In this document: positions 1 to 64,000 of the stretch, piece by piece | Layout of the letters: the number at the start of each line of letters is the position of its first letter | Position numbering within the stretch: position 1 is the first letter of the stretch | Position numbers and translations under genes: made by a program | Notes under the pieces: generated by a model | Database searches by the model: none | What the model was told of the DNA's origin: nothing | Seen by the model: the letters and a program-made list of their open reading frames with translations, nothing else | Assembly: GCA_019637355.1 (NCBI GenBank) | Contig: JAHBVT010000001.1 | Span: 2,573,192 to 2,637,191, forward strand | DNA length: 64,000 nt | Source of the DNA: Gemmatimonadaceae bacterium | GTDB lineage: Bacteria > Gemmatimonadota > Gemmatimonadetes > Gemmatimonadales > Gemmatimonadaceae | Direction of reading: 5' to 3'

Positions 1-82
1 TGATGATCGGCGTGCCGGCACAGCAGAGCGCCGCAAGCACCGCGCCGACCACGGCAGCCGCGTCACGCGTCCCCGCTTTCAC
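1..82 (-). CDS. MerT/MerF-like mercuric ion transporter, N-terminal fragment
   Basis: Only the first 27 codons lie in the window. A GTG start at 82-80 overlaps the stop of the upstream thioredoxin-like gene (GTGA overlap). The reading frame runs to the window edge. It begins with a short polar stretch and enters a hydrophobic helix ending ALCCAGTP, the vicinal CC followed by a small residue and TP that marks the first membrane helix of MerT/MerF transporters, which pass Hg(II) from periplasm to cytoplasm. Position directly downstream of merR and a thiol protein supports this. The rest of the gene is outside the window, so the exact subfamily cannot be told. Confidence 0.6.
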   Translation of the reverse strand, partial: MKAGTRDAAAVVGAVLAALCCAGTPII

Positions 83-363
83 TGGCGCACCGCCGCGAGC
101 GCCGCGCGCAGCGCTTCCAAGCTCGGCCCGCCGCCGACGGCGCAGCCCGCCCCGCTCATGAGCGCCTTCCGCTCGACATCGACGCCGTTGATCAGAATCG
201 TCGGCGACGCGTAGCCCCGGAGTAGCTCCGGCGTGGAGGCACTCCCTGTGTCCCACTCGCTCCACCGTGTCGCGGCCCCCATCTCTGCCAAGGCGTCCCG
301 CAGCCGCTGACGTGCGGGTGCGGCGTGCGGACAGCCTTCGAAGTACAGGAAATCAATCTGCAT
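79..363 (-). CDS. Thioredoxin-fold thiol protein of the mer operon
   Basis: 94 residues, starting at MQIDFLYFEGCP. The N-terminal beta strand followed by GCPHA matches the small thioredoxin-like proteins found in many mer operons, in which one cysteine sits at the active-site position before a proline. A second cysteine lies in the C-terminal part (GAGCAVGG). SPTILINGVDV matches the cis-proline strand of the fold. The start is two bases after the merR stop, and the end overlaps the next gene by 4 bp, so the three genes form a tight operon. Likely role: handling of Hg(II) or organomercurial thiol adducts. The reaction is inferred from context only. An upstream in-frame start exists but would overlap merR. 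Confidence 0.7.
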   Translation of the reverse strand: MQIDFLYFEGCPHAAPARQRLRDALAEMGAATRWSEWDTGSASTPELLRGYASPTILINGVDVERKALMSGAGCAVGGGPSLEALRAALAAVRQ

Positions 364-365
364 CC

Positions 366-779
366 CTACATCCTCCCGTCGGGTTCGAGCGCTTCGAGTA
401 TGGGGCACTCTTCGGTGACTTGGCGTGCATCACACGCGTGAATCAATCGCTCAAGGATGGTGTCCATCCGTTGCAGCGCCGCCAGTCGCTCGCGGACACG
501 CTCCCGCGCACTGACGGCGGACCGCCTGACGGGCTCGCAGCGACGGGCCGACCGCACGCGCAGTTCGAGCAAATGGTGAATCTCATCGAGCGTGAACCCC
601 ATCGCTTGGGCGCGCCGGATGAACACCACGCGGCGCACTGCGTCGGCGGCGTATTCGCGGTACCCGCTGGCGGTCCGCCCTTTGGCCTTCAGCAGCCCTC
701 GACGCTCATAGTACCGCAGCGTTTGCACGCCGACACCAGCCGCGGACGCGAGCGCCCCGATGCGCATGGGTAGTTCCAT
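366..779 (-). CDS. merR: MerR, mercury-responsive transcription regulator
   Basis: 137 residues with an N-terminal winged HTH (MRIGALASAAGVGVQTLRYY), a long dimerisation helix and a C-terminal metal loop. Cysteines at residues 81, 116 and 125 match the three Hg(II) ligands of classical MerR (82, 117, 126 in Tn501), with the spacing preserved. This distinguishes it from the zinc, copper or cadmium sensors of the family. It is the first gene of its own operon, unlike Tn501 where merR is divergent, so it should autoregulate. Two starts are possible: ATG at 779 (MELPMRIG) or ATG at 767 (MRIG). The -10 box at 786-791 would put the transcript start almost on ATG 779, so the first start would give a leaderless message. 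Confidence 0.9.
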   Translation of the reverse strand: MELPMRIGALASAAGVGVQTLRYYERRGLLKAKGRTASGYREYAADAVRRVVFIRRAQAMGFTLDEIHHLLELRVRSARRCEPVRRSAVSARERVRERLAALQRMDTILERLIHACDARQVTEECPILEALEPDGRM

Positions 780-785
780 GCATCA

Positions 786-816
786 TGATTAACCCTATAC
801 GTTGGTATAGAGTCAA
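786..816 (-). promoter_or_regulatory. MerR-type promoter with 19-bp spacer and operator dyad
   Basis: Read on the minus strand: -35 TTGACT (816-811), 19-bp spacer, -10 TAATCA (791-786). The spacer holds the perfect dyad CTATAC-N4-GTATAG at 795-810. The overlong 19-bp spacer with a central dyad is the hallmark of promoters that MerR-family proteins untwist for activation. It drives merR and the downstream mer genes. Confidence 0.85.
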
Positions 817-852
817 GTCTCCGTCGGCCCGGTGCGCAACGAAGGGGCCGCA

Positions 853-941
853 TAACGACGCTTGCTGCTGTCAGCCACGCTATTGTAGCGCCCGCTGCGC
901 GGGCGCATTTTATGGAGTGTCTGCAGCAGAAGCAAACGTTA
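853..941 (+). repeat. attC site 1 (short type)
   Basis: First attC of the array. R''/L'' arm TAACGACGCTTGCTGCTG pairs with L'/R' arm CAGCAGAAGCAAACGTTA. The tip hairpin is GCGCCCGC-TGC-GCGGGCGC. It sits only 37 bp from the mer promoter. No gene on the plus strand precedes it, and no integrase or attI is visible to its left. Confidence 0.9.
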
Positions 942-978
942 TAGCGACTCGACTGATTCGCTCGCATTGAGGCATTGT

Positions 979-2127
979 ATGAACACTTCTCGGCTCATCC
1001 GCGTCTTGTCTGAGCTTGATTCGGACCTCTCCTCCGAGGTCCTTCCAGCCATTCAAGCCCTTGTGCAGACTGCGACCACCGCACGCGACACGCCGGCTCA
1101 AGACTTCTCCGAGAAGCTCCAATCCGATCTGTCAGAAGCGCAGGCGATGGCCGAGCGCATGTGGGCCGCTCAGTACCCTCCGAGTGCCCAGAAGATCGTA
1201 GTTGCAGCGGGGCTTGCTCCGCTGTGCGGCGAGGCACTGTCCCGCCGCATTGCCGGATGCTTCGAAGGCGCAGCGATGACGCCGGCCACTGCCGTTCGGA
1301 AACTCACCGAACTTCAGAAGGAGCTCGACGCAGCTCGGCGCAACGCCTCCGCTGTAGTTGCGGGCTTGGCAAAGCTTGGCATCGAGGAGGTAAACCTCGA
1401 AGCGGACGAATACGAGCTTGGCGTGCTACTTCCTGAAACCGCAGCTCACGGCGAGCTCGGAACGGTCAACGAGGAGCTCAAGCATTGGAATCAGATTGTA
1501 CGTGCGTTCCAAGAGGCAGCGGGGGACGAAGAGCGCGAGGTGCGCATTCGCTCGTTCTCTGACGGAAGCCTTCTCGTCTTCCTTGGCGTCGGTGCTTGGG
1601 TTGCACACCACCTCATGACGGCTGTTGAGCGCCTTCTCGCCGCGTACGAACGCATCCTCGACATCCGTCTCAAGCGCGAAGAGCTCGCGCGCCTTGGAGT
1701 TCCACCAACAGAGCTGTCGTTGGCAAAGAAGACAGAGAAGGAACTGATCGAGAAGGAGTCAGCCGCGCTTCTCAAAGATCTTACGCAAGCAATCGCGAAG
1801 GGGACAAAGGCCGAGCGGAAGCAGGAGATCGAAAGTCACCTAAAGGTTGCCGTGAGCTTGGTTGCCAAGTTTCTCGACAAGGGCGGGCAGATCGAGATCA
1901 CTGTTCCGCCGATTGATGACCCGGACGCCGAGAACGAGGATTCCGAGGAAGCTGATGAGGCGAGCGCAAAGGATGGCAAGCCGAGTCGAGAACTGCTCGA
2001 AGCTCGCGACGCCTTCAAGCGCAACCGCGACCTGGCTAGCCGCGGAGCGAAGATGGCTCGCGTGGGACCACTTCGGCAGGGTGTACTCTTGCTTGAGCCG
2101 GGCGAGGACGACAAGAAGTCGAAGTAG
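979..2127 (+). CDS. Cassette-encoded hypothetical protein with coiled-coil and one membrane segment
   Basis: 382 residues from ATG 979; in-frame TTG 967 is a weaker start. I do not recognise the family. Residues ~100-125 and ~235-300 are rich in Lys, Glu and Ala with heptad spacing, suggesting helices or coiled coil. A hydrophobic stretch (LLVFLGVGAWVAHHLM, around residue 200) could be a membrane or buried helix. The C-terminal third carries a very acidic block (DDPDAENEDSEEADE) followed by a basic tail. It is the only gene of its cassette, bounded by attC 1 and the split attC 2, which is the typical one-gene, same-strand layout. There is no promoter evidence. Function unknown. Confidence 0.75.
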   Translation: MNTSRLIRVLSELDSDLSSEVLPAIQALVQTATTARDTPAQDFSEKLQSDLSEAQAMAERMWAAQYPPSAQKIVVAAGLAPLCGEALSRRIAGCFEGAAMTPATAVRKLTELQKELDAARRNASAVVAGLAKLGIEEVNLEADEYELGVLLPETAAHGELGTVNEELKHWNQIVRAFQEAAGDEEREVRIRSFSDGSLLVFLGVGAWVAHHLMTAVERLLAAYERILDIRLKREELARLGVPPTELSLAKKTEKELIEKESAALLKDLTQAIAKGTKAERKQEIESHLKVAVSLVAKFLDKGGQIEITVPPIDDPDAENEDSEEADEASAKDGKPSRELLEARDAFKRNRDLASRGAKMARVGPLRQGVLLLEPGEDDKKSK

Positions 2128-2141
2128 GGCGCGCGGCGCTA

Positions 2142-2243
2142 TAACGACGCTTGCTGCCGACGAGGGCAGCTACTGTAGCGGTTGTGGGGCCTCGGCCTCA
2201 TCTTGAACTACGGTCTGCCGAGGCCCCACAACCGCATTTTTCT
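2142..2243 (+). repeat. attC site 2, left part, split by IS110 element
   Basis: Left arm TAACGACGCTTGCTGCCG and the long variable hairpin (stem GCGGTTGTGGGGCCTC) are intact up to GCATTTTTCT. The IS follows, and the right arm resumes at 3662-3692 (ATGGGAGC...GCAGCAGAAGCAAACGTTA). Joining the parts restores a site like the intact long attC at 8884 and 11726. Confidence 0.9.
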
Positions 2244-2502
2244 GTGAAGCGGCGGCCCGCGTCAAGCCCCAGGTGCGTTGACGCTGTTGCAGTTCTCCGT
2301 TGTGCCTGCGCTGCTCGAGGTGCTGCTCATCCTTCTGTTCGCGCTCGCTCGTGAGGCCCGAGGCCTCGGCGCATTGGGGTCTGCGAAGGAATGGTGGCGC
2401 CAACTATGGGGCGGCTCTCACCTGCGGCCATAAAATGCGTCGCGCTCACCACTCCCGATTCAGTCATCTCGATCCCACGCAGGTCCTGCCCTTACCCAGC
2501 GA
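2244..2502 (-). ncRNA. Putative bridge-RNA region of IS110 copy 1
   Basis: 259-bp non-coding segment downstream of the transposase, where IS1111-group elements encode their bridge RNA. It contains CCAACTATGGG at 2400-2410, identical to the IS right end plus target junction at 3656-3666, and CTTCTGT at 2334-2340, resembling the left junction. These are candidate guide loops. RNA boundaries and fold were not computed. Confidence 0.5.
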
Positions 2503-3546
2503 TCATGCGGCGGACGCCGGCACGGGCTGCGGCGTCCGCAGGTGGCCCGCGTCGTACGCCCGCTGGTCCCGCCACATCGCATAGAGGATGCCCGCGAGCC
2601 GCCGCGCCAGCGCGACCGCCGCGATCTTCGTGCCGCGGCGATGCAGGATGCGCTGCGCCCACGCCCGCAACACCGCGGTGTCGCTTGACTTGGAGCGGAG
2701 GATGCGCCACGCCGCCTCGACCAGGAGATAGCGCGCGCGCCGGTTGCCCGCCTTCGTGATGTGGCCGAGTCGCCGCTTCTCGCCCGAGCTCCGCTCCCCG
2801 GGCACCAACCCGAGGAAGGCCTCGAACTGGTGCGCCGACGGGAACCGGCCGATGTCATCCGCGATCGCGACGATGCCGCTGGACGTCACCGGCCCGACGG
2901 CGGGGGCCGTCTGCAGCAGCGCGACGATCGGGTCCGTCCGCCCGAGCGCCGCGATGCGCGCGTCGGCGGCCGCGATCTGCACGTTCAGCGGGGCGAGCAC
3001 CGCGATCAAGGGCGCCAGCTCGGCCGCCAGCACCGGCGAGAGCGGGAGCGCGGTGAGTCGTTCGACAAACCACGCGGCCGTGCTGTTCGGCACGCGCAGG
3101 CCGTCGCGGCGCACGAGGGCCTTGGCGAGCGCGATGCATCGCGTGCGTGTGCGGACCAAGGCCTCGCGCACCGCCAACTCGGCGCGCACATGCCGCCGCG
3201 CCGCCGAGACGCGGTGCGCCGGACGATAGGCGCCGAGCCGGAGCGCGTCAGCCAGGGTCCGCGCATCGCGCTTGTCCGTCTTCACCCGCCGGCTGCGCGT
3301 GGCGTACATCGGCGCGAAGTTCGGGTCGGCGACGACCACCTCGTGGCCCAGCGCCTCCAGGTGACACGCGACCCACTCGCTCTCGGTCGACGCCTCGACG
3401 AGGATCCGCGCGGGCGGACGCGCGCCCAGCACCGCGGTGAAGCGGTCACGGCTCGTGACGATGCGTCGTTCGGTGACGCCGCCCTGCCCGTCGAGGATGC
3501 AGAGCTGGCTCTCGCGCTTGTGGAGATCGATGCCTATCATATCCAT
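2503..3546 (-). CDS. IS110-family transposase (DEDD recombinase), copy 1
   Basis: 347 residues starting MDMIGIDLHK. The N-terminal RuvC-like DEDD domain shows the first Asp in GIDLHK, a Glu in LVEASTESEW and the Asp pair in KTDKRDART. The C-terminal transposase_20 domain is clear (TAPAVGPVTSSGIVAI, then FEAFLGLVPGERSSGEKRRL and ITKAGNRRARYLLVEAAW). IS110 enzymes recombine a circular donor with a target guided by an element-encoded bridge RNA. Longer in-frame extensions upstream reach into the attC and are not needed for the family fold. The sequence is intact with no frameshift, so it is probably active. The protein made by copy 2 is almost the same. Confidence 0.93.
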   Translation of the reverse strand: MDMIGIDLHKRESQLCILDGQGGVTERRIVTSRDRFTAVLGARPPARILVEASTESEWVACHLEALGHEVVVADPNFAPMYATRSRRVKTDKRDARTLADALRLGAYRPAHRVSAARRHVRAELAVREALVRTRTRCIALAKALVRRDGLRVPNSTAAWFVERLTALPLSPVLAAELAPLIAVLAPLNVQIAAADARIAALGRTDPIVALLQTAPAVGPVTSSGIVAIADDIGRFPSAHQFEAFLGLVPGERSSGEKRRLGHITKAGNRRARYLLVEAAWRILRSKSSDTAVLRAWAQRILHRRGTKIAAVALARRLAGILYAMWRDQRAYDAGHLRTPQPVPASAA

Positions 3547-3661
3547 GGCGGCTGGCCTCCGCAGTGTGCCCCGTCGCGAGACGGTGAGCACGGTAGATGG
3601 TATGGGGCAGAACCTTGCACCCGTGGATGGGCGGAGGTCCAGCCGCCGCTTCATACCAACT

Positions 3662-3692
3662 ATGGGAGCCCTCGCAGCAGAAGCAAACGTTA
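3662..3692 (+). repeat. attC site 2, right part
   Basis: Right arm GCAGCAGAAGCAAACGTTA ending at the GTTA box (3689-3692), preceded by ATGGGAGCCCTC that formerly joined the hairpin at 2243. The IS separates it from its left arm. Confidence 0.85.
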
Positions 3693-3722
3693 GCTTGACC
3701 AACACTCATTGAGCGAGATTGA

Positions 3723-4793
3723 ATGGCCTGGGTAACGCCGCTGCACTCGCGCTCGCAGGTGGATGCCGCTGGGGCGTTTCTTGCGACGTTCGACTTTGAG
3801 AGCCCTCGCTTTCTCGATGCGTACGAGGTTTTGGACAACTGGCGCTCCGCCCACGCGCTTCCGTTGCATTCCATTCAGAAGACGCTGCGGCGAAGAGCTC
3901 GCGCGGTTTATCCTCACGCGCTGCTGGCGCAGCGGCTCAAGCGCGTCTACTCCACCGTCGAGAAACTCCGACGCTTTCCGGGAATGAAGCTGTCTCGGAT
4001 GCAGGATATCGGAGGCTGTCGAGCCGTAGTGACATCCGTACGTCAGGTCCGTTGGCTTGAGGCGAGGTATCTTGCCGACGGAGAGGTGATCGCGAGCCAC
4101 AAGGACTACATCTCAGAGCCCAAAGAGTCCGGCTATCGCGGCGTTCATCTTGTCTACCGCTACACTAGCGACCAGTCACCAGGCCACAACGGGCTTCTCG
4201 TCGAGTTGCAAGTACGCTCGCGACTCCAGCACGCGTGGGCGACAGCCGTTGAAACCGTGGGGACTTTCACTTCCCAGTCCCTGAAAGCGAGTGAAGGGGC
4301 AGAATCCTGGCTGCGATTCTTTTCTCTTGTCAGTTCTGCGTTTGCATTTATGGAACGCTCTCCGCTCGTGCCGGGCACTCCGACCAGTGCACGCGCGCTT
4401 CAGAAGGCAACCGCCGAGCTGAGCTCTGCCCTTAGTGTAAAGAGAATGCTTTCTCTGTACGGCGGTGCGCTCAACGTCACCGCAGATCCTGAGCGCAAGT
4501 CTGCACACTACTTCCTCCTGTCTCTCAATCCCTCCGACGCCGCCGGATCTCCTAACTCCCTCGAGATTCGACAGTACAATCGCGACGAGTTCCGAAAGGC
4601 CAGCGAGGAGTATGCAGAGCTAGAGCGTAGTCTTCGTCCAGGTTCTGGTGCGCAGGCGGTCCTCGTTGCGGCGGACTCGCTAAAGTCCCTGCGGCGAGCC
4701 TACCCTAGCTTCTTTCTGGATACCACGCGGTTTCTCGATGCACTTGATGACGTACTGAGCGGCCCGGGTCGCTCGTCAGCACGTGTCAGGTAG
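3723..4793 (+). CDS. Cassette-encoded RelA/SpoT-domain nucleotide pyrophosphokinase
   Basis: 356 residues. The (p)ppGpp-synthetase fold is shown by MQDIGGCRAVV (residues 93-103), the substrate loop KDYISEPKESGYRGVH (127-142) and ELQVRSRLQHAWA (161-173), the catalytic Glu-x-Gln-x-Arg segment with its following QHxWA. There is no HD hydrolase domain and no TGS/ACT region, so it is a stand-alone synthetase. The C-terminal ~170 residues are not recognisable and could be a self-regulatory part. Stand-alone synthetases of this kind include alarmone-making small enzymes and toxic toxSAS enzymes, among them anti-phage CapRel proteins. Presence in an integron cassette with no separate antitoxin favours a defence or stress role, but substrate choice cannot be read from sequence. 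It starts 31 bp after attC 2. Confidence 0.85.
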   Translation: MAWVTPLHSRSQVDAAGAFLATFDFESPRFLDAYEVLDNWRSAHALPLHSIQKTLRRRARAVYPHALLAQRLKRVYSTVEKLRRFPGMKLSRMQDIGGCRAVVTSVRQVRWLEARYLADGEVIASHKDYISEPKESGYRGVHLVYRYTSDQSPGHNGLLVELQVRSRLQHAWATAVETVGTFTSQSLKASEGAESWLRFFSLVSSAFAFMERSPLVPGTPTSARALQKATAELSSALSVKRMLSLYGGALNVTADPERKSAHYFLLSLNPSDAAGSPNSLEIRQYNRDEFRKASEEYAELERSLRPGSGAQAVLVAADSLKSLRRAYPSFFLDTTRFLDALDDVLSGPGRSSARVR

Positions 4794-4806
4794 GCGCGCG
4801 GCAAGC

Positions 4807-4936
4807 TAACGACGCTTGCTGCCGATGAACGCGGTGCGGAGTGGGTTTGGCGGGGCGTCCGTGATGACCTAGGACTGGTTGCGGACGCCCCGCCAAACCC
4901 TTCTTATTGGAGCGTTCACAGCAGAAGCACACGTTA
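4807..4936 (+). repeat. attC site 3 (long type)
   Basis: TAACGACGCTTGCTGCCG ... CAGCAGAAGCACACGTTA with a long hairpin whose stem is GGGTTTGGCGGGGCGTCC and its complement. Same subtype as the site at 12921. Confidence 0.9.
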
Positions 4937-5128
4937 TCACGGTTAAGAAATTTCCGCGTCATCGAAAGCATTCTGATTGAATCGTTTTCGACAGAATTGC
5001 GGCGCGAGGCGCTTGCGCGCGATGCCAGGATGTTGCTTCGCGCGTGCGATCGGCGATTTTGGTGTCGGCGGCGGCGACGGGGTGCGGCGCGCCAAGCGCA
5101 GTCTTCCGGCGCACCGGGGCGGACGTGA
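4937..5128 (+). other. Gene-less cassette body
   Basis: 192 bp between attC 3 and attC 4 with no convincing reading frame on either strand. The first half is AT-richer than the rest of the array. It may carry a promoter, a small RNA or a decayed gene; nothing specific was recognised. Confidence 0.5.
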
Positions 5129-5239
5129 TAACGACGCTTGCTGCTGATGGTCGCGGTGCGGATGGCCTGGGCCGAAGCGGCCTAGCGGCCGCAGGGCCCA
5201 GGCCTCTTATTGGAGCGTCCACAGCAGAAGCATACGTTA
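5129..5239 (+). repeat. attC site 4
   Basis: TAACGACGCTTGCTGCTG ... CAGCAGAAGCATACGTTA, 111 bp. The variable hairpin is unique in the array (stem around GGCCTGGGCC with a GCGGCCTAGCGGCCGC centre). Confidence 0.88.
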
Positions 5240-5250
5240 GCCGGACTTCG

Positions 5251-5835
5251 ATGCATCGTCGCTGGGCAGCACTCCTCGCTTCGACAGTTGCGCTCGCGGC
5301 TTGCTATGAGCGGTACACGATCTACAGCACGCCATCGACCGCAGACAGTTTCATCGCAGGCGGGCTTCCGTGCCATCCTGCGGCGCAGCCGCTGTACGCC
5401 GGCGACGCGTTCATCTGGCTCGCGATCTCACCGACACGGTTGGAGCAGTCAGACGATGCGGCCGACTATTCACTCGTGATCGGACTCGCCGCTCCCGACT
5501 CAACGCCGCGCACGATTCATGTTGAGCGCGCTGTGCTCACGCGCCCGCAGGTGTCGGGCGACAGCGTGCTCTTCCGCCTCGACACACCACTTCGTGCCTC
5601 AACGCGTCCGAACCCGGTACCGGACGCGCGCAGCCAGGGCACGTGTGTGACCGACGCCACAGTGGCCTATGCGTCGGTCGTCCTCGACTCAACCATCTCC
5701 TTACCCACCGCCGCCGGTGAGGTGCTGCGGCTTGAAGTCGCACTGACGGTCTCGCATCCCAACGGCAGCGTCAGACAGACCCATCGCGTGGAGTTCCGCA
5801 GCTCGCGCCGCAGAGTCCTCAGGACGATCGTCTAG
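5251..5835 (+). CDS. Cassette-encoded lipoprotein, unknown function
   Basis: 194 residues from ATG 5251, 12 bp after attC 4. The N-terminus MHRRWAALLASTVALAACYE is a type II signal peptide with lipobox LAAC, so the mature protein begins at Cys18 and is membrane-anchored. Two further cysteines occur (GLPCHPAA and QGTCVTDA) and may form a disulfide in the periplasm. The rest is predicted beta-rich. No known family recognised. A different lipoprotein occupies the cassette at 8419; the two share gene size and style but I see no clear sequence similarity. Confidence 0.75.
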   Translation: MHRRWAALLASTVALAACYERYTIYSTPSTADSFIAGGLPCHPAAQPLYAGDAFIWLAISPTRLEQSDDAADYSLVIGLAAPDSTPRTIHVERAVLTRPQVSGDSVLFRLDTPLRASTRPNPVPDARSQGTCVTDATVAYASVVLDSTISLPTAAGEVLRLEVALTVSHPNGSVRQTHRVEFRSSRRRVLRTIV

Positions 5836-5852
5836 ATTGGAGCGCGGCCGGC

Positions 5853-5980
5853 TAACGACGCTTGCTGCCGACGGCCGTGGGTGTGGTAGCGGGTGGGCGG
5901 CCACGCCTTCATCTTCTGCCAGTGGGGCGCGGCCGCCCACCCGCATCTTATTGGAACGGCCGCAGCAGAAGCACACGTTA
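5853..5980 (+). repeat. attC site 5 (long type)
   Basis: TAACGACGCTTGCTGCCG ... CAGCAGAAGCACACGTTA, 128 bp. Long stem GCGGGTGGGCGGCC and complement. The final GTTA runs into ATG (5980), a possible start of the next gene. Confidence 0.9.
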
Positions 5981-6033
5981 TGGCGACCAGGGCCGGCGTT
6001 GCAACATTCGAGCAGTTTCGCCATTCTTTGACT

Positions 6034-6252
6034 ATGGTTGACCGGTCCCAAACCCTCGAATCACTGACGGCCCAGGAGCGCATCGCGCTCATTGGCCGTC
6101 TCTGGGACAGCCTAGATCCGGCCGCCGCCGCTCCGCTTTCCCCCGCCCTCGCCGCCGAGCTCGATCGCCGCGAAGCGGAGGCCGACGCGGACCCGGATGC
6201 GGGCATCCCCTGGACCGCGCTCCGCGACGAGCTCCGCACCCGGCTCCGCTAG
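6034..6252 (+). CDS. Antitoxin of a ParE/RelE-type module, copy 1
   Basis: 72 residues from ATG 6034; in-frame ATG 5980, formed by the attC GTTATG, would add 18 residues. Body: SLTAQERIALIGRLWDSL, then an acidic, Ala-rich region and WTALRDELRTRL, the pattern of the small 'addiction module' antitoxin family (Unstab_antitox type) usually paired with ParE/RelE toxins. The toxin gene starts directly after its stop. The whole cassette is repeated exactly at 7442-8101. Such modules are common in sedentary cassette arrays and are thought to stabilise them. Confidence 0.8.
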   Translation: MVDRSQTLESLTAQERIALIGRLWDSLDPAAAAPLSPALAAELDRREAEADADPDAGIPWTALRDELRTRLR

Positions 6253-6552
6253 GTGCCGGCCCTCATCGTCCGGGTCCGCGCGCGGGCTGAGATCGATGAG
6301 GCGTTCGAGTGGTACCGCGCCCGGTCACCCGGTGCGGCATCCGACTTCCTCGACGCCGTTGATCAGGCACTCACGCACATCGCCGAGGCGCCAGAGCGCT
6401 TCCCTGTCGTCCGGGGGCGCCTGCGTCGATTGTTGCTGGTCGGCTTTCCGTACGCCGTCTACTACAAGGTCTTTCCGCGCTCGATCAGTGTGGTCGGCGT
6501 CATCCACGGTCATCGCCATCCCGACACGTGGCTTGAGCGCGCGGCGCCATAA
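6253..6552 (+). CDS. ParE/RelE-family toxin, copy 1
   Basis: 99 residues with a GTG start immediately following the antitoxin stop (TAG-GTG). The fold is visible as VRVRARAEIDEAFEWYRARSP (first helix pair), FLDAVDQALTHIAEAPERFP and the C-terminal strands RRLLLVGFPYAVYYKV and VVGVIHGHRHPDTW. This matches ParE-like plasmid-stabilisation toxins, which act on DNA gyrase, or RelE mRNA interferases; the target is not predictable. The stop codon TAA (6550-6552) is the first three bases of the attC R'' box, so gene and recombination site are fused without spare sequence. Confidence 0.85.
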   Translation: MPALIVRVRARAEIDEAFEWYRARSPGAASDFLDAVDQALTHIAEAPERFPVVRGRLRRLLLVGFPYAVYYKVFPRSISVVGVIHGHRHPDTWLERAAP

Positions 6553-6640
6553 CGCCGCTTGCTGCTGACGGCCACGGTATGGATGGCGCGGGCTGCGCCC
6601 GCGCGTTCTATTGGAGTGTCCGCAGCAGAAGCAAACGTTA
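6550..6640 (+). repeat. attC site 6 (short type)
   Basis: TAACGCCGCTTGCTGCTG ... CAGCAGAAGCAAACGTTA, tip hairpin GCGCGGGC-TGC-GCCCGCGC. Starts inside the toxin stop codon. Identical to the site at 8011. Confidence 0.9.
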
Positions 6641-6708
6641 TACAGACCGAAGCTTGCTCCGAGCTGTATCAGGCTTTACCTTCCGTGTGTACCCTCCGGG
6701 AGGCAGCG

Positions 6709-6921
6709 ATGGCCAAGACACGCCGCGTGATTCGCCGCAAGAACATGCTCATCGACCAGCGGAAGCTGGACGCCGCCAAGGCCGCACTCGGCGCTGAGAC
6801 GGAAACGGCCGCCGTGGACGCCGCCCTAGACCTTGTCGTCTTCCGCGCCGAGGTGTTCCGCGGCTTGGATGCCCTCGTCGCCGCCGGCGGGCTCGACGCC
6901 CCGACGCGCCGCGCCGGGTGA
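6709..6921 (+). CDS. vapB: VapB-type antitoxin
   Basis: 70 residues, ATG 6709, preceded by GGGAGG at ribosome-binding distance. The sequence MAKTRRVIRRKNMLIDQRKL then an Ala-rich helix resembles the ribbon-helix-helix DNA-binding antitoxins of the VapB group (MLIDQRKLDAAKAALG as the strand-helix part). It overlaps the PIN-domain toxin by 4 bp (GTGA), so both are translated together, and the antitoxin is expected to bind the toxin and repress the pair. The whole unit is one integron cassette. Confidence 0.8.
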   Translation: MAKTRRVIRRKNMLIDQRKLDAAKAALGAETETAAVDAALDLVVFRAEVFRGLDALVAAGGLDAPTRRAG

Positions 6922-7334
6922 TCTACACGCTCGACACGAACGTCCTTGTCGACGCCCTCCGGCAGCCGGCGGAACTCGACCGGCTGAAGGCGTTCCTGAG
7001 CTGGGCCTTGCCGTCCACGGTCCTCTCCAGCGTCGTCGTGGCCGAGCTGACGGCGGGAGCGCGGACCCCGAAGGCTCGGGAGGCGCTCGAGCAGCAGTTC
7101 CTCGCGCCCTTTGAGCGACGGGGGCGGATCCTCGCCCCGAGCGCAGCAGCGTGGAGGCGCGCAGCGACCGTCGTGGGCGCGGCGCCGTCGGCCAATCGGC
7201 TCAGCGACGTCCTGCTCGCGTTCCAGGCGCGCGAGTTCGGCTGGACCATCGTCACGCGGGACGCAGACTTCACCGCGATCCGCCGCAGCGTCACCGGACT
7301 CAAGGTCGCCGCTCCGTTCCCCGCCCGCCCGTAG
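6918..7334 (+). CDS. vapC: VapC PIN-domain ribonuclease toxin
   Basis: 138 residues, GTG start within the antitoxin stop. The PIN fold has its acidic residues in place: Asp in YTLDTNVLVDAL (residue 6), Glu in VVVAELTAG, Asp in NRLSDVLLA and Asp in VTRDADF. These coordinate Mg2+ for RNA cleavage. Length is typical of VapC. No truncation. Together with vapB it makes a second type of toxin-antitoxin cassette placed between the two identical ParE-type cassettes. Confidence 0.88.
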   Translation: MIYTLDTNVLVDALRQPAELDRLKAFLSWALPSTVLSSVVVAELTAGARTPKAREALEQQFLAPFERRGRILAPSAAAWRRAATVVGAAPSANRLSDVLLAFQAREFGWTIVTRDADFTAIRRSVTGLKVAAPFPARP

Positions 7335-7352
7335 GTCCGGGCCGCGGCTGTA

Positions 7353-7441
7353 TAACGATGCTTGCTGCTGTCAGCCACGCTATGGTGGCGCCCGCTGCGC
7401 GGGCGCATCTTATGGAGTGTCTGCAGCAGAAGCGAACGTTA
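7353..7441 (+). repeat. attC site 7 (short type)
   Basis: TAACGATGCTTGCTGCTG ... CAGCAGAAGCGAACGTTA. Tip hairpin GCGCCCGC-TGC-GCGGGCGC, the same subtype as attC 1, of which it is a near copy. Confidence 0.9.
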
Positions 7442-7494
7442 TGGCGACCAGGGCCGGCGTTGCAACATTCGAGCAGTTTCGCCATTCTTTGACT

Positions 7495-7713
7495 ATGGTT
7501 GACCGGTCCCAAACCCTCGAATCACTGACGGCCCAGGAGCGCATCGCGCTCATTGGCCGTCTCTGGGACAGCCTAGATCCGGCCGCCGCCGCTCCGCTTT
7601 CCCCCGCCCTCGCCGCCGAGCTCGATCGCCGCGAAGCGGAGGCCGACGCGGACCCGGATGCGGGCATCCCCTGGACCGCGCTCCGCGACGAGCTCCGCAC
7701 CCGGCTCCGCTAG
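7495..7713 (+). CDS. Antitoxin of a ParE/RelE-type module, copy 2
   Basis: Identical at DNA level to the copy at 6034-6252, including upstream and downstream sequence of the cassette. 72 residues from ATG 7495; in-frame ATG 7441 is formed by the preceding attC. Followed directly by its toxin. The exact identity means a very recent cassette duplication or re-insertion. Confidence 0.8.
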   Translation: MVDRSQTLESLTAQERIALIGRLWDSLDPAAAAPLSPALAAELDRREAEADADPDAGIPWTALRDELRTRLR

Positions 7714-8013
7714 GTGCCGGCCCTCATCGTCCGGGTCCGCGCGCGGGCTGAGATCGATGAGGCGTTCGAGTGGTACCGCGCCCGGTCACCCGGTGCGGCA
7801 TCCGACTTCCTCGACGCCGTTGATCAGGCACTCACGCACATCGCCGAGGCGCCAGAGCGCTTCCCTGTCGTCCGGGGGCGCCTGCGTCGATTGTTGCTGG
7901 TCGGCTTTCCGTACGCCGTCTACTACAAGGTCTTTCCGCGCTCGATCAGTGTGGTCGGCGTCATCCACGGTCATCGCCATCCCGACACGTGGCTTGAGCG
8001 CGCGGCGCCATAA
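7714..8013 (+). CDS. ParE/RelE-family toxin, copy 2
   Basis: Identical to the 99-residue toxin at 6253-6552: GTG start abutting the antitoxin stop, strand segments FPYAVYYKV and VIHGHRHPDTW, and a TAA stop that is part of the attC R'' box (8011). Having two intact copies means loss of one is buffered by the other antitoxin. Confidence 0.85.
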   Translation: MPALIVRVRARAEIDEAFEWYRARSPGAASDFLDAVDQALTHIAEAPERFPVVRGRLRRLLLVGFPYAVYYKVFPRSISVVGVIHGHRHPDTWLERAAP

Positions 8014-8101
8014 CGCCGCTTGCTGCTGACGGCCACGGTATGGATGGCGCGGGCTGCGCCCGCGCGTTCTATTGGAGTGTCCGCAGCAGAAGCAAACGTT
8101 A
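8011..8101 (+). repeat. attC site 8 (short type)
   Basis: Exact copy of attC 6 (tip GCGCGGGC-TGC-GCCCGCGC). It ends GTTATGC, where the ATG opens the next, gene-less cassette. Confidence 0.9.
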
Positions 8102-8281
8102 TGCGGCAGGGTCCGAGTCCACGAAGCTTCCGAGGCGTCGCGGCGAAACGCCGGCTCGCCGTGCGCGCCCCCCAACACACTTTAGGTGGTCCGTGCGGAA
8201 GGATCTACGCGCGGCGGGGGCGACCGGATCCCAACGCGGAGCGCAGGGCGCCGAATCGCGGCGCTACCGAATACCTCCGCA
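8102..8281 (+). other. Repeated gene-less cassette, copy A
   Basis: 180-bp cassette body beginning TGCGGCAGGGTCCGAGTCCA. It is identical to the body at 13051-13230 and related to six others. A plus-strand frame of 71 codons opens at the attC-derived ATG (8101) and runs into the next attC, but it is broken in half of the copies, so coding is doubtful. Confidence 0.7.
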
Positions 8282-8370
8282 TAACGCGGCTTGCTGCCGA
8301 CAGGTGCCCTTGGTAGCGCGGGCTACGCCCGCGCGGTTTATTGGAGCACCTGCAGCAGAAGCGTACGTTA
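8282..8370 (+). repeat. attC site 9 (short type)
   Basis: TAACGCGGCTTGCTGCCG ... CAGCAGAAGCGTACGTTA with tip GCGCGGGC-TAC-GCCCGCGC. This subtype follows every copy of the gene-less cassette family. Confidence 0.9.
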
Positions 8371-8418
8371 TGGCGATGAAGCCGTGACACGCGCATTCCC
8401 ACAGTGGGTAGTACGCGC

Positions 8419-8886
8419 ATGATGTCTTGGACGAGACCGGCCGTGCGGCCACGAAGCTACCGGGTTGTCGCGCTCGCTGCTATGCTCGCGAGCTGCGAGG
8501 CGCCTACCGACCCGAACGCATCGCGTGTGCGGCTGGAGATGGGCACCCAGTCCATCTACGCCGACGCGATGGCCCTGCTCGAGTCGCACGATAGCGACTC
8601 CACGGTCATCGTCGGGCATATCCTGTTCCCAGGCAGTCCGTACAGCGCCAGTGCGCGTCTCCAGACGGGGCCCGGCGAGTGGACCGTCGTCTTGCGCGCC
8701 GTTCCGCTCCCCAACTGTTGTGCCGATGTGCTCAACACGCGCGCGTATCGCTTGCGGATCGCGGGCACGCTACCGGCCGGGACGCTGCTCCGCGTGGTGC
8801 ATAGCTACCCGAACACCGGCTGGGCAGCCGATACCATTTTCGAACGCACGCTCGCGCCCATCGCCCTCCAGCGCGCCACGCCATAA
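8419..8886 (+). CDS. Cassette-encoded lipoprotein, unknown function
   Basis: 155 residues from ATG 8419; a second ATG follows directly. Signal peptide RVVALAAMLASCEAP with lipobox LASC predicts an anchored lipoprotein. The mature part is small and beta-rich with a CC pair (PLPNCCADV). No family recognised. The stop TAA (8884-8886) is shared with the attC R'' box. It is one of three small lipoprotein cassettes in the array (5251, 8419, 12166). Confidence 0.75.
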   Translation: MMSWTRPAVRPRSYRVVALAAMLASCEAPTDPNASRVRLEMGTQSIYADAMALLESHDSDSTVIVGHILFPGSPYSASARLQTGPGEWTVVLRAVPLPNCCADVLNTRAYRLRIAGTLPAGTLLRVVHSYPNTGWAADTIFERTLAPIALQRATP

Positions 8887-9013
8887 CGCCGCTTGCTGCC
8901 GACAAGCGCGGGGAAGGTAGCGGTTGTGGGGCCTCAGCCTCATCTTGAACTACGGTCTGCTGAGGCCCCACAACCGCATCTTGTTGGAGCGCTTGCAGCA
9001 GAAGCACACGTTA
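8884..9013 (+). repeat. attC site 10 (long type)
   Basis: TAACGCCGCTTGCTGCCG ... CAGCAGAAGCACACGTTA, 130 bp. Long stem GCGGTTGTGGGGCCTC and complement. It is an unoccupied relative of the attC 2 site that carries the IS. Confidence 0.9.
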
Positions 9014-9034
9014 GCTGGACTTCGGAGGGTTCGA

Positions 9035-10003
9035 GTGGAGGCAAAGGAGGAAACCCTCGCGGCGAAGAATGAGGTGGAGTCCCACTTTGTTCTCGGTCTA
9101 ACCGAGGCTGACTATCGTCCCTTTGAAGCGGCCCTCGGGGGTGTTCCCCAGAGCGTCGCACGCCACTTCTCCTTCTTTCGTGACGCAGTCGAGGCAGTAG
9201 TTGAGACGACTAGCACGCCTTTTACGATCTCATTTGACGCCGCACAGCGGGCGGCCGAGAAACACCACCTTCTCTTGGACGCGATACATTCGCTCAAGGA
9301 TGAGCGCGCCACCCCCCTGACGCCTGGCGAGGCCGAGAAGGCTGCCGCCGCTCGTTTAGATCGAGTTAGAAGTCTACTTCGCGAGAAGTACAGTGCGGAC
9401 GAGGGCAGGTACGAGATATTTCGCGAGGCTGCGCGCCCCCTCATCTTCGGACATCGCTCCGGGACTCTGGTAAAGTTGGCGCGCGAGCTCCTCGCCCAAG
9501 GGGCTGTCGGTCTCTGGGGGTGTTTCGAAAGCCTTGCCAAAGACGTCGCGCGCTCCGTGGTCAACGAGTCGCCGTCACTTGCTAGAGCGGTCCTCGACGA
9601 CCCAGTTGCGAGTAAGCACTTCGAGTTTCCACGAATGTCTTACGATGATCTTGCCAAGTCATCGTTTGACTTCTCGGGAAAGGTTGGAGATGTCTTGTTT
9701 GGAAGCCGTGATTTCAGCGACCTTCGAAGACTGAAAGCGGCACTCCATGCGCTATTTCCTGATCGCCCTGAGCTCCGCGAAGCACTGGGTCGACCTGAAC
9801 TCTGGCGACTTTGCCAGGACCGACACCTGATCGTTCATCGTCGCGGGCTCATCGACGAACAGTATCTCATCAACACAGGGCAGGAGCTGGCAGTAGGCGA
9901 TCTACTAGTCCTGACTCCTCGCGAGTTTCTGGACCGCGCGCGGCTAGTTCTCGCTGCTGGAGCAGCATTGGCACAAGCCAGCACAGGGCGCGCCGCCAGC
10001 TAA
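9035..10003 (+). CDS. Cassette-encoded HEPN-domain protein
   Basis: 322 residues from GTG 9035, with CGGAGGG upstream at good spacing. Near the C-terminus, DRHLIVHRRG (Arg ~263, His ~268) is an Rx4H motif followed by a basic pair, the active-site signature of HEPN ribonucleases, preceded by LWRLCQ typical of the motif helix. The N-terminal two thirds are helical and unrecognised. HEPN proteins cleave RNA and serve as toxins or anti-phage effectors; some lack activity. No partner nucleotidyltransferase is present in the cassette, so it acts alone or with another locus. The stop TAA lies in the next attC. Confidence 0.72.
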   Translation: MEAKEETLAAKNEVESHFVLGLTEADYRPFEAALGGVPQSVARHFSFFRDAVEAVVETTSTPFTISFDAAQRAAEKHHLLLDAIHSLKDERATPLTPGEAEKAAAARLDRVRSLLREKYSADEGRYEIFREAARPLIFGHRSGTLVKLARELLAQGAVGLWGCFESLAKDVARSVVNESPSLARAVLDDPVASKHFEFPRMSYDDLAKSSFDFSGKVGDVLFGSRDFSDLRRLKAALHALFPDRPELREALGRPELWRLCQDRHLIVHRRGLIDEQYLINTGQELAVGDLLVLTPREFLDRARLVLAAGAALAQASTGRAAS

Positions 10004-10091
10004 CGACGCTTGCTGCTGACGGCCACGATGAGGATGGCGCGGGCTGCGCCCGCGCGTTCTATTGGAGTGTCCGCAGCAGAAGCAAACGTTA
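10001..10091 (+). repeat. attC site 11 (short type)
   Basis: TAACGACGCTTGCTGCTG ... CAGCAGAAGCAAACGTTA, tip GCGCGGGC-TGC-GCCCGCGC. Overlaps the stop codon of the HEPN gene. Confidence 0.9.
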
Positions 10092-10151
10092 TACGGACGC
10101 GGCGCGCTCGCGCAGCTCCGTAGATTTTCCAAGAACCCTCAATCCCGCACC

Positions 10152-11696
10152 GTGACCGCTGCCGTCCTCCTCCATCGCTGTGCCCCGATTCTTGCGCTCA
10201 CCCTGCTGAGTGCGTGCGGTGCCAGTCACGGAACCTCAGGTCGAAGCGACTGGACTTCGAACGTCAGGATGTTCGAAGCAGAGCTACGGGAGCTGCAGAC
10301 TGCGCTCGCCGTACCCGGCATCGCCTATGTCATCGTTTCGGATAGCGGTCCGATCGCTTCCGGAGCGTTCGGTGTCGCACAAGCGGCAGACAGCGCCCCG
10401 TTCGCGACGTCTACGCCGCTGCGCATCGCGTCAGTTACAAAGTCTATCACTGCGATTATCGCCCTGCAGCTCGTCGATGAGGGTCGCTTGGACCTCGATG
10501 CACCGGTACGCGAGTACGCGCAAGGCTTGTCGCTTCCTGACGATGTGTCGGTGCGGCACCTGTTGTCGCACGCGTCCGAGGGCACCATTGGCAGCGAGTA
10601 TGTCTACTCCAGTTCACGCTACGCCATGCTCGGTCGCGTGATCGAGGCCGTAACTGATACGAGTCTTGATGTCGCGATGCACGCTCGCGTCCTCGAGCGC
10701 GCGGCGATGCGGCCGTATCCTTCACCCGACTTGGGAGCGCATGCCGCCCTCGTATCAACTGTCGACGACATGGGGAGATACCTCACGGCGCTGGAGCGCG
10801 GAGTGCTGCTGCCGCCGCAAGCACTAGAGCGACTTGCGGTGCCCTCACGCACGCCGTCTGGCACACCACTCCCAGTGAGCCTGGGCTGGTTTGTTCAGAC
10901 CGTGCAGGGGCGGCCTGTGATGTGGAGTTTCGGTCAGGATGATCCCGAGCACTCTGGTGCCCTGCTGATTCGCCTTCCCGAACAGAAGCTCTCGCTGTTC
11001 GTGCTCGCCAACTCCAACGTGCTCAGCGACCCCTTTCGCCTCCTGATGGGTGATGCGACGAAGTCGCCATTCGCGATGAGTTTTCTACGCCTGTTCGCGT
11101 TCTCGCCAGCAGGCGCGCCGCAGAGTCGCCCGGCGCGAGCCGACTCTGCACTCGCCACCGCGCTTGACGGGCACGAGCGACGCTCGGACTATCGGTACCG
11201 TGACGAGCTTATCGGCTGGGCACTGGTTGACCTCTGGACCGACGATCATGCTGGTGCGAAGCGAAAGTTTGATATCGTACGGCAACGCTACCGCAGCAAC
11301 GAGCCTGACCCGGTTCTTCACTTTGCTAGCGCGCGCCTCCAAGACTCCAGCGTCCGAAGGTCCGCGCTGCTAGATGGCGCGCTCCTGCTTCGAGCGCATC
11401 CGGAGAATCGCTGGATGTTGCTGGCGCAGGGTTACTTGCTTCAACAAGAGGGACGTGTCACCGAAGCGTCAGACACTTTTCAACGCATTCTAGACCTGCC
11501 GAATCAAGAACCGGACTTCCTTCGCCGTCTCTTCAGATTCTGGAGCTGGATGGCTATGGCTCAGATGACCGCGCCTCACGATCCGGCGCAAGCGCGCGCG
11601 TACCTGCAGAACATCGTGCAGAGCGGCGTCACGGGCGAGATGCTGGCCGACACGCGGCGAATGCTTGATAGTCTCGACCGGCAGCGGCTGCACTGA
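10152..11696 (+). CDS. Cassette-encoded serine hydrolase (class C beta-lactamase fold), lipoprotein
   Basis: 514 residues from GTG 10152. A lipoprotein signal (APILALTLLSACGASHG, lipobox LSAC) places it on the outer face of a membrane. The penicillin-binding/esterase fold shows the nucleophile motif SVTK within RIASVTKSITAI and the second motif YSSSRYAMLG. A third HxG-like motif is not obvious. The last ~180 residues after the hydrolase domain form helical, TPR-like repeats (LAQGYLLQQEGRVTEASDTFQRIL). Likely an esterase or D-peptidase rather than a true beta-lactamase. At 1.6 kb it is a long cassette. Confidence 0.8.
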   Translation: MTAAVLLHRCAPILALTLLSACGASHGTSGRSDWTSNVRMFEAELRELQTALAVPGIAYVIVSDSGPIASGAFGVAQAADSAPFATSTPLRIASVTKSITAIIALQLVDEGRLDLDAPVREYAQGLSLPDDVSVRHLLSHASEGTIGSEYVYSSSRYAMLGRVIEAVTDTSLDVAMHARVLERAAMRPYPSPDLGAHAALVSTVDDMGRYLTALERGVLLPPQALERLAVPSRTPSGTPLPVSLGWFVQTVQGRPVMWSFGQDDPEHSGALLIRLPEQKLSLFVLANSNVLSDPFRLLMGDATKSPFAMSFLRLFAFSPAGAPQSRPARADSALATALDGHERRSDYRYRDELIGWALVDLWTDDHAGAKRKFDIVRQRYRSNEPDPVLHFASARLQDSSVRRSALLDGALLLRAHPENRWMLLAQGYLLQQEGRVTEASDTFQRILDLPNQEPDFLRRLFRFWSWMAMAQMTAPHDPAQARAYLQNIVQSGVTGEMLADTRRMLDSLDRQRLH

Positions 11697-11725
11697 GGCT
11701 GAGGCCCGATCGGATGGGCGCCGTA

Positions 11726-11854
11726 TAACGACGCTTGCTGCCGACGAGCGCGGGTGCGGTAGCGGTTGTGGGGCCTCGCCTTCATCTTCTGTAAGGTTTG
11801 GCGAGGCCCCACAACCGCGTTTTATGGAAGCGCTCGCAGCAGAAGCTCACGTTA
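11726..11854 (+). repeat. attC site 12 (long type)
   Basis: TAACGACGCTTGCTGCCG ... CAGCAGAAGCTCACGTTA, 129 bp, stem GCGGTTGTGGGGCCTC. Unoccupied relative of the IS-bearing sites. Confidence 0.9.
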
Positions 11855-12031
11855 TGCGGCAGGGTCCGAGTCCACGGTGCTACGGATGCGTCGCGACGGA
11901 TCGCCGACTTGCGGGGCAAGGTCCTGAACGGCTTTTCGGGGGTTCGAGCGGATGGTCGCGTGCGCGTCGGCGGGGGGCGCTCCTCGCGTCGCGCAGGGCG
12001 CAGGTTTCCCGCGCGGCGCCAGGCCTCCGCA
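11855..12031 (+). other. Repeated gene-less cassette, copy B (divergent)
   Basis: 177-bp body. The first ~24 bp match copy A (TGCGGCAGGGTCCGAGTCCA) and the rest has diverged; it is close to the body at 15118-15295. Carries the same attC subtype. A 71-codon plus-strand frame is open here. Confidence 0.65.
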
Positions 12032-12120
12032 TAACGCGGCTTGCTGCCGACAGGTGCCCGTGGTAGCGCGGGCTACGCCCGCGCGGTTTATTGGAGCACC
12101 TGCAGCAGAAGCGTACGTTA
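12032..12120 (+). repeat. attC site 13 (short type)
   Basis: TAACGCGGCTTGCTGCCG ... CAGCAGAAGCGTACGTTA, tip GCGCGGGC-TAC-GCCCGCGC. Confidence 0.9.
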
Positions 12121-12165
12121 TGCCTACTGGCTGCATTCGCTTTGGAGAATGAGATTAGGGACGCT

Positions 12166-12867
12166 ATGCGACTGATGATGACACGGCCAACTACGAACTC
12201 GCTCGTAGTCGGTGCTCTCCTGGTGCTCCACGGCTGTTCTGTACCCGAGCACAAGGAAGAGCCGGCACCGGCAGCCGTCCCTCCTCAGATTTTCCAACCC
12301 GAGAGCGGCATTGATGCTGGGCGGTGGGTGCGCGTCGATGCGATGATCGAATCAGAGTCTGCGCGTCGCGCTCGCGCGCGCAGAAGCGGCCTGAGCATCG
12401 AGCAGGTTCAGCCTCAAGCTTTCGGGCTCATAGTGAGCGTCGTCTTTCCTGACATCGAGATGGGCATCGCGATATTTCGCCAGAGCAAAGTCTACGCGCT
12501 GGATGGCATCGCCAACCGCATTTTTGTAGACCAGAGGTACATCTATGCGAAGGGCTTTTTGTCCCCGGAGGTACTCAGCATCTCGGAACGCGGCTGGTCG
12601 GAGCAGTACTCGGCTTCCCAGTCCCAGCTCTCGCTGCTCAATGACCTTGCGAACGCAGTGCTTGGAGGCGGAGGGTACAAGGAAGCCCATGAGGCAATGG
12701 GCTACTTTGGACCACTAGCGCTAGCTGGCGCCCCCAAAACGGGGGAGTACGAGCGTGAGGTGTCGTGGCTGGTAGGGGTCCAGCAAGTGGACAGTGCCTA
12801 CTTTCGAGTGGGCTCAAAGCCGGGAGTAGGCAATCGAATCGTGACTCAGTTTGTCCCGAAGCCATAG
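12166..12867 (+). CDS. Cassette-encoded lipoprotein, unknown function
   Basis: 233 residues from ATG 12166. Signal peptide NSLVVGALLVLHGCSVPE with lipobox LHGC. The mature N-terminus is Pro/Ala-rich (EEPAPAAVPP), a flexible spacer, followed by a mixed alpha/beta domain of about 190 residues without recognised motifs. An alternative ATG lies 3 codons downstream. It is the only gene of its cassette. It ends 54 bp before the next attC. Confidence 0.75.
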   Translation: MRLMMTRPTTNSLVVGALLVLHGCSVPEHKEEPAPAAVPPQIFQPESGIDAGRWVRVDAMIESESARRARARRSGLSIEQVQPQAFGLIVSVVFPDIEMGIAIFRQSKVYALDGIANRIFVDQRYIYAKGFLSPEVLSISERGWSEQYSASQSQLSLLNDLANAVLGGGGYKEAHEAMGYFGPLALAGAPKTGEYEREVSWLVGVQQVDSAYFRVGSKPGVGNRIVTQFVPKP

Positions 12868-12920
12868 CGCGAGTCGAGCACGTTTCACGCTGCGACAGCC
12901 AGAGTCCGACGCGCGAGGCA

Positions 12921-13050
12921 TAACGACGCTTGCTGCTGATGAACGCGGGTGCGGAGTGGGTTTGGCGGGGCGTCCGTGACGGCCTAGGCTTGGTTGCGGA
13001 CGCCCCGCCAAACCCTTCTTATTGAGCGTTCACAGCAGAAGCACACGTTA
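12921..13050 (+). repeat. attC site 14 (long type)
   Basis: TAACGACGCTTGCTGCTG ... CAGCAGAAGCACACGTTA, 130 bp, stem GGGTTTGGCGGGGCGTCC. Close copy of attC 3. Confidence 0.9.
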
Positions 13051-13230
13051 TGCGGCAGGGTCCGAGTCCACGAAGCTTCCGAGGCGTCGCGGCGAAACGC
13101 CGGCTCGCCGTGCGCGCCCCCCAACACACTTTAGGTGGTCCGTGCGGAAGGATCTACGCGCGGCGGGGGCGACCGGATCCCAACGCGGAGCGCAGGGCGC
13201 CGAATCGCGGCGCTACCGAATACCTCCGCA
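13051..13230 (+). other. Repeated gene-less cassette, copy C
   Basis: 180-bp body identical to copy A. First of two tandem copies directly left of an IS110 element. Confidence 0.7.
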
Positions 13231-13319
13231 TAACGCGGCTTGCTGCCGACAGGTGCCCTTGGTAGCGCGGGCTACGCCCGCGCGTTTTATTGGAGCACCT
13301 GCAGCAGAAGCGTACGTTA
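13231..13319 (+). repeat. attC site 15 (short type)
   Basis: TAACGCGGCTTGCTGCCG ... CAGCAGAAGCGTACGTTA, tip GCGCGGGC-TAC-GCCCGCGC. Confidence 0.9.
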
Positions 13320-13498
13320 TGCGGCAGGGTCCGAGTCCACGAAGCTTCCGAGGCGTCGCGGCGAAACGCCGGCTCGCCGTGCGCGCCCCCCAACACACTT
13401 AGGTGGTCCGTGCGGAAGGATCTACGCGCGGCGGGGGCGACCGGATCCCAATGCGGAGCGCAGGGCGCCGAATCGCGGCGCTGCCGAAGACCTCCGCA
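13320..13498 (+). other. Repeated gene-less cassette, copy D
   Basis: 179-bp body, almost identical to copy A but lacking one T (ACACACTTAGG), which breaks the plus-strand reading frame. Two or three further substitutions. Confidence 0.7.
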
Positions 13499-13586
13499 TA
13501 ACGCGGCTTGCTGCCGACAGGTGCCCTTGGTAGCGCGGGCTACGCCCGCGCGTTTTATTGGAGCACCTGCAGCAGAAGCACACGTT
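13499..13586 (+). repeat. attC site 16, cut by IS110 element in the R' box
   Basis: TAACGCGGCTTGCTGCCG ... CAGCAGAAGCACACGTT. The last base of the GTTA box is missing because a second IS110-family element begins at 13587. The sequence resumes as ATGCGGCAGGG after the element. Confidence 0.88.
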
Positions 13587-13860
13587 GCTATGACTGGGCA
13601 TCCGTCAAGGGCACGAGCTACATCGGCGCTCCCGCGTCGAGGGTGGTGAAGCGAGGGGCTCGGATCCCAGCGGCGGCTTCGACGATGAATCCTGCTGCTA
13701 TACGCCGGTCAGTCTCCAGGAGACCGGAGCGGCACGAAGTGGATTCGTCCGGAGCAGGCGCGTTCTATGCGCGGGGATCCACGCTCTCGCGAGCGCTACC
13801 CGATAACGTGTGCCGCGCGTCCTCCCTATCGTGCCGCTGGAACCCGAGCCGAGCTGTCTC
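13587..13860 (-). ncRNA. Putative bridge-RNA region with attC-matching guides
   Basis: Non-coding segment downstream of the transposase. At 13803-13813 it contains ATAACGTGTGC, the exact complement of the attC R' sequence GCACACGTTAT into which the element is inserted. At 13763-13771 it contains TTCTATGCG, identical to the right-end/target junction at 15114-15122. Two independent matches to the junctions are what a bridge RNA with target and donor loops predicts. RNA ends and fold are not determined. Confidence 0.55.
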
Positions 13861-15000
13861 CTACGCCTGTGCGTGCGGCGGCGCCTCCTCGCGCATCACC
13901 GCCCACAGGAACCCGATCAACTCCCGCGCCACCGCCACCGCCGCGACCTGGCGCGCGTGGCCGTCCTGCAACCGGTGGTAGCGCTTGTACAGGCGATGCT
14001 GCGCCTTCCACGCGTGCGCGATCACCGCCGCCGGCTGGCCCGCCTGCCGCTGCTGGTGCCGCTTGCCCACGCGCGGCAGGTGCCGATAGCTCCACGCCGC
14101 CTGCACCAGCACGTGCCGCACGTGCGCGTTCCCCGCCTTGGTCAGCGCGCCGCGGCGCTCGCGCTCCCCGCTCGAGTGCTCGCGCGGCACGAGCCCCACG
14201 TAGCTCATCAGCGCGCGCGGCGACGCGAAGCGCCGCCAGTCGCCGAGTTCCGTGGCGAGCACCATCGCCGCCAAGGTGTCGATCCCCCGGAAGCAGCCCA
14301 GGCGCCCGACCAGCGGCGCATAGGCCGGCGTCGCCGCCAGCGCCGCCACGCGCTGGTCGAGTGCGCTGCGGCGCCCCTCCTTGTACGCCAGCAGCGCCAG
14401 GTGCTCCTGCAGGATCTCGCGGTCTTCCGCCTCCAAGGGCGACGCGGGCGCCCGCAGCAGCGTCGCCAGCCACGTGTGGTGCGCGGGCGTCCAGGGTTTC
14501 GCGCCGTACGCGCAGCCGCGCCGCGTGAGGAACTTCAGCACGTAGTGCCGCGAGCGCATCACCTCGCGCTGCAGCGTCGTCCGCAGCCGCACGAGGTCAC
14601 GCACCCGCTCCTCGGCGGCCGCCGGCACCCGCACCGGCGTGAGCTCCCCCGCGCGGTGCAGCCGCGCGAGCTGCACCGCATCATAGCGGTCGTGCTTGCG
14701 CTGCACGCCGGGCCGCGTCGGCATCAGCGACGGCGCGATCACGTCGCACGCCACGCCCCACGCCGCGCACGCGCGCTGCAGCACGAAGCCCGCGCTACTC
14801 GCCTCGTAGACCACGCGCACCGTCCCCTCGCGCTGCCAGCGCCGCACATAGCGTTCGAGCTTCGGCAGCGCATTCGGGAGCCGGTCCACGCACTCGGCCT
14901 GGGCCGCGCCGTCGCGCAGCACCGCCGACGTGACCGAGGCCTTGTGCACATCCCAGCCAAGCCAGATAGTTGAGGCAGCTGCTGCAGGAACCGATGACAT
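13861..15000 (-). CDS. IS110-family transposase (DEDD recombinase), second type
   Basis: 379 residues from ATG 15000 (MSSVPAAAASTIWLGWDVHK). DEDD residues: Asp in LGWDVHKASV, Glu in VVYEASSAGF, and the Asp pair in RKHDRYDAVQL. The C-terminal domain shows FRGIDTLAAMVLATELGD and SYVGLVPREHSSGERERR, then LTKAGNAHVRHVLVQAAW. Only distantly related to the transposase of the other two IS copies, so two separate IS110 lineages target the same array. Intact. A longer upstream frame extends into cassette sequence and is not part of the gene. Confidence 0.92.
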   Translation of the reverse strand: MSSVPAAAASTIWLGWDVHKASVTSAVLRDGAAQAECVDRLPNALPKLERYVRRWQREGTVRVVYEASSAGFVLQRACAAWGVACDVIAPSLMPTRPGVQRKHDRYDAVQLARLHRAGELTPVRVPAAAEERVRDLVRLRTTLQREVMRSRHYVLKFLTRRGCAYGAKPWTPAHHTWLATLLRAPASPLEAEDREILQEHLALLAYKEGRRSALDQRVAALAATPAYAPLVGRLGCFRGIDTLAAMVLATELGDWRRFASPRALMSYVGLVPREHSSGERERRGALTKAGNAHVRHVLVQAAWSYRHLPRVGKRHQQRQAGQPAAVIAHAWKAQHRLYKRYHRLQDGHARQVAAVAVARELIGFLWAVMREEAPPHAQA

Positions 15001-15117
15001 GGGCTGGTCCTCCGTTGCAGGAAGGGCGACGCACCGTCGCCAGTGGCTCTGGCACCTCCGACGCACTCGGGGAGCTAACCCACGAGAGGTCGGGGGGCCA
15101 GCCCAGTCATAACTTCT

Positions 15118-15295
15118 ATGCGGCAGGGTCCGAGTCCACGGTGCTGCGGATGCGTCGCGACGGATCGCCGACTTGCGTGGCAAGGTCCTGAACGGCTTTT
15201 CGGGGGTTCGACCGGATAGTCGCGTGCGCGCCGGCGGGGGGCGCTCCTCACGTCGCGCTGGGCGCAATTTTCCCGCGCGTCGCCAAGCCTCCGCA
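15118..15295 (+). other. Repeated gene-less cassette, copy E (divergent)
   Basis: 178-bp body directly right of the IS, close to copy B (11855). A TAG interrupts the plus-strand frame that is open in copy B. Confidence 0.65.
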
Positions 15296-15384
15296 TAACG
15301 CGGCTTGCTGCCGACAGGTGCCTTTGGTAGCGCGGGCTACGCCCGCGCGTTTTATTGGAGCACCTGCAGCAGAAGCGTACGTTA
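15296..15384 (+). repeat. attC site 17 (short type)
   Basis: TAACGCGGCTTGCTGCCG ... CAGCAGAAGCGTACGTTA, tip GCGCGGGC-TAC-GCCCGCGC. Confidence 0.9.
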
Positions 15385-15564
15385 TGCGGCAGGGTCCGAG
15401 TTCACGAAGCTTCCGAGGCGTCGCAACGAAACGCCGGCTCACCGTGCGCGCCCCCGAACACACTTGAGGTGGTCCGTGCGGACGGTTCCGCGCGCGGCGT
15501 GGGCGACCAGACCCCAACGCGTAGCGCAGGGCGCCGACTCGCGGCGCTGCCGCATACCTCCGCA
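15385..15564 (+). other. Repeated gene-less cassette, copy F
   Basis: 180-bp body related to copy A with scattered substitutions; a TGA (in ACACACTTGAGG) interrupts the plus-strand frame. Confidence 0.65.
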
Positions 15565-15653
15565 TAACGCGGCTTGCTGCCGACAGGTGCACTTGGTAGC
15601 GCGGGCTACGCCCGCGCGTTTTATTGGAGCACCTGCAGCAGAAGCGTACGTTA
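15565..15653 (+). repeat. attC site 18 (short type)
   Basis: TAACGCGGCTTGCTGCCG ... CAGCAGAAGCGTACGTTA, tip GCGCGGGC-TAC-GCCCGCGC. Confidence 0.9.
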
Positions 15654-15832
15654 TGCGGCAGGGGCCGAATCCACGGAGCTTCCGAGGCGTCGCAACGACA
15701 CGCCGGCTCGCCGTGCGCGCCCCCACGGCACTTCAGGTGATCCACGCGGAAGGATCTGCGCGCGGCGGGGGCGACCGGATCCCAACGCGGAGCGCAGGGC
15801 GCCGAATCGCGGTGCATCCGAAAACCTCCGCA
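15654..15832 (+). other. Repeated gene-less cassette, copy G
   Basis: 179-bp body of the copy A group with substitutions and a small indel near its middle, which shifts the plus-strand frame. Confidence 0.65.
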
Positions 15833-15921
15833 TAACGCGGCTTGCTGCCGACAGGTGCACTTGGTAGCGCGGGCTACGCCCGCGCGTTTTATTGGAGCAC
15901 CTGCAGCAGAAGCGTACGTTA
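15833..15921 (+). repeat. attC site 19 (short type)
   Basis: TAACGCGGCTTGCTGCCG ... CAGCAGAAGCGTACGTTA, tip GCGCGGGC-TAC-GCCCGCGC. Confidence 0.9.
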
Positions 15922-16101
15922 TGCGGCAGGGTCCGAGTCCACGAAGCTTCCGAGGCGTCGCAACGAAACGCCGGCTCACCGTGCGTGCCCCCCAACAAAC
16001 TTTAGGTGGTTCGTGCGGAAGGTTTCGTGCGCGGGGTGGGCGACCGGATCCCAACGCGGAGCGCAGGGCGCCGAATCGCGGTGCTGCCGAATACCTCCGC
16101 A
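15922..16101 (+). other. Repeated gene-less cassette, copy H
   Basis: 180-bp body of the copy A group; the 71-codon plus-strand frame is open in this copy. Last member of the tandem run. Confidence 0.65.
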
Positions 16102-16190
16102 TAACGCGGCTTGCTGCCGACAGGTGCCCTTGGTAGCGCGGGCTACGCCCGCGCGGTTTATTGGAGCACCTGCAGCAGAAGCGTACGTTA
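16102..16190 (+). repeat. attC site 20 (short type)
   Basis: TAACGCGGCTTGCTGCCG ... CAGCAGAAGCGTACGTTA, tip GCGCGGGC-TAC-GCCCGCGC. The next attC is 5.4 kb away. Confidence 0.9.
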
Positions 16191-16564
16191 GCGCGACTGG
16201 ATTCAGAGGGTCGATACAACACCTTCCTCAGTTCTGTTTCCGGACGTCGTTGCGGCGCTTACCCCAAGTCCCCGTGGCGACACTTGGCTGCAGCGCGCCT
16301 AACTCTGGGCACGGCACCGGCGATCGTTGGGCGCAAGTGCGGAAGAGCTGGCAATCAGTAGGCCGACAGAATGAGGCCCTCAGTCGCTCACTGGACGCGT
16401 GCGCAGGTTGCAGAGGTGCTGATGCACCTTCTTGCGCATGGAATCGGACTCGACATTAAGGAGGCATGGCCTTGCGGCTGCCTTTTTCTCCGATCTCCGA
16501 ATGTGCTGGGCGAGTCTGGCGCGCGGCGTTTACCGCACCATCAGCATGGTCGCTATTGGCCGGC
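16191..16564. other. 374 bp without a recognisable gene
   Basis: Lies between attC 20 and the end of the minus-strand YkgJ-like gene. Short frames exist on the plus strand, one preceded by AAGGAGG only one base before its ATG (16466), which then runs antisense to the YkgJ gene. None is convincing. It may be the remains of the cassette that followed attC 20. Confidence 0.4.
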
Positions 16565-17974
16565 CTATCGAAGAGCACCGGTGCGCCGCTCTGCAAAGGT
16601 CGCCAGCGCTTCCGCGTCAACGGCCCGGATGGCCCAACGCTGCAACGCGGGCCGCAGGCGGTATGACGACCCTTGCCCCCCGATGGCCGCAGCCGGAACC
16701 GCGGCACCAGCCAAGCGCTGGGCCAGCATCTTGAGAAACACCGCGCGCTCTAGGTCTTCAGTCGGCAGGACATCGAGCAGCAGGGTCCCGAGCGGAACCG
16801 AGGCGGCCCGCGGCGACCTCGCAAGTTCCCGGGCAATCCGCAGGTAGCGCAGGCGCCAGTCCCTAGGGGCCTCAAACTGTAGGTCAATCATCTGGCCGGT
16901 GCGCCAGATCACTGGCGTGTCCAGGTGGGAAAGCAGCGTGAGCAGCGGGCGCTGATCGCTTAGCAGGCGCACGATGGTTTGGTAGGACACCTGCTCCATT
17001 CCCGCCTCCCTCGCGAGGACGGAGAGCGCGTGGAGCCCCAACAGCATCCAGGGTACGCGCTCGAGGGACACCGCGCGTGCGAGTCCCTCGCCCTTGGGAT
17101 CCCGAAAGACAAGCTGCGACCGTACGTATGGCGTTGCGGCGACGAGTGTCCGGACCTGGCCGGACTCGGACGCTGCGCCACCGAGGTCGGGGACACCGAG
17201 CACGCGCGCCATGAGGGCGCGGTACTGCAGGACGGCTGCGAGATCCTCGTCGGGCACCGTGTCACGCGTCGCGCCATTCGAGGAGACCGACGCTTGGCGT
17301 TGTAGTGCCGCCCGCGTGGCCGCGCATTGCGCTGCAACGAACGGGAGGTAGTCCGTCGCTTCGAGAAACGCCTCCGACGTGCGGACGATATGCCGCTCCA
17401 GCTCCACCAGTGTGGCCGCATCGAGTCCCGACGGTACTGCGGTCGACACGGGCGCCTCGATACCGTGAGCCCGCATTGCGGCGAACAGTGCGTCATGATC
17501 GGAATCGGTGCTGGTACGTCCGCCCTCCCGCACCTCGAGCGGGCAGAGGCCCGGATGGGGAGCGACCACGAGGTGCTCCCCGACAAGACTCATGTTGTTG
17601 AAGGGAAAGAGCCGACAGGTCTCCGGCTTGGCGTCATAACCGGAGTTCCGCTGAATCCCGCAAAGATTTCCCGCATCGAGAAAGAAGCACCCGGGCGGGC
17701 AATTCTTCGTCTGGAGCTGGACACCCCCCGACCGTCCGCTAGGCTCCATGAAAAAGCGGACTGCGGGACGCAGCGTCAACTGCGCATCCGTCGCCCCCGG
17801 CGATCCGAGTCGATAGCCGTAACCGCGGCAGCACTTCGCGCCGCAGGCTAGGCAGTCGTACCCGAATCGACCGCTCGCAAAGGCGAAGTAAACCTGCTCG
17901 CGCGAGATCTCGGGCGCGGAGGCGAGTCCGTGCAGCCTGATCGTACCCGTCGCAATCGCCGGTCTAGCGTCCAC
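16565..17974 (-). CDS. YkgJ-family cysteine-cluster protein (putative Fe-S or Zn enzyme)
   Basis: 469 residues. GTG start at 17974 overlaps the end of the propeller gene by 11 bp, so the two are translationally coupled. The N-terminal ~130 residues carry CLACGAKCC (C41, C44, C48, C49), CPPGC (C92, C96), C105 and KPETCRLFPF (C120), the eight-cysteine pattern of the YkgJ/CxxCxxCC family, which is thought to bind a metal or Fe-S cluster and includes flagellin lysine methylase FliB. The remaining ~340 residues are helical and unrecognised. As the last gene of a four-gene operon beginning with a Cys-rich secreted peptide, it may modify that peptide before export, but this is inference. Confidence 0.75.
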   Translation of the reverse strand: MDARPAIATGTIRLHGLASAPEISREQVYFAFASGRFGYDCLACGAKCCRGYGYRLGSPGATDAQLTLRPAVRFFMEPSGRSGGVQLQTKNCPPGCFFLDAGNLCGIQRNSGYDAKPETCRLFPFNNMSLVGEHLVVAPHPGLCPLEVREGGRTSTDSDHDALFAAMRAHGIEAPVSTAVPSGLDAATLVELERHIVRTSEAFLEATDYLPFVAAQCAATRAALQRQASVSSNGATRDTVPDEDLAAVLQYRALMARVLGVPDLGGAASESGQVRTLVAATPYVRSQLVFRDPKGEGLARAVSLERVPWMLLGLHALSVLAREAGMEQVSYQTIVRLLSDQRPLLTLLSHLDTPVIWRTGQMIDLQFEAPRDWRLRYLRIARELARSPRAASVPLGTLLLDVLPTEDLERAVFLKMLAQRLAGAAVPAAAIGGQGSSYRLRPALQRWAIRAVDAEALATFAERRTGALR

Positions 17975-19037
17975 CTTCCACTCGCAGGAGCTCAACGAAC
18001 TCCGTGCCGGATTCATCCGTGCGTCGGCCCAGTACCCATCCGTCACCGACCTGCCAGACATTGAAGGAACCCGGCAGGGTCAGCACCGCGCGCACTCGAC
18101 CATCGAAGTCATGAATGGACCAGGCGCGCCGGCCGACGGCGACATCGGACAGGCCGAGCCACACCGCGTCACGACCAGCCGCCATGAACGCATAGCGCGC
18201 CGGCCGCACGCCCGGGGGCAGGCTGTCCGAACGCATCGTCCGCCGGTCGTGGATCGCGATGGTGTCCCATGCGCCACCGTTCCATCGCAGCAGGTGGACC
18301 TCATCGCTGGCAAGCGCCAGCAGCGTACTGTCGTACAGCGCCATGAGCGCGCGAGGGCCGGACTCCAGCGCCTGGACCCGCACGCCACCTGGCGAGTTCT
18401 GGCGCTGCCACCACATGCCGCCCACGGACGGCGAGGTGCGCTCGGGCACCTGCTCCCCGCTCCGGACAAATCTGAAGAACGCGAAGCGCAGCGAGTCGCG
18501 GACAATGCCGCCGATGTCCATGGCGCGCGGATCGCCGCGCACGCCCATCCCCACCACCACCCGGCCGCGGTAGGTCCCGATCCATTGCGCCCCCCCATAC
18601 TCAGTAGTGGGGAGCGTCACGGCATCGAGATAGGTGCCCGCCGGGCCGAAGATGCTGACACGCGAGAGCCGCGCGTCCAATACCATCAGCGAGTCGCCGG
18701 GAAGCGCCGCCACCCAAGTGAGGTGCCGAAACTCACCGGGCCCGGCCCCTGCCCGACCGATACGCGCCACCAGCCTTCCCGCGGTGTCATACTGTCGCAC
18801 CTCGGCGGGCGCGCCATTGGCGACATAGATGTGGTCACCGCGCCGGAAGCCACTATAGGTGCGCGCCAGGATTCCCTCGTCGCCCGCGCCCGCCCCGAGC
18901 CGCACGATCAGCGAAGTGCGAAGCGTATCGACCTGTCCGACGTCCGCCTGCAGAGCGAGTTCGGCCCCGTCCCCATTGCAGGCAAGAAGGCCGACGCTCG
19001 CGATGGCAAGTCCAATCCGTACATGAAATGCAGGCAT
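17964..19037 (-). CDS. 6-bladed beta-propeller lipoprotein
   Basis: 357 residues. Signal peptide RIGLAIASVGLLACNGD with lipobox LLAC. Repeated blade motifs: GDHIYVANGAPAEVRQYDTA, then LVARIGRAGAGPGEFRHLTW (the GPGEF hallmark of this family), DSLMVLDARLSRVSIF, and later LLALASDEVHLLRW. These 6-bladed propellers are abundant as lipoproteins in Bacteroidota and Gemmatimonadota, and in Bacteroidota often stand next to small secreted Cys-containing peptides. Starts 3 bp after the CVWC protein gene. Probable role: periplasmic or surface binding of the peptide or a scaffold. No catalytic residues are evident. A similar propeller is at 26520. Confidence 0.85.
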   Translation of the reverse strand: MPAFHVRIGLAIASVGLLACNGDGAELALQADVGQVDTLRTSLIVRLGAGAGDEGILARTYSGFRRGDHIYVANGAPAEVRQYDTAGRLVARIGRAGAGPGEFRHLTWVAALPGDSLMVLDARLSRVSIFGPAGTYLDAVTLPTTEYGGAQWIGTYRGRVVVGMGVRGDPRAMDIGGIVRDSLRFAFFRFVRSGEQVPERTSPSVGGMWWQRQNSPGGVRVQALESGPRALMALYDSTLLALASDEVHLLRWNGGAWDTIAIHDRRTMRSDSLPPGVRPARYAFMAAGRDAVWLGLSDVAVGRRAWSIHDFDGRVRAVLTLPGSFNVWQVGDGWVLGRRTDESGTEFVELLRVEGGR

Positions 19038-19040
19038 GAC

Positions 19041-19730
19041 CTAGGTCCCTGATGCCGTGGTAAGTGCCAAGAGGCGCGCAGGACCGGGCGTGCCGCCGAT
19101 ACGGACGCGGAGCGTCACCAAGGTAGGGGTCCCCGTCACCTGAAACTCCGCAGCGGCTGCGAGATCTTGCCGGATGCTGGCCTGCACTTCCTCAGAGGTC
19201 ATACAACCGCCGAAAGCGCCAATATCCGGAACGCCCGCTTCCTCCGCAATAGCGGGAAAGGTGACTAGGTCAAGCGAGTCATATCGAAGGAAGAGGGCGC
19301 GGCTCATTTCCCGGAACCGACCCTGCCGTGCGGCGCACTCGGCTGCTTGGGCCGCCCGCATCGATGGCGCGTGATCGGGGTCAAACACGTGACGAAAGCG
19401 GAAGGTGGGGGTCTCGCCCGGTGCGCCGACGCCCGTCGCCGTGAGGCTGTCAACGGTCCGCCAGAGCCGTACGCACCACACGCAGGCATAATGGGAGAAT
19501 ACGATGACCGTATCCGGACCGAATCCCACGGCAGGCCCACGCCCGTTCAACCGGGCGAACATGCCAGGCGGCACGGGCGTCACGGTCGGTTCGCGTATCA
19601 CGGTCGGCGGCGCCGGACGCCACTGCCACCATGCGTACGCCCCGACCCCGACGAGCAAAAACGCGGCCCATGCCACCTGGCCGCTCCATTCCCTCGCCAT
19701 CCGCATAATCGCTCTCCCCGCGAGTGCCAT
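19041..19730 (-). CDS. Membrane-anchored DsbA-like thiol oxidoreductase
   Basis: 229 residues. One N-terminal membrane helix (about residues 19-36, VAWAAFLLVGVGAYAWW), then a Pro-rich linker and a thioredoxin fold of the DsbA/Thioredoxin_4 type: strand VIVFSHYACVWCVRLW with active site CVWC (C83, C86), a helical insert, and the cis-Pro loop VTGTPTLV. Additional cysteines (AAECAARQ, GGCMTSEEV) lie in the insert. Being tightly linked to a six-cysteine secreted peptide, its job is very likely oxidation or isomerisation of the peptide's disulfides outside the cytoplasmic membrane. Alternative starts lie at codons 9 and 11. Confidence 0.83.
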   Translation of the reverse strand: MALAGRAIMRMAREWSGQVAWAAFLLVGVGAYAWWQWRPAPPTVIREPTVTPVPPGMFARLNGRGPAVGFGPDTVIVFSHYACVWCVRLWRTVDSLTATGVGAPGETPTFRFRHVFDPDHAPSMRAAQAAECAARQGRFREMSRALFLRYDSLDLVTFPAIAEEAGVPDIGAFGGCMTSEEVQASIRQDLAAAAEFQVTGTPTLVTLRVRIGGTPGPARLLALTTASGT

Positions 19731-19777
19731 GCGACGCTCCTTCCCTCTCAGTTTCCCGCCGCATCAGCGGCAAGTGA

Positions 19778-19808
19778 CGGGGCGAAGCCCCTCGCGGACT
19801 TCGCCCCG
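19778..19808 (-). terminator. Intercistronic hairpin after the peptide gene
   Basis: Perfect 10-bp stem CGGGGCGAAG / CTTCGCCCCG with an 11-nt loop, beginning 10 bp after the peptide stop and 48 bp before the next gene. No T-tract follows. Probably attenuates read-through or protects the 3' end so that the peptide is made in excess over the downstream genes. Confidence 0.55.
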
Positions 19809-19817
19809 CCCGTACGC

Positions 19818-20030
19818 TTACTCCACTGCCTTGTAGTACCGGTAGATCTCGTTGCAGCAGTTGGGGCTCTGCTCGCACTCCTTGAGACACTCCTTGTTGC
19901 ACATCTGCCCATTGTAGGGTCCACAGTCCCCGCCCTGGGCCTGGCTGGCCTTCGGCGACAGCGCGGTGATGCCGGCCATCGCCAGCACCGCAAGCCCGAG
20001 ACTCGTCGGAATGAATGTCTTCCACTTCAT
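19818..20030 (-). CDS. Secreted six-cysteine peptide (precursor-like)
   Basis: 70 residues from ATG 20030, with GAGGTG upstream at proper spacing. An N-terminal Sec signal (KWKTFIPTSLGLAVLAMAG) is followed by ALSPKASQAQ, a plausible signal peptidase I site after SQA. The mature part is about 38 residues and holds six cysteines in the pattern C-x7-C-x3-C-x3-C-x5-C-C, with charged residues and an aromatic tail (IYRYYKAVE). It has no known-family match that I recognise. It is first in an operon with a thiol oxidoreductase, a propeller lipoprotein and a metal/Fe-S-type protein. The layout recalls small secreted peptides encoded beside 6-bladed propellers in Bacteroidota. Function (toxin, signal, structural) unknown. 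Confidence 0.75.
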   Translation of the reverse strand: MKWKTFIPTSLGLAVLAMAGITALSPKASQAQGGDCGPYNGQMCNKECLKECEQSPNCCNEIYRYYKAVE

Positions 20031-20056
20031 GGGTGACACCTCGCAAGAAGGTTGAT

Positions 20057-20087
20057 GAAGCACGACGGCCCGTTGCCGTCGTGCTTC
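20057..20087 (-). promoter_or_regulatory. Strong hairpin upstream of the peptide operon
   Basis: Perfect 12-bp stem GAAGCACGACGG / CCGTCGTGCTTC with a 7-nt loop, between the regulator gene and the peptide start. No T-tract. Either the regulator's terminator, a 5'-leader structure, or an operator. Confidence 0.5.
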
Positions 20088-20153
20088 GAAGGTCGTAAAC
20101 GGTCACCGCACATCAAGGCACAGAACGCGCAAGAAAGGGGCGTGGTGCGCAAG

Positions 20154-20942
20154 TCATGACCTAGGCCCGCTGGCCGCGGCCGAAACCTCGGCGCCGCCAA
20201 GCAGTTGAGATCGCCACGCCGTGACGAGTCCGCGAAACCCGCTCGTGCGCAAGATGTATCCCGGTCGCTGGCCGGTATAGCGCTCGACGTAGCGCGCAAG
20301 CACGCCCGGGTCAGTCGCCCCCGCCGCCCCCGCAGCGCGCTTGAACGACCAGCCCAAGACCTCCATACGCCATACCGTGTACAACGCGGCGCCCCAGCCC
20401 AGATGCCACCTCGGCGTGAAGCCGCCCGACCGCCGCAACAGCCACTCCATCGTGCGGACGGGGACGTGACAAGCACGCGACAGCTCACGGACCGTTGTGC
20501 GCCGCCGCGACAGCGCGAGCACCGCGGGAACGATGGGACGCACGCGACCGTGCAGCGTGTCCCCGAGCTCACGCAGCAGTAGCATGTCCGGTCCGGCGCG
20601 CCCACCAGCATCGAGTACCTCGTCGACGTCTGTCCGCAACACGCTGTGCCCACGGAGCGACAGGCGCGCGTTAGTCAGGTAGCGCGCGAGCACCGTCAAC
20701 GTAGTCACTTGAGCCCGCACGATCGACGTGCGAAGAACGAGCGGGATGTGAGGCACCGAAACGCGCATCCCATCACAACCCAGCCACGTGCCTGCAAGAC
20801 GCACATCAACAACCACGCAGTCCCACGCATCACTGCCCACGGCCGCAGAGAACTCCACCGCATTGCGGCAGCACGTGATGCGATACGGACCCCACGGAAC
20901 CGCCAACTCTCCGTCGCCCAACCATATGAGGATGCGATGCAC
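20154..20942 (-). CDS. AraC-family regulator with degenerate receiver-like N-terminus
   Basis: 262 residues from GTG 20942 (GGAG six bases upstream); longer frames upstream lack support. The C-terminal half is an AraC-type double HTH: TVRELSRACHVPVRTMEWLLRR is the first HTH, and ATDPGVLARYVERYTGQRPGYIL the second with the signature ending. The N-terminal ~110 residues (RILIWLGDGELAVPWG ... DCVVVDVRLAG) look like an alpha/beta receiver fold without clear phospho-acceptor conservation. It is upstream of and in line with the peptide operon, so is the probable regulator. The trigger is unknown. Confidence 0.75.
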   Translation of the reverse strand: MHRILIWLGDGELAVPWGPYRITCCRNAVEFSAAVGSDAWDCVVVDVRLAGTWLGCDGMRVSVPHIPLVLRTSIVRAQVTTLTVLARYLTNARLSLRGHSVLRTDVDEVLDAGGRAGPDMLLLRELGDTLHGRVRPIVPAVLALSRRRTTVRELSRACHVPVRTMEWLLRRSGGFTPRWHLGWGAALYTVWRMEVLGWSFKRAAGAAGATDPGVLARYVERYTGQRPGYILRTSGFRGLVTAWRSQLLGGAEVSAAASGPRS

Positions 20943-21124
20943 AAAGACTCCGAGCGCAGAGACGTGTGTCGACCCGCGCACGGTGCGATGCCGTCTCCGA
21001 TGATGCAAGTGTTGTGTTTCAGCACGCTGTCCGCAGACTGCACGGCCTAGGTCGGGTTGGCTTAGGTACACTGCGGATCGCATCGCGCCGACGGCGCAGC
21101 GGGCGTGCGGGCGAAGCCCGCCCC

Positions 21125-21645
21125 GGGGCGTCCGCTGAAGCTGACGGTGCCGCACTGATCTTCATTGATGAAGCGGGGGTGCTGCTCACGCCGCTCGTGC
21201 GCCGGACGTGGGCCCCGCGGGGCCTCAGACGCCGGTCCTGCATCAGCGGGGGCGCTCGCGCCAGAAGGTGTCCGTGATCGCGGCGCTCGCGATTCCGCCC
21301 CGCCGGGATCGCGTCCGGTGTCTCTTTCGGCTGGCGCTCGACGCGAGCATCGATGCCCGCGGCGTCCGCGCCTTTCTCGGGCGTCTGCTGCGGCTGATCC
21401 GGACGCCGGTCACGAGCATCTGGGATCGGAGCAACACGCACAGCGGTATGGTCGTCCAGCGATGGCTCGCGGCGCACCCCCCCCCAGGTGCGGAGCGAAC
21501 TCTTGCCGCCGTATGCCCCCGAACTCAATCCCGTCGAACTCGTGTGGGGCACACCAAACGCAATCCGCTCGCCAACTACGTCCCGGCGGACTCGATGCGC
21601 TCGTGCAGGCGACGCGGCGCGACACCCGCCGCCTCGCGCGCTAAC
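21125..21645 (+). pseudogene. IS630-family transposase fragment, frameshifted
   Basis: Three frames in succession give an IS630-type DDE domain: LIFIDEAGVLLTPLVRRTWA (first Asp), then SIWDRSNTHSGMVVQRWL (second Asp; usual motif DN..H here DRSNTH), then ELLPPYAPELNPVELVW (Glu). At least two frameshifts separate them and the N-terminal HTH is missing. The fragment runs into an attC. It shows past insertion-sequence activity in the array; the protein cannot be functional. Confidence 0.8.
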
Positions 21646-21772
21646 GACGCTTGCTGCTGATGGCCGCAGGTGCGGATGGGGTTGGGCGGGGCGGCCGCTT
21701 GTAGGACGGGATCGCTTGCGGCCGCCCCGCCCAACCCTTCTATTGGAGCGTCCACAGCAGAAGCAGACGTTA
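21642..21772 (+). repeat. attC site 21 (long type)
   Basis: TAACGACGCTTGCTGCTG ... CAGCAGAAGCAGACGTTA, 131 bp, stem GGGTTGGGCGGGGCGGCC. It still carries the TTCTATTGG segment that is the insertion target of the 1418-bp IS. Confidence 0.9.
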
Positions 21773-21773
21773 T

Positions 21774-22502
21774 GTGGACCGAAGGAATACGGTGTCACTC
21801 ACGTTTCACAACCCATCGCTCGCGCAGATCTTTGCAGACCTTGAAGATGCACGCAGCGAGCTTCATCAGCGCCGTCTCGCGCTCCAAGCTGCGCAGCAGC
21901 ATTGGAAGCATCCCACTGATGCGCGAGTAGTCATGGTCGCGCGCATGGAAGGCCTAGCCCAGAGTGCCCAGCTTGCTATCGCGCATGCGGGTGCGCATGT
22001 CGCAAGTTCCCAGTGGTGGAGCGAGCTGTCGGATGGCTCTCCGCGTACTCAGTTGCAGGCCCTAACAAGCCTAGAGCTTTTCACACGGAATGCGTTCCTG
22101 TCGAGCCTCTTCGCGACTTTCGAGAACGGGTGCCGGATTGCACTTCGGCACCTGTATCCTACAGATCGTCAGCTGGCCGAAGGTCCGGCGTATCGAGTGT
22201 TCAGCAAGCTCGAGACGGCGCTTCCTACAGTCCCTAAGGACGCGTGGCCACTCGTAGAGTTGCTCCGTCACACTCGCAACACGTGGCACAACAATGGCGT
22301 CGTTTTTGACTCCCGTACGCCGTTGCGTACTGGGGCGTACTTCAACGCGTCCTATGTCTTCGTGCACGGGAAGCCAGTGGAGTTCGCAACCTGGCACTTT
22401 CTTACGCGTCGGTTCCTTGAGCTCGGCATTCTGTCTTGCCTAATCGTCTCGGCTCCGGGCATGGTCGAGGCCGAGGCCATTGTTGATCCCGCATACCAGT
22501 AG
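21774..22502 (+). CDS. Cassette-encoded hypothetical protein with HEPN-like motif
   Basis: 242 residues from GTG 21774, just after attC 21; GTG 21792 is an alternative. Mostly helical. RHTRNTWHNNGVVF (about residue 168) resembles the R-N-x-x-H-N-N-G motif of HEPN-type and related hypothetical proteins, with TFENGCRIALRHLYP upstream. Family not identified with certainty. As a lone plus-strand gene between attC sites it is a standard cassette. If the motif is real it would be a second possible HEPN RNase in the array (see 9035). Confidence 0.65.
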   Translation: MDRRNTVSLTFHNPSLAQIFADLEDARSELHQRRLALQAAQQHWKHPTDARVVMVARMEGLAQSAQLAIAHAGAHVASSQWWSELSDGSPRTQLQALTSLELFTRNAFLSSLFATFENGCRIALRHLYPTDRQLAEGPAYRVFSKLETALPTVPKDAWPLVELLRHTRNTWHNNGVVFDSRTPLRTGAYFNASYVFVHGKPVEFATWHFLTRRFLELGILSCLIVSAPGMVEAEAIVDPAYQ

Positions 22503-22524
22503 AGCGCGACACTCGCGAGCCACA

Positions 22525-22625
22525 TAACGACGCTTGCTGCCGACGAGCGTAGATGCGGTAGCGGCTGCGGGGCCACTGCTCCACTTTATGGAAGGACTGC
22601 AGTGGCCCCGCAACCGCATTCTTCT
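22525..22625 (+). repeat. attC site 22, left part, split by IS110 element
   Basis: TAACGACGCTTGCTGCCG and long hairpin (stem GCGGGGCCACTGC and complement), up to GCATTCTTCT. The IS follows; the right arm is at 24044-24074. Confidence 0.88.
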
Positions 22626-22884
22626 GTGAAGCGGCGGCCCGCGTCAAGCCCCAGGTGCGTTGACGCTGTTGCAGTTCTCCGTTGTGCCTGCGCTGCTCGA
22701 GGTGCTGCTCATCCTTCTGTTCGCGCTCGCTCGTGAGGCCCGAGGCCTCGGCGCATTGGGGTCTGCGAAGGAATGGTGGCGCCAACTATGGGGCGGCTCT
22801 CACCTGCGGCCATAAAATGCGTCGCGCTCACCACTCCCGATTCAGTCATCTCGATCCCACGCAGGTCCTGCCCTTACCCATCGA
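22626..22884 (-). ncRNA. Putative bridge-RNA region of IS110 copy 2
   Basis: Same segment as in copy 1. CCAACTATGGG at 22782-22792 matches the right junction (24038-24047) over 10 bases, and CTTCTGT at 22716-22722 matches the left junction (22621-22627) over 7. Confidence 0.5.
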
Positions 22885-23928
22885 TCATGCGGCGGACGCC
22901 GGCACGGGCTGCGGCGTCCGCAGGTGGCCCGCGTCGTACGCCCGCTGGTCCCGCCACATCGCATAGAGGATGCCCGCGAGCCGCCGCGCCAGCGCGACCG
23001 CCGCGATCTTCGTGCCGCGGCGATGCAGGATGCGCTGCGCCCACGCCCGCAACACCGCGGTGTCGCTTGACTTGGAGCGGAGGATGCGCCACGCCGCCTC
23101 GACCAGGAGATAGCGCGCGCGCCGGTTGCCCGCCTTCGTGATGTGGCCGAGTCGCCGCTTCTCGCCCGAGCTCCGCTCCCCGGGCACCAACCCGAGGAAG
23201 GCCTCGAACTGGTGCGCCGACGGGAACCGGCCGATGTCATCCGCGATCGCGACGATGCCGCTGGACGTCACCGGCCCGACGGCGGGGGCCGTCTGCAGCA
23301 GCGCGACGATCGGGTCCGTCCGCCCGAGCGCCGCGATGCGCGCGTCGGCGGCCGCGATCTGCACGTTCAGCGGGGCGAGCACCGCGATCAAGGGCGCCAG
23401 CTCGGCCGCCAGCACCGGCGAGAGCGGGAGCGCGGTGAGTCGTTCGACAAACCACGCGGCCGTGCTGTTCGGCACGCGCAGGCCGTCGCGGCGCACGAGG
23501 GCCTTGGCGAGCGCGATGCATCGCGTGCGTGTGCGGACCAAGGCCTCGCGCACCGCCAACTCGGCGCGCACATGCCGCCGCGCCGCCGAGACGCGGTGCG
23601 CCGGACGATAGGCGCCGAGCCGGAGCGCGTCAGCCAGGGTCCGCGCATCGCGCTTGTCCGTCTTCACCCGCCGGCTGCGCGTGGCGTACATCGGCGCGAA
23701 GTTCGGGTCGGCGACGACCACCTCGTGGCCCAGCGCCTCCAGGTGGCACGCGACCCACTCGCTCTCGGTCGACGCCTCGACGAGGATGCGTGCGGGCGGA
23801 CGCGCGCCCAGCACCGCGGTGAAGCGGTCGCGGCTCGTGACGATGCGTCGTTCGGTGACGCCGCCCTGCCCGTCGAGGATGCAGAGCTGGCTCTCGCGCT
23901 TGTGGAGATCGATGCCTATCATATCCAT
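22885..23928 (-). CDS. IS110-family transposase (DEDD recombinase), copy 2
   Basis: 347 residues, starting MDMIGIDLHK at 23928. Almost identical to the transposase at 2503-3546, with the same DEDD residues and transposase_20 domain. Substitutions between the copies are mostly silent (for example in the codons near 23759 and 23786). Intact frame. Two near-identical intact copies point to recent transposition within this array. Confidence 0.93.
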   Translation of the reverse strand: MDMIGIDLHKRESQLCILDGQGGVTERRIVTSRDRFTAVLGARPPARILVEASTESEWVACHLEALGHEVVVADPNFAPMYATRSRRVKTDKRDARTLADALRLGAYRPAHRVSAARRHVRAELAVREALVRTRTRCIALAKALVRRDGLRVPNSTAAWFVERLTALPLSPVLAAELAPLIAVLAPLNVQIAAADARIAALGRTDPIVALLQTAPAVGPVTSSGIVAIADDIGRFPSAHQFEAFLGLVPGERSSGEKRRLGHITKAGNRRARYLLVEAAWRILRSKSSDTAVLRAWAQRILHRRGTKIAAVALARRLAGILYAMWRDQRAYDAGHLRTPQPVPASAA

Positions 23929-24043
23929 GGCGGCTGGCCTCCGCAGTGTGCCCCGTCGCGAGACGGCGAGCACGGTAGATGGTATGGGGCAGAACCTTGC
24001 ACCCGTGGATGGGCGGAGGTCCAGCCGCCGCTTCATACCAACT

Positions 24044-24074
24044 ATGGCAATGGCTGCAGCAGAAGCTCACGTTA
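24044..24074 (+). repeat. attC site 22, right part
   Basis: ATGGCAATGG then GCAGCAGAAGCTCACGTTA, ending with the GTTA box at 24071-24074. Last well-conserved attC of the array. Confidence 0.85.
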
Positions 24075-24135
24075 TGCGGCCGGAGCAATTGTCAATTGAA
24101 GGCGAACCGTTTAGCCGTGGCCGAGGGGCGATGCC

Positions 24136-25554
24136 ATGACCCGCCCAAGTGATCCGACGTCGACGCGCTTGCTGGGGAAACGCCGGGTGCTTCTCCTTGG
24201 ACTCGCCCTTCTCGTCGGGGGGATGGTCTTGGGTGTGGCGGTACGCGGGGGACCTGCAGTTTCGATCGGGCTCGCGTACAAGGCGAAGACACTCTGCTCC
24301 GAGTTGTTCGTCTCGAACCGAAGCCACGACGACGCGTTCGCCGATCTCGCAATCGACGACCTCGCCCCACTCCGGTTGATTCGTGCGGACGTCGACTCCA
24401 TTGAGCGGACGGTCACATCGCGTGTGTTGATGGCCAAGAGACACGCCCGATTTGCAGAGGGACGCGGTTGTGCTCTTGCACCCTGGCCGTCGCTGGAGGT
24501 ATCACGGGCTGATCGGTTCGCTTCGGCGGGTCCAAGCGCGAGAGTCTCGAAGCCCCTCGGAGGCTTGCCGCCGACTGAGCCTGAGAGGAACGTCTTGATG
24601 GAGCAGGTTCTGGACGAGGCTTTCGCGGAGGCAGATGGGGCCTTGCGGAAACGCACGCGGGCCGTGGTCGTGGTTCATCGAGGCGAGATCGTTGCCGAGC
24701 GATATGCCTCGGGAATTGGTCCGGAGACACCGCTTCTCGGATGGTCGATGACGAAGAGCGTCATGAATGCGCTCATTGGGGCTGCAATCCAGCAGGGGAA
24801 GCTGACACTCAACGGACCAACGAGACTACAGAGTTGGAGCGAGCCCGGTGACGAGCGCGCTGGAATCACGATAAGCGACCTACTTCGTATGAGCAGTGGG
24901 CTGGAGTTCGGCGAGGACCAAGCGAGTCCGTCATCCGACGTGTTTCGGATGTTGTACCGGGAGCTTGACATGGCTGCCTTCGCATCGCGCAAGGAACTCA
25001 CGGCCGAGCCGGGCACGGCTTGGAATTATTCGTCGGGGACAAGCGTCATCTTGTCACAGGTGCTGCGGGAGAGGCTCGGTGAGGAGGTCTATCGCTCGTT
25101 TCCGCAGCACGCGTTGTTTGAGCCTCTTGAGCTTGCCAACGCGGTGCTGGAATCCGATGCTGTCGGCACGTTTGTGGGTGCATCGTATATGTACGCAACT
25201 GCGAGAGAGTGGGCACGGATCGGCCAGCTGTATCTACAAGACGGAATCTGGCAGGATCAAAGAATCCTGCCCGAGGAGTGGGTGGCGTATACAAGAACGG
25301 CTGCGCCGGCCGATCCACTCAAGGCCTATGGAGCCCACTTCTGGGTGAAGACTCCGGCAGAGTACCGGGGGCGGGCCGTACAGTTGCCGGCGGATGCCTT
25401 TCACGCTGCTGGTCACGAGGCGCAGTTCGTCACGATTGTCCCCTCGCGACAAGTCGTGATCGTGCGCATGGGGAAGACCCGCTATCCCGAGGCTTGGGAA
25501 CACGACAGCTTTGTCGCAGCTGTGTTGGCGGCGTTGCCGGATCGCCGCAAGTGA
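24136..25554 (+). CDS. Membrane-anchored serine hydrolase (beta-lactamase/esterase fold)
   Basis: 472 residues from ATG 24136. One N-terminal membrane helix (VLLLGLALLVGGMVLGVAV). The catalytic domain has the nucleophile motif SMTK in LGWSMTKSVMNALIGA, the second motif YSS in TAWNYSSGTSVIL, and a third motif HEAQF within HAAGHEAQFVTIVPS. These match 6-aminohexanoate-dimer hydrolase / EstB-like members more than true beta-lactamases. It faces the periplasm. First gene after the last conserved attC; no attC follows it directly, so it may be an immobilised former cassette. A hairpin at 25594 probably ends transcription. Confidence 0.85.
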   Translation: MTRPSDPTSTRLLGKRRVLLLGLALLVGGMVLGVAVRGGPAVSIGLAYKAKTLCSELFVSNRSHDDAFADLAIDDLAPLRLIRADVDSIERTVTSRVLMAKRHARFAEGRGCALAPWPSLEVSRADRFASAGPSARVSKPLGGLPPTEPERNVLMEQVLDEAFAEADGALRKRTRAVVVVHRGEIVAERYASGIGPETPLLGWSMTKSVMNALIGAAIQQGKLTLNGPTRLQSWSEPGDERAGITISDLLRMSSGLEFGEDQASPSSDVFRMLYRELDMAAFASRKELTAEPGTAWNYSSGTSVILSQVLRERLGEEVYRSFPQHALFEPLELANAVLESDAVGTFVGASYMYATAREWARIGQLYLQDGIWQDQRILPEEWVAYTRTAAPADPLKAYGAHFWVKTPAEYRGRAVQLPADAFHAAGHEAQFVTIVPSRQVVIVRMGKTRYPEAWEHDSFVAAVLAALPDRRK

Positions 25555-25593
25555 GGCTCCAACACAATGGCCGGCGGCATGGCGAGGGTGGGA

Positions 25594-25622
25594 ACCTGAC
25601 AACGCCTTGCGGCGTTGCAGGT
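25594..25622 (+). terminator. Hairpin after the serine hydrolase gene
   Basis: Stem ACCTGACAACGCC / GGCGTTGCAGGT with one bulged base and a TTGC loop, 39 bp after the stop codon. No T-tract. Confidence 0.45.
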
Positions 25623-25762
25623 TACACTCGGCGCGTCTTGCAGACGCAACGCCGTATCGGCGCCGCTCGTTGGAGAGGCCGCGGTCAGTTAGGAGGGGGC
25701 CGTGGGCCGACATCCACCAATCCGTGGTTCCGGCGCAAGGTGAACCATTTGGCCCCCGGGAA

Positions 25763-26191
25763 ATGAGCGCGATCCTGTTGTCTATCGGCGAGTTGTCGAA
25801 CAGGAGCGGTGTAACAGTGTCGGCGATCCGGTACTATGAGCGGATCGGCCTCCTGTCACCCGCCGGCCGCGTCAGCGGGCGGCGCCGCTACACGGCGGAC
25901 TCGATTACATCGTTGTTGCTCATCCGCCTTGGGCAGACGGCCGGCTTCACGCTCGCGGAACTTCGAATTCTGCGGATGTCGGACGGCGGTGGGCCGGGGG
26001 ACACTCAGTGGGAGGCGGTCTTCCGGCAGAAACTCAGGACCAATGCGACGGACCTTGAGCGCCTGCAGCGAGCACAGCGCCTCCTCCGCACCGCCTTGGC
26101 TTGCGGGTGCTCGGACCTGGCGACCTGTCCGGACCTGCAGGGTGTGGGGCGCTCGCGCCCGAAACGCGGAAGTCGTTCAGGCAACGCTTGA
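25763..26191 (+). CDS. SoxR-like MerR-family regulator lacking one cluster cysteine
   Basis: 142 residues from ATG 25763. N-terminal MerR HTH (SIGELSNRSGVTVSAIRYYE), coiled helix, and C-terminal CGC-x5-C (C114, C116, C122). SoxR needs CxxCxCx5C for its [2Fe-2S] cluster; the first position is Ala111 here. It may therefore bind another metal or use three ligands. The C-terminal tail is basic. Its likely target promoter overlaps its own 3' end (26188-26218), so it should control the membrane protein and propeller genes just downstream. Compare the complete SoxR at 56891. Confidence 0.8.
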   Translation: MSAILLSIGELSNRSGVTVSAIRYYERIGLLSPAGRVSGRRRYTADSITSLLLIRLGQTAGFTLAELRILRMSDGGGPGDTQWEAVFRQKLRTNATDLERLQRAQRLLRTALACGCSDLATCPDLQGVGRSRPKRGSRSGNA

Positions 26192-26218
26192 CCTGAACCA
26201 CACTTCAGGTGGTAGGAT
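26188..26218 (+). promoter_or_regulatory. MerR-family promoter with 19-bp spacer
   Basis: TTGACC (26188-26193), 19-bp spacer, TAGGAT (26213-26218). The spacer holds the perfect dyad ACCTGAA-N6-TTCAGGT (26191-26210). This is the operator geometry of MerR-type activators, placed between the regulator and the gene it should control. Confidence 0.75.
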
Positions 26219-26256
26219 TGGGTGATGCCGCACCCAATCCCGCTGGAGACCTGATC

Positions 26257-26520
26257 GTGCAACGCGTCGCATTCTACCAACTCCCCCTCTGGGTGCGGCT
26301 GGTGGCGGCCCTTACCGTCTTCAACACGTGGGTGCTGATTGCCGAGTTCGGGATCGATCGGTATGGACTTGACGAGCACCTTCCCTTCTATCGATATGGC
26401 GACGTTTGTCTGTGGGACATCGGGGTTATCACTGCACTATTCGTAGTTTTTGTGAGAGCCTCCCGCACTCCGTTGCCCCCTCAATTGTCCCACGCTGGAG
26501 ACGGAGGAGAGACACGCTGA
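26257..26520 (+). CDS. Small two-helix membrane protein
   Basis: 87 residues from GTG 26257, with GGAG upstream. Two predicted membrane helices: WVRLVAALTVFNTWVLIAEF and WDIGVITALFVVFV. Family not recognised. Its stop overlaps the start of the next gene (TGATG). The upstream MerR-type promoter suggests induction by the SoxR-like regulator. Likely works with the propeller lipoprotein. Confidence 0.65.
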   Translation: MQRVAFYQLPLWVRLVAALTVFNTWVLIAEFGIDRYGLDEHLPFYRYGDVCLWDIGVITALFVVFVRASRTPLPPQLSHAGDGGETR

Positions 26521-27707
26521 TGCTGCGCTCGATGCTCATCCCCGCGGCGATGCTCGTGACGACCGCGTGCACAAACGGTGACACCGACGGCATCCCAATT
26601 GCGCAGGTAGGTACACTTGGCAATCGAATAGAAGTCAGGAACACGGGCCGCCAGACCTGGACGCCAACAACGGCCTGGCGGGTCCAGGAGGATCTTCGAC
26701 TTGGCTCGGCAGCACTCGACGATCCAGAGTCGGAATCCTTCGGCCAGATCGCATCTATCGTAACCGACTCGCGGGACATGATCTACGTTCTGGACATCTC
26801 GTCCCAGGCGATATGCGTCTTTCATCCTACAGGGGAGTATTCTCACAGCATCGGGAGACGGGGTACCGGACCTGGAGAGCTTTCGGGCGCGTGGACGATC
26901 GCGGTCGGGCCGGGGGATACCCTGTGGGTAGTGGATGATGGGACAGCTCGATACTCAGCCTTCTCTCCGGACGGCAGCTTCCTCGGCAGCTACCGGCGAA
27001 GAGTCCAGGGGTTCTATCCCGCGGTCGCAGGCGCATTCCTGAACGACGGGCGATACGTGGATTGGCGCGTGAGCTTCCCAGACGGACGAATGGGAGCGCG
27101 CACGCGCTTCGAGCCAATCCGTGTGGCTCCCGGCATTGCAGGGCCGGACTCGCTGCCGCCGCTAGAATACGAATGGAGGATGTTGCGGGCTGCCGGCATA
27201 CCTCAGACGTACTTCACCGGTAGCCTGGTCGCGGCGGTCGATCGAAACGGGAGCATCTGGTTTGCCCATTCCGAGGTTTACCGCATCTATCGGCGGACGT
27301 TGGCGGGCGATACGGCTCTTGCCTTCAGCTTGCCGGCCCAGGGTTCGCCATTGGGCGACGACGAACGTGATCACGTCCGCAGTGAGCTATCACACCTGCC
27401 TTCCCTGGTGGCCGCTATACTTCAAGAACTGCCAGATACCAGGCCGATCGTGCGAAGGATCGTTCCGGACGATGCTGGGCACGTTCTCGTCTTCGCTGAT
27501 GTTGCCGGCCACACCCTCGGCACCGTAGTTGACGTCTTCGAGGAGGGCGGGACATACCTTGGGCGCCTGATCCTTCCGAGCGCGGTTGCACTGTCCGCCC
27601 GGTTTCCTCCTGTCGTGCACGTCACGCCGGAGCACCTGTTCCTTGTTGTCACAGATGAGCTCGGCGTTCCCTCAGTGTCCCGGTTGAAAATTCTGCGCGG
27701 GACATGA
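26520..27707 (+). CDS. 6-bladed beta-propeller lipoprotein
   Basis: 395 residues, ATG at 26520 within the previous stop. Signal peptide MLRSMLIPAAMLVTTACTNG with lipobox TTAC. Blade motifs: SRDMIYVLDISSQAICVFHP then YSHSIGRRGTGPGELSGAWT (GPGE hallmark) and DTLWVVDDGTARYSAFSPDG. It is a paralogue in fold of the protein at 17964 and of the fragment at 34960. Probably periplasmic or surface-exposed; ligand unknown. Confidence 0.82.
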   Translation: MLRSMLIPAAMLVTTACTNGDTDGIPIAQVGTLGNRIEVRNTGRQTWTPTTAWRVQEDLRLGSAALDDPESESFGQIASIVTDSRDMIYVLDISSQAICVFHPTGEYSHSIGRRGTGPGELSGAWTIAVGPGDTLWVVDDGTARYSAFSPDGSFLGSYRRRVQGFYPAVAGAFLNDGRYVDWRVSFPDGRMGARTRFEPIRVAPGIAGPDSLPPLEYEWRMLRAAGIPQTYFTGSLVAAVDRNGSIWFAHSEVYRIYRRTLAGDTALAFSLPAQGSPLGDDERDHVRSELSHLPSLVAAILQELPDTRPIVRRIVPDDAGHVLVFADVAGHTLGTVVDVFEEGGTYLGRLILPSAVALSARFPPVVHVTPEHLFLVVTDELGVPSVSRLKILRGT

Positions 27708-27826
27708 CCGGCGTCACTGTCGACCGGCACAGGCCAGTAAGCGATCGCGCAAGACAGGTCGCTTTCTGCGCCTTGCAGGCGAGACGGGAGGCGTGATGAG
27801 ACGGCACTGTACTTGAGGAGGACACT

Positions 27827-27910
27827 ATGTCGACCTTGATCAACGCCGCTGTCCTGAGCCTTTCCTTGGTCGCGATCGTTCCGCGCAGCCGCCGGAGCGA
27901 CCTGACTTGA
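27827..27910 (+). CDS. Possible 27-residue peptide
   Basis: ATG 27827 preceded by GAGGAGGACACT, one of the strongest ribosome-binding sites in the region. It encodes MSTLINAAVLSLSLVAIVPR then a short basic end. It looks like an isolated signal-peptide-like or one-helix peptide, or the 5' end of a gene whose remainder was lost. No homologue recognised. Confidence 0.4.
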   Translation: MSTLINAAVLSLSLVAIVPRSRRSDLT

Positions 27911-27964
27911 GTGGGGTTTGACGGCATATCCCGACCAGAGACGCACCCCAACACACCACAGAGA

Positions 27965-28675
27965 ATGAAGAGCGCCGTCATCATCGGAGCGTCGTCAGGC
28001 ATAGGTCGCGCGCTGGCCGTCACGCTTTCGCGCGCGGGCTATCGCGTTGGCGTTGTCGCGCGGCGGACGGACCTGCTCATATCCCTCCGGGAGGAGCTCA
28101 CGGGTGCCTGCGTAATCAAGACGGTCGATGTGTCCCTGCCGGAGTTGGCTATGCCTCTCGTGCGAGAGCTCATCGACGAACTCGGCGATGTCGAGCTCTT
28201 CATCGTGAGTGCCGGAACGGGTTTCGACAACGCAGACCTGAGGTGGGAGCCTGAGAGGGAGACGATTGCCGTGAACGTGTTGGGTTTCGCGGCCATGGTC
28301 AATGTGGCCGTGGCTCACTTGGCGGCTCGGCGATCGGGGCATCTCGTCGGAATATCCTCCGTTGCTGCCGTGAGAGGTGTGGGGACGGCGCCAGCGTACG
28401 CGGCGTCCAAGGCCTTCGTGTCGAACTACCTTCAGGGCGTGCGGTATCGCCTGAAGAAGCTGAAACTGCCCATCATCGTCACCGATGTGCGACCCGGCTT
28501 CGTCGACACACCGATGGCAGGAGGGGATTTCTGGATGACTTCACCACAAACGGCAGCTCGGCAGATCGCCGCCGCGATTCGCAGGCGAACACCACAGGTG
28601 TACGTGACGCGGCGTTGGCGGCTGGTCGCGTGGTTGATGAAGGTCGTCCCCGATGCTTTGTACGCAAAGCTGTGA
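27965..28675 (+). CDS. Short-chain dehydrogenase/reductase
   Basis: 236 residues from ATG 27965 (MKSAVIIGASSGIGRALAV). Cofactor motif GASSGIG, a following basic VVARRTD suggesting NADP(H), NVLG, and the catalytic Ser...Tyr-x3-Lys in ISSVAAVRGVGTAPAYAASK. The C-terminus has VRPGFVDTPMAG. Classical SDR of the cytosol; substrate unknown. Not flanked by attC, no clear operon partner. Confidence 0.88.
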   Translation: MKSAVIIGASSGIGRALAVTLSRAGYRVGVVARRTDLLISLREELTGACVIKTVDVSLPELAMPLVRELIDELGDVELFIVSAGTGFDNADLRWEPERETIAVNVLGFAAMVNVAVAHLAARRSGHLVGISSVAAVRGVGTAPAYAASKAFVSNYLQGVRYRLKKLKLPIIVTDVRPGFVDTPMAGGDFWMTSPQTAARQIAAAIRRRTPQVYVTRRWRLVAWLMKVVPDALYAKL

Positions 28676-28823
28676 ACGATGAGACCGGCAACACATCCGA
28701 CGGTTATTCTGGTCGCGGGCGCGTTGGTGATCCGGCGGCCGGCGATTCGTGCCGCGAAGCAGGATCTGGCGGCGGTGCTTACGGAGGGATAGGGATTTGC
28801 GCTCGCATCTATGAACTGATCTC

Positions 28824-28925
28824 GCTCCCGTTGCGCGCTCGGATTGTCGCTGCCACTGGTCAGCGGTGGTAGCAACCTCACACTGCCTGCTCGTCGCGCT
28901 GGTCGAGGGCGCCGTCCGTCCTCCA
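28824..28925 (+). repeat. Decayed partial duplicate of the DUF998 gene 5' end
   Basis: CTCCCGTTGCGCGCTCGGAT and about 75 following bases match the start of the DUF998 gene at 29376-29480 with substitutions and indels. The match is not open as a reading frame. It flanks the ParB-like gene on the other side, suggesting a duplication spanning that gene or insertion of it. Confidence 0.6.
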
Positions 28926-28962
28926 AGCCGAGTTCGAGAGTGCGCGAGAACCCAAGCTTCCC

Positions 28963-29346
28963 ATGCGAAAGCAATACTTCTTCCGACCTTCGCCGCGCGG
29001 CCTCCTCGCGTGGGACGTGGATCGCCTTATCGCGCTAACACGCGATAATCCGCGTGTGCTTGTGGCACTTGCCGATATTCGAGAGTTGGACGAACCCGTG
29101 TTCGGGTCCGACGAACCGGCAACGTGGCGCAATCTGTTGATGCATGTCCGCCTCATCGACGATGCAGACTCGCAGTATCCCATCATCCTCGCCGCAGACG
29201 GTCGCGTGATGGATGGCATGCACCGCGTGGCGCGCGCGGCGCGGTCGGGACAGCATTCGATTGAGGCTGTCAGATTCGCGACGGACCCGGAGCCCGATTA
29301 TGTCGGGAGGGATCCTGGCGAGCTACCGTATCCGGACGATGCCTGA
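28963..29346 (+). CDS. ParB/sulfiredoxin-fold small protein
   Basis: 127 residues from ATG 28963. DVDRLIALTRDNPRVLVALA then PIILAADGRVMDGMHRVARA, the second matching the ParB-type core in which G-x-H-R binds nucleotide. DNA-binding domains of partition ParB are missing, so this is a stand-alone member of the superfamily, known in several accessory contexts. Ends within the start of the following DUF998 gene. Molecular role not predictable. Confidence 0.65.
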   Translation: MRKQYFFRPSPRGLLAWDVDRLIALTRDNPRVLVALADIRELDEPVFGSDEPATWRNLLMHVRLIDDADSQYPIILAADGRVMDGMHRVARAARSGQHSIEAVRFATDPEPDYVGRDPGELPYPDDA

Positions 29347-29362
29347 CGACATCCCGATATCC

Positions 29363-30067
29363 ATGACCTACCTTACTCCCGTTGCGCGCTCGGATTGTCA
29401 CCGCCTCTGGTATGCGGTGCTCGCGACCGTACTCTTTGTGCTCGTCGCGCTGGTCCAAGGCGCAGTCCGTCCCGATTACGACGCGTGGCACCAGTCCATA
29501 AGCGCGTTGAGTCTCGGTCCGGGCGGGTGGGTGCAAGACGTTGCGTTCGCTTTCTTGGGCATAGCACTCCTCAGCACGGTGCCTGTGTGGCGGCGAGCAC
29601 TCGCAGACGGAGTAGGCGCGCGCGCGTATCCGGTCCTCATTGCACTCACGGGCATCAGTCTCATCGCGGCGGGCTGGATTCCACAGGACCCGGCACCAGG
29701 CTATGATCCTGAACTACTAGGACACACGCTCCCGACCATCACCGGCCTCATCCATTTGGGAGTGGCAGGCGTCGGTGCGCTCGCCTCGAGCATCGCGCTA
29801 TTCGTCATGGCTGCCAGATTCGCTACGCTGCCCGACTGGTTGGCCTGGGCCACCTACTCGCGCGTGACCGGAGTGCTCACCATCGTCTGTGTCGTCGTCT
29901 ACGCGGTCTGGAGCACGCACGCCAGCGGATTCGCCGGAACGTTCGAACGGTTGGTCATCGTCCTCCCCGGCGCGTGGGGATACGCGGTGGTCTCACGTTT
30001 ATCCTCAGGGACTCCCTTTGTCGTGTCGCACGCGCCAAAGCGAGTCGACGCCGCAACCGCGGCATAA
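29363..30067 (+). CDS. DUF998-family integral membrane protein
   Basis: 234 residues from ATG 29363 (MTYLTPVARSDCHRLWYAVL); ATG 29339 is an alternative that overlaps the upstream stop. Six to seven membrane helices: AVLATVLFVLVALVQGAV, VAFAFLGIALLSTVPVW, LIALTGISLIAAGWIP, GVAGVGALASSIALFVMA and others. The PDYDAWHQSISALSLGPGGW loop is typical of the family. The stop TAA lies in the attC at 30065, so this is or was a gene cassette. Confidence 0.8.
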   Translation: MTYLTPVARSDCHRLWYAVLATVLFVLVALVQGAVRPDYDAWHQSISALSLGPGGWVQDVAFAFLGIALLSTVPVWRRALADGVGARAYPVLIALTGISLIAAGWIPQDPAPGYDPELLGHTLPTITGLIHLGVAGVGALASSIALFVMAARFATLPDWLAWATYSRVTGVLTIVCVVVYAVWSTHASGFAGTFERLVIVLPGAWGYAVVSRLSSGTPFVVSHAPKRVDAATAA

Positions 30068-30152
30068 CGATGCTGCTGCCGACGGCCACGCTACTGAAGC
30101 GCCGGCTGCGCCGCGCCTTGTGTTGGAATGCTCGCAGCAGAAGCACACGTTC
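30065..30152 (+). repeat. Degenerate attC site 23
   Basis: TAACGATGCTGCTGCCG (shortened left arm) ... CGCAGCAGAAGCACACGTTC. The R' box reads GTTC instead of GTTA. It lies 6 kb right of the last conserved attC. Confidence 0.8.
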
Positions 30153-30272
30153 TCCGGACGAATCCAAGCTCCACCGCCAGGCATGCGCAACGCCCGGAAC
30201 ACGCGTGTCTGCTTCGACTCACACGCGTCACGACCGAAGAATGGTGAAGCAGTCCGGACTCTCCGCCGACCA

Positions 30273-32906
30273 TCAGTCCCGCAGCGCCACCGCCGGATCA
30301 ATCCGCGCCGCCCGAACCGCCGGCAACGCACACGCCACGCCCGCCACCAGCGCAATGAGCAGCAGCACCACCGCGTGGGTTATCACGTCCAAGTGCGACA
30401 CGCCGTAGAGCATCGTCCGCAATCCGCGCAGTCCGAGCACGACGGCGACGACGCCGATCACCAGTCCGACCGACGTCACCCTTGCTCCGAACGAGAAGAC
30501 CAGCGCCACGATGCGGCCTGGCGTCGCCCCAACCGCCGCGCGCAAGCCAAACTCACGCGTCCGCTCCGCGACGATGCCGGCCATCATTCCGTAGACGCCC
30601 GCAGCCGTGAGCGCGAGCGCAGACAGCGCAAAGATCTCGAACAGCAGCAGGGTGAACCTCCGGTCCGCGGCGGTCTCGGAGATCATCGCGTCCATCGTGG
30701 TCAGGCGCGCCACCGGATGGTCCCGCTCGACGCTCCAGACGGCTTCGCGCACGGCCGGCGCGAGCGTCGCGATGTCGGTGCTCCCGCGAACGACGAGCGA
30801 CTGCGTGTGATGAGCGAAGCGCCACTGCCCGGGGGTGGTGTACACGGCATCCGGCGTGTCGCCGGCGAGCGACAGTTGCTTCACGTCGCCCACGATCCCC
30901 ACCACCGTGTACGGCTCACCAGTCGTCGCACCGATCCACAGGCGCTCGCCGATGGGATCGCGGTCGCGGAAGTAGCGGCGCACGAACGCTTCGTTGACCA
31001 CGACGCTGCGCGGCGCGCCGTCGCGGTCGGCCGCTGTCAGCGTGCGGCCCGCCTTGAGTGGGATGCGGAGCAGCTCGAGATAGCCCGGGCTGACGGCGTA
31101 GCGGAAGATCTCGCGGCGCTCGGCTGGCGCCACGTCGGGCGGCGATGCGAGGGTGACCCCATACGCTTCGTGGTCGCCGCTCAGGGGGAGCTGGCTGGTC
31201 AGCGCCACCTCGGTCACGCCAGGCACGCGGAGAATCGCCGCGCGCACGTCATCGAAGTAGCGGTCCACGGCACCCGGCTCGGTGTATCGGCGCGGTGATG
31301 CCTGCACCTGCATCGTCAGGATGCCCTGCGCGTCGAATCCGGGCGACACCGCGAGCAGCTGCCGCATCGAACGCAGCAGTAGCCCGCTGCCTGAGAGGAG
31401 CACCAGCGCCAGCGCGACTTGCGCACCGACGAGGACACTCCTGATGCGGCGGCGTCCGCCAGCGACACGCGCGGTGCCGAGGTTCAGGTGCAGGCTGCCC
31501 TGCCCTGACGCCTGCAAGGCCGGCAGCAGACCCACGACGAGGCTCGTTACGGTCGTCAGGACGATCGCAAAGAGGAGAATCGGCGTGTCAACCGCGATGA
31601 CGTCGACGCGCGAGAGTCCGGCGGGACTCGCAGCGACGATGGCGCCCACTGCCGCGCCGGCCATCGCAACGCCGACAGCGCCGCCGATGAGCGAGAGCAA
31701 CAGACTTTCGGTGAGCACCTGCCGCAGCAAGCGCGTCCGGGAGGCGCCGAGCGCGGCGCGGAGCGCGAACTCCTCACGCCGACGTGCCCCGCGCGCGAGC
31801 AGCAGGTTCGTCACGTTGACCGCCGCGAGCAGCAACACGACGCCGACCGCGGCGAGCACCGCCCACAACGCGGGACGCACGTCGCGTGTCAGGTCGTCCT
31901 GCAGCGACGACGCGCTTACGCGCAGTTGCGTGCCGTAGGTCGAGGGCCGCAGCTCGGCGATTACCTGAGCGCTAAGCTGATTGAGCTCAGACTCCGCCGT
32001 GCTCGCGTCTACGCCAGGTCGCAGCCGCCCGATGGTTCCGAGGAAGTGCCCCCAGGCGGGGCCGGACTCGAGGCCGAACTGCAGCGGGCTCCACACATCC
32101 GCACCCGGGAGCAGCACGTTCTCGAAGTCCGCTGGCATCACGCCGACAATGGCAACGTCTTCATCATCCAGGCGCAGAGTGCGCCGGAGGATCTCCGAGT
32201 CTTCGCCGAAGTGCTGCTGCCAGAGTCGGTGGCTGATGATGACCACCGGCACACTGCCGGGCCTGTCGTCCTCTTCACGGAAGTCGCGGCCGCGGGTGGG
32301 CGCCACGCCGAGCGTTCGCAGGTAGCTCGCGCTCACGCGCTGCCCCGAGAGTCGCTCGGGCCGCCCGTCGCCGGTGAGCGTCGGCGACCACGGCGTGTGT
32401 ACGGCCATTGCTTCGAAGCTGCGCGAACGCCTCGCGAGCTCGTGGTACATCCCGAACGTGCCGGGATTCCGCTCGCCAGTCGCCGACCACTCGACGACGG
32501 CCCGCACGCGCTCGGGCGCCGGATACGGCAGGGAGTCGAAGAGCACCGGCCGCAGCGCACTCACGATGGCGGTCGCCGCGCCGATTCCGATGGCGATGGT
32601 GCACACCGCGACGAGGCTGAAGACCCGATTGGTCCACAGCCCGCGCCACCCGTAGCGCAGATCCGCGAAGAACGTCGCGACCGCGCGCTCCCAGCCGACG
32701 CTGCGCAGCTCAGCGCGAACCTGCGTCGCCCCGCCGAGCTCGAGCTGCGCGTACCGACGCGCTTCGGCTGCGGACATTCCCTGCGCGCGTCCTTCAGCCT
32801 CCAGCGCCTCGCGAAAGTGGGCCACCTCGTCGGCAACGTCGCGGTCGCGCGGCGCACGATCCCACAGGTCGGCGATGCCGCGCGACAGCTGCCGCCACAG
32901 GGACAT
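30273..32906 (-). CDS. Duplicated FtsX/MacB-type permease (ADOP family)
   Basis: 877 residues from ATG 32906 (MSLWRQLSRGIADLWDRAP). N-terminal soluble permease-prefix region with EVAHFREALEAEGRAQGMSAAEARRYA, then two copies of the unit 'membrane helix - MacB periplasmic core - FtsX three-helix block' (first: NRVFSLVAVCTIAIGIGAAT ... VLLLAAVNVTNLLLARGARRREE; second ending FTLLLFEIFALSALALTAAG and GARVTSVGLVIGVVAVVLGL). These are the acidobacterial duplicated orphan permeases, common in Gemmatimonadota and Acidobacteriota, encoded without an ATPase and next to a PadR regulator, as here (4-bp overlap). Substrate unknown. Confidence 0.9.
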   Translation of the reverse strand: MSLWRQLSRGIADLWDRAPRDRDVADEVAHFREALEAEGRAQGMSAAEARRYAQLELGGATQVRAELRSVGWERAVATFFADLRYGWRGLWTNRVFSLVAVCTIAIGIGAATAIVSALRPVLFDSLPYPAPERVRAVVEWSATGERNPGTFGMYHELARRSRSFEAMAVHTPWSPTLTGDGRPERLSGQRVSASYLRTLGVAPTRGRDFREEDDRPGSVPVVIISHRLWQQHFGEDSEILRRTLRLDDEDVAIVGVMPADFENVLLPGADVWSPLQFGLESGPAWGHFLGTIGRLRPGVDASTAESELNQLSAQVIAELRPSTYGTQLRVSASSLQDDLTRDVRPALWAVLAAVGVVLLLAAVNVTNLLLARGARRREEFALRAALGASRTRLLRQVLTESLLLSLIGGAVGVAMAGAAVGAIVAASPAGLSRVDVIAVDTPILLFAIVLTTVTSLVVGLLPALQASGQGSLHLNLGTARVAGGRRRIRSVLVGAQVALALVLLSGSGLLLRSMRQLLAVSPGFDAQGILTMQVQASPRRYTEPGAVDRYFDDVRAAILRVPGVTEVALTSQLPLSGDHEAYGVTLASPPDVAPAERREIFRYAVSPGYLELLRIPLKAGRTLTAADRDGAPRSVVVNEAFVRRYFRDRDPIGERLWIGATTGEPYTVVGIVGDVKQLSLAGDTPDAVYTTPGQWRFAHHTQSLVVRGSTDIATLAPAVREAVWSVERDHPVARLTTMDAMISETAADRRFTLLLFEIFALSALALTAAGVYGMMAGIVAERTREFGLRAAVGATPGRIVALVFSFGARVTSVGLVIGVVAVVLGLRGLRTMLYGVSHLDVITHAVVLLLIALVAGVACALPAVRAARIDPAVALRD

Positions 32907-33241
32907 CAGCCTTCCACGCCGAGCAGGCGAGCTACGGCGGCGGCGCGGAGTTGCCATCCCTCCGTCTCGACCTTCAGACGCTGACGGCCCTTCTTGGTCA
33001 GCGAGTAGTACTTCGCGCGCCGCGAGTTCTCGGTGATGCGCCACGCGGACTCAACGGAGCCATCGCGCTCCAGCCGTTGCAGCGCAGTCAGCAACGACCC
33101 CGGGTTCACCTTGAACACCTGCTTCGAGACTTGCTCGATCCGACGCGCGATGCCGAAGCCGTGGAGCGGCTGCAGACTCAACGCCCGAAGGATGATTACG
33201 TCGAGCGTGCCTTGGATGACGTCGGTGCCGTGCTCTGCCAC
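32906..33241 (-). CDS. PadR-family regulator of the adjacent permease
   Basis: 111 residues. Winged-HTH with TLDVIILRALSLQPLHGFGIARRI, the conserved NPGSLLTALQRLERDG and WRITENSRRAKYYSLTKKGR (wing). The PadR C-terminal helix is present. Its stop overlaps the start of the permease, the usual two-gene unit. Upstream, TTGACA and the short palindrome CTTGA-CAA-TCAAG lie at 33289-33301, a possible promoter/operator for autoregulation. Confidence 0.88.
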   Translation of the reverse strand: MAEHGTDVIQGTLDVIILRALSLQPLHGFGIARRIEQVSKQVFKVNPGSLLTALQRLERDGSVESAWRITENSRRAKYYSLTKKGRQRLKVETEGWQLRAAAVARLLGVEG

Positions 33242-33307
33242 GTGGTCTCGCCGCGAGGGGTCGCAAGGAACGTGGGTGCCTTCCTCTTGATTGTCAAGAT
33301 GTGACCA

Positions 33308-33664
33308 TCAGTAGGAGTTCCTCGGACGCCCGCTGGATTTTCGCTCGCGTCGACCCCTTGCCACCTCGGTCGCGAGCGCGTCGAGGCGCGGCAGCCACGT
33401 TGACCTGAACGTGGCGAGCCACGCATCTACCGACCGGAGTGGCGCGGCGTCCATATGGTAGATCCGGCGCGATCCGTCACGCTGCACCGACGCGAAGCCC
33501 GCCTCGCGCAACACGCGGAGCTGCTGCGACACGGCGGACTGCGTGATGCCGAATTCCTTGGCGATGACGGCGACCACCTCGCCCGAGGCGTGGGGCTCGT
33601 CACGAAGCAACTCGAGGATGCGTCGCCGCACCGGATCGCCGAGGATGTCGAACGCGTTGCTCAC
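33308..33664 (-). CDS. ArsR-family HTH repressor
   Basis: 118 residues. FDILGDPVRRRILELLRDEP, then VAVIAKEFGITQSAVSQQLRVLREAGFASVQRDGSRRIYHMD: typical ArsR winged HTH. No metal-binding cysteines, as usual for the subgroup that pairs with SRPBCC proteins. It follows the SRPBCC gene at 33692 on the same strand with a 27-bp gap, so they form one operon. The imperfect palindrome at 34389-34408 upstream of the pair is the likely autoregulatory operator. Confidence 0.85.
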   Translation of the reverse strand: MSNAFDILGDPVRRRILELLRDEPHASGEVVAVIAKEFGITQSAVSQQLRVLREAGFASVQRDGSRRIYHMDAAPLRSVDAWLATFRSTWLPRLDALATEVARGRRERKSSGRPRNSY

Positions 33665-33691
33665 GTCAGGGATGTCTCAGGGCGTCGGCAG

Positions 33692-34345
33692 TCATTCGGG
33701 CTCCGGTTGTCCGGTGTAGAACGCGACGGTACGTTCGGCCGACAGTCGAGCCGTCCGCTCGTCCGTACCGGACGCAACCGCGGCCTGCGACCACGCGTCG
33801 GCGCTCCCGCGAATGAAGCGAAGCCCATCGTCCGACTGCGTCCAGGCCTCCGCCGCCGCCGCGTCCATCGGGACACCGCTGACAAGGTACGCGTCCAGTC
33901 CGCGAAGTCCGAGGTCCCAGCCGACACCGCCCGCACCGGGCCCGTAGCGATCCCAAAACTTCTGGCCCTCCTCCGTGATCGGCTCGATGTGCTCGAGGAC
34001 GAGGAGCGTGCGCCGCTCGCCGTCAGCGGCCAAGCTGACGTGCAACCAGCTGAGCTGTCCGGCGAACTCCCAGGTCACCTCGAGTCGGTCCGGTGGATCG
34101 CAGGTCTCGATGACACCGCCCGCGTTGCCCTCGAGCTGGTACCGCCCGCCGACGCGCAGGTCGCCCGACACCGGGAGGAACCAGCGTGGAAGCCGCTCGC
34201 GGTTTGTGAGCGCGTCCCAGAGGTCGGCGCGATCCGTCGGATAGCTCCGCGTGGCGACGATTGATCGGGCCGGCTGGCCACGGTGCGTGCACTGCCGGAC
34301 CTCGCGCACGGTGGCTCCAAAGTGACTGCTGCGATTCAACGACAT
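33692..34345 (-). CDS. SRPBCC (AHSA1-like) protein
   Basis: 217 residues from ATG 34345 (MSLNRSSHFGATVREV). Start-like ligand-binding fold: SIVATRSYPTDRADLWDALTNRERLPRWF, then GDLRVGGRYQLEGNAGGVI, LEVTWEF and the C-terminal GWDLGLRGLDAYL. Pairs of ArsR and AHSA1 genes are very common; the ligand is unknown. Here the SRPBCC gene comes first, reversed from the usual order. A C-terminal extension of ~50 residues follows the fold. Confidence 0.82.
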   Translation of the reverse strand: MSLNRSSHFGATVREVRQCTHRGQPARSIVATRSYPTDRADLWDALTNRERLPRWFLPVSGDLRVGGRYQLEGNAGGVIETCDPPDRLEVTWEFAGQLSWLHVSLAADGERRTLLVLEHIEPITEEGQKFWDRYGPGAGGVGWDLGLRGLDAYLVSGVPMDAAAAEAWTQSDDGLRFIRGSADAWSQAAVASGTDERTARLSAERTVAFYTGQPEPE

Positions 34346-34388
34346 TGGCGCTCCGAGGAATATGAGGGCTGGGTAGCGCCAGCGGAAC

Positions 34389-34408
34389 ATATTAGCTATT
34401 GCTTATAT
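34389..34408 (-). promoter_or_regulatory. AT-rich palindrome, probable ArsR operator/promoter
   Basis: ATATAAGC-AATA-GCTAATAT read on the minus strand (7 of 8 arm positions pair). It lies within a TTGACG - N18 - TATGTT promoter-like sequence (34414-34385) upstream of the SRPBCC/ArsR pair. The AT-richness stands out against the GC-rich surroundings. Confidence 0.6.
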
Positions 34409-34453
34409 TCGTCAAGGGAGGTTCACCCCGTAGCCTGGCGTGAGCTGTCGTAT

Positions 34454-34930
34454 ATGTTCCCGGTCGGTTCTGGTACTGATGTTCCCGATCGTTCACGCGC
34501 ACCCCGACCCGTGGCCGCTCAAGCCGACGTCCGCCGCATTGCGATGACGCTTCCCGGAACCGAGGAGGAAACGGGGCGATTCGCGTTCTCGGTTCCGATC
34601 AAGGGAAAGCTGAGCAGCTACGCGTGGGTGTGGCTGGAACGGCGGGAGCCGAAGAAGGCCCGGGTCCCGAACCCCTCCGTGCTGGCGCTCCGCGTCGCGA
34701 ACCTCGGCCAGAAGGACCTGATGCTCCAGGCAGATCCCATCAAGTTCTTCACCGAGCCGCACTACAATGGCTACCCGGCGGTGCTCCTCCGCTTGAACGC
34801 CGTGCGCGTCACGGAGCTACGGTCACTGCTGACGGAGGCGTGGCGCTGCGTGGCACTGAAAGCGGGGAGTCCTATTTCGCCGGAATCGCCGCGCCCGCAG
34901 CCGACGCGCGCCAAGAAAGGAGCTGGCTAG
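34454..34930 (+). CDS. MmcQ/YjbR-family protein
   Basis: 158 residues from ATG 34454; an internal ATG (MTLPGTEEE, about 30 codons on) gives the usual family length. Conserved features: RRIAMTLPGTEEETGRFAFSV, KARVPNPSVLALRV, FFTEPHYNGYPAVLLRL and LLTEAWRCVAL, matching the double-wing MmcQ/YjbR DNA-binding-like fold. Biochemical role unknown. Divergent from the SRPBCC/ArsR operon, sharing the intergenic palindrome region. Confidence 0.78.
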   Translation: MFPVGSGTDVPDRSRAPRPVAAQADVRRIAMTLPGTEEETGRFAFSVPIKGKLSSYAWVWLERREPKKARVPNPSVLALRVANLGQKDLMLQADPIKFFTEPHYNGYPAVLLRLNAVRVTELRSLLTEAWRCVALKAGSPISPESPRPQPTRAKKGAG

Positions 34931-34959
34931 CGGATACCCGCATTGGCGATCGGACCTGT

Positions 34960-35225
34960 GCGCAGGCGTCGGACTGCTGATCTTCTGCGTCGTGGTCGTG
35001 GCGAACAGGGCAGCGGTGAATTGCACTGGTTCTCGGCGGCCGGCCAGTGGATTCGGTCCCGCGGCGGACCGGGAGACGGTCCCGGAGAGTTCCGCAGGCT
35101 CCGCCGGATCCTGCGCCTACCCGGCGATTCCCCCCTCGCAGAGGACGGACTCAGTTCGCGGATGACGTCGTTCGACAACGCCGGCACACTCGTGCGTACT
35201 GTGATGCTGCCCGCCCACTCGTGGT
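34960..35225 (+). pseudogene. 6-bladed beta-propeller fragment
   Basis: Pieces in shifted frames: VVVVANR, then SGELHWFSAAGQWIRSRGGP followed by GDGPGEFRRLRRILRLPGDS, then MTSFDNAGTLVRTVMLPAHS. The GPGEF blade motif and FDNAG strand identify a propeller relative of the proteins at 17964 and 26520. Start, end and most blades are lost. A remnant left in the decaying extension of the array. Confidence 0.65.
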
Positions 35226-35379
35226 CACGGCGCTCGCGGACGGGCACGTCGTTGGCGTCTCCCGCGATGCAGACGGCGTGGAGCGCCCGCAGCAGCACAG
35301 GTCATCGCGCCCTAACCGACTTCCGTACCATCGCCGGTGTGATTACATCGTGATTACCGTCCTTCGGAGCTCCCAGTGA

Positions 35380-35496
35380 AGACCCGTCGCGTCCCCGCGC
35401 GCTGGCTGGGCCGAGGCCGCCGCGAAGTTCGGAGCGAGCGGCCTCGTCGATGCGCCCTCCGCCACCCGCTTCGACGACGAAGAGTGGACGTGGTAG
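35380..35496 (+). pseudogene. MazE-type antitoxin, C-terminal fragment
   Basis: Frame encodes SPRAGWAEAAAKFGASGLVD then TRFDDEEWTW and stop, the C-terminal tail by which MazE antitoxins bind MazF. A stop codon lies just upstream (35377) and no AbrB-like DNA-binding N-terminus is present, so the gene is truncated. Its end overlaps the toxin start (GTGGTAG). Confidence 0.7.
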
Positions 35497-35822
35497 ACGT
35501 CCCGGTCCGCCGCGGCGACGTCTGGCTCGTTCAGCTCAATCCCACCCGGGGGCGCGCGATTCGCAAGACGCGGCCCTGCATCGTCGTCTCCCCCGACGAG
35601 CTCAACGCGCATATTGGCACCTTCATCGTCGCGCCCCTCACCACGGGCGGCCATCCCTACCCGTTCCGCATCCCCGTGCGGTTCAGCGGCAGGGACGGCC
35701 GCGTGGTGCTCGACCAGCTCCGCACCGTGGACCGCGAACGGTTGGTCAAGCGCCTCGGCGCCCTGACGGCCCCAACGCTGGCGAAGGCGCTCGGTGTACT
35801 CGGCGAGATGTTCCGCGCGTGA
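35490..35822 (+). CDS. mazF: MazF/PemK-family toxin with truncated antitoxin
   Basis: 110 residues from GTG 35490. VRRGDVWLVQLNPTRGRAIRKTRPCIVV is the MazF N-terminal strand and loop (GDVWLVxLNPTxG, KTRPxxVV), followed by TFIVAPLTTGG, FRIPVRF and LDQLRTVDRERLVKRLG, where the DQ-R segment is conserved. It is a sequence-specific mRNA interferase family. The length is complete, but the antitoxin has lost its N-terminus, so either the toxin is inactive or weakly expressed, or another antitoxin covers it. A half attC follows at 35829, so the pair was once a cassette. Confidence 0.85.
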   Translation: MVDVPVRRGDVWLVQLNPTRGRAIRKTRPCIVVSPDELNAHIGTFIVAPLTTGGHPYPFRIPVRFSGRDGRVVLDQLRTVDRERLVKRLGALTAPTLAKALGVLGEMFRA

Positions 35823-35828
35823 CGGCAC

Positions 35829-35900
35829 GATAGCGACGCTTATTGCCGACGGCTACGGTATACCGGCTACGGGCATTCGCGCGTTCTAACAAGTGCCCGA
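35829..35900 (+). repeat. attC remnant (left half)
   Basis: GATAGCGACGCTTATTGCCG resembles the attC left arm, followed by ACGGCTACGG and CGCGTTCTAACAAGTGCCC, which resembles the hairpin end CGCGTTCTATTGGAGTGTCC of the short type. The GCAGCAGAAGC right arm is lost. Confidence 0.6.
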
Positions 35901-35963
35901 TTCAAACCATCCGCGTGCACCGACCATCCTAGTGGATACCTACTCCTCCACTAGAGAAGTCCG

Positions 35964-37427
35964 ATGCCTCGGCTCACACCTTCCCGCTGGATCATCAGTA
36001 CCGCGCTGGGCCTGCTGTGCCTGACCAACACGCTAGCCGGTCAAGTGCCGGCAAGGCTTCTCGATGCACAGCAGGCGCAGGAGGACTTTGATGTTCTGCA
36101 TCGCGCGCTCGCCGAGGCGCACGGTGGCTACACGCGCTTCGTAGCGAAGGCCGAACTTGAGCGGCGCTTCGCGGCCCATCGCGCTCGGCTCACGCGGCCG
36201 GTCGGTCAGCTTGAGTTTGCCGGCATCCTCTCCGAGGCGATCGCGGAGCTTCGCGACGGCCACGCACGCTTGGAGTTCGATTCTACGACTGCCGCTGCGC
36301 TTGTGGCGGCCCCGCAACTGCCGCTGCGCGTGGCGCTCGAACAGGACCGTCTTGTCATTCGACTCAACGACTCGCCGGCCGACCGTTCGCTCGCCCCCGG
36401 CCTGGAGATTGTCAGCATCAACGGGCGTGCCTCCGCTGAGCTCCTGCGCATACTCTGGCCGAAGGTCGCGGGCGACGGCTTTATCGAGACCGGAAGGCGG
36501 CATCGTTTGGCACAGGAGTTTCCCCGTCTCCACTGGCTCTACATCGAACAATCAGCCACCTACACCGTCGTGGCACGCGACGCAGACGGTCAGCTGGTGA
36601 CTGCAACGCTGCCGGGCGTGACGGATCTCGAGCGCCGCTCGGCCTCGAACGCCGTCAACGCCACGTTTGCCCAGAACGCCACACGCCTAGACGGGCCGCC
36701 GGGTCGCATTGCACTTGAGTTCCTCGACGAGGGGCGTGTCGCACGCCTCCGCGTCCGCGCCTTCGATGGCCAGACGTTCGTGGCGACGTTGGACAGTGTC
36801 TTTCGCGAGTTGCGTGCGCGCGGGACTCCAGCGCTCATTCTCGATCTTCGCGGCAACGGCGGTGGGGTCGACGAGTACGGTGCCCGGCTCGTCTCGTACT
36901 TCGTGGACACACCGTTCCGCTATTTTGATCGGATTCACGTCACGACGATCGCCCCGTCTTTCGCCACGTGGCTGCCTCGCACGTTTGACGCAATGCGGGC
37001 GGGCACGGTCGCTGATCCAGCCGGCGGCTTCCTCGTGACGCCGGAAAGGCATTCCGGCGTCGGTGGGCAGCAGCCAGCACCGGACGGATTCCGCGGTCGC
37101 CTCGTGGTCCTCATTGACGGAGGAAGCTTCTCCACAACCACCGACGTGGCCGCTCAACTGCGCTCGCGCAACCGAGCCATCTTCGTGGGTGAGGAAACCG
37201 CGGGCACCTATGAGGGCAACACGTCGGGTTTGAACGCGCTGATTGTGCTGCCCCACTCGCGGTTTCGGCTGCGCGTGATGATGTATGGGTACTGGAATGC
37301 CGTGACACCCGTACCAGGGGGACGCGGCGTGATTCCGGACCACCCCGCGCCATTGCGCGTCGCGGACGCCCTAGCCGGCCGCGATCCGGCGCTTGAACTC
37401 GGTATAGCGTTGGCTAAGCAGCCATAG
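35964..37427 (+). CDS. S41-family peptidase
   Basis: 487 residues from ATG 35964. Signal peptide WIISTALGLLCLTNTLAGQ. N-terminal helical domain, a PDZ-like segment (LAPGLEIVSINGRASAELL) and the C-terminal processing protease fold with ALILDLRGNGGGVDEYGARL and the nucleophile region VVLIDGGSFSTTTDVAAQLR, where the Ser follows GG, then FVGEETAGTYEGNTSGLN. Likely a periplasmic or exported serine protease. A shortened remnant of a relative lies at 45660. An attC half-remnant follows, so it may be a fixed cassette. Confidence 0.87.
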   Translation: MPRLTPSRWIISTALGLLCLTNTLAGQVPARLLDAQQAQEDFDVLHRALAEAHGGYTRFVAKAELERRFAAHRARLTRPVGQLEFAGILSEAIAELRDGHARLEFDSTTAAALVAAPQLPLRVALEQDRLVIRLNDSPADRSLAPGLEIVSINGRASAELLRILWPKVAGDGFIETGRRHRLAQEFPRLHWLYIEQSATYTVVARDADGQLVTATLPGVTDLERRSASNAVNATFAQNATRLDGPPGRIALEFLDEGRVARLRVRAFDGQTFVATLDSVFRELRARGTPALILDLRGNGGGVDEYGARLVSYFVDTPFRYFDRIHVTTIAPSFATWLPRTFDAMRAGTVADPAGGFLVTPERHSGVGGQQPAPDGFRGRLVVLIDGGSFSTTTDVAAQLRSRNRAIFVGEETAGTYEGNTSGLNALIVLPHSRFRLRVMMYGYWNAVTPVPGGRGVIPDHPAPLRVADALAGRDPALELGIALAKQP

Positions 37428-37443
37428 CTCCCTGCGCAGTGGT

Positions 37444-37470
37444 GTAACGAGGCGTGCTGCTGACGTCCAA
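37444..37470 (+). repeat. attC remnant (left arm)
   Basis: TAACGAGGCGTGCTGCTGAC closely resembles the attC left arm TAACGACGCTTGCTGCTGAC. No right arm found. Farthest attC trace to the right. Confidence 0.5.
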
Positions 37471-37519
37471 GGCCGCCGGAACCAGGCGACTCTGCAGGTA
37501 CGGCAGTGCAAGGCCGGCG

Positions 37520-37881
37520 AGGCGAACGTCGGCGCATTCATTCTTGGGCGCAATATGTTCGGTCCGATTCGCGGCCCTTGGCCCGACGACTCGTGGCGCG
37601 GATGGTGGGGAAAGAATTTTCCCTACCACACGCCGACGTTCGTGCTCACGCACCACCCGCGCCCATCGCAGGAGATGGAGGGTGGCACTGTCTTTCACTT
37701 CGTGACCGAGGGCATTCGTACGGCCCTGGACCACGCGCGATCCGCGGCCGGAGACAAGGACGTGCGGCTGCTCGAGGCTGCCGCAACGATTCGGCAGTAT
37801 CTCGAGGCCAGCTTCGTCGACGAGATGCACATCGCGGTGTCCCCGCGCCTGCTCGGCGCCGGGGAGCCCTTCTGCGCCTAG
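37520..37881 (+). pseudogene. RibD/dihydrofolate reductase-like fragment
   Basis: AFILGRNMFGPIRGPW, then THHPRPSQEMEGGTVFHFVT and FVDEMHIAVSPRLLGAGEPF are the middle and end of the RibD C-terminal / DHFR-like reductase domain. The N-terminal strand with the NADPH loop is missing and the C-terminus stops early (CA-stop). Probably non-functional. Confidence 0.7.
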
Positions 37882-37891
37882 TCGCGGGCGG

Positions 37892-37965
37892 GGGACTTGA
37901 CGCTAGGCATCGAGGATTGCACTTTTTATCGCAAAGTGCTTTGTGTTTCTTCAACGTCAAGTCCC
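37892..37965. repeat. Nested inverted repeat (74 bp)
   Basis: Outer arms GGGACTTGACG / CGTCAAGTCCC are perfect over 11 bp at the ends, and an inner hairpin GCACTTT-N7-AAAGTGC is perfect over 7 bp. AT-rich centre. It ends immediately before the GTG of the next gene. It could be a small mobile palindrome (MITE or REP-like), a terminator for the fragment to its left, or an operator. Confidence 0.6.
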
Positions 37966-39378
37966 GTGCTACCCTCATTCGCTGCTGTCGCGTCGCTCGT
38001 CCGCCGCATCGTCCCACTCCTGCTCGCGGCCGTAGCCGCCAGTTCCACCGCGGCCACCGCGGCAGCCGCGTCCCTGCAGGACCCGTCGCTCGACGCATTG
38101 GCTGCGGAGCAGGTCGAGAGCGGGCGCACGATAGGGCTCGCCGTGGCGGTCGTGCGTGGGCGCGACACGCTGCTCCTCCGCGGCTATGGCCGAGCCAACG
38201 TCGAATGGGACGTGCCGATGCCGGCCGACGCGATGTTTGAAGTCGGTTCCGTCGCCAAACAATTCGCGGCGGTCAGCATTCTCTTGCTGGTGGACGCCGA
38301 GCGCCTGCGGCTCGACGACGACGTGCGCATCTGGCTACCGGAACTCGACACGGACGGACGCCGCATCACGTTGCGCCATTTGCTTTCGCACACCGCCGGC
38401 ATCTTCCGCTTCACCGAGGAGGCGGCGTGGGAACGCAACCTCTTCACCCCCGGCTTCCCGCGCGACTCGGCCGCAGCGCTGATCCGCCTCACGCCGTTTC
38501 GTTTCGCACCCGGCGAAGCGCAGGCCTACAGCAATGCCGGCATCTACCTCATCGGCCTCGTGGTCGAGCGCGCGAGCGGACAACGGTACGAAGACTTCCT
38601 AGCGGAGCGGATCTTCGCGCCGCTCGGGATGACGCGCTCGATGGCCTGCGACTGGCAAGCGAATGTCGCGCGTCGGGCGCAGGGCTATGCCCTGCAGGGC
38701 GGCGGCGTGCGGCGCGTGCCGATGGTGAACTACGGTTGGGTGTTTGCGTCCGGCAACGTCTGCTCCACCGCCGGCGACTTGATCACCTGGCTCCAGGCAT
38801 TGCACGGGGGGCGGCTGTTGTCCGCGACGTCATACGCGGAACTGGTCCGCCCCGCGTCGCTCGCGGACGGCACTGCGCTGCAGTACGGGCTGGGCATCAA
38901 GGTCGGAACGGACCAGGCGGGGCAGCGCTACATCGGGCACGGCGGCACCGCGCCGGGGTTTCGTGCGGATGTCACTTGGTACCCGGACGCGCAGCTCGGT
39001 GTCATCGTCCTGATGAACACGTCCGCGCCGAATCTGTCGGCGTCCACGCTCGCCGCCACGCTGGCGCACCGCGCGCTGGCACTGCCGCGCGAAGACCTCC
39101 GTCCCTTCACGGGCGACCCCACGCCCTACGTCGGCCGGTATCGCCTCGTGGTGGGCGGCAATCAGCCCGACCTCGTGATCGAGGTATCGGCGTCGCCGGA
39201 GGGCCTGCGGTTCGCCCCCGCCGGCGGGCGTCCGCAACTGCTGCCCTGGGTGGGGGGACGCTTCTACGCCAATAACACGATGACGTTCACGTTCGGGCGT
39301 CCCGGTGGCGGCGCCGGTCCGATGACCGAACTGCGGCGGGATGACGCGGGGAACCACAGCGTGCTGCAGCGGGAGTAG
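37966..39378 (+). CDS. Secreted serine hydrolase (beta-lactamase/DD-peptidase fold)
   Basis: 470 residues from GTG 37966, chosen because upstream frame sequence lies in the inverted repeat. Signal peptide IVPLLLAAVAASSTAATAAA. All three motifs are present: SVAK in FEVGSVAKQFAAVS, YSN in AYSNAGIYLIGLV and HGG in YIGHGGTAPGF. It ends with a beta-barrel-like C-terminal domain (YVGRYRLVVGGNQPDLVIE), common in esterase/DD-peptidase members of class C. Substrate unknown. Confidence 0.87.
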   Translation: MLPSFAAVASLVRRIVPLLLAAVAASSTAATAAAASLQDPSLDALAAEQVESGRTIGLAVAVVRGRDTLLLRGYGRANVEWDVPMPADAMFEVGSVAKQFAAVSILLLVDAERLRLDDDVRIWLPELDTDGRRITLRHLLSHTAGIFRFTEEAAWERNLFTPGFPRDSAAALIRLTPFRFAPGEAQAYSNAGIYLIGLVVERASGQRYEDFLAERIFAPLGMTRSMACDWQANVARRAQGYALQGGGVRRVPMVNYGWVFASGNVCSTAGDLITWLQALHGGRLLSATSYAELVRPASLADGTALQYGLGIKVGTDQAGQRYIGHGGTAPGFRADVTWYPDAQLGVIVLMNTSAPNLSASTLAATLAHRALALPREDLRPFTGDPTPYVGRYRLVVGGNQPDLVIEVSASPEGLRFAPAGGRPQLLPWVGGRFYANNTMTFTFGRPGGGAGPMTELRRDDAGNHSVLQRE

Positions 39379-39462
39379 GCGAGGTCCCACGATGTCACCG
39401 GACCTTGTGGTGGAGCCCCAAAACGCGTAGCGTGGCGTCCACACTCTTCGGGAGCCGCGACA

Positions 39463-39888
39463 ATGGGTCAGATCAATGTGGGGCGGATGCTGCTTGGCGG
39501 ACTGGTCGCCGGCGTGGTGGTCAACGTCGGCGAGACGCTGCTGAACGGCGTGTTCCTGATGGATCAGTGGACTGCCGCGCGCGAGGCGCTCAACGCCGGC
39601 CCGGAGCCCGCGTCGGCCCTGGCGTACTACGTCGTGTATGGATTCCTGGTCGGCCTCGTGATGGTCGCGCTCTACGCGTCGATTCGTCCTCGCTTCGGCC
39701 CCGGAGCCAAGACCGCAGCCATCGCGGGCCTGTTCGTGTGGACGGCTTCGTGCCTCGGGTTCGCCGTGCTGAACCTCGCCAGCGGCCTGTACCCACAGGG
39801 GCTCGTCTGGACCGGCGCGGTGGGCGAGCTGGTGCTGTTCCCCGTGGCTGCGGTCGTGGGCGCGATGGTGTATCGCGAGGACGGCTAG
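39463..39888 (+). CDS. Four-helix membrane protein, unknown
   Basis: 141 residues from ATG 39463 (MGQINVGRMLLGGLVAGVVV). Predicted helices: residues ~8-25, ~50-72, ~83-105 and ~115-137. Gly/Ala-rich, no charged motifs that suggest catalysis. Small hypothetical membrane protein. Its 3' end overlaps by 4 bp the end of the convergent DUF2785 gene. Confidence 0.7.
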   Translation: MGQINVGRMLLGGLVAGVVVNVGETLLNGVFLMDQWTAAREALNAGPEPASALAYYVVYGFLVGLVMVALYASIRPRFGPGAKTAAIAGLFVWTASCLGFAVLNLASGLYPQGLVWTGAVGELVLFPVAAVVGAMVYREDG

Positions 39889-40802
39889 TTCGACGTACGC
39901 AGTCCGCGCTGCGCGGATTCGACACCCGGCACGAGGAGTGCCAGCGGAGACGCGGGTGCACTCGACGCTACCTCCCGGAGCCGTGCGAGAAACGCCGAGG
40001 CGTTGTGTCGCTCTGCCGAGTCAGGTTGCGAGCGCTGCGCCGGCGCAATCACGCGGGCGAGCCACGAGGTCCATTCCGCTTCGGTGAGCGCCTCGCGACG
40101 TGCCACGGCGAGGACCGGTCCGGCGAGTCGCTCGGGCTCCCCGGCAAGGTACCGCTGCCCCGACGGCAGGAGCTGCGCTTCCACGGCGTCCAGAATCATC
40201 AGGCGCTGGTCGTGCGTGACCTGCGGATTGAACGCCAGTTGCATCAGGAGATCGGCAGCGTGTGCCACGCCGTGGCGCCACCCGTCGCGCTCGTCGAATC
40301 CCCGATAGTCGGTGATACCGCGCAGGTACTCCGTCGCCGCGGTCACCAGTTGCGCGCGGTCGGCCGGGAGGAGGTAGGGCTCGACCCAGTCGGTCCGCGC
40401 GACTTCCGACAGCACGAGGGCCGCAAACGGCCGTATGAAGCCGTCGCCCTCCGGGCCACGGAGATCGTCCAAGAGTCGGACGCGCAGGGCGACCAGGGTC
40501 TGCTCCGTGAGCTGCTTCCCGCGCATATAGGCGGTGAGCGCCTCGTATGCCACGCCATCGCGAATCTCGGGATCAGCGTCGCCAAGGCATCCGGCGAGCG
40601 CGATCGCAAACGCGTTTCGTCGCACGTCGTCGGCAATCACGAACTTCTCGCGCTTGAGCGCGAGGAGCTCGTCGCGGTCGAGTCCCAAGGGCGCACACTC
40701 CGCCGAGGACGCAGGGCCGGCCGCCGAAGCGAGGTCTTGCGCCCGCAACGGAAGCGCAAGCACGAAGGCCAGCACCCCCACGTCCGCCCACCGTCTCAGC
40801 AT
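39885..40802 (-). CDS. DUF2785-family protein, exported
   Basis: 305 residues from ATG 40802. Signal peptide WADVGVLAFVLALPLRAQ. Matches DUF2785: LGDADPEIRDGVAYEALTAY, then GFIRPFAALVLSEVARTDW, YLRGITDYRGFDERDGWRHG and VAHAADLLMQLA. All-helical repeat-like fold; function unknown. The conserved GWRHGVAHAAD could be a functional site. Confidence 0.78.
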   Translation of the reverse strand: MLRRWADVGVLAFVLALPLRAQDLASAAGPASSAECAPLGLDRDELLALKREKFVIADDVRRNAFAIALAGCLGDADPEIRDGVAYEALTAYMRGKQLTEQTLVALRVRLLDDLRGPEGDGFIRPFAALVLSEVARTDWVEPYLLPADRAQLVTAATEYLRGITDYRGFDERDGWRHGVAHAADLLMQLAFNPQVTHDQRLMILDAVEAQLLPSGQRYLAGEPERLAGPVLAVARREALTEAEWTSWLARVIAPAQRSQPDSAERHNASAFLARLREVASSAPASPLALLVPGVESAQRGLRTSN

Positions 40803-40919
40803 ACGCGAATACTCGCGTGCGATGGCAGCGAGTGCAACCGTGCGAGGAAGTCGCTTGACACCCGATGCACGTGCTTGCAGTAGTTGGAAGCGGGGCGTAC
40901 CTCTCCGGAAGACTGAGCG

Positions 40920-41309
40920 ATGACCTTCACGAAAAGCATTACCCTCGGCCTCTTGCTCGTCCACGGATTCCTTCTGCTCTGGGCGACGGTCGGCTTCATC
41001 GAGTGGTTCTGGGAAACCCCACCGTGGCCCCGCGTGAGCAATCCCGAGTTTCCTCGGGACGTCCTGTTCATTCAGTGGACGCTGACGCTCGCGGCCGGGA
41101 TCGTCTTCATCGTCGGCTTCATCCTCGCGTGGCCGCGTACGCCGATTGCCTTGGCCTGCGTCTACGCGGCGATGGCCGCCTTGTGCGCCGTCGAAACGAC
41201 CCGGTATATGCAGAGCGATACCCGATACATCGCGATGGCGCTGGAGTACGTTGCCTACGCCGCCATCCTCGTCTTTCTGTTCCGCTCGAGTTCGTTTCCG
41301 CCGAGTTAG
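40920..41309 (+). CDS. Four-helix membrane protein, unknown
   Basis: 129 residues from ATG 40920. Helices around residues 8-30, 50-70, 75-95 and 103-122 (MALEYVAYAAILVFLF). No recognised family. Convergent with the efflux operon; stop codons overlap by 4 bp. Confidence 0.68.
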   Translation: MTFTKSITLGLLLVHGFLLLWATVGFIEWFWETPPWPRVSNPEFPRDVLFIQWTLTLAAGIVFIVGFILAWPRTPIALACVYAAMAALCAVETTRYMQSDTRYIAMALEYVAYAAILVFLFRSSSFPPS

Positions 41310-42475
41310 CGTCGAATCGCCTCCACCACCTGCAGCTTCGACGCGCGTCGGGCGGGGAAGAAGCCGCCAAGGATCCCCATCGCGGCGGCGAACGCGAGCC
41401 CAAGCACGAGCAGGCCCGGCGTGACGCGGAAGGCGAAGGCTATTTCGCTGAAGCTCGCCCAATTCGTCGTGTTGGCGACGATACCGTTGATCGGCAGCGC
41501 GAGCAGGCAGCCGATGGCCCCGCCGACCAAGGCGATCAGCGTGGATTCGGCGAGGAAGCTGACCAGCACGCTGCGTGGGTGAAAGCCGAGCGTGAGCAGC
41601 ACGGCGATCTCCGACCGGCGCGACGCCACCGCGGCGTGCATCGTGTTGACGGCCCCAAACACCGCGCCGACCGCCATAATGGACGTGATGACAATGGCCA
41701 GGATGCGCAGGACGGTCCCGAGCACCTCCGACTGCTGCGCATAGAACTCGATCTCCCGGTACGCATCCACCGTCACTCGGCGGTCTTCCTCGAGTGCGCG
41801 CTTGGCCTCGGCGAAAGCGCCGGGATCGGCGAGACGAAACGTGATGGACTGATACACGCTGCCGCGCATCACCGGCATAATCTGTTCATTGAGGCCCCAC
41901 ACTTCCGACTCGAAGGACGAACCGGCGGCGGTAAAGTGGCACACCACCTCCCACGTGGCGCCGGCGATGCGCAGGCCCTCGCCGAGGCCCGTGTTCGGGA
42001 AGCGCCCGACCAGCTTCTCGCCGACGCAGACCTCGTGCCGTCCGGGCTCCGGCACACGGCCGGCGCTGACGGCGAGGTTGACGCGCACCTGCCAGATGCG
42101 CTCACTCACGCCGCGCACCACGACGTTGGCCATCTGCGTCGTATCCGCCGCGCGGCCAAGCGGAATCACCGTAAACACCTCGGGACTCGCCAGCGGGACG
42201 CCGCTGGCATCGCGCGCGACGTGCGGCGAGGACAGAATCACGCTCGCGTCCGCGCGGGAGATGCCGCTCGACAGCTCGGAGTCCGCTCCCTTGCGGAGGA
42301 TGAGGACGTTGTCCGGCGATCCGGTGGACGTCAGCGCGACCGCGAAGCCGTTCGCCAACGCGAGCATCGCCACGAAGACCGCCACCACGAGCCCGACGCC
42401 GACGGCCGTGAACGCGGTCGAGACGGGACGCCCCTTGAGGCTGCGCAGGTTGTACACGATGGGGATGCGGATCAT
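41306..42475 (-). CDS. FtsX/MacB-type ABC permease 2 of efflux system
   Basis: 389 residues from ATG 42475. One N-terminal helix (TAFTAVGVGLVVAVFVAMLA), a ~200-residue periplasmic core, and the C-terminal FtsX block: ILAIVITSIMAVGAVFGAVN, ALVGGAIGCLLALPINGIVA, LVLGLAFAAAMGILGGFFPA, ending RRASKLQVVEAIR. Last of four genes (adaptor, ATPase, permease, permease) with 4-bp overlaps, a MacAB-like exporter with a permease pair. Substrate probably a lipid-like or peptide compound. Confidence 0.88.
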   Translation of the reverse strand: MIRIPIVYNLRSLKGRPVSTAFTAVGVGLVVAVFVAMLALANGFAVALTSTGSPDNVLILRKGADSELSSGISRADASVILSSPHVARDASGVPLASPEVFTVIPLGRAADTTQMANVVVRGVSERIWQVRVNLAVSAGRVPEPGRHEVCVGEKLVGRFPNTGLGEGLRIAGATWEVVCHFTAAGSSFESEVWGLNEQIMPVMRGSVYQSITFRLADPGAFAEAKRALEEDRRVTVDAYREIEFYAQQSEVLGTVLRILAIVITSIMAVGAVFGAVNTMHAAVASRRSEIAVLLTLGFHPRSVLVSFLAESTLIALVGGAIGCLLALPINGIVANTTNWASFSEIAFAFRVTPGLLVLGLAFAAAMGILGGFFPARRASKLQVVEAIRR

Positions 42476-43614
42476 TCGACGTTCCTCAACGCAGCGATGA
42501 CCGATAGGCGCGCGGCGCGGACGGCCGGGGCGATGCCGCTGGCGACCATCAGCAGCACCGCGATGGACGTGCCGAGCACCAGGGTCGATCCCGTCACGTC
42601 GAAACCGGGCAACCATCCGCCGGCATTGAAGTCGGTGACGCGGTAGAGCAGCTTGGCGCCACCGAGGCCGAGCAGCGCGCCGAGCAGCGTGATGCCGCCT
42701 GCCTCGGCCAGCACCAGCACGAAGAGCCGGCGATCGGTGAAGCCGATCGTCTTGAGGATGGCATACTCCCGGCCGCGCTCGCGCGTGCTCATCATCATCG
42801 CGTTGGCGGTCACGAGCAGGATGGCGAAGACCACCGCCGTACCAATGGCGTTGAGGAGCAGCGAGACGTTGCCGAACATCGTGGCGAAGCTGGCGTTGAA
42901 CGCCTGCTCCGTCCCCGTCTTGGTGGGAGCCGGGGAGTTGCGGAACATCTCGTCAATCGCAGTCGCTACGTCCGCCGCGCGCTCCGCCCGGTCGATCCGC
43001 AGCACATACCATCCGGCGTTCCCTTCGCGGCCCGTGCGTTCGTCGAGATAGTCCCAGTGGAACATCATCGCGTCGTCGTTGATCGCCTTGTCGGTGGGCG
43101 TGTAGATCCCGCGGACGGTGAAGGTCCAGTCGCCAGGGAAGATGGTGCCCTGGAGCGTGATGGCCTGCCCGACCTGCCAGCCGAAGAGGTCCACCAGCCG
43201 CGCGCCGATCAAGGCCCCGCCGCGGTCGGCGAGGAACGCCGCGCGGTGTTCGGGCTCGACGTGCATCTCGGGATAGAGATCCAGATAGCTCTCCGCGTCC
43301 ACCGCGAAACTCGCGAAGAAGCGCTTGCCGTCTCCGTAGCGCCCGCCGAACCAGTTGATCCAACTGACGTTCTCCACACCCTCCACGGCCGAGAGTCGGT
43401 TCGCGTACGCGACCGGCATCGGGAAGGTGAAACCGGTCGAGTTGGTGGTGATCAGCCGCCGCGCGCTGCCGAACTGCGACGCTTTGTCGAGCGTGGTGAG
43501 CACGGTCCGCAGCGAGGCGAAGAGGAAGAGCGCGAGGGCCACGCTGGCGACCGTCAGCACCGTCCGCCACTTGTACCGTCCGAGGTTGGCACGCAGCAAG
43601 CCGAAGAACCTCAT
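42472..43614 (-). CDS. FtsX/MacB-type ABC permease 1 of efflux system
   Basis: 380 residues (MRFFGLLRANLGRYKWRTVL). N-terminal helix TVASVALALFLFASLRTVL, periplasmic core, and C-terminal FtsX helices (AIGTAVVFAILLVTANAMMM with the conserved RERGREYAILKTIGFTDR coupling loop, LVLAEAGGITLLGALLGLGG and VLGTSIAVLLMVASGIAPAV). Overlaps both neighbours by 4 bp. Forms a pair with the permease at 41306. Confidence 0.88.
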   Translation of the reverse strand: MRFFGLLRANLGRYKWRTVLTVASVALALFLFASLRTVLTTLDKASQFGSARRLITTNSTGFTFPMPVAYANRLSAVEGVENVSWINWFGGRYGDGKRFFASFAVDAESYLDLYPEMHVEPEHRAAFLADRGGALIGARLVDLFGWQVGQAITLQGTIFPGDWTFTVRGIYTPTDKAINDDAMMFHWDYLDERTGREGNAGWYVLRIDRAERAADVATAIDEMFRNSPAPTKTGTEQAFNASFATMFGNVSLLLNAIGTAVVFAILLVTANAMMMSTRERGREYAILKTIGFTDRRLFVLVLAEAGGITLLGALLGLGGAKLLYRVTDFNAGGWLPGFDVTGSTLVLGTSIAVLLMVASGIAPAVRAARLSVIAALRNVE

Positions 43615-44300
43615 CGCGCCGCCTCCGCCTGTTCGACGAAGACACCCTTCTCGAGATGGAGCCTGCGCGTGGCGTGCTGCGCCGCCTGCGCGTCGTGCGT
43701 CACCATCACGATCGTCTTGCCGAACTCCGCGTTGAGGCGGCCGAGGAGGGTCAGCACCTCCTGCGAGCTGCGTGCGTCGAGCTGGCCGGTGGGCTCGTCG
43801 AGCAGGACGAGCGTGGGGTCGGCGACGATGGCCCGCGCGATCGAGACCCGCTGCTCCTGGCCACCGGAAAGCTGCCGGGGATAGTGCGACATCCGGTCCT
43901 CCAGCCCAACCACGCCCAGCGCGATGCGCACGCGCTCCTCACGTTCGGCCCTGGAGAGCCGCGTCAGCAGCAGCGGGAGCTCGACGTTCTGAAAGGCCGT
44001 CAGCACCGGCAGCAGGTTGAACGACTGGAAGACGAACCCGACGTGCGCACTGCGCCAGGTGGCCAACTTGGCGGCGCTCATCGCGCTCACCTCGGCGTCC
44101 TGCACGCGGACGCTGCCCGCCGTCGGGCGGTCAAGGCCGGCAATCAAGTTGAGCAGCGTGGACTTTCCCGAGCCCGACGGGCCCATCAACGCCGTAAACG
44201 TGCCTTGCTCGATGTCCATCGTCAGGCCATCGAAGACGTCGATGCGTTCGGCGTCGCGCTGGAAGCTCTTCGAGACGTTGCGGATCTCCACGAGGGCCAT
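43611..44300 (-). CDS. ABC transporter ATPase (LolD/MacB type)
   Basis: 229 residues. Walker A GPSGSGKST, Q-loop FVFQSFNLLP, signature LSGGQEQR, Walker B LVLLDEPTGQLD, switch His in IVMVTHD. Sequence type of the MacB/LolD group that powers FtsX-like permeases by mechanotransmission. Partner permeases follow directly and the adaptor precedes it by 13 bp. Confidence 0.93.
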   Translation of the reverse strand: MALVEIRNVSKSFQRDAERIDVFDGLTMDIEQGTFTALMGPSGSGKSTLLNLIAGLDRPTAGSVRVQDAEVSAMSAAKLATWRSAHVGFVFQSFNLLPVLTAFQNVELPLLLTRLSRAEREERVRIALGVVGLEDRMSHYPRQLSGGQEQRVSIARAIVADPTLVLLDEPTGQLDARSSQEVLTLLGRLNAEFGKTIVMVTHDAQAAQHATRRLHLEKGVFVEQAEAAR

Positions 44301-44313
44301 CGGTTACTCGTCG

Positions 44314-45573
44314 TTAGGGGATGACTCGGACTTTCATACCCGCCGCCGGGTCAGATACCCCGGCGACGAGAACCTGCTCGCCGCCCACGAGCCCGCGGCG
44401 AATCTCGCGGAACCCGGCGCTCACCGGGCCTGCGTCCACCTCGCGCGACACCAGCCGCCCGTCGCGGACGACCCAGACAACGCTGCGACCCGCGACCGTG
44501 CGCACGGCGTCCTGCGGGAGCCGGAAGCGCGGCGGCGCGCTCGCAGCGGAGCCAGCGACGTCGACATCCGCCGGCGACTGCGCCGCGACGAAGTCCACGC
44601 GCGCCCCCATCTCGGGCAGGATCCGCGCATCGCGGTCGACAATCGACACCTTGACCTGCACCGTCGCCCGCTGGCGATCGGCCGTCGGCACGACCTGCCG
44701 CACGCGCCCGCGGAAGGCAGTGTCCGGATACGCGTCCAGCGTGATGCGTGCGTCCTGCCCGTGTTGCACGCGTCCGATGTAGGCCTCGTTCACATCCACC
44801 TCGACCTCAAGCGTCGTGAGATCGGCCATCGTCACGACGGCGCCGCGCGTGAGGCCGCCGCCGACGGACGGCGCCACGACCTCACCGACCTCGGCCTCCT
44901 TGCGGAGGACCGTGCCGGTGAAGGGCGCACGGATGATGGTGTTCTCCAACGACGCTTCGGCGAACTGCAGCGACGCCACGGCCGCCTCGACGCGAGCGGC
45001 CGCTGTCGTGGCCCGCGCGGCCGCCTGGGTCGCCCGACTCTCGGCGAGTTCCACTTCCTGCTGCGCCGTGAGACTCGCGTTGCCCGCGCGAATCTGCTGC
45101 AGCCGCGCGGCGTCACGCTGGAGCTGGTCGCGCTCCGTTTCGGACTCTGCGAGTTGGGCCCTGGCACCACCGACGTTCGCCCGGGCCTCCGCCACCGCCG
45201 CTGCATAGTCGTCGTTCTCCAGCCGCGCGATGATGGCTCCGCGTTGCACGTACGAGCCCTCGCTCACGCTCAGCACGGCAAGACGACCGGGAATCTTCGC
45301 CGCCACGGCGGCCCGCGTCCGTGCAACCACGTAACCGTTGGCCGTCACCGCGACCGCACCCAGTGGCGCGGCGCGCGGGCCGCTCTGCTCCAGCGGAGCC
45401 GCGACGACCACCTGGACCGGAGTGCCAGATCTCAACAGGCTCCATCCGGCAGCACCGGCCGCCGCGAGCACCAGTGCAGCGGCAGCCCACGGCCAACGTC
45501 GCCGTGCCGAGGGCGTGGGAGGCGTGCTGCGGTCGATCCGTAACTTGGACAGGTCGTGTACTGGAGAACTCAC
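44314..45573 (-). CDS. HlyD/MacA-type periplasmic adaptor
   Basis: 419 residues from ATG 45573. One N-terminal helix (PWAAAALVLAAAGAAGWSLL), lipoyl-like halves (GYVVARTRAAVAAKIPGRLA and IIRAPFTGTVLRKEAEVGEV), a long coiled coil between them (AQLAESETERDQLQRDAARL ...), beta-barrel (ITLDAYPDTAFRGRVRQVVP) and membrane-proximal domain. First gene of the exporter operon. It bridges the permeases to an outer-membrane channel encoded elsewhere. Confidence 0.9.
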   Translation of the reverse strand: MSSPVHDLSKLRIDRSTPPTPSARRRWPWAAAALVLAAAGAAGWSLLRSGTPVQVVVAAPLEQSGPRAAPLGAVAVTANGYVVARTRAAVAAKIPGRLAVLSVSEGSYVQRGAIIARLENDDYAAAVAEARANVGGARAQLAESETERDQLQRDAARLQQIRAGNASLTAQQEVELAESRATQAAARATTAAARVEAAVASLQFAEASLENTIIRAPFTGTVLRKEAEVGEVVAPSVGGGLTRGAVVTMADLTTLEVEVDVNEAYIGRVQHGQDARITLDAYPDTAFRGRVRQVVPTADRQRATVQVKVSIVDRDARILPEMGARVDFVAAQSPADVDVAGSAASAPPRFRLPQDAVRTVAGRSVVWVVRDGRLVSREVDAGPVSAGFREIRRGLVGGEQVLVAGVSDPAAGMKVRVIP

Positions 45574-45659
45574 GACCCGAATGTAAGGCGAAAGGTACTG
45601 ACGGCAAGTGGACGAGTACGCTGAACTCGTTCAATCGCATCCTGAAGACTGCTCGCGAG

Positions 45660-45870
45660 CGCACTGGCGGTTGGCCGAGGAACGCTTTGGCCCAAGGTCT
45701 CGGGCGACGGTTTCGCGGGACCGTGGACGGCTGGTGCGCTGGTTGACGGCGGCAGCTTCTCCACGACCGCCAATGTGGCAGCGCCGTTGCAATCCAGGGA
45801 CCGCGGAGCGATTCTCGACCACGTCGCGCCACTGTGGGTCGCGGAACTCGTGACCGGCCGCGATGCTGCT
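45660..45870 (+). pseudogene. Shrunken S41 peptidase remnant
   Basis: One frame joins three pieces of an S41 peptidase close to that at 35964: LWPKVSGDGF (there LWPKVAGDGF), ALVDGGSFSTTANVAAPLQS (there VLIDGGSFSTTTDVAAQLRS), and DHVAPLWVAELVTGRDA (there DHPAPLRVADALAGRDP). The intervening ~300 residues are deleted. Found in the gap between the adaptor and the hydrolase gene. Confidence 0.75.
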
Positions 45871-45985
45871 TGCTATCGTCGTGAGCCGCCTCCCGGGGTG
45901 CTACTCCTGGGGGACGTAGCCCTCCACCGACGGCCCTCCCCACCGACACAAACGTTTCCAAGGCGCTGCGCGTCTACTGAACGCT

Positions 45986-48100
45986 ATGCCCCACCGCCTG
46001 ATCCATTCGATGACGAACGCCCAGCGTGGGGCGTTGCTCGCGGTGCTCGGCACCGCCGTCATCCTCGTGGTCGTCGCCTCCTACCGGGTCCGACTCGGCT
46101 TCGGGCCCGTCGGCGACGTCCTGATAGGGTTGACCGTCTTCGCTGCGATGGCCGCCGCGTACGGGATCCTGCTGGCGAGCGTGGTGCGGTTCGCACACCG
46201 GTTCGTGACCGCCCAGCGCGCGTTCATCCTGGGTATCCTGTTCGCCGCCGCCGCGCTCCTCGGCGTGCTTGCCGGGCTGGGTCCGGTGCGGACGCTGGCC
46301 ACGGCCGCCTTGCTGTCGGCAGGGTTCTGGGGGGCGACCATCGCTGCGTTGCGTGCGCCGGACCGGAGCGGCCCGGGACGCCGGCCCTACGTGCTTCTGG
46401 CCATCTCTGTCCTGCTGACCGTCGCGCTCGTCAACTCCGCCTTCGCACCGTTGACCAGCGCTGCGCCGGACGTACCGGCTACGCGTGTCCTCGGCTTGGT
46501 CACTCCGGGGGACGTCGCGGTCTCGCAGTTCCGATACGGCAGCGCTGGTGACGCGCGACGCGATGCACGCTACGGTGCGGAGGCGGCGGTGCGGACCGCC
46601 GCCGTCGATCTGACGCCCGTCCTGCCCGGGCATCACGGCCTCCGCAAGTTCGTGCACGCGCGCTACTGGGGGCTGGACGTCGCCGCCTCGCCCGTGAACG
46701 CGACGGTCTGGGTGCCCCAGGGGAGCGAACGCGTGCCGCTGGCGCTGCTAATGCACGGGGCAGCCGTGGAAGAGTCCTCCGAAGAAGGCCTCGCATACCT
46801 CGGCGAACAGCTGGCCAGCCACGGCATCGCCGCAGTGAGCATCGACGCCAACTTCCTCAGCGGACCGTGGATCCGCGAGGGTGACGGCGCGGTGGCGGCA
46901 CGCGAACGCCTTGCCATCGCGCACCTCGTCGCCCTCGACTCGCTAGATCGTGATCCGCGCTCGCCGCTGGCGGGCCGGATCGATCGCAGCCGGATCGCGC
47001 TAATCGGCCACTCGCGCGGCGGCGAGGCGTTGACGGCCCTCGCCGCAAATCGCGGCCGGATCCTCGCCACGCCGGTGCCGAGCGCCGGCTTCGATTCCAC
47101 GTTCCGGTTCCCCGCCATCGTCGCACTCTCGCCAACCGAGGGACTGCTTCTCCCTAACGGGCGCGATCTCGTCCTCAACGGCGTGAGCTACCTGCTCGTG
47201 CGCGGTTCGCAGGATGCCGATGTCCCGCCGGAAGCCGGCGCCGGGCAATACTCCCGCGTTGCGTGGATCGACGGCAGCGCGCAGTTCAAGTCGGCGGTTG
47301 TCCTGGAGGGCGGGAATCACGTGCAGTTCAACTCGCGTTGGGGACGTCGCGATGTCGCGCTCCCGCTCGGCTGGCTGCTCCGCGACGATCCCGTGCTCGA
47401 CGGCGCGGTACAGCGTGAACTCACGACGGCGACCGTCTTGGCGTTCCTCGAGAATGCGCTGGCGGCGCGACCGGACGGCTATCGGCGCTTCCAGCAGCGC
47501 GTCGACGACGTGTCAGCGGCCAGCGGGGTACTCATCCGTCGACGCATCGCGTCCGCGCAGGGCACGATGCTCGAGACCTTCGAGCGCAACGCCGATCCGT
47601 TCCGCGGCGATCGCCGCGGCGTGCAGGTCTCGGCCGAGGGATTCTCCATCTGGCGCGAATGGCGTCGGCGGCGCACGGGCAACGCGATGGTGCAACTCGT
47701 CTGGCCGGCACAGGCTACAGCGGCGCGGTTCACGCTCAGCGTGGGTGCGGGTGCCCCGGCGCCCGTCATCCGGCGCGGAAGCCATCTCGTCTTTGCCGCC
47801 GTGGGTCAATCGGGCGAACAGGACGTCGGCGTCGAGGTGGAGACCAGCGACGGTCGCGTGAGTGCCGCCACGGTGCACGTGAGCGCGGACCCGGAGTTCT
47901 CGCAGCGTGCCCAGCGCTATCGATCGCGGTTGCTCGAGGAACGGCTCATCATCGGCTCGTTCCCGTCGCTGCATACCTACAGCGTGCCGCTGGATTCGCT
48001 GGAGGACGGCGCGGTACTGCGGCAAGTGCGCTTCGTAGCGCCGGCAGGCCGGCCGGGCGCAGTGATGCTCGATGACATCGGACTGCGCCCGCCGCACTAG
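45986..48100 (+). CDS. Membrane-anchored alpha/beta hydrolase
   Basis: 704 residues from ATG 45986. Four N-terminal membrane helices (residues ~14-32, 42-64, 76-95 and 128-148), then a periplasmic alpha/beta-hydrolase: LALLMHGAAVEESSEEGLAY (oxyanion region), SIDANFLSGPW, nucleophile elbow IALIGHSRGGEAL, YLLVRGSQDADVPPEAG (acid) and EGGNHVQFNSRWG (His). The C-terminal ~230 residues are beta-rich and unrecognised, perhaps a carbohydrate-binding-like module. Platelet-activating-factor acetylhydrolase-like or polymer esterase; substrate unknown. Confidence 0.8.
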   Translation: MPHRLIHSMTNAQRGALLAVLGTAVILVVVASYRVRLGFGPVGDVLIGLTVFAAMAAAYGILLASVVRFAHRFVTAQRAFILGILFAAAALLGVLAGLGPVRTLATAALLSAGFWGATIAALRAPDRSGPGRRPYVLLAISVLLTVALVNSAFAPLTSAAPDVPATRVLGLVTPGDVAVSQFRYGSAGDARRDARYGAEAAVRTAAVDLTPVLPGHHGLRKFVHARYWGLDVAASPVNATVWVPQGSERVPLALLMHGAAVEESSEEGLAYLGEQLASHGIAAVSIDANFLSGPWIREGDGAVAARERLAIAHLVALDSLDRDPRSPLAGRIDRSRIALIGHSRGGEALTALAANRGRILATPVPSAGFDSTFRFPAIVALSPTEGLLLPNGRDLVLNGVSYLLVRGSQDADVPPEAGAGQYSRVAWIDGSAQFKSAVVLEGGNHVQFNSRWGRRDVALPLGWLLRDDPVLDGAVQRELTTATVLAFLENALAARPDGYRRFQQRVDDVSAASGVLIRRRIASAQGTMLETFERNADPFRGDRRGVQVSAEGFSIWREWRRRRTGNAMVQLVWPAQATAARFTLSVGAGAPAPVIRRGSHLVFAAVGQSGEQDVGVEVETSDGRVSAATVHVSADPEFSQRAQRYRSRLLEERLIIGSFPSLHTYSVPLDSLEDGAVLRQVRFVAPAGRPGAVMLDDIGLRPPH

Positions 48101-48124
48101 CCGGCGGCGAACCCGGCTGGCGCC

Positions 48125-49438
48125 TCACCGCGCCAGCGTGAACACAAACGGCTGCTGCACCAGCTGCTTCACCGCCTCCCCCTTCAGTTCCGCCGGAACG
48201 AAGCGCAGCGCCGGGAGCGCCGAACGCACTGCCTCCTCGAACTCCGGCATCGACGAGCGCAGCACGCGGAAGCTCTCGAGGTCGATCCGCCCGTCGGTGC
48301 CGACGATGAACTGCGCGAGGACCTCCCCCTCGACGCCCTGCTCCCGCAGCGCCGACGGATACCGCACGCCGGGCCCACCCGGGACTTGTGCGGCGGGCCT
48401 CTCGGTCTGGAAATCGAAGTACACCTGCTGTCCATCTTTCTGGGCCGCGACTTCGGCGACCTTCGGCGACAGCGGGGAGTCGAGCGTCGCCGCGCAGGCC
48501 GCAACGACGGTCACGACGGCGAGCAGGGCACTGCCGATCAACAGCGCCTTGCGACGAACGGGGCCTACGGTTCCGGTGGTCATTGCGCGAATCCTCGCTT
48601 CGAGTTGGGACGGTCGTGCGGAGAATGCGGGCGCGCCGAGCCGAGGCAGTTGGCGAGGCAGGGCCGCGGTGAGGTCGAGCAGCAGCGTGCCGTACGCGCG
48701 CGCGGGCACGCCGCTGCGCAGCACGCGCGTATCGCAGTCGAGTTCGGTCGCCAGTCGCATGCGGCCGAAGGCCCACCACGTGAGTGGGTTCCACGCCGTG
48801 AGCACAGCGACGGCCGCGCCCGCGCAGAGGAGCGATGGGTCGCGCGCGGTGATGTGCGCCTGTTCGTGCGCGACCACGAGCTGTTGTTCTTCGAGCGGTC
48901 GCTCGAGCAGCCAGCGCGGCACCACGATCTCCGGATTGCGCACGCCAATCACGGCGGGGCCGAACGCTTCGCTGAGTCGCACGCGCACATCACCGATCTT
49001 CGTGTACGGCGCGCGGAGGACGATTGCCCGATTGATCGCATAGCCAAGCACGAGGAAGAGCGCCGCGAACGCGCTGCTCGCGATCCACGCCGTACGGACC
49101 ACGTTGCCGGCATTCTCTGGAAAGAGCGCGAGCGCACGCTGCGCGAATGCGGCGATGCCCTCGAGGAGCGGCGTCACGAGGATCGGTGCGGCGAGGCCGC
49201 CGGTCGCGGCACTCGAGGCGACGGCCGCGGCCGATGCGGCGTCAGCCGTCGCGAACATCCGCCACGGCGTGATGAGCACGAGGGCGGTGCCCAGCAACAT
49301 CGCGCCCAGCCACACGAGGCGCGTCTGGTACCGCAGCCGTCGCAGGCTGCGGTCGAGCGTCCAGGCGCCGAGCGCGAGCAGCGCGGCGCTCCAGACGGCG
49401 ACAAAGAACATCGGCAGGGTGAGCGGGCCGGTGGTCAT
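48125..49438 (-). CDS. BlaR1-type M56 metallopeptidase fused to TonB domain
   Basis: 437 residues. Membrane helices at the N-terminus (FFVAVWSAALLALGAWTL and LVWLGAMLLGTALVLITPW), cytosolic zinc-protease domain with HEQAH in LVVAHEQAHITARD, another helix (ALLIGSALLAVVTVVAACAA), then a C-terminal TonB-like domain (GVRYPSALREQGVEGEVLAQ and FIVGTDGRIDLESFRVLRSS). The protease presumably cleaves the BlaI-like repressor encoded just upstream. There is no penicillin-binding sensor domain; the TonB part replaces it. This fusion is frequent in Gemmatimonadota and Acidobacteriota. Confidence 0.88.
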   Translation of the reverse strand: MTTGPLTLPMFFVAVWSAALLALGAWTLDRSLRRLRYQTRLVWLGAMLLGTALVLITPWRMFATADAASAAAVASSAATGGLAAPILVTPLLEGIAAFAQRALALFPENAGNVVRTAWIASSAFAALFLVLGYAINRAIVLRAPYTKIGDVRVRLSEAFGPAVIGVRNPEIVVPRWLLERPLEEQQLVVAHEQAHITARDPSLLCAGAAVAVLTAWNPLTWWAFGRMRLATELDCDTRVLRSGVPARAYGTLLLDLTAALPRQLPRLGAPAFSARPSQLEARIRAMTTGTVGPVRRKALLIGSALLAVVTVVAACAATLDSPLSPKVAEVAAQKDGQQVYFDFQTERPAAQVPGGPGVRYPSALREQGVEGEVLAQFIVGTDGRIDLESFRVLRSSMPEFEEAVRSALPALRFVPAELKGEAVKQLVQQPFVFTLAR

Positions 49439-49809
49439 TCGTCCTCCTTCAGCCGCTCGGCCAGCAACTGGCGCAGGCGCTGCACTTCATCGCGCGAGAG
49501 GTCGCGGTCGGTGAGGAGCTGCGCGACCATCTGCTCGGCCGATCCGTGGAAGATGGCGTCGCGGATGCGGCGCAGCGCGCTCCCCCCGGCCGCCTCGGCC
49601 TCGATGGTGGCGAAGTAGCGGTACGCGCGTCCCTCGGACTCGTGCCGGACGTAGCCCTTATCCTCGAGGGTCTGCAGGGCGGAGAGCACGGAGGTGTAGG
49701 CGAGCTTTTCGTCGAGATCCTCGCGGACCTCGGCGACGGTGGCCGAGCCGCGCCTCCAGAGGCTGCTCATCACGGCGAGCTCTCTGGGAGGGAAGTAGAT
49801 GTGGGACAC
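49435..49809 (-). CDS. BlaI/MecI/CopY-family repressor
   Basis: 124 residues. Winged HTH: FPPRELAVMSSLWRRGSATV, then KLAYTSVLSALQTLEDKGYV and RAYRYFATIEAE (wing). A C-terminal dimerisation helix ends the protein. Paired with an M56 protease gene by 4-bp overlap, the usual repressor/anti-repressor unit. Likely represses itself at the repeats 49822-49842. What signal is sensed is unknown. Confidence 0.9.
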   Translation of the reverse strand: MSHIYFPPRELAVMSSLWRRGSATVAEVREDLDEKLAYTSVLSALQTLEDKGYVRHESEGRAYRYFATIEAEAAGGSALRRIRDAIFHGSAEQMVAQLLTDRDLSRDEVQRLRQLLAERLKEDE

Positions 49810-49821
49810 GTGTACCCCCTT

Positions 49822-49842
49822 TTCAGTACGGAATATTCAGTA
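49822..49842 (-). promoter_or_regulatory. Direct-repeat candidate operator of the BlaI-like repressor
   Basis: Two TTCAGTA repeats (49822-49828 and 49836-49842; TACTGAA on the coding strand) 14 bp apart, in the AT-richer upstream region of the repressor gene, 13 bp before its start. Confidence 0.45.
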
Positions 49843-49890
49843 GGTTAGGGACGTAGGCGGTTTCTGTCAAGCTCGACTGTGCACCGTCAC

Positions 49891-51621
49891 TCAGTTCTCG
49901 CGCCGTTCCCCGGCCGCATAATGATGGAACCGATCGTGCGTGATCACTGACGCCAGCAGCACCGCGAGCCGGACTTCCCCGCGCAATGTCCGTTCGAAGA
50001 AGTCAGCCATCCAACTGGCCTCCGATGGGTCGGGCAGCGGGGATTCGAGGAACAAACGCCGGTTGCCCGCGCGGCTCACCAGCTGCGGCCAGTTGCAGTA
50101 GTAGACCTCGCCGTCGGCATAGGACACGTCCCCGACGCGGCGGATGGTCTCGAAGCGGGTGGACGGCCCGTCAGGATCCACCCCCGTGCGCGGCAGCTTC
50201 GGCTGCTCCGGCCACACCGCGGCACGGGTCGCATCCGACACGTTGTACCAGGCGACCTGCACGTTATTCGTTCCGTAGAACTCCGTGAACGACAGCTTGA
50301 GGGCGTCGTACTGCTCCAGCTCCATTATGTGCAGCACCACGTCGCGCAGCTCGGGCACGTAGCTGCGGAAGCCGCTGCGGCAGAGCGGAGGGGCGGACGC
50401 ATCGTTGAGGAGCATATCGTCCTCGATGAACACGTAGTAGTCCGCATCGGTCGCGTCGAAGTGCTCGGCGACGAACTGACGGCCGCCGGAGATGCCGCCG
50501 TTGCCCTTGGGGTGGTAGAGGATGCTGGCACCGAAGCGCTCGGCAACCTGCCGATTCTCGGCCTTGGCCTCGTCTTCCGTGCTGTGGTCGAGGATGAACA
50601 GCTGCTCGAAGCGGAACCCCGCGCGCCAGCTCTCCAGCGTGCGCGTGAGTTGGTCGGGCGCGTTGAAGGTCACAACGTATCCCGAGATCCTGCGCTCCGG
50701 CCGGGCGAGGGCGAGCGCGCGGCGACGTTCCTTCCGCGTCGCCAGCGGGTCCGGGCTGACCGCGCGGTAGGTGGCGTTGGGCGCGGGCCGCGGGAGCGTG
50801 CGCACGAATTCGAAGAACGGCTGCAGCAGCCCGTGGTCCTCGTCGCGAAGCTCGTAGCGGCGGTACAGCTCCGGCTCCTCGAGGGCCATCAGCGTGAAGA
50901 CGCTCTCCTCGGTGCCCATCTCGCCCTCGTGCAGGGTCGCCGAGAGCAGGGCGTAGTAGTGCTCGTTGACCTCGGCGAGCACGTCGCGGTGTCCTCCGAA
51001 GAATCCCCCGCGACAGACGTACTGCGGATCGACGCCACTGAATCGTCGCATCCCGGCGCGGGTGAACCCGTGGATCTCCGCGCCGTCCCGGTACGGGAAC
51101 GACACGAAGAAGAAGCGGTCGAGCAGCGACCACACGCGGTCGAGGACGCGCTCCTCGCTGAAGAGCTGGGCAGGCACGGTGCTGGTGATCGCGCCGTCGA
51201 TCCAGGCGAAGTGCGACGAGCCGAACGGATTGCCGATGCGGGCATCGTTCAGCAGGAACATCTTCGACATCACCATCGGGTTGTACAGCGGCAACGTCGC
51301 CTGCGGCGACTCGGCGAGCCACGTGGCCTGCGCGCGCCAGGCCGGGTTGAGGCGGATCGCCTCGACGAGCCGGTAGAGGTCAAAGCGTTCGCGGAACGAC
51401 GCGGCCGGGCGTTCGATGAATTGCGTCGGCCGGCCGGCGCGCTGCGCCTCGACGAACTCGCGCAGCGTCGGATCGCCGTAGATGACCATCGGCGCGTCGG
51501 CCAGGAGCAGCTCGCCGAATCGCTCCCGGTACTGCGCGAAGTCCCGGCGGAATCCCGTGCCGGCTTGGTCGCGCCCGAGATCCCAGATGCCGGTGACGAA
51601 GGTGGTCAGGTCGAGCGTCAC
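49891..51621 (-). CDS. Two-domain glycosyltransferase: HtrL/YibB-like plus GT2-like
   Basis: 576 residues. GTG start at 51621 overlaps the stop of the preceding glycosyltransferase gene (GTGA). N-terminal part (residues ~1-260) matches the HtrL/YibB (WlaTC) family: FVTGIWDLGRD, MFLLNDARIGNPFGSSHFAW, FFVSFPYRDGAEIHGFT. The C-terminal part is a GT2-like domain: ISGYVVTFNAPDQLTRTLES, LFILDHSTEDEA, YHPKGNGGISGGRQFVAEHF and YYVFIEDDMLLND with a DxD-like EDD. Likely cytoplasmic and adding sugars to a polysaccharide or protein. Last gene of the 56560-49891 run. Confidence 0.75.
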   Translation of the reverse strand: MTLDLTTFVTGIWDLGRDQAGTGFRRDFAQYRERFGELLLADAPMVIYGDPTLREFVEAQRAGRPTQFIERPAASFRERFDLYRLVEAIRLNPAWRAQATWLAESPQATLPLYNPMVMSKMFLLNDARIGNPFGSSHFAWIDGAITSTVPAQLFSEERVLDRVWSLLDRFFFVSFPYRDGAEIHGFTRAGMRRFSGVDPQYVCRGGFFGGHRDVLAEVNEHYYALLSATLHEGEMGTEESVFTLMALEEPELYRRYELRDEDHGLLQPFFEFVRTLPRPAPNATYRAVSPDPLATRKERRRALALARPERRISGYVVTFNAPDQLTRTLESWRAGFRFEQLFILDHSTEDEAKAENRQVAERFGASILYHPKGNGGISGGRQFVAEHFDATDADYYVFIEDDMLLNDASAPPLCRSGFRSYVPELRDVVLHIMELEQYDALKLSFTEFYGTNNVQVAWYNVSDATRAAVWPEQPKLPRTGVDPDGPSTRFETIRRVGDVSYADGEVYYCNWPQLVSRAGNRRLFLESPLPDPSEASWMADFFERTLRGEVRLAVLLASVITHDRFHHYAAGERREN

Positions 51622-52892
51622 AGCGACCTCACGATCGGATGTCCCCATCCGTGCACCCGGCTGTGCGGCCAGACGAGCCAGCGCGCGGGGCGTTCATCGG
51701 TGACGAACTCGCGCCAAACTTTGCAGTAGCCGTCCGGGTCGGCCTTCATCCGCGCGATCTCGGCCTCCTCGGCGTCCTGCCGGAAGAGTTCCCGGTCGTC
51801 GGCGCTCTTGAACGCCACGACCCAGCGGTCGTAGTCGTCGTGCGGCACGAGATCGTATCCGACGTCGAGGCAGTGCCGGAACACGGGGACGCACGATGCG
51901 TCGAAGGCCTCGCGGGACAGCTGCGCATTGTCCTCGTGGCGTGGCGGCCTGTGGTCCTGCACCGCTTGGGTGATCGCCCGACGCCGGAAGCTGATGCCGG
52001 CAAAGCGCTCGTAGTCTTCGAGACTGCGAGCCTGCCCGAGCCCATACGGCCCCGTCTGCTCGGCGGCGACTTCATCGGGGCGGTCACGATACGCATCCAT
52101 TCCGAGCAGCCGTCGGCAGCGGTCGTGCGTGGCCTCGTTGAGCCGTCCCCACTCGCGATGGTCGTCCCAGTGCTTCGCGCGCCCGCGGCGGGTGTACTCG
52201 TGCCACGCGACGTGCCGATGCGGATGGAACAGGTCGTACCCGTGGGTGAAGGCGCGCACCGTGATCGTGATCTCTTCGCCGTGGAAGTAGAACTCGGGAT
52301 TGTGCTGGACCTCCCGTGCGAACTCGCCGATGGTGAAGGCGAAGTGCGCGGAGTAGAACCGCGCCGGCTCGGGTTCGTCCATCGACGGCCAGCCGGCCAT
52401 CGCTTCGGGACGAAAGAATATCGCCCCTTCGGGAATGAAGCGGTCGAAGGTGAGGCGCCACGGATCCGGCGCGCGTGCGGCCGGGTCCTGCGACGGATCG
52501 TACGACGGCAGGTAGGCCGTCAGGAGCGGCTTCGCGACGCCGCGTGAGCGGAGTCCTTCGAGCATTTCCATGCAAGTCGTGTCCCAGCCCTCGGCGAAGC
52601 GGTGGTGCGAGTCGAGCTGCAGGGTGTATGCCTCGCCCGCGTAGTGCTGCTGGATCTTGTGGCGTGCCCAGCAGGCGCCGCGGCTCTCAGCGTATGGGAT
52701 GTCGAGCAGCGTCAGGCGGCAGCGCGTGCGCAGCGAGTCAAACTGGTCAATGCTGGCTTCGTCGCCGTGCTGCCACGCGACGCAGATGTGCAGGCGTTCG
52801 GGTGCAGTGGCGTTGTCGAGGAGACTGACGAGCGTGGGGACCAGTTCGGGGTCCCGATACGCAGCCATCTGCACGAAGAGCGTCGCGGACAT
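51618..52892 (-). CDS. GlcNAc-transferase-like glycosyltransferase (GnT1/Skp1 type)
   Basis: 424 residues from ATG 52892 (MSATLFVQMAAYRDPELVPT). QMAAYRDPELVPTLVSLLDN, AESRGACWARHKIQQHYAGE, YTLQLDSHHRFAEGWDTTC (DSH as DxD-like metal site), FIPEGAIFFRPEAM, FYFHGEEITITVRAFTHGYD and LFHPHRHVAWHEYTR match the family of the eukaryotic Skp1 GlcNAc-transferase, found also in bacteria. Predicted cytoplasmic. Overlaps the next glycosyltransferase gene. Confidence 0.82.
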   Translation of the reverse strand: MSATLFVQMAAYRDPELVPTLVSLLDNATAPERLHICVAWQHGDEASIDQFDSLRTRCRLTLLDIPYAESRGACWARHKIQQHYAGEAYTLQLDSHHRFAEGWDTTCMEMLEGLRSRGVAKPLLTAYLPSYDPSQDPAARAPDPWRLTFDRFIPEGAIFFRPEAMAGWPSMDEPEPARFYSAHFAFTIGEFAREVQHNPEFYFHGEEITITVRAFTHGYDLFHPHRHVAWHEYTRRGRAKHWDDHREWGRLNEATHDRCRRLLGMDAYRDRPDEVAAEQTGPYGLGQARSLEDYERFAGISFRRRAITQAVQDHRPPRHEDNAQLSREAFDASCVPVFRHCLDVGYDLVPHDDYDRWVVAFKSADDRELFRQDAEEAEIARMKADPDGYCKVWREFVTDERPARWLVWPHSRVHGWGHPIVRSL

Positions 52893-52920
52893 CGAGAGAG
52901 CGTACGGGGGGGAGCGGCGC

Positions 52921-52949
52921 GCGGGTCAGGGCCGCTGGCCCTGACCCGC
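52921..52949 (-). terminator. Strong hairpin between the PqqD and glycosyltransferase genes
   Basis: Perfect 13-bp GC-rich stem GCGGGTCAGGGCC / GGCCCTGACCCGC with a GCT loop, 28 bp upstream of the glycosyltransferase start and 55 bp after the PqqD gene. No T-tract; termination or attenuation likely. Confidence 0.55.
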
Positions 52950-53004
52950 GTACGGAACAACTTGAGCCGATTACCCGACTACCGCCGGGTGATCGGTGCC
53001 GGCA

Positions 53005-53472
53005 TCAGGGGAAGAACGCGCCCGAGCCGCTCCGCGAGGACGTCGGCGAGGCAGAAGCCGACAGCGACGCATCGGGCGGCAACGACGCCGAGTTGGCCAT
53101 CGTCGGCGCGAAGATCCGGTCGATGGAGGGAAACAGCGGAATAGCCGCGAGGAGCTTCACGGCGTCGCGGCGGGCCATCCCGCCCGCAGCACCGGCGCCC
53201 TCGAGGCCGGAGTCCACCAAGAGCCCGTGCTCGTCGAGTTCCGCGAGCGCCCGTTCCACAACCTCGGTGGCCTCTACGTCGGCGGGCAATGCGATCTCGG
53301 ACGCCACAAGCACGGCAATCTCGGCGATCGTGTTCTCGCCGGTGCAGTGCCGCCAGACAATGCTCGACAGCGCGTTGAGCCGGCGGGCCGATTCGTCGCT
53401 GCCATCATAGACCAGCGTTTCGTCGCCGACGCGCTGGGTGACGAGATTGTCCTTGCGGGCAACTGGCTTCAT
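53005..53472 (-). CDS. PqqD-family (RRE-like) protein with twin-arginine-like tail
   Basis: 155 residues from ATG 53472 (MKPVARKDNLVTQRV). Residues 1-90 are a PqqD domain: DETLVYDGSDESARRLNALS, then SIVWRHCTGENTIAEIAVLV, the wHTH that recognises leader peptides in RiPP pathways. After a Gly/Ala linker, residues 101-123 read RRDAVKLLAAIPLFPSIDRI then FAP, a twin-Arg plus hydrophobic stretch resembling a Tat signal in the middle of the protein, followed by a Ser/Ala/Pro-rich tail. It overlaps the HprK-like gene by 4 bp. The tail's role is unknown. Confidence 0.8.
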   Translation of the reverse strand: MKPVARKDNLVTQRVGDETLVYDGSDESARRLNALSSIVWRHCTGENTIAEIAVLVASEIALPADVEATEVVERALAELDEHGLLVDSGLEGAGAAGGMARRDAVKLLAAIPLFPSIDRIFAPTMANSASLPPDASLSASASPTSSRSGSGAFFP

Positions 53473-54353
53473 AGCTCCGTCCGAATACGAGTGAAAGGGT
53501 CCCCGATCCCCGCCGAGGACTGCAGGATTGCGAGGACGCAAGTTGTCGCGTCACCTCGGCCCCCCGCAAGTGCAAAACTGCCCTTTGTGGCCTCGGCAAG
53601 CGCGGCAAGCGCGAACGCCGGCTTGCTGCGTGCCGTCAGCGTATGGCTGAACAGGGCCATCACCGCGTCCCCGGGGCTCAAGGGTCGCGGCGCCCACACC
53701 CCACCCGGTTCGTACGCCGTTGCAATAAGGAGCCGCATCGGCGCCGGTTCGTCCGCAGGCGGCCCGACCAACGCCTCTCGGTGCCGCCGATGCGTGCCTT
53801 GGCGCACGGAGATCCGTCGCGGGTACGGCCAGGCCTGGCCCGCCGCATCGAAGACGGCGTACTCATCCGACCAATACTCCGCACCCGCATCGACCAAGGC
53901 GCGCACCAGCGTCGTCTTGCCGCTGGCGCTCCGCCCCGGCAGCACGATGGTCCCAGAGCCGGTGCGCACCACACCGGCGTGCACGAAAACGTGAGTCGTG
54001 GTGCGGCTCGCGACGGCGAGGCGGAGCGCATCCTCCAGGGCCTCGAGCACCGGACCGAGCCGGATTCCCTCAGCGATGATGGCGGACTGCCGCAGGAGAC
54101 GATGCCGTGGCGCACCGACGCGACTCGGCACACTGCGCTGCAGCGTGAACCATTCCTCGACCGCGGCCGTCGAAGGCACCGCGCACGGGGGCAGCGCCTC
54201 GCGCGTACGATCGAGCAGGGCTTCGTCGTGCGAGCGCACCCCGAGCGTGACCCCGAACGCCGTAAACACCAATCGGTGCGGGGCGGCTTCGATGAGCGGA
54301 AACGCCGGCGGGAGGACGGGCCGAGGCACAGAGCGTCGTGTTGGGGAGTTCAC
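53469..54353 (-). CDS. HPr-kinase-like protein of a PqqD cluster
   Basis: 294 residues. P-loop GRSASGKTT (140-148) within TGSGTIVLPGRSASGKTTLV, and an upstream HVFVHAGVV strand, as in HprK/P C-terminal kinase domains. EYWSDEYAVFD provides the acidic pair. It lacks the HprK N-terminal domain. Kinases of this kind stand next to PqqD and nucleotidyltransferase genes, including some lasso-peptide clusters where they phosphorylate the precursor. Here the substrate is unknown. Overlaps both neighbours by 4 bp. Confidence 0.83.
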   Translation of the reverse strand: MNSPTRRSVPRPVLPPAFPLIEAAPHRLVFTAFGVTLGVRSHDEALLDRTREALPPCAVPSTAAVEEWFTLQRSVPSRVGAPRHRLLRQSAIIAEGIRLGPVLEALEDALRLAVASRTTTHVFVHAGVVRTGSGTIVLPGRSASGKTTLVRALVDAGAEYWSDEYAVFDAAGQAWPYPRRISVRQGTHRRHREALVGPPADEPAPMRLLIATAYEPGGVWAPRPLSPGDAVMALFSHTLTARSKPAFALAALAEATKGSFALAGGRGDATTCVLAILQSSAGIGDPFTRIRTEL

Positions 54354-56560
54354 GGCGCCGGCAGTCCGCGACGCCCCCGGCGCGCCGCCTCACTGAGCAC
54401 GCGCACGGGTCGAATCGCATAGTACGCCACGTGCAGCCACGAAGGCAGCGGGACCACCGCCCAATCCAGATAGGATGGTCGCGCAGCGTCGAGGAGGTTC
54501 GGGAGTGTCGCGCCGCGGAGCCTGAGTCGCTCGCCGAGCAGTCGCCACGGTCGCTGGCGATCGAACACGCGCACGGAATCCCAGTCTCGCTCAAAGCGCA
54601 GGAGGGCTTCCGTCACGAAGCGGCGATCGGCTGCGGGCAACGGACGCAGGCCACGCGCGGCAACGGGGACGCTTCCCCACACGAGACGGATCAGCTCAAG
54701 GGCGTTCGCCAACGCCTGCTGCCCGTGGACCCGTTCGAGATGCTCCTGCATCCGCGCGGCGTCAGCGTCTTGCATCAGTTGGAGGCCCGCGTCGATGTCC
54801 ACCAGCCAGCGCAGCATCTTCCAGATGGACTTCTCGCCGTGCGTGACGAGCATCGCCATCGTGTCGCCCAATGGCGATCCCAGCGCCGTCGGTTCGCCTC
54901 CGATGCCTGGCAGCGCGTCGGCGAGGAGTTCTTCGGTCGACAGCGTCGCGCCGGACGGCCCGGCGTGCCAGTGCAGGTCGATGGCGACGCCGTCGGCCGA
55001 GCCCAACGCGAGCTCCACCGTGCTCGCGAGCACCCGCTCGAGCCCCACGTGGCGAATCGCGCGCTCCCAGCTGCGGGTCAGGTGAAAGCCGAGCGACCGC
55101 AGGACGTCGATTGTCGCCGCGACGTCGCGTGCGTGCACGAGGAAGTCGAGATCCCCGACCACGCGCTGACCGGTGCCTCCGTAGAGCAGGAAGGCGACGT
55201 GGAACCCCTTCAGGGTCAGCGCCTTGATGCCGGCCTCGGCGAGGGCTTGGTTGATGCGACGCCAGCGGGCGAACTTGATCAGCTCCCCGCCGACTTGGTT
55301 CAGTCGTGCGACGCGCAGGTCCACCAGCGCGACAGCCCCGACGTTCCCGTCCACTCGTTCAAGTGCCGAGGCAACAGGCGCCGCGAGCCCGTGGAAGATC
55401 GCCAGATCGCGCACGCGGTTCCAATCGAAGTCCGCGGTCGGCAGGTCCGCGACGACCTGCGCCGATCGCTCGGCGCGCGCGCACGCCGCGACGAAGCAAA
55501 GTTCGGGTGAGACTTCCCCGGGTGGCCTCGTCCGGACGTTCGTCGCGATGCTGGCAGACGTCGTGCTGGGCGCGGCATCGAGGCCGAGCAGCCGAAGCGT
55601 GTGCTCGGCGATCGCGGGATACGCCAGGTGCTCGTCATAGTACCGACGCGCGTTGGATGCGATGCGGCGGAGCGTCGGCTCGTCGTTCCGCACGCGACGA
55701 TAGGTGGCGAGCAAGTCGGCCGCGAGACGCTCGGGATCCTTCGGGTGGTCCGGGTACTGATGTGGCGGCCCCAGTGGTTCGAAGGGCACGCCGATGTAGT
55801 GCTCACCAGCGACCAGCGGCACGGCCAACTCCGCCTGGAGCATCGGCCGCAGCACCGGAACACCGAGCCGGAAGCATTCGATGTCGCGGTGGCACAAGTC
55901 GCCCGCACCCGGCAGGGACAAGGCGACTTGCGACATCGCCAGCTTCCGGAAGTATTGGTCTGCCGGGACATCTCGTTTGTCGTCAGGTGCCCAACAGTCG
56001 ATGTCGACGTCGTCCGCCGGCTGCGCGAGCCGCGCGAGGTGCAGTGCAGCGTCGCGAGCAGGCGAATGCAGGCCGCGGAAGTACAGGCCGCGGCGATTTC
56101 GCTGCGGCGCGGGCCCGGTGGCGGACTCCTGCCAATAGCGGGTGCGGTAGAGCCACGGACGCACCGGCGAGCGCTCGAGGCTGCCCCACGAGTCGCGGAA
56201 GCCTTCCGTCGCGTCGATCTCCGCTCGCAGACGGCTCGGAATGAACTGGCCAGCCAGCAGTTGCGAGACGCGATCCGGCCGGAACCCGAACGCGCGAAAA
56301 TGGTCGAGGGGATGATCGTGCATCGTCACGACGCGCAACATTCCGTCGGACTCGTCTTGCAGGACGAGCGAGTACCAGTGGACTTCAATCTGGCCGCCGT
56401 GGACGGCGTAGACGGGAGCGGCCCGCGCGGACGTGCCGATCGGCTGCGCCAGTCGCAGGCGGTATCGCGGCGCCAAGTGCTCCCGGACGAACCGCTCGGT
56501 GAACTCCCAGAACCAGTCCCCGGGGTGCCGATTCGGGACGTAGACGATGAGCGCTGCCAT
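54350..56560 (-). CDS. Fusion of glycosyltransferase-like and nucleotidyltransferase (NTP_transf_5-like) domains
   Basis: 736 residues from ATG 56560 (MAALIVYVPNRHPGDWFWEF). Residues ~1-330: glycosyltransferase-like region ending SLPGAGDLCHRDIECFRLGV, VPLVAGEHYIGVPFEPLGPP and RRYYDEHLAYPAIAEHTLRL, as in family-1-like or fucosyltransferase-like enzymes that recognise peers by a late SLPG...R.E motif. Residues ~370-736: nucleotidyltransferase family typical of PqqD/HprK clusters: KALTLKGFHVAFLLYGGTGQ, RVVGDLDFLVHARDVAATID (DxD), VAIDLHWHAGP. First gene of the operon. The fusion links sugar transfer with the peptide-modification-like genes. Confidence 0.75.
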   Translation of the reverse strand: MAALIVYVPNRHPGDWFWEFTERFVREHLAPRYRLRLAQPIGTSARAAPVYAVHGGQIEVHWYSLVLQDESDGMLRVVTMHDHPLDHFRAFGFRPDRVSQLLAGQFIPSRLRAEIDATEGFRDSWGSLERSPVRPWLYRTRYWQESATGPAPQRNRRGLYFRGLHSPARDAALHLARLAQPADDVDIDCWAPDDKRDVPADQYFRKLAMSQVALSLPGAGDLCHRDIECFRLGVPVLRPMLQAELAVPLVAGEHYIGVPFEPLGPPHQYPDHPKDPERLAADLLATYRRVRNDEPTLRRIASNARRYYDEHLAYPAIAEHTLRLLGLDAAPSTTSASIATNVRTRPPGEVSPELCFVAACARAERSAQVVADLPTADFDWNRVRDLAIFHGLAAPVASALERVDGNVGAVALVDLRVARLNQVGGELIKFARWRRINQALAEAGIKALTLKGFHVAFLLYGGTGQRVVGDLDFLVHARDVAATIDVLRSLGFHLTRSWERAIRHVGLERVLASTVELALGSADGVAIDLHWHAGPSGATLSTEELLADALPGIGGEPTALGSPLGDTMAMLVTHGEKSIWKMLRWLVDIDAGLQLMQDADAARMQEHLERVHGQQALANALELIRLVWGSVPVAARGLRPLPAADRRFVTEALLRFERDWDSVRVFDRQRPWRLLGERLRLRGATLPNLLDAARPSYLDWAVVPLPSWLHVAYYAIRPVRVLSEAARRGRRGLPAP

Positions 56561-56601
56561 ACTTAGTGAATCTAGGCGACCACGTCCTCTCGGCGGCACC
56601 A

Positions 56602-56886
56602 GTGACCAGCACCAGACTCCCCATCAAAGTCGTCCCCGGCGCATCACGCAGTCACATCGCCGGCTGGCTCGGCGATACCCTCAAGATTCGCGTCGCCGCA
56701 GCGCCCGAGCGCGGCAAGGCAAACGCGGCAGTCGAGGCGCTGCTGGCCGACGTCCTCGCCATTCCCAGCGGCGCGGCCAGGATCGTCGCTGGCGGATCTT
56801 CGCCTCGCAAGATCGTGGAGATCAGCGGACTCTCTGAAGTTGAGGTGCAACGAAGGCTCTCAGACGCCGCGGCGAAATCTGGTTGA
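56602..56886 (+). CDS. DUF167/YggU-family protein
   Basis: 94 residues from GTG 56602. LPIKVVPGASRSHIAGWLGD, LKIRVAAAPERGKANAAVEA, LLADVLAIPSGAARIVAGGS and SPRKIVEISG cover the whole short family. Widespread protein of unknown function. Divergent from the glycosyltransferase operon. Complete. Confidence 0.9.
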   Translation: MTSTRLPIKVVPGASRSHIAGWLGDTLKIRVAAAPERGKANAAVEALLADVLAIPSGAARIVAGGSSPRKIVEISGLSEVEVQRRLSDAAAKSG

Positions 56887-56890
56887 GCGG

Positions 56891-57349
56891 TTATTCGGAG
56901 GATTCCCTCGGCTCATCCCCGAGCCAGAACCTCGGTCCCGCGCCGCGGGCCGCCGCCTCGTCGCCGGGATTCAGGATGTGGCAGCGCTCAAGGGATAGGC
57001 ATCCGCACCCGATGCAATCGCTGAGGCCGCGGCGAAGGCGCTGAAGCTCCTCCATCCGCTTGTCGATCCGCGCGGTCCACCGCCGCGACAAACGCTTCCA
57101 GTCGGCCTCCGTTGGCGCGCGGCCCGCCAACGACTCGATCTCGCGCCGCACCTCGTCGAGCGAGAGGCCGATGCGCTGCGCGAAGACGATGAAGGCGACC
57201 TGCCGGATGGTGCCGCGCCAATACCGCCGGTGACCTGACGCGCTGCGCTGCGGGCGGATGAGTTGGCGCCCTTCATAGAAACGCAGCGCCGACGTCGAGA
57301 CACCCGTGCGTCGCGAAAGTTCTCCGATGGTGAGCAGCGGGGCCTGCAT
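56891..57349 (-). CDS. soxR: SoxR redox-sensing regulator
   Basis: 152 residues from ATG 57349 (MQAPLLTIGELSRRTGVSTS). MerR HTH with ALRFYEGRQLIRPQRSASGH, coiled dimer helix and the complete [2Fe-2S] motif CIGCGCLSLERC (C112, C115, C117, C123). Senses redox-cycling compounds through cluster oxidation. Its target promoter is the 19-bp-spacer element at 57376, which faces the divergent membrane-protein gene. The usual soxS is absent, as in most non-enteric bacteria. Confidence 0.92.
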   Translation of the reverse strand: MQAPLLTIGELSRRTGVSTSALRFYEGRQLIRPQRSASGHRRYWRGTIRQVAFIVFAQRIGLSLDEVRREIESLAGRAPTEADWKRLSRRWTARIDKRMEELQRLRRGLSDCIGCGCLSLERCHILNPGDEAAARGAGPRFWLGDEPRESSE

Positions 57350-57375
57350 CGGTCCAAGGTACGTGGGGGGAGCCC

Positions 57376-57406
57376 TTGACTTCAACCTTGGTTGAAGAAT
57401 TAGAGT
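57376..57406 (+). promoter_or_regulatory. SoxR box and promoter
   Basis: TTGACT (57376-57381), 19-bp spacer, TAGAGT (57401-57406). A perfect dyad TTCAACC-TT-GGTTGAA (57381-57396) covers the spacer. Geometry and sequence style fit a SoxR-activated promoter for the rightward gene at 57452. Confidence 0.85.
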
Positions 57407-57451
57407 TGACGCACGCGAGTAATCCACGGCAATCCCTCCCTCTGAGCGTCT

Positions 57452-57967
57452 ATGCCTATCGAGTTCCTCATTCTCCGCTTCGTACACGTGTTCGGCGGGC
57501 TGCTTTGGGTTGGCAGCGCGCTCTTCAGCAGTTGGTTCCTGCTCCCGGCGCTCGCAGGCGCCGGTCCGGCTGCCGCCGGTCCCGTGTTCGCACAGCTCGC
57601 GAAGCGGCGGATGATGACGTTTATGCCCGCCGTCGCGATCCTCACCCTGCTCAGCGGGCTACGCCTCCTGATGCTCGTCTCGGGAGGCAACGCGGCCGCC
57701 TACCTCGCCACCAGGAGCGGCGGCGCCTTCGCGCTCTCGGGCGGCGCAGCCCTCCTTGCCTTCGGGTTGGGGATGGCCATTGCGCGGCCGTCCGCGATGC
57801 GCGCCGGGAAGCTCACGGCAGCGCTCGCAAACGCGTCCGAGCTGGAGCAGGCTGGCCTCAGTCGCGCACTTGCGGCGGAACGTCGACGAGGCGCGATCGC
57901 GACCAACATCTCGATGGCACTGTTGATCATCGGGGCCGGCGGGATGGCGCTCGCGAGGTACCTCTGA
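57452..57967 (+). CDS. DUF2269/CopD-like four-helix membrane protein
   Basis: 171 residues from ATG 57452. Helices: ILRFVHVFGGLLWVGSALFS (with H and W as in CopD/DUF2269 proteins), MPAVAILTLLSGLRLLMLV, GGAALLAFGLGMAIA, ISMALLIIGAGGMALARYL. Under the SoxR-type promoter, so probably induced by redox-active compounds. Possible heme or metal role through the conserved His near the first helix is family inference. Confidence 0.72.
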   Translation: MPIEFLILRFVHVFGGLLWVGSALFSSWFLLPALAGAGPAAAGPVFAQLAKRRMMTFMPAVAILTLLSGLRLLMLVSGGNAAAYLATRSGGAFALSGGAALLAFGLGMAIARPSAMRAGKLTAALANASELEQAGLSRALAAERRRGAIATNISMALLIIGAGGMALARYL

Positions 57968-58073
57968 TGCCGCGCACGTCGAGCCCCCTCGTTGCCGGCA
58001 ATCATCGCCGATGCGGTCCGCCTCTCCCTGCACTGGCTGGACCACGAGCCCCCTCACCTCACCAACGCTCACC

Positions 58074-59906
58074 TCACGGCCGCGGAACCCCCTGAATGAT
58101 CCCACTCCGAATCCTCCGCGCCTTCACTCCCGCATTCGGATCCGGCTCGATTCGCCGCTCCACGCGTCGGTCAATCTCCACCCGCGCCGTGAGCGTGAGC
58201 CGCTTCCCGTCGCGGATGAGCACGATCGGCACGCTCGCCCCCGGCCGCGCGCCCCACACGGCGCGCCAGCGCCGGCCGAACTCGGGATCGCGCGTGGACG
58301 TCCCGCCGATCTCCACCAACACGTCGCCGTAGTCCACGCCGGCGCGCGCGGCCATTCCGTCGGGATCGAGGCCGGTGACGATCACGCCCTCAGGATGGCC
58401 GCGCAGCAACGCGCCGAGTCGCGGCTCGCTGATGCTGTCCTGCGCGAGGCGCCAGCCGGCGCGCGGGAGCCACTGCGCCCACGGATAGGGATCGCGCCCG
58501 TCGATGAAGCGCCGCTCGAAGTCGCCCCAGGCGCGGCCGCGCGTGGCGCGCGCGACGGCGTTCCAGAAATCGTCGTGCGTGAAGCCGCGTCCCTTGGCCG
58601 CGGCGTTGTCCCAGAGCTCGCGCAGCACGTGGTCAAGCGAGCGGGCGTTGTCGGAGGCGTCCCGGATGAGGATGTCGAGCGCGAAGCCGGCCAACGAGCC
58701 CTTGTCATAGTACAGGTCATCGGTGCCGTCGCGCACGCCGAGCCAAGCCTGCAGCGAGGCGTCCTCGAGCGACGTCGGCGGGCGCGCCTCGACGCCTTCG
58801 ATCTTGCCCAACGTGACTTCGAGGAACGCCGCCTCGTCGCTGAGTCCGCTGCGCAGCAGTGCGAGGTCGGCGTAGTAGTCGGTGATGCCTTCGCTCATCC
58901 AGAGCCAGGGCGTGGGTTGCGGCACGTCATACCGATACGGCCACATCTCGGCCGGCCGCAGGCGCTTCACGTTCCACGCGTGCACGAGTTCGTGCGCGTG
59001 TACGGCCAGGACGAAGGGTTCGTCGAGGAACGGCGTGCCCACCAACGCCAGCTCACTTTCGGAGTGCTCAAGCGCGCTCATCCCGCCGACTTCGTCGTGC
59101 GCCACCTGCAGCACGGTATAGCGCTGCCAGGGCACGGTGCCGAACACGGCGGCGATCGGCTCGACGCTGCGCGTCAGCGCGTCCCAGAGTGCGGCCCGAC
59201 GCGCGCCGGCCACGCTGCCCTCGGGCCAGGTCGCGAGCCGCATCCACTTGTCGGCCACGAGTGCGCTGTCGAGGTCATAGCGCCCGACGAACACCGGATG
59301 GTCGAGCAGGTCGTGCACGTCGGCGGCGCGGAAGCTGTTGGGCGCATCGCCGGGCGCCATCGCCGTGGTCACGCGCCACTCGGCCTCGGTGCGCACGCTC
59401 ACCTGCACCGGCGTGTCCGGACGTCCCTCTACATATAGAAAGACGTTCGTGCCGTTGAAGAAGGCGAAGTCCTCGCTGCTCCAGCTCGCGGCCACGTCGA
59501 GGATGTCCGCCCGCACGCGGTAGCGCAGCTCGATCACCCCGGCGCGCCGCGGCGTGATGCGCCAGGTGTCGGGGTCGAGCTTGTCCCAGCGCAGCGGCAG
59601 CCCGCCCTGCGTGGCGCTGAAGCCGCTCACGCCGCGGGCATAGTTGGCGATCGAATACGACCCAGGCGTCCACGCGGCCATCGAGAGCAGGACGGGACCG
59701 AGCTCACGCACCGTCACCGTCAGCCGCGTGACGACCTCGAGCTCGGCCTCTGCGAGCTGCGCGCGGCCGGCGAGCACCTCCACCTGCATCTCGGTGACCG
59801 CGACCGAGCGCGGCGCCCGCTCCTGGGCGGGGAGGGCCGCGGCCGCGAGCGCGAGGATCAGCCCCAGCGGGGCGAGGCGGCCGAGTCGTGGCGGACGGCG
59901 GAGCAT
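58074..59906 (-). CDS. M61-family metallopeptidase with PDZ domain
   Basis: 610 residues from ATG 59906. Signal peptide LAPLGLILALAAAALPAQ. N-terminal beta domain (AAWTPGSYSIANYARGVSGF), catalytic HELVH in AVHAHELVHAWNVKRLRPAE with downstream Glu in WLWMSEGITDYYADL, and a C-terminal PDZ (GVIVTGLDPDGMAARAGVDY). Matches glycyl aminopeptidase-like M61 proteins. Exported, zinc-dependent. An upstream ATG (59945) would lengthen the N-terminus before the signal peptide. Confidence 0.92.
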   Translation of the reverse strand: MLRRPPRLGRLAPLGLILALAAAALPAQERAPRSVAVTEMQVEVLAGRAQLAEAELEVVTRLTVTVRELGPVLLSMAAWTPGSYSIANYARGVSGFSATQGGLPLRWDKLDPDTWRITPRRAGVIELRYRVRADILDVAASWSSEDFAFFNGTNVFLYVEGRPDTPVQVSVRTEAEWRVTTAMAPGDAPNSFRAADVHDLLDHPVFVGRYDLDSALVADKWMRLATWPEGSVAGARRAALWDALTRSVEPIAAVFGTVPWQRYTVLQVAHDEVGGMSALEHSESELALVGTPFLDEPFVLAVHAHELVHAWNVKRLRPAEMWPYRYDVPQPTPWLWMSEGITDYYADLALLRSGLSDEAAFLEVTLGKIEGVEARPPTSLEDASLQAWLGVRDGTDDLYYDKGSLAGFALDILIRDASDNARSLDHVLRELWDNAAAKGRGFTHDDFWNAVARATRGRAWGDFERRFIDGRDPYPWAQWLPRAGWRLAQDSISEPRLGALLRGHPEGVIVTGLDPDGMAARAGVDYGDVLVEIGGTSTRDPEFGRRWRAVWGARPGASVPIVLIRDGKRLTLTARVEIDRRVERRIEPDPNAGVKARRIRSGIIQGVPRP

Positions 59907-60005
59907 AGGCCGTGTAGGCTCGGTGGCCGCAGGGGGTCCCCGCAAGGGGTCCGTGGCCTTTGGTGGGGGTGGCTCGTCAGAATGTCGTATCCCACCTTAC
60001 CTGCT

Positions 60006-60518
60006 ATGACTTCGCCTACGACTGGCCGTACCCGCGCCCAAGAGAGCAAGCGCATCCACGTGGTGCTCCGTGATGCGACACTGCTCGAGGGTTCGATCTA
60101 CATCGCCGAGGATATGTCGCTCGTCGCATTCCTCGGCAACCGCAAGGGCGGTTATATGAATATGGTGGATGCCCGCCGGCCGAAGCTGCAGGAGGCGCCG
60201 GGGCATCTCATCGTCCAGACTGATCTTGTCGTCTTGGTCTCCGCACCGGACGGCAACGTCCAAGTGGTCGGCGCGGCTGGCGCAGGCGCCGGCGAGCGCG
60301 AGGTGGAGGTGTACCTGATCGGCGGCAAGGCGTTCAAGGGCGTGATGTACGTCGCGCCGATGCAACGGATGAGCGACTACTTGCACCACTGCGGCAAGTT
60401 CGTGGGGCTCGCTCGGGCCACCGTCGTCGCCGACGGTGCGGACATCGGCGATGTGGCCATCAACACCTCGGCCATCGCGATGATCCGCGAGGCGCGGCCG
60501 CCCGCCGTCGAGGGCTAA
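60006..60518 (+). CDS. Conserved hypothetical protein (DUF6812-like)
   Basis: 170 residues from ATG 60006. Two similar beta-rich halves: KRIHVVLRDATLLEGSIYIA and REVEVYLIGGKAFKGVMYVA, each followed by a longer helix/strand part (MSLVAFLGNRKGGYMNMVDA; MQRMSDYLHHCGKFVGLARA). I believe this matches a Gemmatimonadota-enriched DUF. Internal duplication suggests a two-fold beta-barrel. Overlaps the end of the convergent GDPD gene by 4 bp. Function unknown. Confidence 0.65.
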   Translation: MTSPTTGRTRAQESKRIHVVLRDATLLEGSIYIAEDMSLVAFLGNRKGGYMNMVDARRPKLQEAPGHLIVQTDLVVLVSAPDGNVQVVGAAGAGAGEREVEVYLIGGKAFKGVMYVAPMQRMSDYLHHCGKFVGLARATVVADGADIGDVAINTSAIAMIREARPPAVEG

Positions 60519-61348
60519 CGCCCGAGCAACCGCAGCAGCAGGGCCGGCCGGTCGGTGAACATCCCGTCCACGCCTAGCTCCAGCATATAGGACATCACGG
60601 GCTCGTCGTTCACCGTGTACGGGTGGACGACGAGCCCGCGCCGTTGGGCGCCGCGCACGAGGTCTGCATTGAGAATGCGCCGCGAGGGACCGAAGCCCAC
60701 CGCGTACTCGGCGATGCGCTTGAGCGTGGAGTCGCGAGCCGCTGCCGGGATTGGATCCTCCCAGAGCTGCACCAAGCGCAGCTCGGGCTCCAGCGCGTGC
60801 AGACGCTCGAGACTCGCGGGGCTAAACGACTGCACGAGCACGCGCTCGCGGTCCGCCCCCGCGCCCGCCAAGCCGTGCTTGCGCAACAGCACCAGCAGCG
60901 AGTCTTCCATTCCCGGCGCCTCGGCCGGATTCTTGGTCTCTATATAGAAGCGCGCCCGATCGCCGTAGCGCTCGATCACCTCCGCCAGCGTCGGGATGCG
61001 TTCGGCGCTGAACTCAGGCCGCGCGCGCCCGGGGAACTTCTCGTTGAACCAACTCCCGATCTCGCAGCGCCGGAGTTGGGCGAGCGTCTTGTCGCGCACG
61101 AGGCCGGCGCAATCGGCAGCGGGGCCGCGCGCCGTGCGGTCCAGGGAGTCATCGTGGAACACCACGAGCTGGCCGTCGCGCGTCATCTGCAGGTCCTGCT
61201 CGATCCAATCCGCGCCCTGCCGCAGCGCGAGGTCGTAGGCGGCGAAGCTATGCTCCGGCGCGTCCCACGAAGCGCCACGGTGCGCGATTACCTGCACGTC
61301 GCGGGCGGCGCAGGCGGCGAGGGCGAAGGCCAAGAGAGGCAGGCGCAT
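60515..61348 (-). CDS. Glycerophosphodiester phosphodiesterase
   Basis: 277 residues. Lipoprotein-like start (LPLLAFALAACAARDV, lipobox LAAC). GDPD TIM barrel: VIAHRGASWDAPEHSFAAYD (HRG.....PE.S), WIEQDLQMTRDGQLVVFHDD (E-x-D and HD) and DRTARG, then VHPYTVNDEPVMSYMLELGV and DGMFTDRP. Cleaves glycerophosphodiesters to glycerol-3-phosphate and an alcohol, outside the cytoplasm. Complete. Confidence 0.93.
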   Translation of the reverse strand: MRLPLLAFALAACAARDVQVIAHRGASWDAPEHSFAAYDLALRQGADWIEQDLQMTRDGQLVVFHDDSLDRTARGPAADCAGLVRDKTLAQLRRCEIGSWFNEKFPGRARPEFSAERIPTLAEVIERYGDRARFYIETKNPAEAPGMEDSLLVLLRKHGLAGAGADRERVLVQSFSPASLERLHALEPELRLVQLWEDPIPAAARDSTLKRIAEYAVGFGPSRRILNADLVRGAQRRGLVVHPYTVNDEPVMSYMLELGVDGMFTDRPALLLRLLGR

Positions 61349-61406
61349 TCCGGACGTTCGCGCGGCGCTGGCGCTCGCGCAATCATCGGCGCGTCACGGT
61401 CTCGCC

Positions 61407-62540
61407 TCAGCCGCTGCCGAAGCGTGTGCCCAGCCGCCAGGGCGCGACGTCCACCGGTGCGTCTCGCTCCAGCACCTCGGTGGCGAGCATCTCGCCCACC
61501 GCGCTCGAGAACTTGAAGCCGAAGCCATTGCAGGCGCTCGCGAGAATCGCATCCGCGCAGTCGGGATGCCGATCAATCACGAAGTGCCCGTCGGGCGTCT
61601 TCGTGTAGAGACACACCGCGCTCTCACGGTAAGCGCCGAGGTGCTGCGGCAGGTACGAGCGCACGAGGGCGGCCGCCGGATCGATGTCATCGGCGTGCAC
61701 CTCGCGATCTACATCCTCGATGCGCCCGAGGCGTCCGCTGCCGTGGCCGGCGACCTTGATGCGGCCGCCATCCTCCGGGAACGCCGCCGTCGCATAGCCG
61801 TGGCCATCGCTGAGCAGGAGTACCGGCGTCTTGCCGCGGCTCGGCGCGCCGGCGGGGACGTCGAACCAATGCTGCGTCACGCGCTCGACCTGCGTCGCCA
61901 CGCCGACCTCCTCCAGCATCTCGCCCATCCACGGCCCGCTGCAGAACACGACGCGGTCGGCGCGCACCTTGGCGATCGTCGTGCTGAGGCCCACGCCGCC
62001 GCCGTGCAGCGGCGCCCAGTCCGTGACTTCGCAGTCGAACACGAACTCCGCGCCGAAGCCCGCGGCCACACGCAGTTGGTCGGCGACGATGCGCTCGGGG
62101 AACAGCACACCGGCGGCGGGATCCACCACGCCCACCATTCCCTCCGGCACCTGCAACTCCGGCCAGCGGCGGGCCATCTCCGCGCGGTCGAGCAGCTCGT
62201 GCGCGAGGCCTGCGTCGCGCGCCGAGCGCAGCGTGCCATCGATGAAGTACTCGCGCTCGTGGCCGATGAACAATCCGCCGCAGGGGTCGAAGTAGCGCGT
62301 GCCGGTCTCGGCGGCCAGCGCGCGCCACAGCTCCTGTGCCCGCGCTACCAGCGGCAGGTACTGCTGGCCTTCCCAGGCCGTCGCGCGCGTGACGCGCGAG
62401 CCGCCGTGCGTGGAGCCCATCGCGTGGGGCGGATGCCAGCGGTCAATGCCGACGACTTCGGCACCCGCGCGAGCCAGGTGGAGTGCCGTCGCACTGCCGA
62501 CGGCACCCAACCCGACCACGATGACGCTGGGGCGGCTCAT
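61407..62540 (-). CDS. solA: N-methyltryptophan/sarcosine-type FAD oxidase
   Basis: 377 residues. FAD site VIVVGLGAVGSATALHLARA with GLGAVGS, STHGGSRVTRA (the SHG..R-like segment), and CNGFGFKFSSAVGEMLA, which carries the cysteine for covalent flavin attachment and the second FAD contact. Monomeric sarcosine oxidase/SolA family: oxidative demethylation giving H2O2 and formaldehyde. Subfamily substrate is not certain, so the symbol is tentative. Confidence 0.85.
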   Translation of the reverse strand: MSRPSVIVVGLGAVGSATALHLARAGAEVVGIDRWHPPHAMGSTHGGSRVTRATAWEGQQYLPLVARAQELWRALAAETGTRYFDPCGGLFIGHEREYFIDGTLRSARDAGLAHELLDRAEMARRWPELQVPEGMVGVVDPAAGVLFPERIVADQLRVAAGFGAEFVFDCEVTDWAPLHGGGVGLSTTIAKVRADRVVFCSGPWMGEMLEEVGVATQVERVTQHWFDVPAGAPSRGKTPVLLLSDGHGYATAAFPEDGGRIKVAGHGSGRLGRIEDVDREVHADDIDPAAALVRSYLPQHLGAYRESAVCLYTKTPDGHFVIDRHPDCADAILASACNGFGFKFSSAVGEMLATEVLERDAPVDVAPWRLGTRFGSG

Positions 62541-62553
62541 CCGCCCAAACTAG

Positions 62554-63243
62554 CTAGCGATACTGGAACTTGTAGGTGAAGCCCGCCTCGAGGACCGGAC
62601 CCTGATACGTGCGTTCACCGCCGAAGTCCTGGAGGAAGCGCGTCCACTGGTAGCGACCGCCCAGGGTGAGCGCGAGCGAGTTGCTGAACCACCACTCCGC
62701 GCCGACGCCGCCCTGCAGCGAGAAGCCGGGCACGATGCCGACGCCCGAGCCGCCGGCCGAGCCGCCGAGGATGCCGCCGCCGCTGGTCTCGCGGTCGTCG
62801 ATGCCCAGCGTGAAGCCGGCGCCGCCGAGCAGCCAGGGCTCGAAGGTCGCACCCGCGTCAGTGGCCGGGAAGAAGCGGATGTTGGTCGTCTGCGCGACGA
62901 CCCAGCTCTGCACTTCCTCGCCCGGCGTGCCGCCGAGTCCGCCAGTCGGGGGCGTGGTCTGCACGCGGCGCCAGACGCCGACGCCGTTCTCCATCGCGAG
63001 GCGAGCATCGAGGCCTTTGCGCAGGTACACGGTGATCATCGGCATCGTGGACGCCTCGACGCCATTCGGCGGCGTGATGCCGCGCAGGTCCCAGGGGCCG
63101 ACGAGCAGGCCGGCGGCGCGGCGCGCCATCCGGGCGCGGGCCTCGGCGGCCGTCTCGCCGCTGCGGGTGCTGTCCTGGGCGTCCAGCGAGGTCGTCAACA
63201 GTAGTCCGATGGCGCACAACGTCGCCGTGAACCGGATGTACAT
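62554..63243 (-). CDS. Outer-membrane beta-barrel-like protein
   Basis: 229 residues from ATG 63243. Signal peptide YIRFTATLCAIGLLLTTSLD. Alternating strands and Gly/aromatic pattern: PWLLGGAGFTLGIDD, FSLQGGVGAEWWFSNSLALT, LGGRYQWTRF, and the C-terminal strand VLEAGFTYKFQYR. Probably an 8-stranded barrel of the OmpA-like/porin family. Role unknown. Confidence 0.75.
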   Translation of the reverse strand: MYIRFTATLCAIGLLLTTSLDAQDSTRSGETAAEARARMARRAAGLLVGPWDLRGITPPNGVEASTMPMITVYLRKGLDARLAMENGVGVWRRVQTTPPTGGLGGTPGEEVQSWVVAQTTNIRFFPATDAGATFEPWLLGGAGFTLGIDDRETSGGGILGGSAGGSGVGIVPGFSLQGGVGAEWWFSNSLALTLGGRYQWTRFLQDFGGERTYQGPVLEAGFTYKFQYR

Positions 63244-63373
63244 TTTTCTCCGTGCTCCTGATGGATGGGGGGATCCGGCAGCGCGAACGCCGCCGTCCTG
63301 CAATACCATTCGTGAATGCCCGTGTTCCAGCACGCGTCCGCGTCACCGCGGGCCCGTGATACGCCTCACTCCG

Positions 63374-64000
63374 ATGACTTCGCCTATGTCACGCCCAGTC
63401 ACATTCCTACGCCTTGCGGCACTGCTCGCGTTCGTCACCGCCTCGCTGGGGGCGCAAGCACGCCCGGCCGACATCGTCGTGCTCAACGGCCGCATCTATA
63501 CTGCGGACGCGGCGCGCCCGATTGTCGCGGCGATGGCCGTGCGCGACGGCCGCGTCGTGTTCACCGGCGACGCCGCCGGCGCACGCGCCCTTGTCGGCAA
63601 CGCCACGCGCGTGCTGGACCTCCAGGGCAAGACCGTCATCCCCGGAATGACCGACGCGCACGCGCACGTGCTCGGCCTCGGCCAGCGCCTGCAGTCGGTG
63701 GATCTGTTCGAGACGCGGTCCTTTGATGAAGTCGTCGCCCGCGTGGTGGAGCGCGCGAAGGAAACGCCCAAGGGTGAGTGGATCCTCGGCCGCGGCTGGG
63801 ACCAGAACGACTGGGGCAACACCTCCTGGCCCACGCACGAAGCGTTGTCGCGCGCCGTGCCCGACCATCCGGTGATGCTCACGCGCGTGGACGGACACGC
63901 CGGCATCGCCAACGCCGCGGCGATGCGCGCTGCCAGTCTCACGCGCAGCACCCGCAGCCCCGCCGGCGGAGAGATCATCAAGGACGCGCAGGGGAATCCC
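63374..64000 (+). CDS. Amidohydrolase (YtcJ-like), N-terminal part
   Basis: Starts at ATG 63374 (or 63386) and runs off the window after 209 codons. Signal peptide VTFLRLAALLAFVTASLGAQ. DIVVLNGRIYTADAARPIVA, VRDGRVVFTGDAAGARALVG, KTVIPGMTDAHAHVLGLGQR (metal-binding H-x-H) and EWILGRGWDQNDW are typical of exported YtcJ-like amidohydrolases. The catalytic C-terminal part is outside the window. Confidence 0.9.
   Translation, partial: MTSPMSRPVTFLRLAALLAFVTASLGAQARPADIVVLNGRIYTADAARPIVAAMAVRDGRVVFTGDAAGARALVGNATRVLDLQGKTVIPGMTDAHAHVLGLGQRLQSVDLFETRSFDEVVARVVERAKETPKGEWILGRGWDQNDWGNTSWPTHEALSRAVPDHPVMLTRVDGHAGIANAAAMRAASLTRSTRSPAGGEIIKDAQGNP

Follow-up and report, generated by a model that had tools for sequence, protein, structure and literature searches.

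A probable RiPP-like operon of a Gemmatimonadaceae bacterium in which the candidate precursor appears fused to a PqqD-type recognition domain

Several described peptide-tailoring systems resemble parts of the locus studied here. In lasso-peptide biosynthesis, PadeK/ThcoK and PsmK/PsmN phosphorylate and hexosylate Ser, and the kinases share an ordered H-K-D-D motif that is reported to be catalytic (PMC9266682). Among proteins of the PqqD family (PF05402), which includes RiPP recognition elements (RREs), 21% are reported to exceed the size of a discrete RRE without further annotation (PMC12710340). GT60 enzymes glycosylate Ser/Thr or hydroxyproline of polypeptides (PMC6939170, PMC8724618). We analysed a 64,000-nucleotide stretch of a Gemmatimonadaceae genome (hereafter the window) that carries a PqqD gene, a HprK-like kinase gene and an NTP_transf_5 gene beside genes for glycosyltransferases.

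Five genes and a PqqD protein longer than its domain

The operon comprises five minus-strand genes, in the order 56560-54350, 54353-53469, 53472-53005, 52892-51618 and 51648-49891. The overlap is exactly 4 bp at both the NTP_transf_5/HprK-like and the HprK-like/PqqD junction, and the start of the HtrL_YibB+GT2 gene shares 31 bp with the end of the GT60-type gene. Coordinates and Pfam matches thus bear out the original prediction of a triad with 4-bp overlaps followed by two glycosyltransferase genes. All five genes occur in the same order in a genome of the same genus (G002), and the order HprK-PqqD-GT60-YibB recurs in a genome of the same family (G025); since both share this order, the arrangement is not due to chance. 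A scan for sigma-70 promoters found none. Elsewhere on the minus strand, the window carries a BlaI-like (Penicillinase-repressor) gene and, after it, a gene for a BlaR1-type M56 peptidase that has a TonB C-terminal domain fused to it (48125-49809), as well as an M61 glycyl aminopeptidase with a PDZ domain (58074-59945).

The first gene (54350..56560, minus strand) encodes a protein of ~736 aa with an NTP_transf_5 domain at residues 378-629 (PF14907, E=3e-33). It had been described as a fusion of glycosyltransferase-like and nucleotidyltransferase-like domains; the latter part stands, and the glycosyltransferase assignment of the N-terminal half could not be confirmed, this half having no Pfam hit at a limit as loose as E<=10. 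Homologous NTP_transf_5 domains are fused elsewhere to GT60, FkbM methyltransferase or HtrL_YibB. By analogy with PsmN of pseudomycoidin, the protein is a candidate hexose or nucleotidyl transferase acting on phospho-Ser.

The second gene (53469..54353, minus strand) encodes a HprK-like protein of 294 aa. Its match to TIGR04352 (HprK_rel_A, E=6e-13) scores 48.5 bits, far under the cut-off of 200, and its AlphaFold2 (AF2) model (pLDDT 90) matches PEPCK and HprK/P in Foldseek; the sub-threshold match and the fold group together uphold its earlier description as a HprK-like kinase. Sequence searches for solved relatives returned P-loop matches only. Residues H125, K146 and D163 are present in 52/52 homologues and D169 in 50/52. 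The protein has both the P-loop and the H-K-D-D set of HprK/PEPCK-fold kinases, the motif being assigned by order and conservation rather than by alignment to ThcoK.

The third gene (53005-53472, minus strand) encodes a PqqD protein of 155 residues (PF05402, E=5.9e-6, over the cut-off), ~70 more than the domain needs. TIGR04353 gives it 14 bits against a cut-off of 35 (E=0.074). The domain itself (aa 1-85; 53218..53472, minus strand) has the bbb-aaa order of an RRE in its AF2 model (pLDDT ~95; the tail is of low confidence), with Foldseek matches to TbiB1 and 6jx3 at TMt 0.72-0.80. Its top Foldseek hits are lasso B1 RREs in complex with leader peptides, in agreement with the RRE-like character proposed for it. 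Downstream lies a twin-arginine signal-like segment, GMARRDAVKLLAAIPLFPSIDRIFAPTMANSA (aa 98-129; 53086..53181, minus strand), with R101-R102, a hydrophobic stretch and APxxA, and then a variable Ser-rich tail of 26 residues, the predicted core SLPPDASLSASASPTSSRSGSGAFFP (53008..53085, minus strand; 9 Ser and 1 Thr). The window signal deviates from the canonical form in having A before RR and an imperfect AxA (ANS, or NSA), and the tail is short compared with the roughly 90-aa tail of G002. TatA and TatC are both present in the genome. No plasmid carriage of the precursor was found.

A separate small precursor was rejected: the spaces between the genes of the operon contain no suitable ORF of 30 aa or more. 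Gene list, Pfam and NCBIfam show no Asn-synthetase-like cyclase (C) in the operon or beside it, and the operon holds neither a B2 protease nor a separate precursor A ORF, the PqqD gene being present with its long C-terminal extension. The original prediction was therefore right that the operon lacks lasso cyclase and protease. Neither a dedicated protease nor an immunity gene was identified. The notion of a peptide-modification cassette without a cyclase, also from the original prediction, holds, with one correction: instead of a separate small precursor, or none, the precursor appears, from its sequence, to lie within the PqqD protein, at its C-terminal end.

The fourth gene (51618..52892, minus strand) encodes a protein with a strong match to the GlcNAc glycosyltransferase family PF11397 (E=6.9e-76), which we take to correspond to GT60; sequence searches found no solved relatives. 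PF11397 occurs in 2/395 sampled Gemmatimonadota genomes, in both cases at the present locus, and additionally in G002. By analogy, the enzyme is a candidate polypeptide O-GlcNAc transferase acting on the tail. The product of the fifth gene (49891..51648, minus strand), with HtrL_YibB and GT2-like matches (PF09612, 4.2e-9; PF00535, 1.4e-5), is probably a further sugar transferase. Between the precursor and GT60 genes lies a hairpin with a 13-bp perfect inverted repeat (52921..52949). A hairpin occupies this place at 3/3 Gemmatimonadota loci with GT60, with a near-identical stem in G002 and a different strong stem in G025. It is not a dispersed repeat, as the genome has a single site; that it sets expression is speculation.

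Distribution of the RRE-signal-tail layout and its matched enzymes

The kinase alignment, run against a single genome for each species, yielded 80 named HprK-like loci in about ten phyla (Gemmatimonadota, Acidobacteriota, Chloroflexota, Cyanobacteria, Armatimonadota, Planctomycetota, Proteobacteria, Myxococcota and others). A PqqD ORF is present in 56/80 and the full RRE-signal-tail layout in 54/80; in the DNA around the remaining 26 loci, no PqqD-signal-tail gene was seen. An NTP_transf_5 gene lies near the precursor at 44 of the 54 loci, again within the DNA around the locus.

The signal-like segment is characteristic of these loci. An RR pair followed by a hydrophobic stretch was found in 64/65 tails, against a mean of 5.4 and a maximum of 11 in shuffled tails, and in 0/17 PqqD proteins taken from elsewhere as controls, some of them tail-less and encoded next to NTP_transf_5-like genes. 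In an alignment of 34 proteins from about eight phyla, RR, P115 and P123 never vary, the residue before RR is S/T in 29, each alanine of AxA is present in 32, and position 130 is S/T in 32/34. The homologue alignment thus carries the canonical S/T-R-R-x-hydrophobic-hydrophobic-K/R pattern, h-region and AxA of a Tat substrate, in which the window signal is imperfect. Relatives of the window protein share the RR pair, the hydrophobic stretch and a SIVAPxPAxA-like block, with a tail whose composition differs by organism. Pfam and NCBIfam models cover the PqqD domain alone and describe no tail; the RRE-signal-tail layout may account for some of the oversized PF05402 proteins.

Tandem paralogues separate the constant from the variable part of the protein. 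Identity over RRE, signal and tail is 95/94/22% at one locus (L043) and 99/97/29% at another (L056), the pattern, at the level of sequence, of a ribosomal precursor with a conserved leader and a variable core. Tails are Cys-rich, S/T/P-rich (the window, G002 and Nostoc) or N/Q-rich. The Cys count is even in 45/46 Cys-rich tails, which are partly related and so do not amount to 46 independent trials. At a Rhodothermia locus (L098:5086-10349), two HprK-like genes occur with five tandem PqqD-domain ORFs, the last of which is truncated where the contig stops, and an uncultured bacterium with three PqqD-signal-tail genes encodes one with SGQTSS-type repeats (L220:7690-8277, minus strand).

The accompanying enzymes vary with the type of tail, each association resting on few independent lineages. 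GT60 accompanies S/T-rich tails at 4/6 loci and other tails at 0/48 (Fisher p=4.7e-5, window not counted; the lineages are Gemmatimonadota, Nostoc and a KilA-N variant). In Nostoc, GT60 is fused to NTP_transf_5 and adjoins a 2OG-Fe(II) oxygenase. At two cyanobacterial loci, a GT60-NTP_transf_5 fusion occurs with a tail-less PqqD and a HprK-like gene, and the Thr-rich tail is on a neighbouring protein. These neighbouring proteins (L221:2369-3007 and L222:3041-3703) end in long Thr-rich stretches, and a KilA-N domain was found in the second. GT60 does not always occur with PqqD: cyanobacterial L215-L219 are other contexts, and no PqqD was seen in the DNA around GT60 in L210, L212 and L213. MauE-thioredoxin-like genes accompany Cys-rich tails only. 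At L082 and L090, YcaO and a ThcOx-like oxidase are encoded between precursor and NTP_transf_5, and the tails are S/C/G-rich. Asn_synthase was found in 2/112 neighbour proteins of the loci.

Proposed pathway and alternative explanations

The architecture, the operon, its conservation, the variability of the tail and the presence of TatA and TatC are read from the DNA and its translations. We think it likely that the operon specifies a RiPP-like pathway with a single polypeptide as both RRE and precursor, modification of the tail by the kinase, the NTP_transf_5 protein and the glycosyltransferases, and export by Tat. In such a pathway, the RRE would act in cis, bringing the modifying enzymes to its own tail, and the HprK-like kinase would phosphorylate Ser/Thr of the tail, the near-invariant S/T just past AxA being a candidate target of modification. 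The NTP_transf_5 protein would then put a sugar (hexose) or nucleotide on the phosphate, for which PsmN is the precedent (PMC9266682), GT60 would attach GlcNAc to tail Ser/Thr (precedents in PMC6939170 and PMC8724618), and the YibB/GT2 protein would lengthen the glycan. Tat would carry the finished tail over the membrane, and signal peptidase would cleave near AxA, releasing a mucin-like (phospho)glycopeptide. Phosphorylation, nucleotidyl or sugar transfer and glycosylation, the chemistry originally proposed, remain the likely activities by analogy.

Alternatively, the protein could be a PqqD-type chaperone whose tail serves as a Tat-inserted membrane anchor or as an export domain, the real substrate of the enzymes being another molecule. 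In favour of this, RREs mostly function in trans (PMC7470986), the hydrophobic segment is a possible anchor, and some tails consist of very few residues (SGKPPP, GGCGSS). Yet an anchor hardly accounts for tandem paralogues whose leaders stay constant while their tails are hypervariable, or for even Cys counts and tail-matched enzymes, and the operon has no separate precursor ORF; we consider this explanation unlikely. We hold it to be distinctly improbable that the enzymes act on a glycan in an envelope polysaccharide pathway, with the exported PqqD tail as no more than an acceptor or attachment protein. The YibB/GT2 genes of the window operon would fit such a pathway, as would a gene cluster with a Wzz/tyrosine-kinase-like tested member near 7/80 loci, but the neighbours are otherwise diverse and include no polysaccharide module that recurs. 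The possibility, raised with the original prediction, that the triad is tied to polysaccharide export alone and to no peptide fails against the presence of a PqqD-signal-tail protein at 54/80 named loci.

A degenerate or partial lasso-peptide cluster, having lost its cyclase and kept the tailoring kinase and nucleotidyltransferase, would explain why the paeninodin and pseudomycoidin clusters use the same enzyme families (PMC9266682), and Gemmatimonadota have tail-less PqqD genes with NTP_transf_5-like neighbours. However, cyclase, protease and precursor A gene are all absent here, the cyclase-free layout is common to most of the 54 loci, and kinase and RRE form a conserved group of their own. 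Reading the operon as a lasso cluster fails for want of cyclase or protease, and its derivation from one is very improbable.

Extending the RiPP-like pathway to all these loci is an even call in our judgement: they may form a widespread class with a cis RRE, Tat export of a hypervariable core, a constant HprK-like kinase and NTP_transf_5 protein, and swappable tailoring (mucin-type O-glycosylation by GT60, disulfides, azoles), the window branch being the bacterial equivalent of the mucin-type O-GlcNAc glycosylation of protists. Genome-mining pipelines would miss such precursors because they seek a separate small ORF, whereas here the candidate precursor follows an export signal on the same polypeptide as the RRE, and loci of this layout are many, in about ten phyla. 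NTP_transf_5 and HprK-like orphans thereby gain a testable substrate, and the suggested route would spare bacteria a dedicated transporter in decorating and exporting disulfide-rich or mucin-like peptides.

Comparison with known systems

Our literature search, of incomplete coverage, returned no relevant account of a twin-arginine PqqD or an RRE-precursor fusion; in the literature searched, we did not find the design of recognition domain, export signal and hypervariable peptide described across many phyla. The tailoring of paeninodin and pseudomycoidin (PadeK, ThcoK, PsmK, PsmN) shares with it the HprK-family kinase, the nucleotidyltransferase, the PqqD-type RRE and the ordered H-K-D-D. It differs in that the system described here has neither cyclase nor leader protease and joins RRE and candidate precursor, along with a Tat-like signal, in one protein. 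Characterised lasso kinases target a C-terminal Ser, whereas the present tails rarely end in Ser, which counts against the kinase acting on the tail. The HPr-rel-A system of NCBIfam is similar in that TIGR04352 matches 52/52 kinases and TIGR04353 16/34 PqqD proteins; however, the window proteins score under the curated cut-offs and the models describe a bare 74-residue PqqD without a tail.

RRE-dependent RiPP clusters (RRE-Finder; PMC7470986, PMC12710340) likewise place an RRE beside modifying enzymes, and two of our loci have YcaO and ThcOx homologues, but here the RRE is covalently within the precursor and a Tat-like signal replaces the usual exporter and leader peptidase. Protist GT60 alpha-GlcNAc transferases (Skp1 Gnt1 and the mucin-type enzymes of T. 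cruzi) also pair a PF11397 enzyme with an S/T/P-rich polypeptide, a likeness that in Nostoc includes a 2OG-Fe(II) oxygenase. In contrast to these, the enzymes described here are bacterial and often fused to NTP_transf_5, and their candidate acceptor is an exported tail fused to an RRE.
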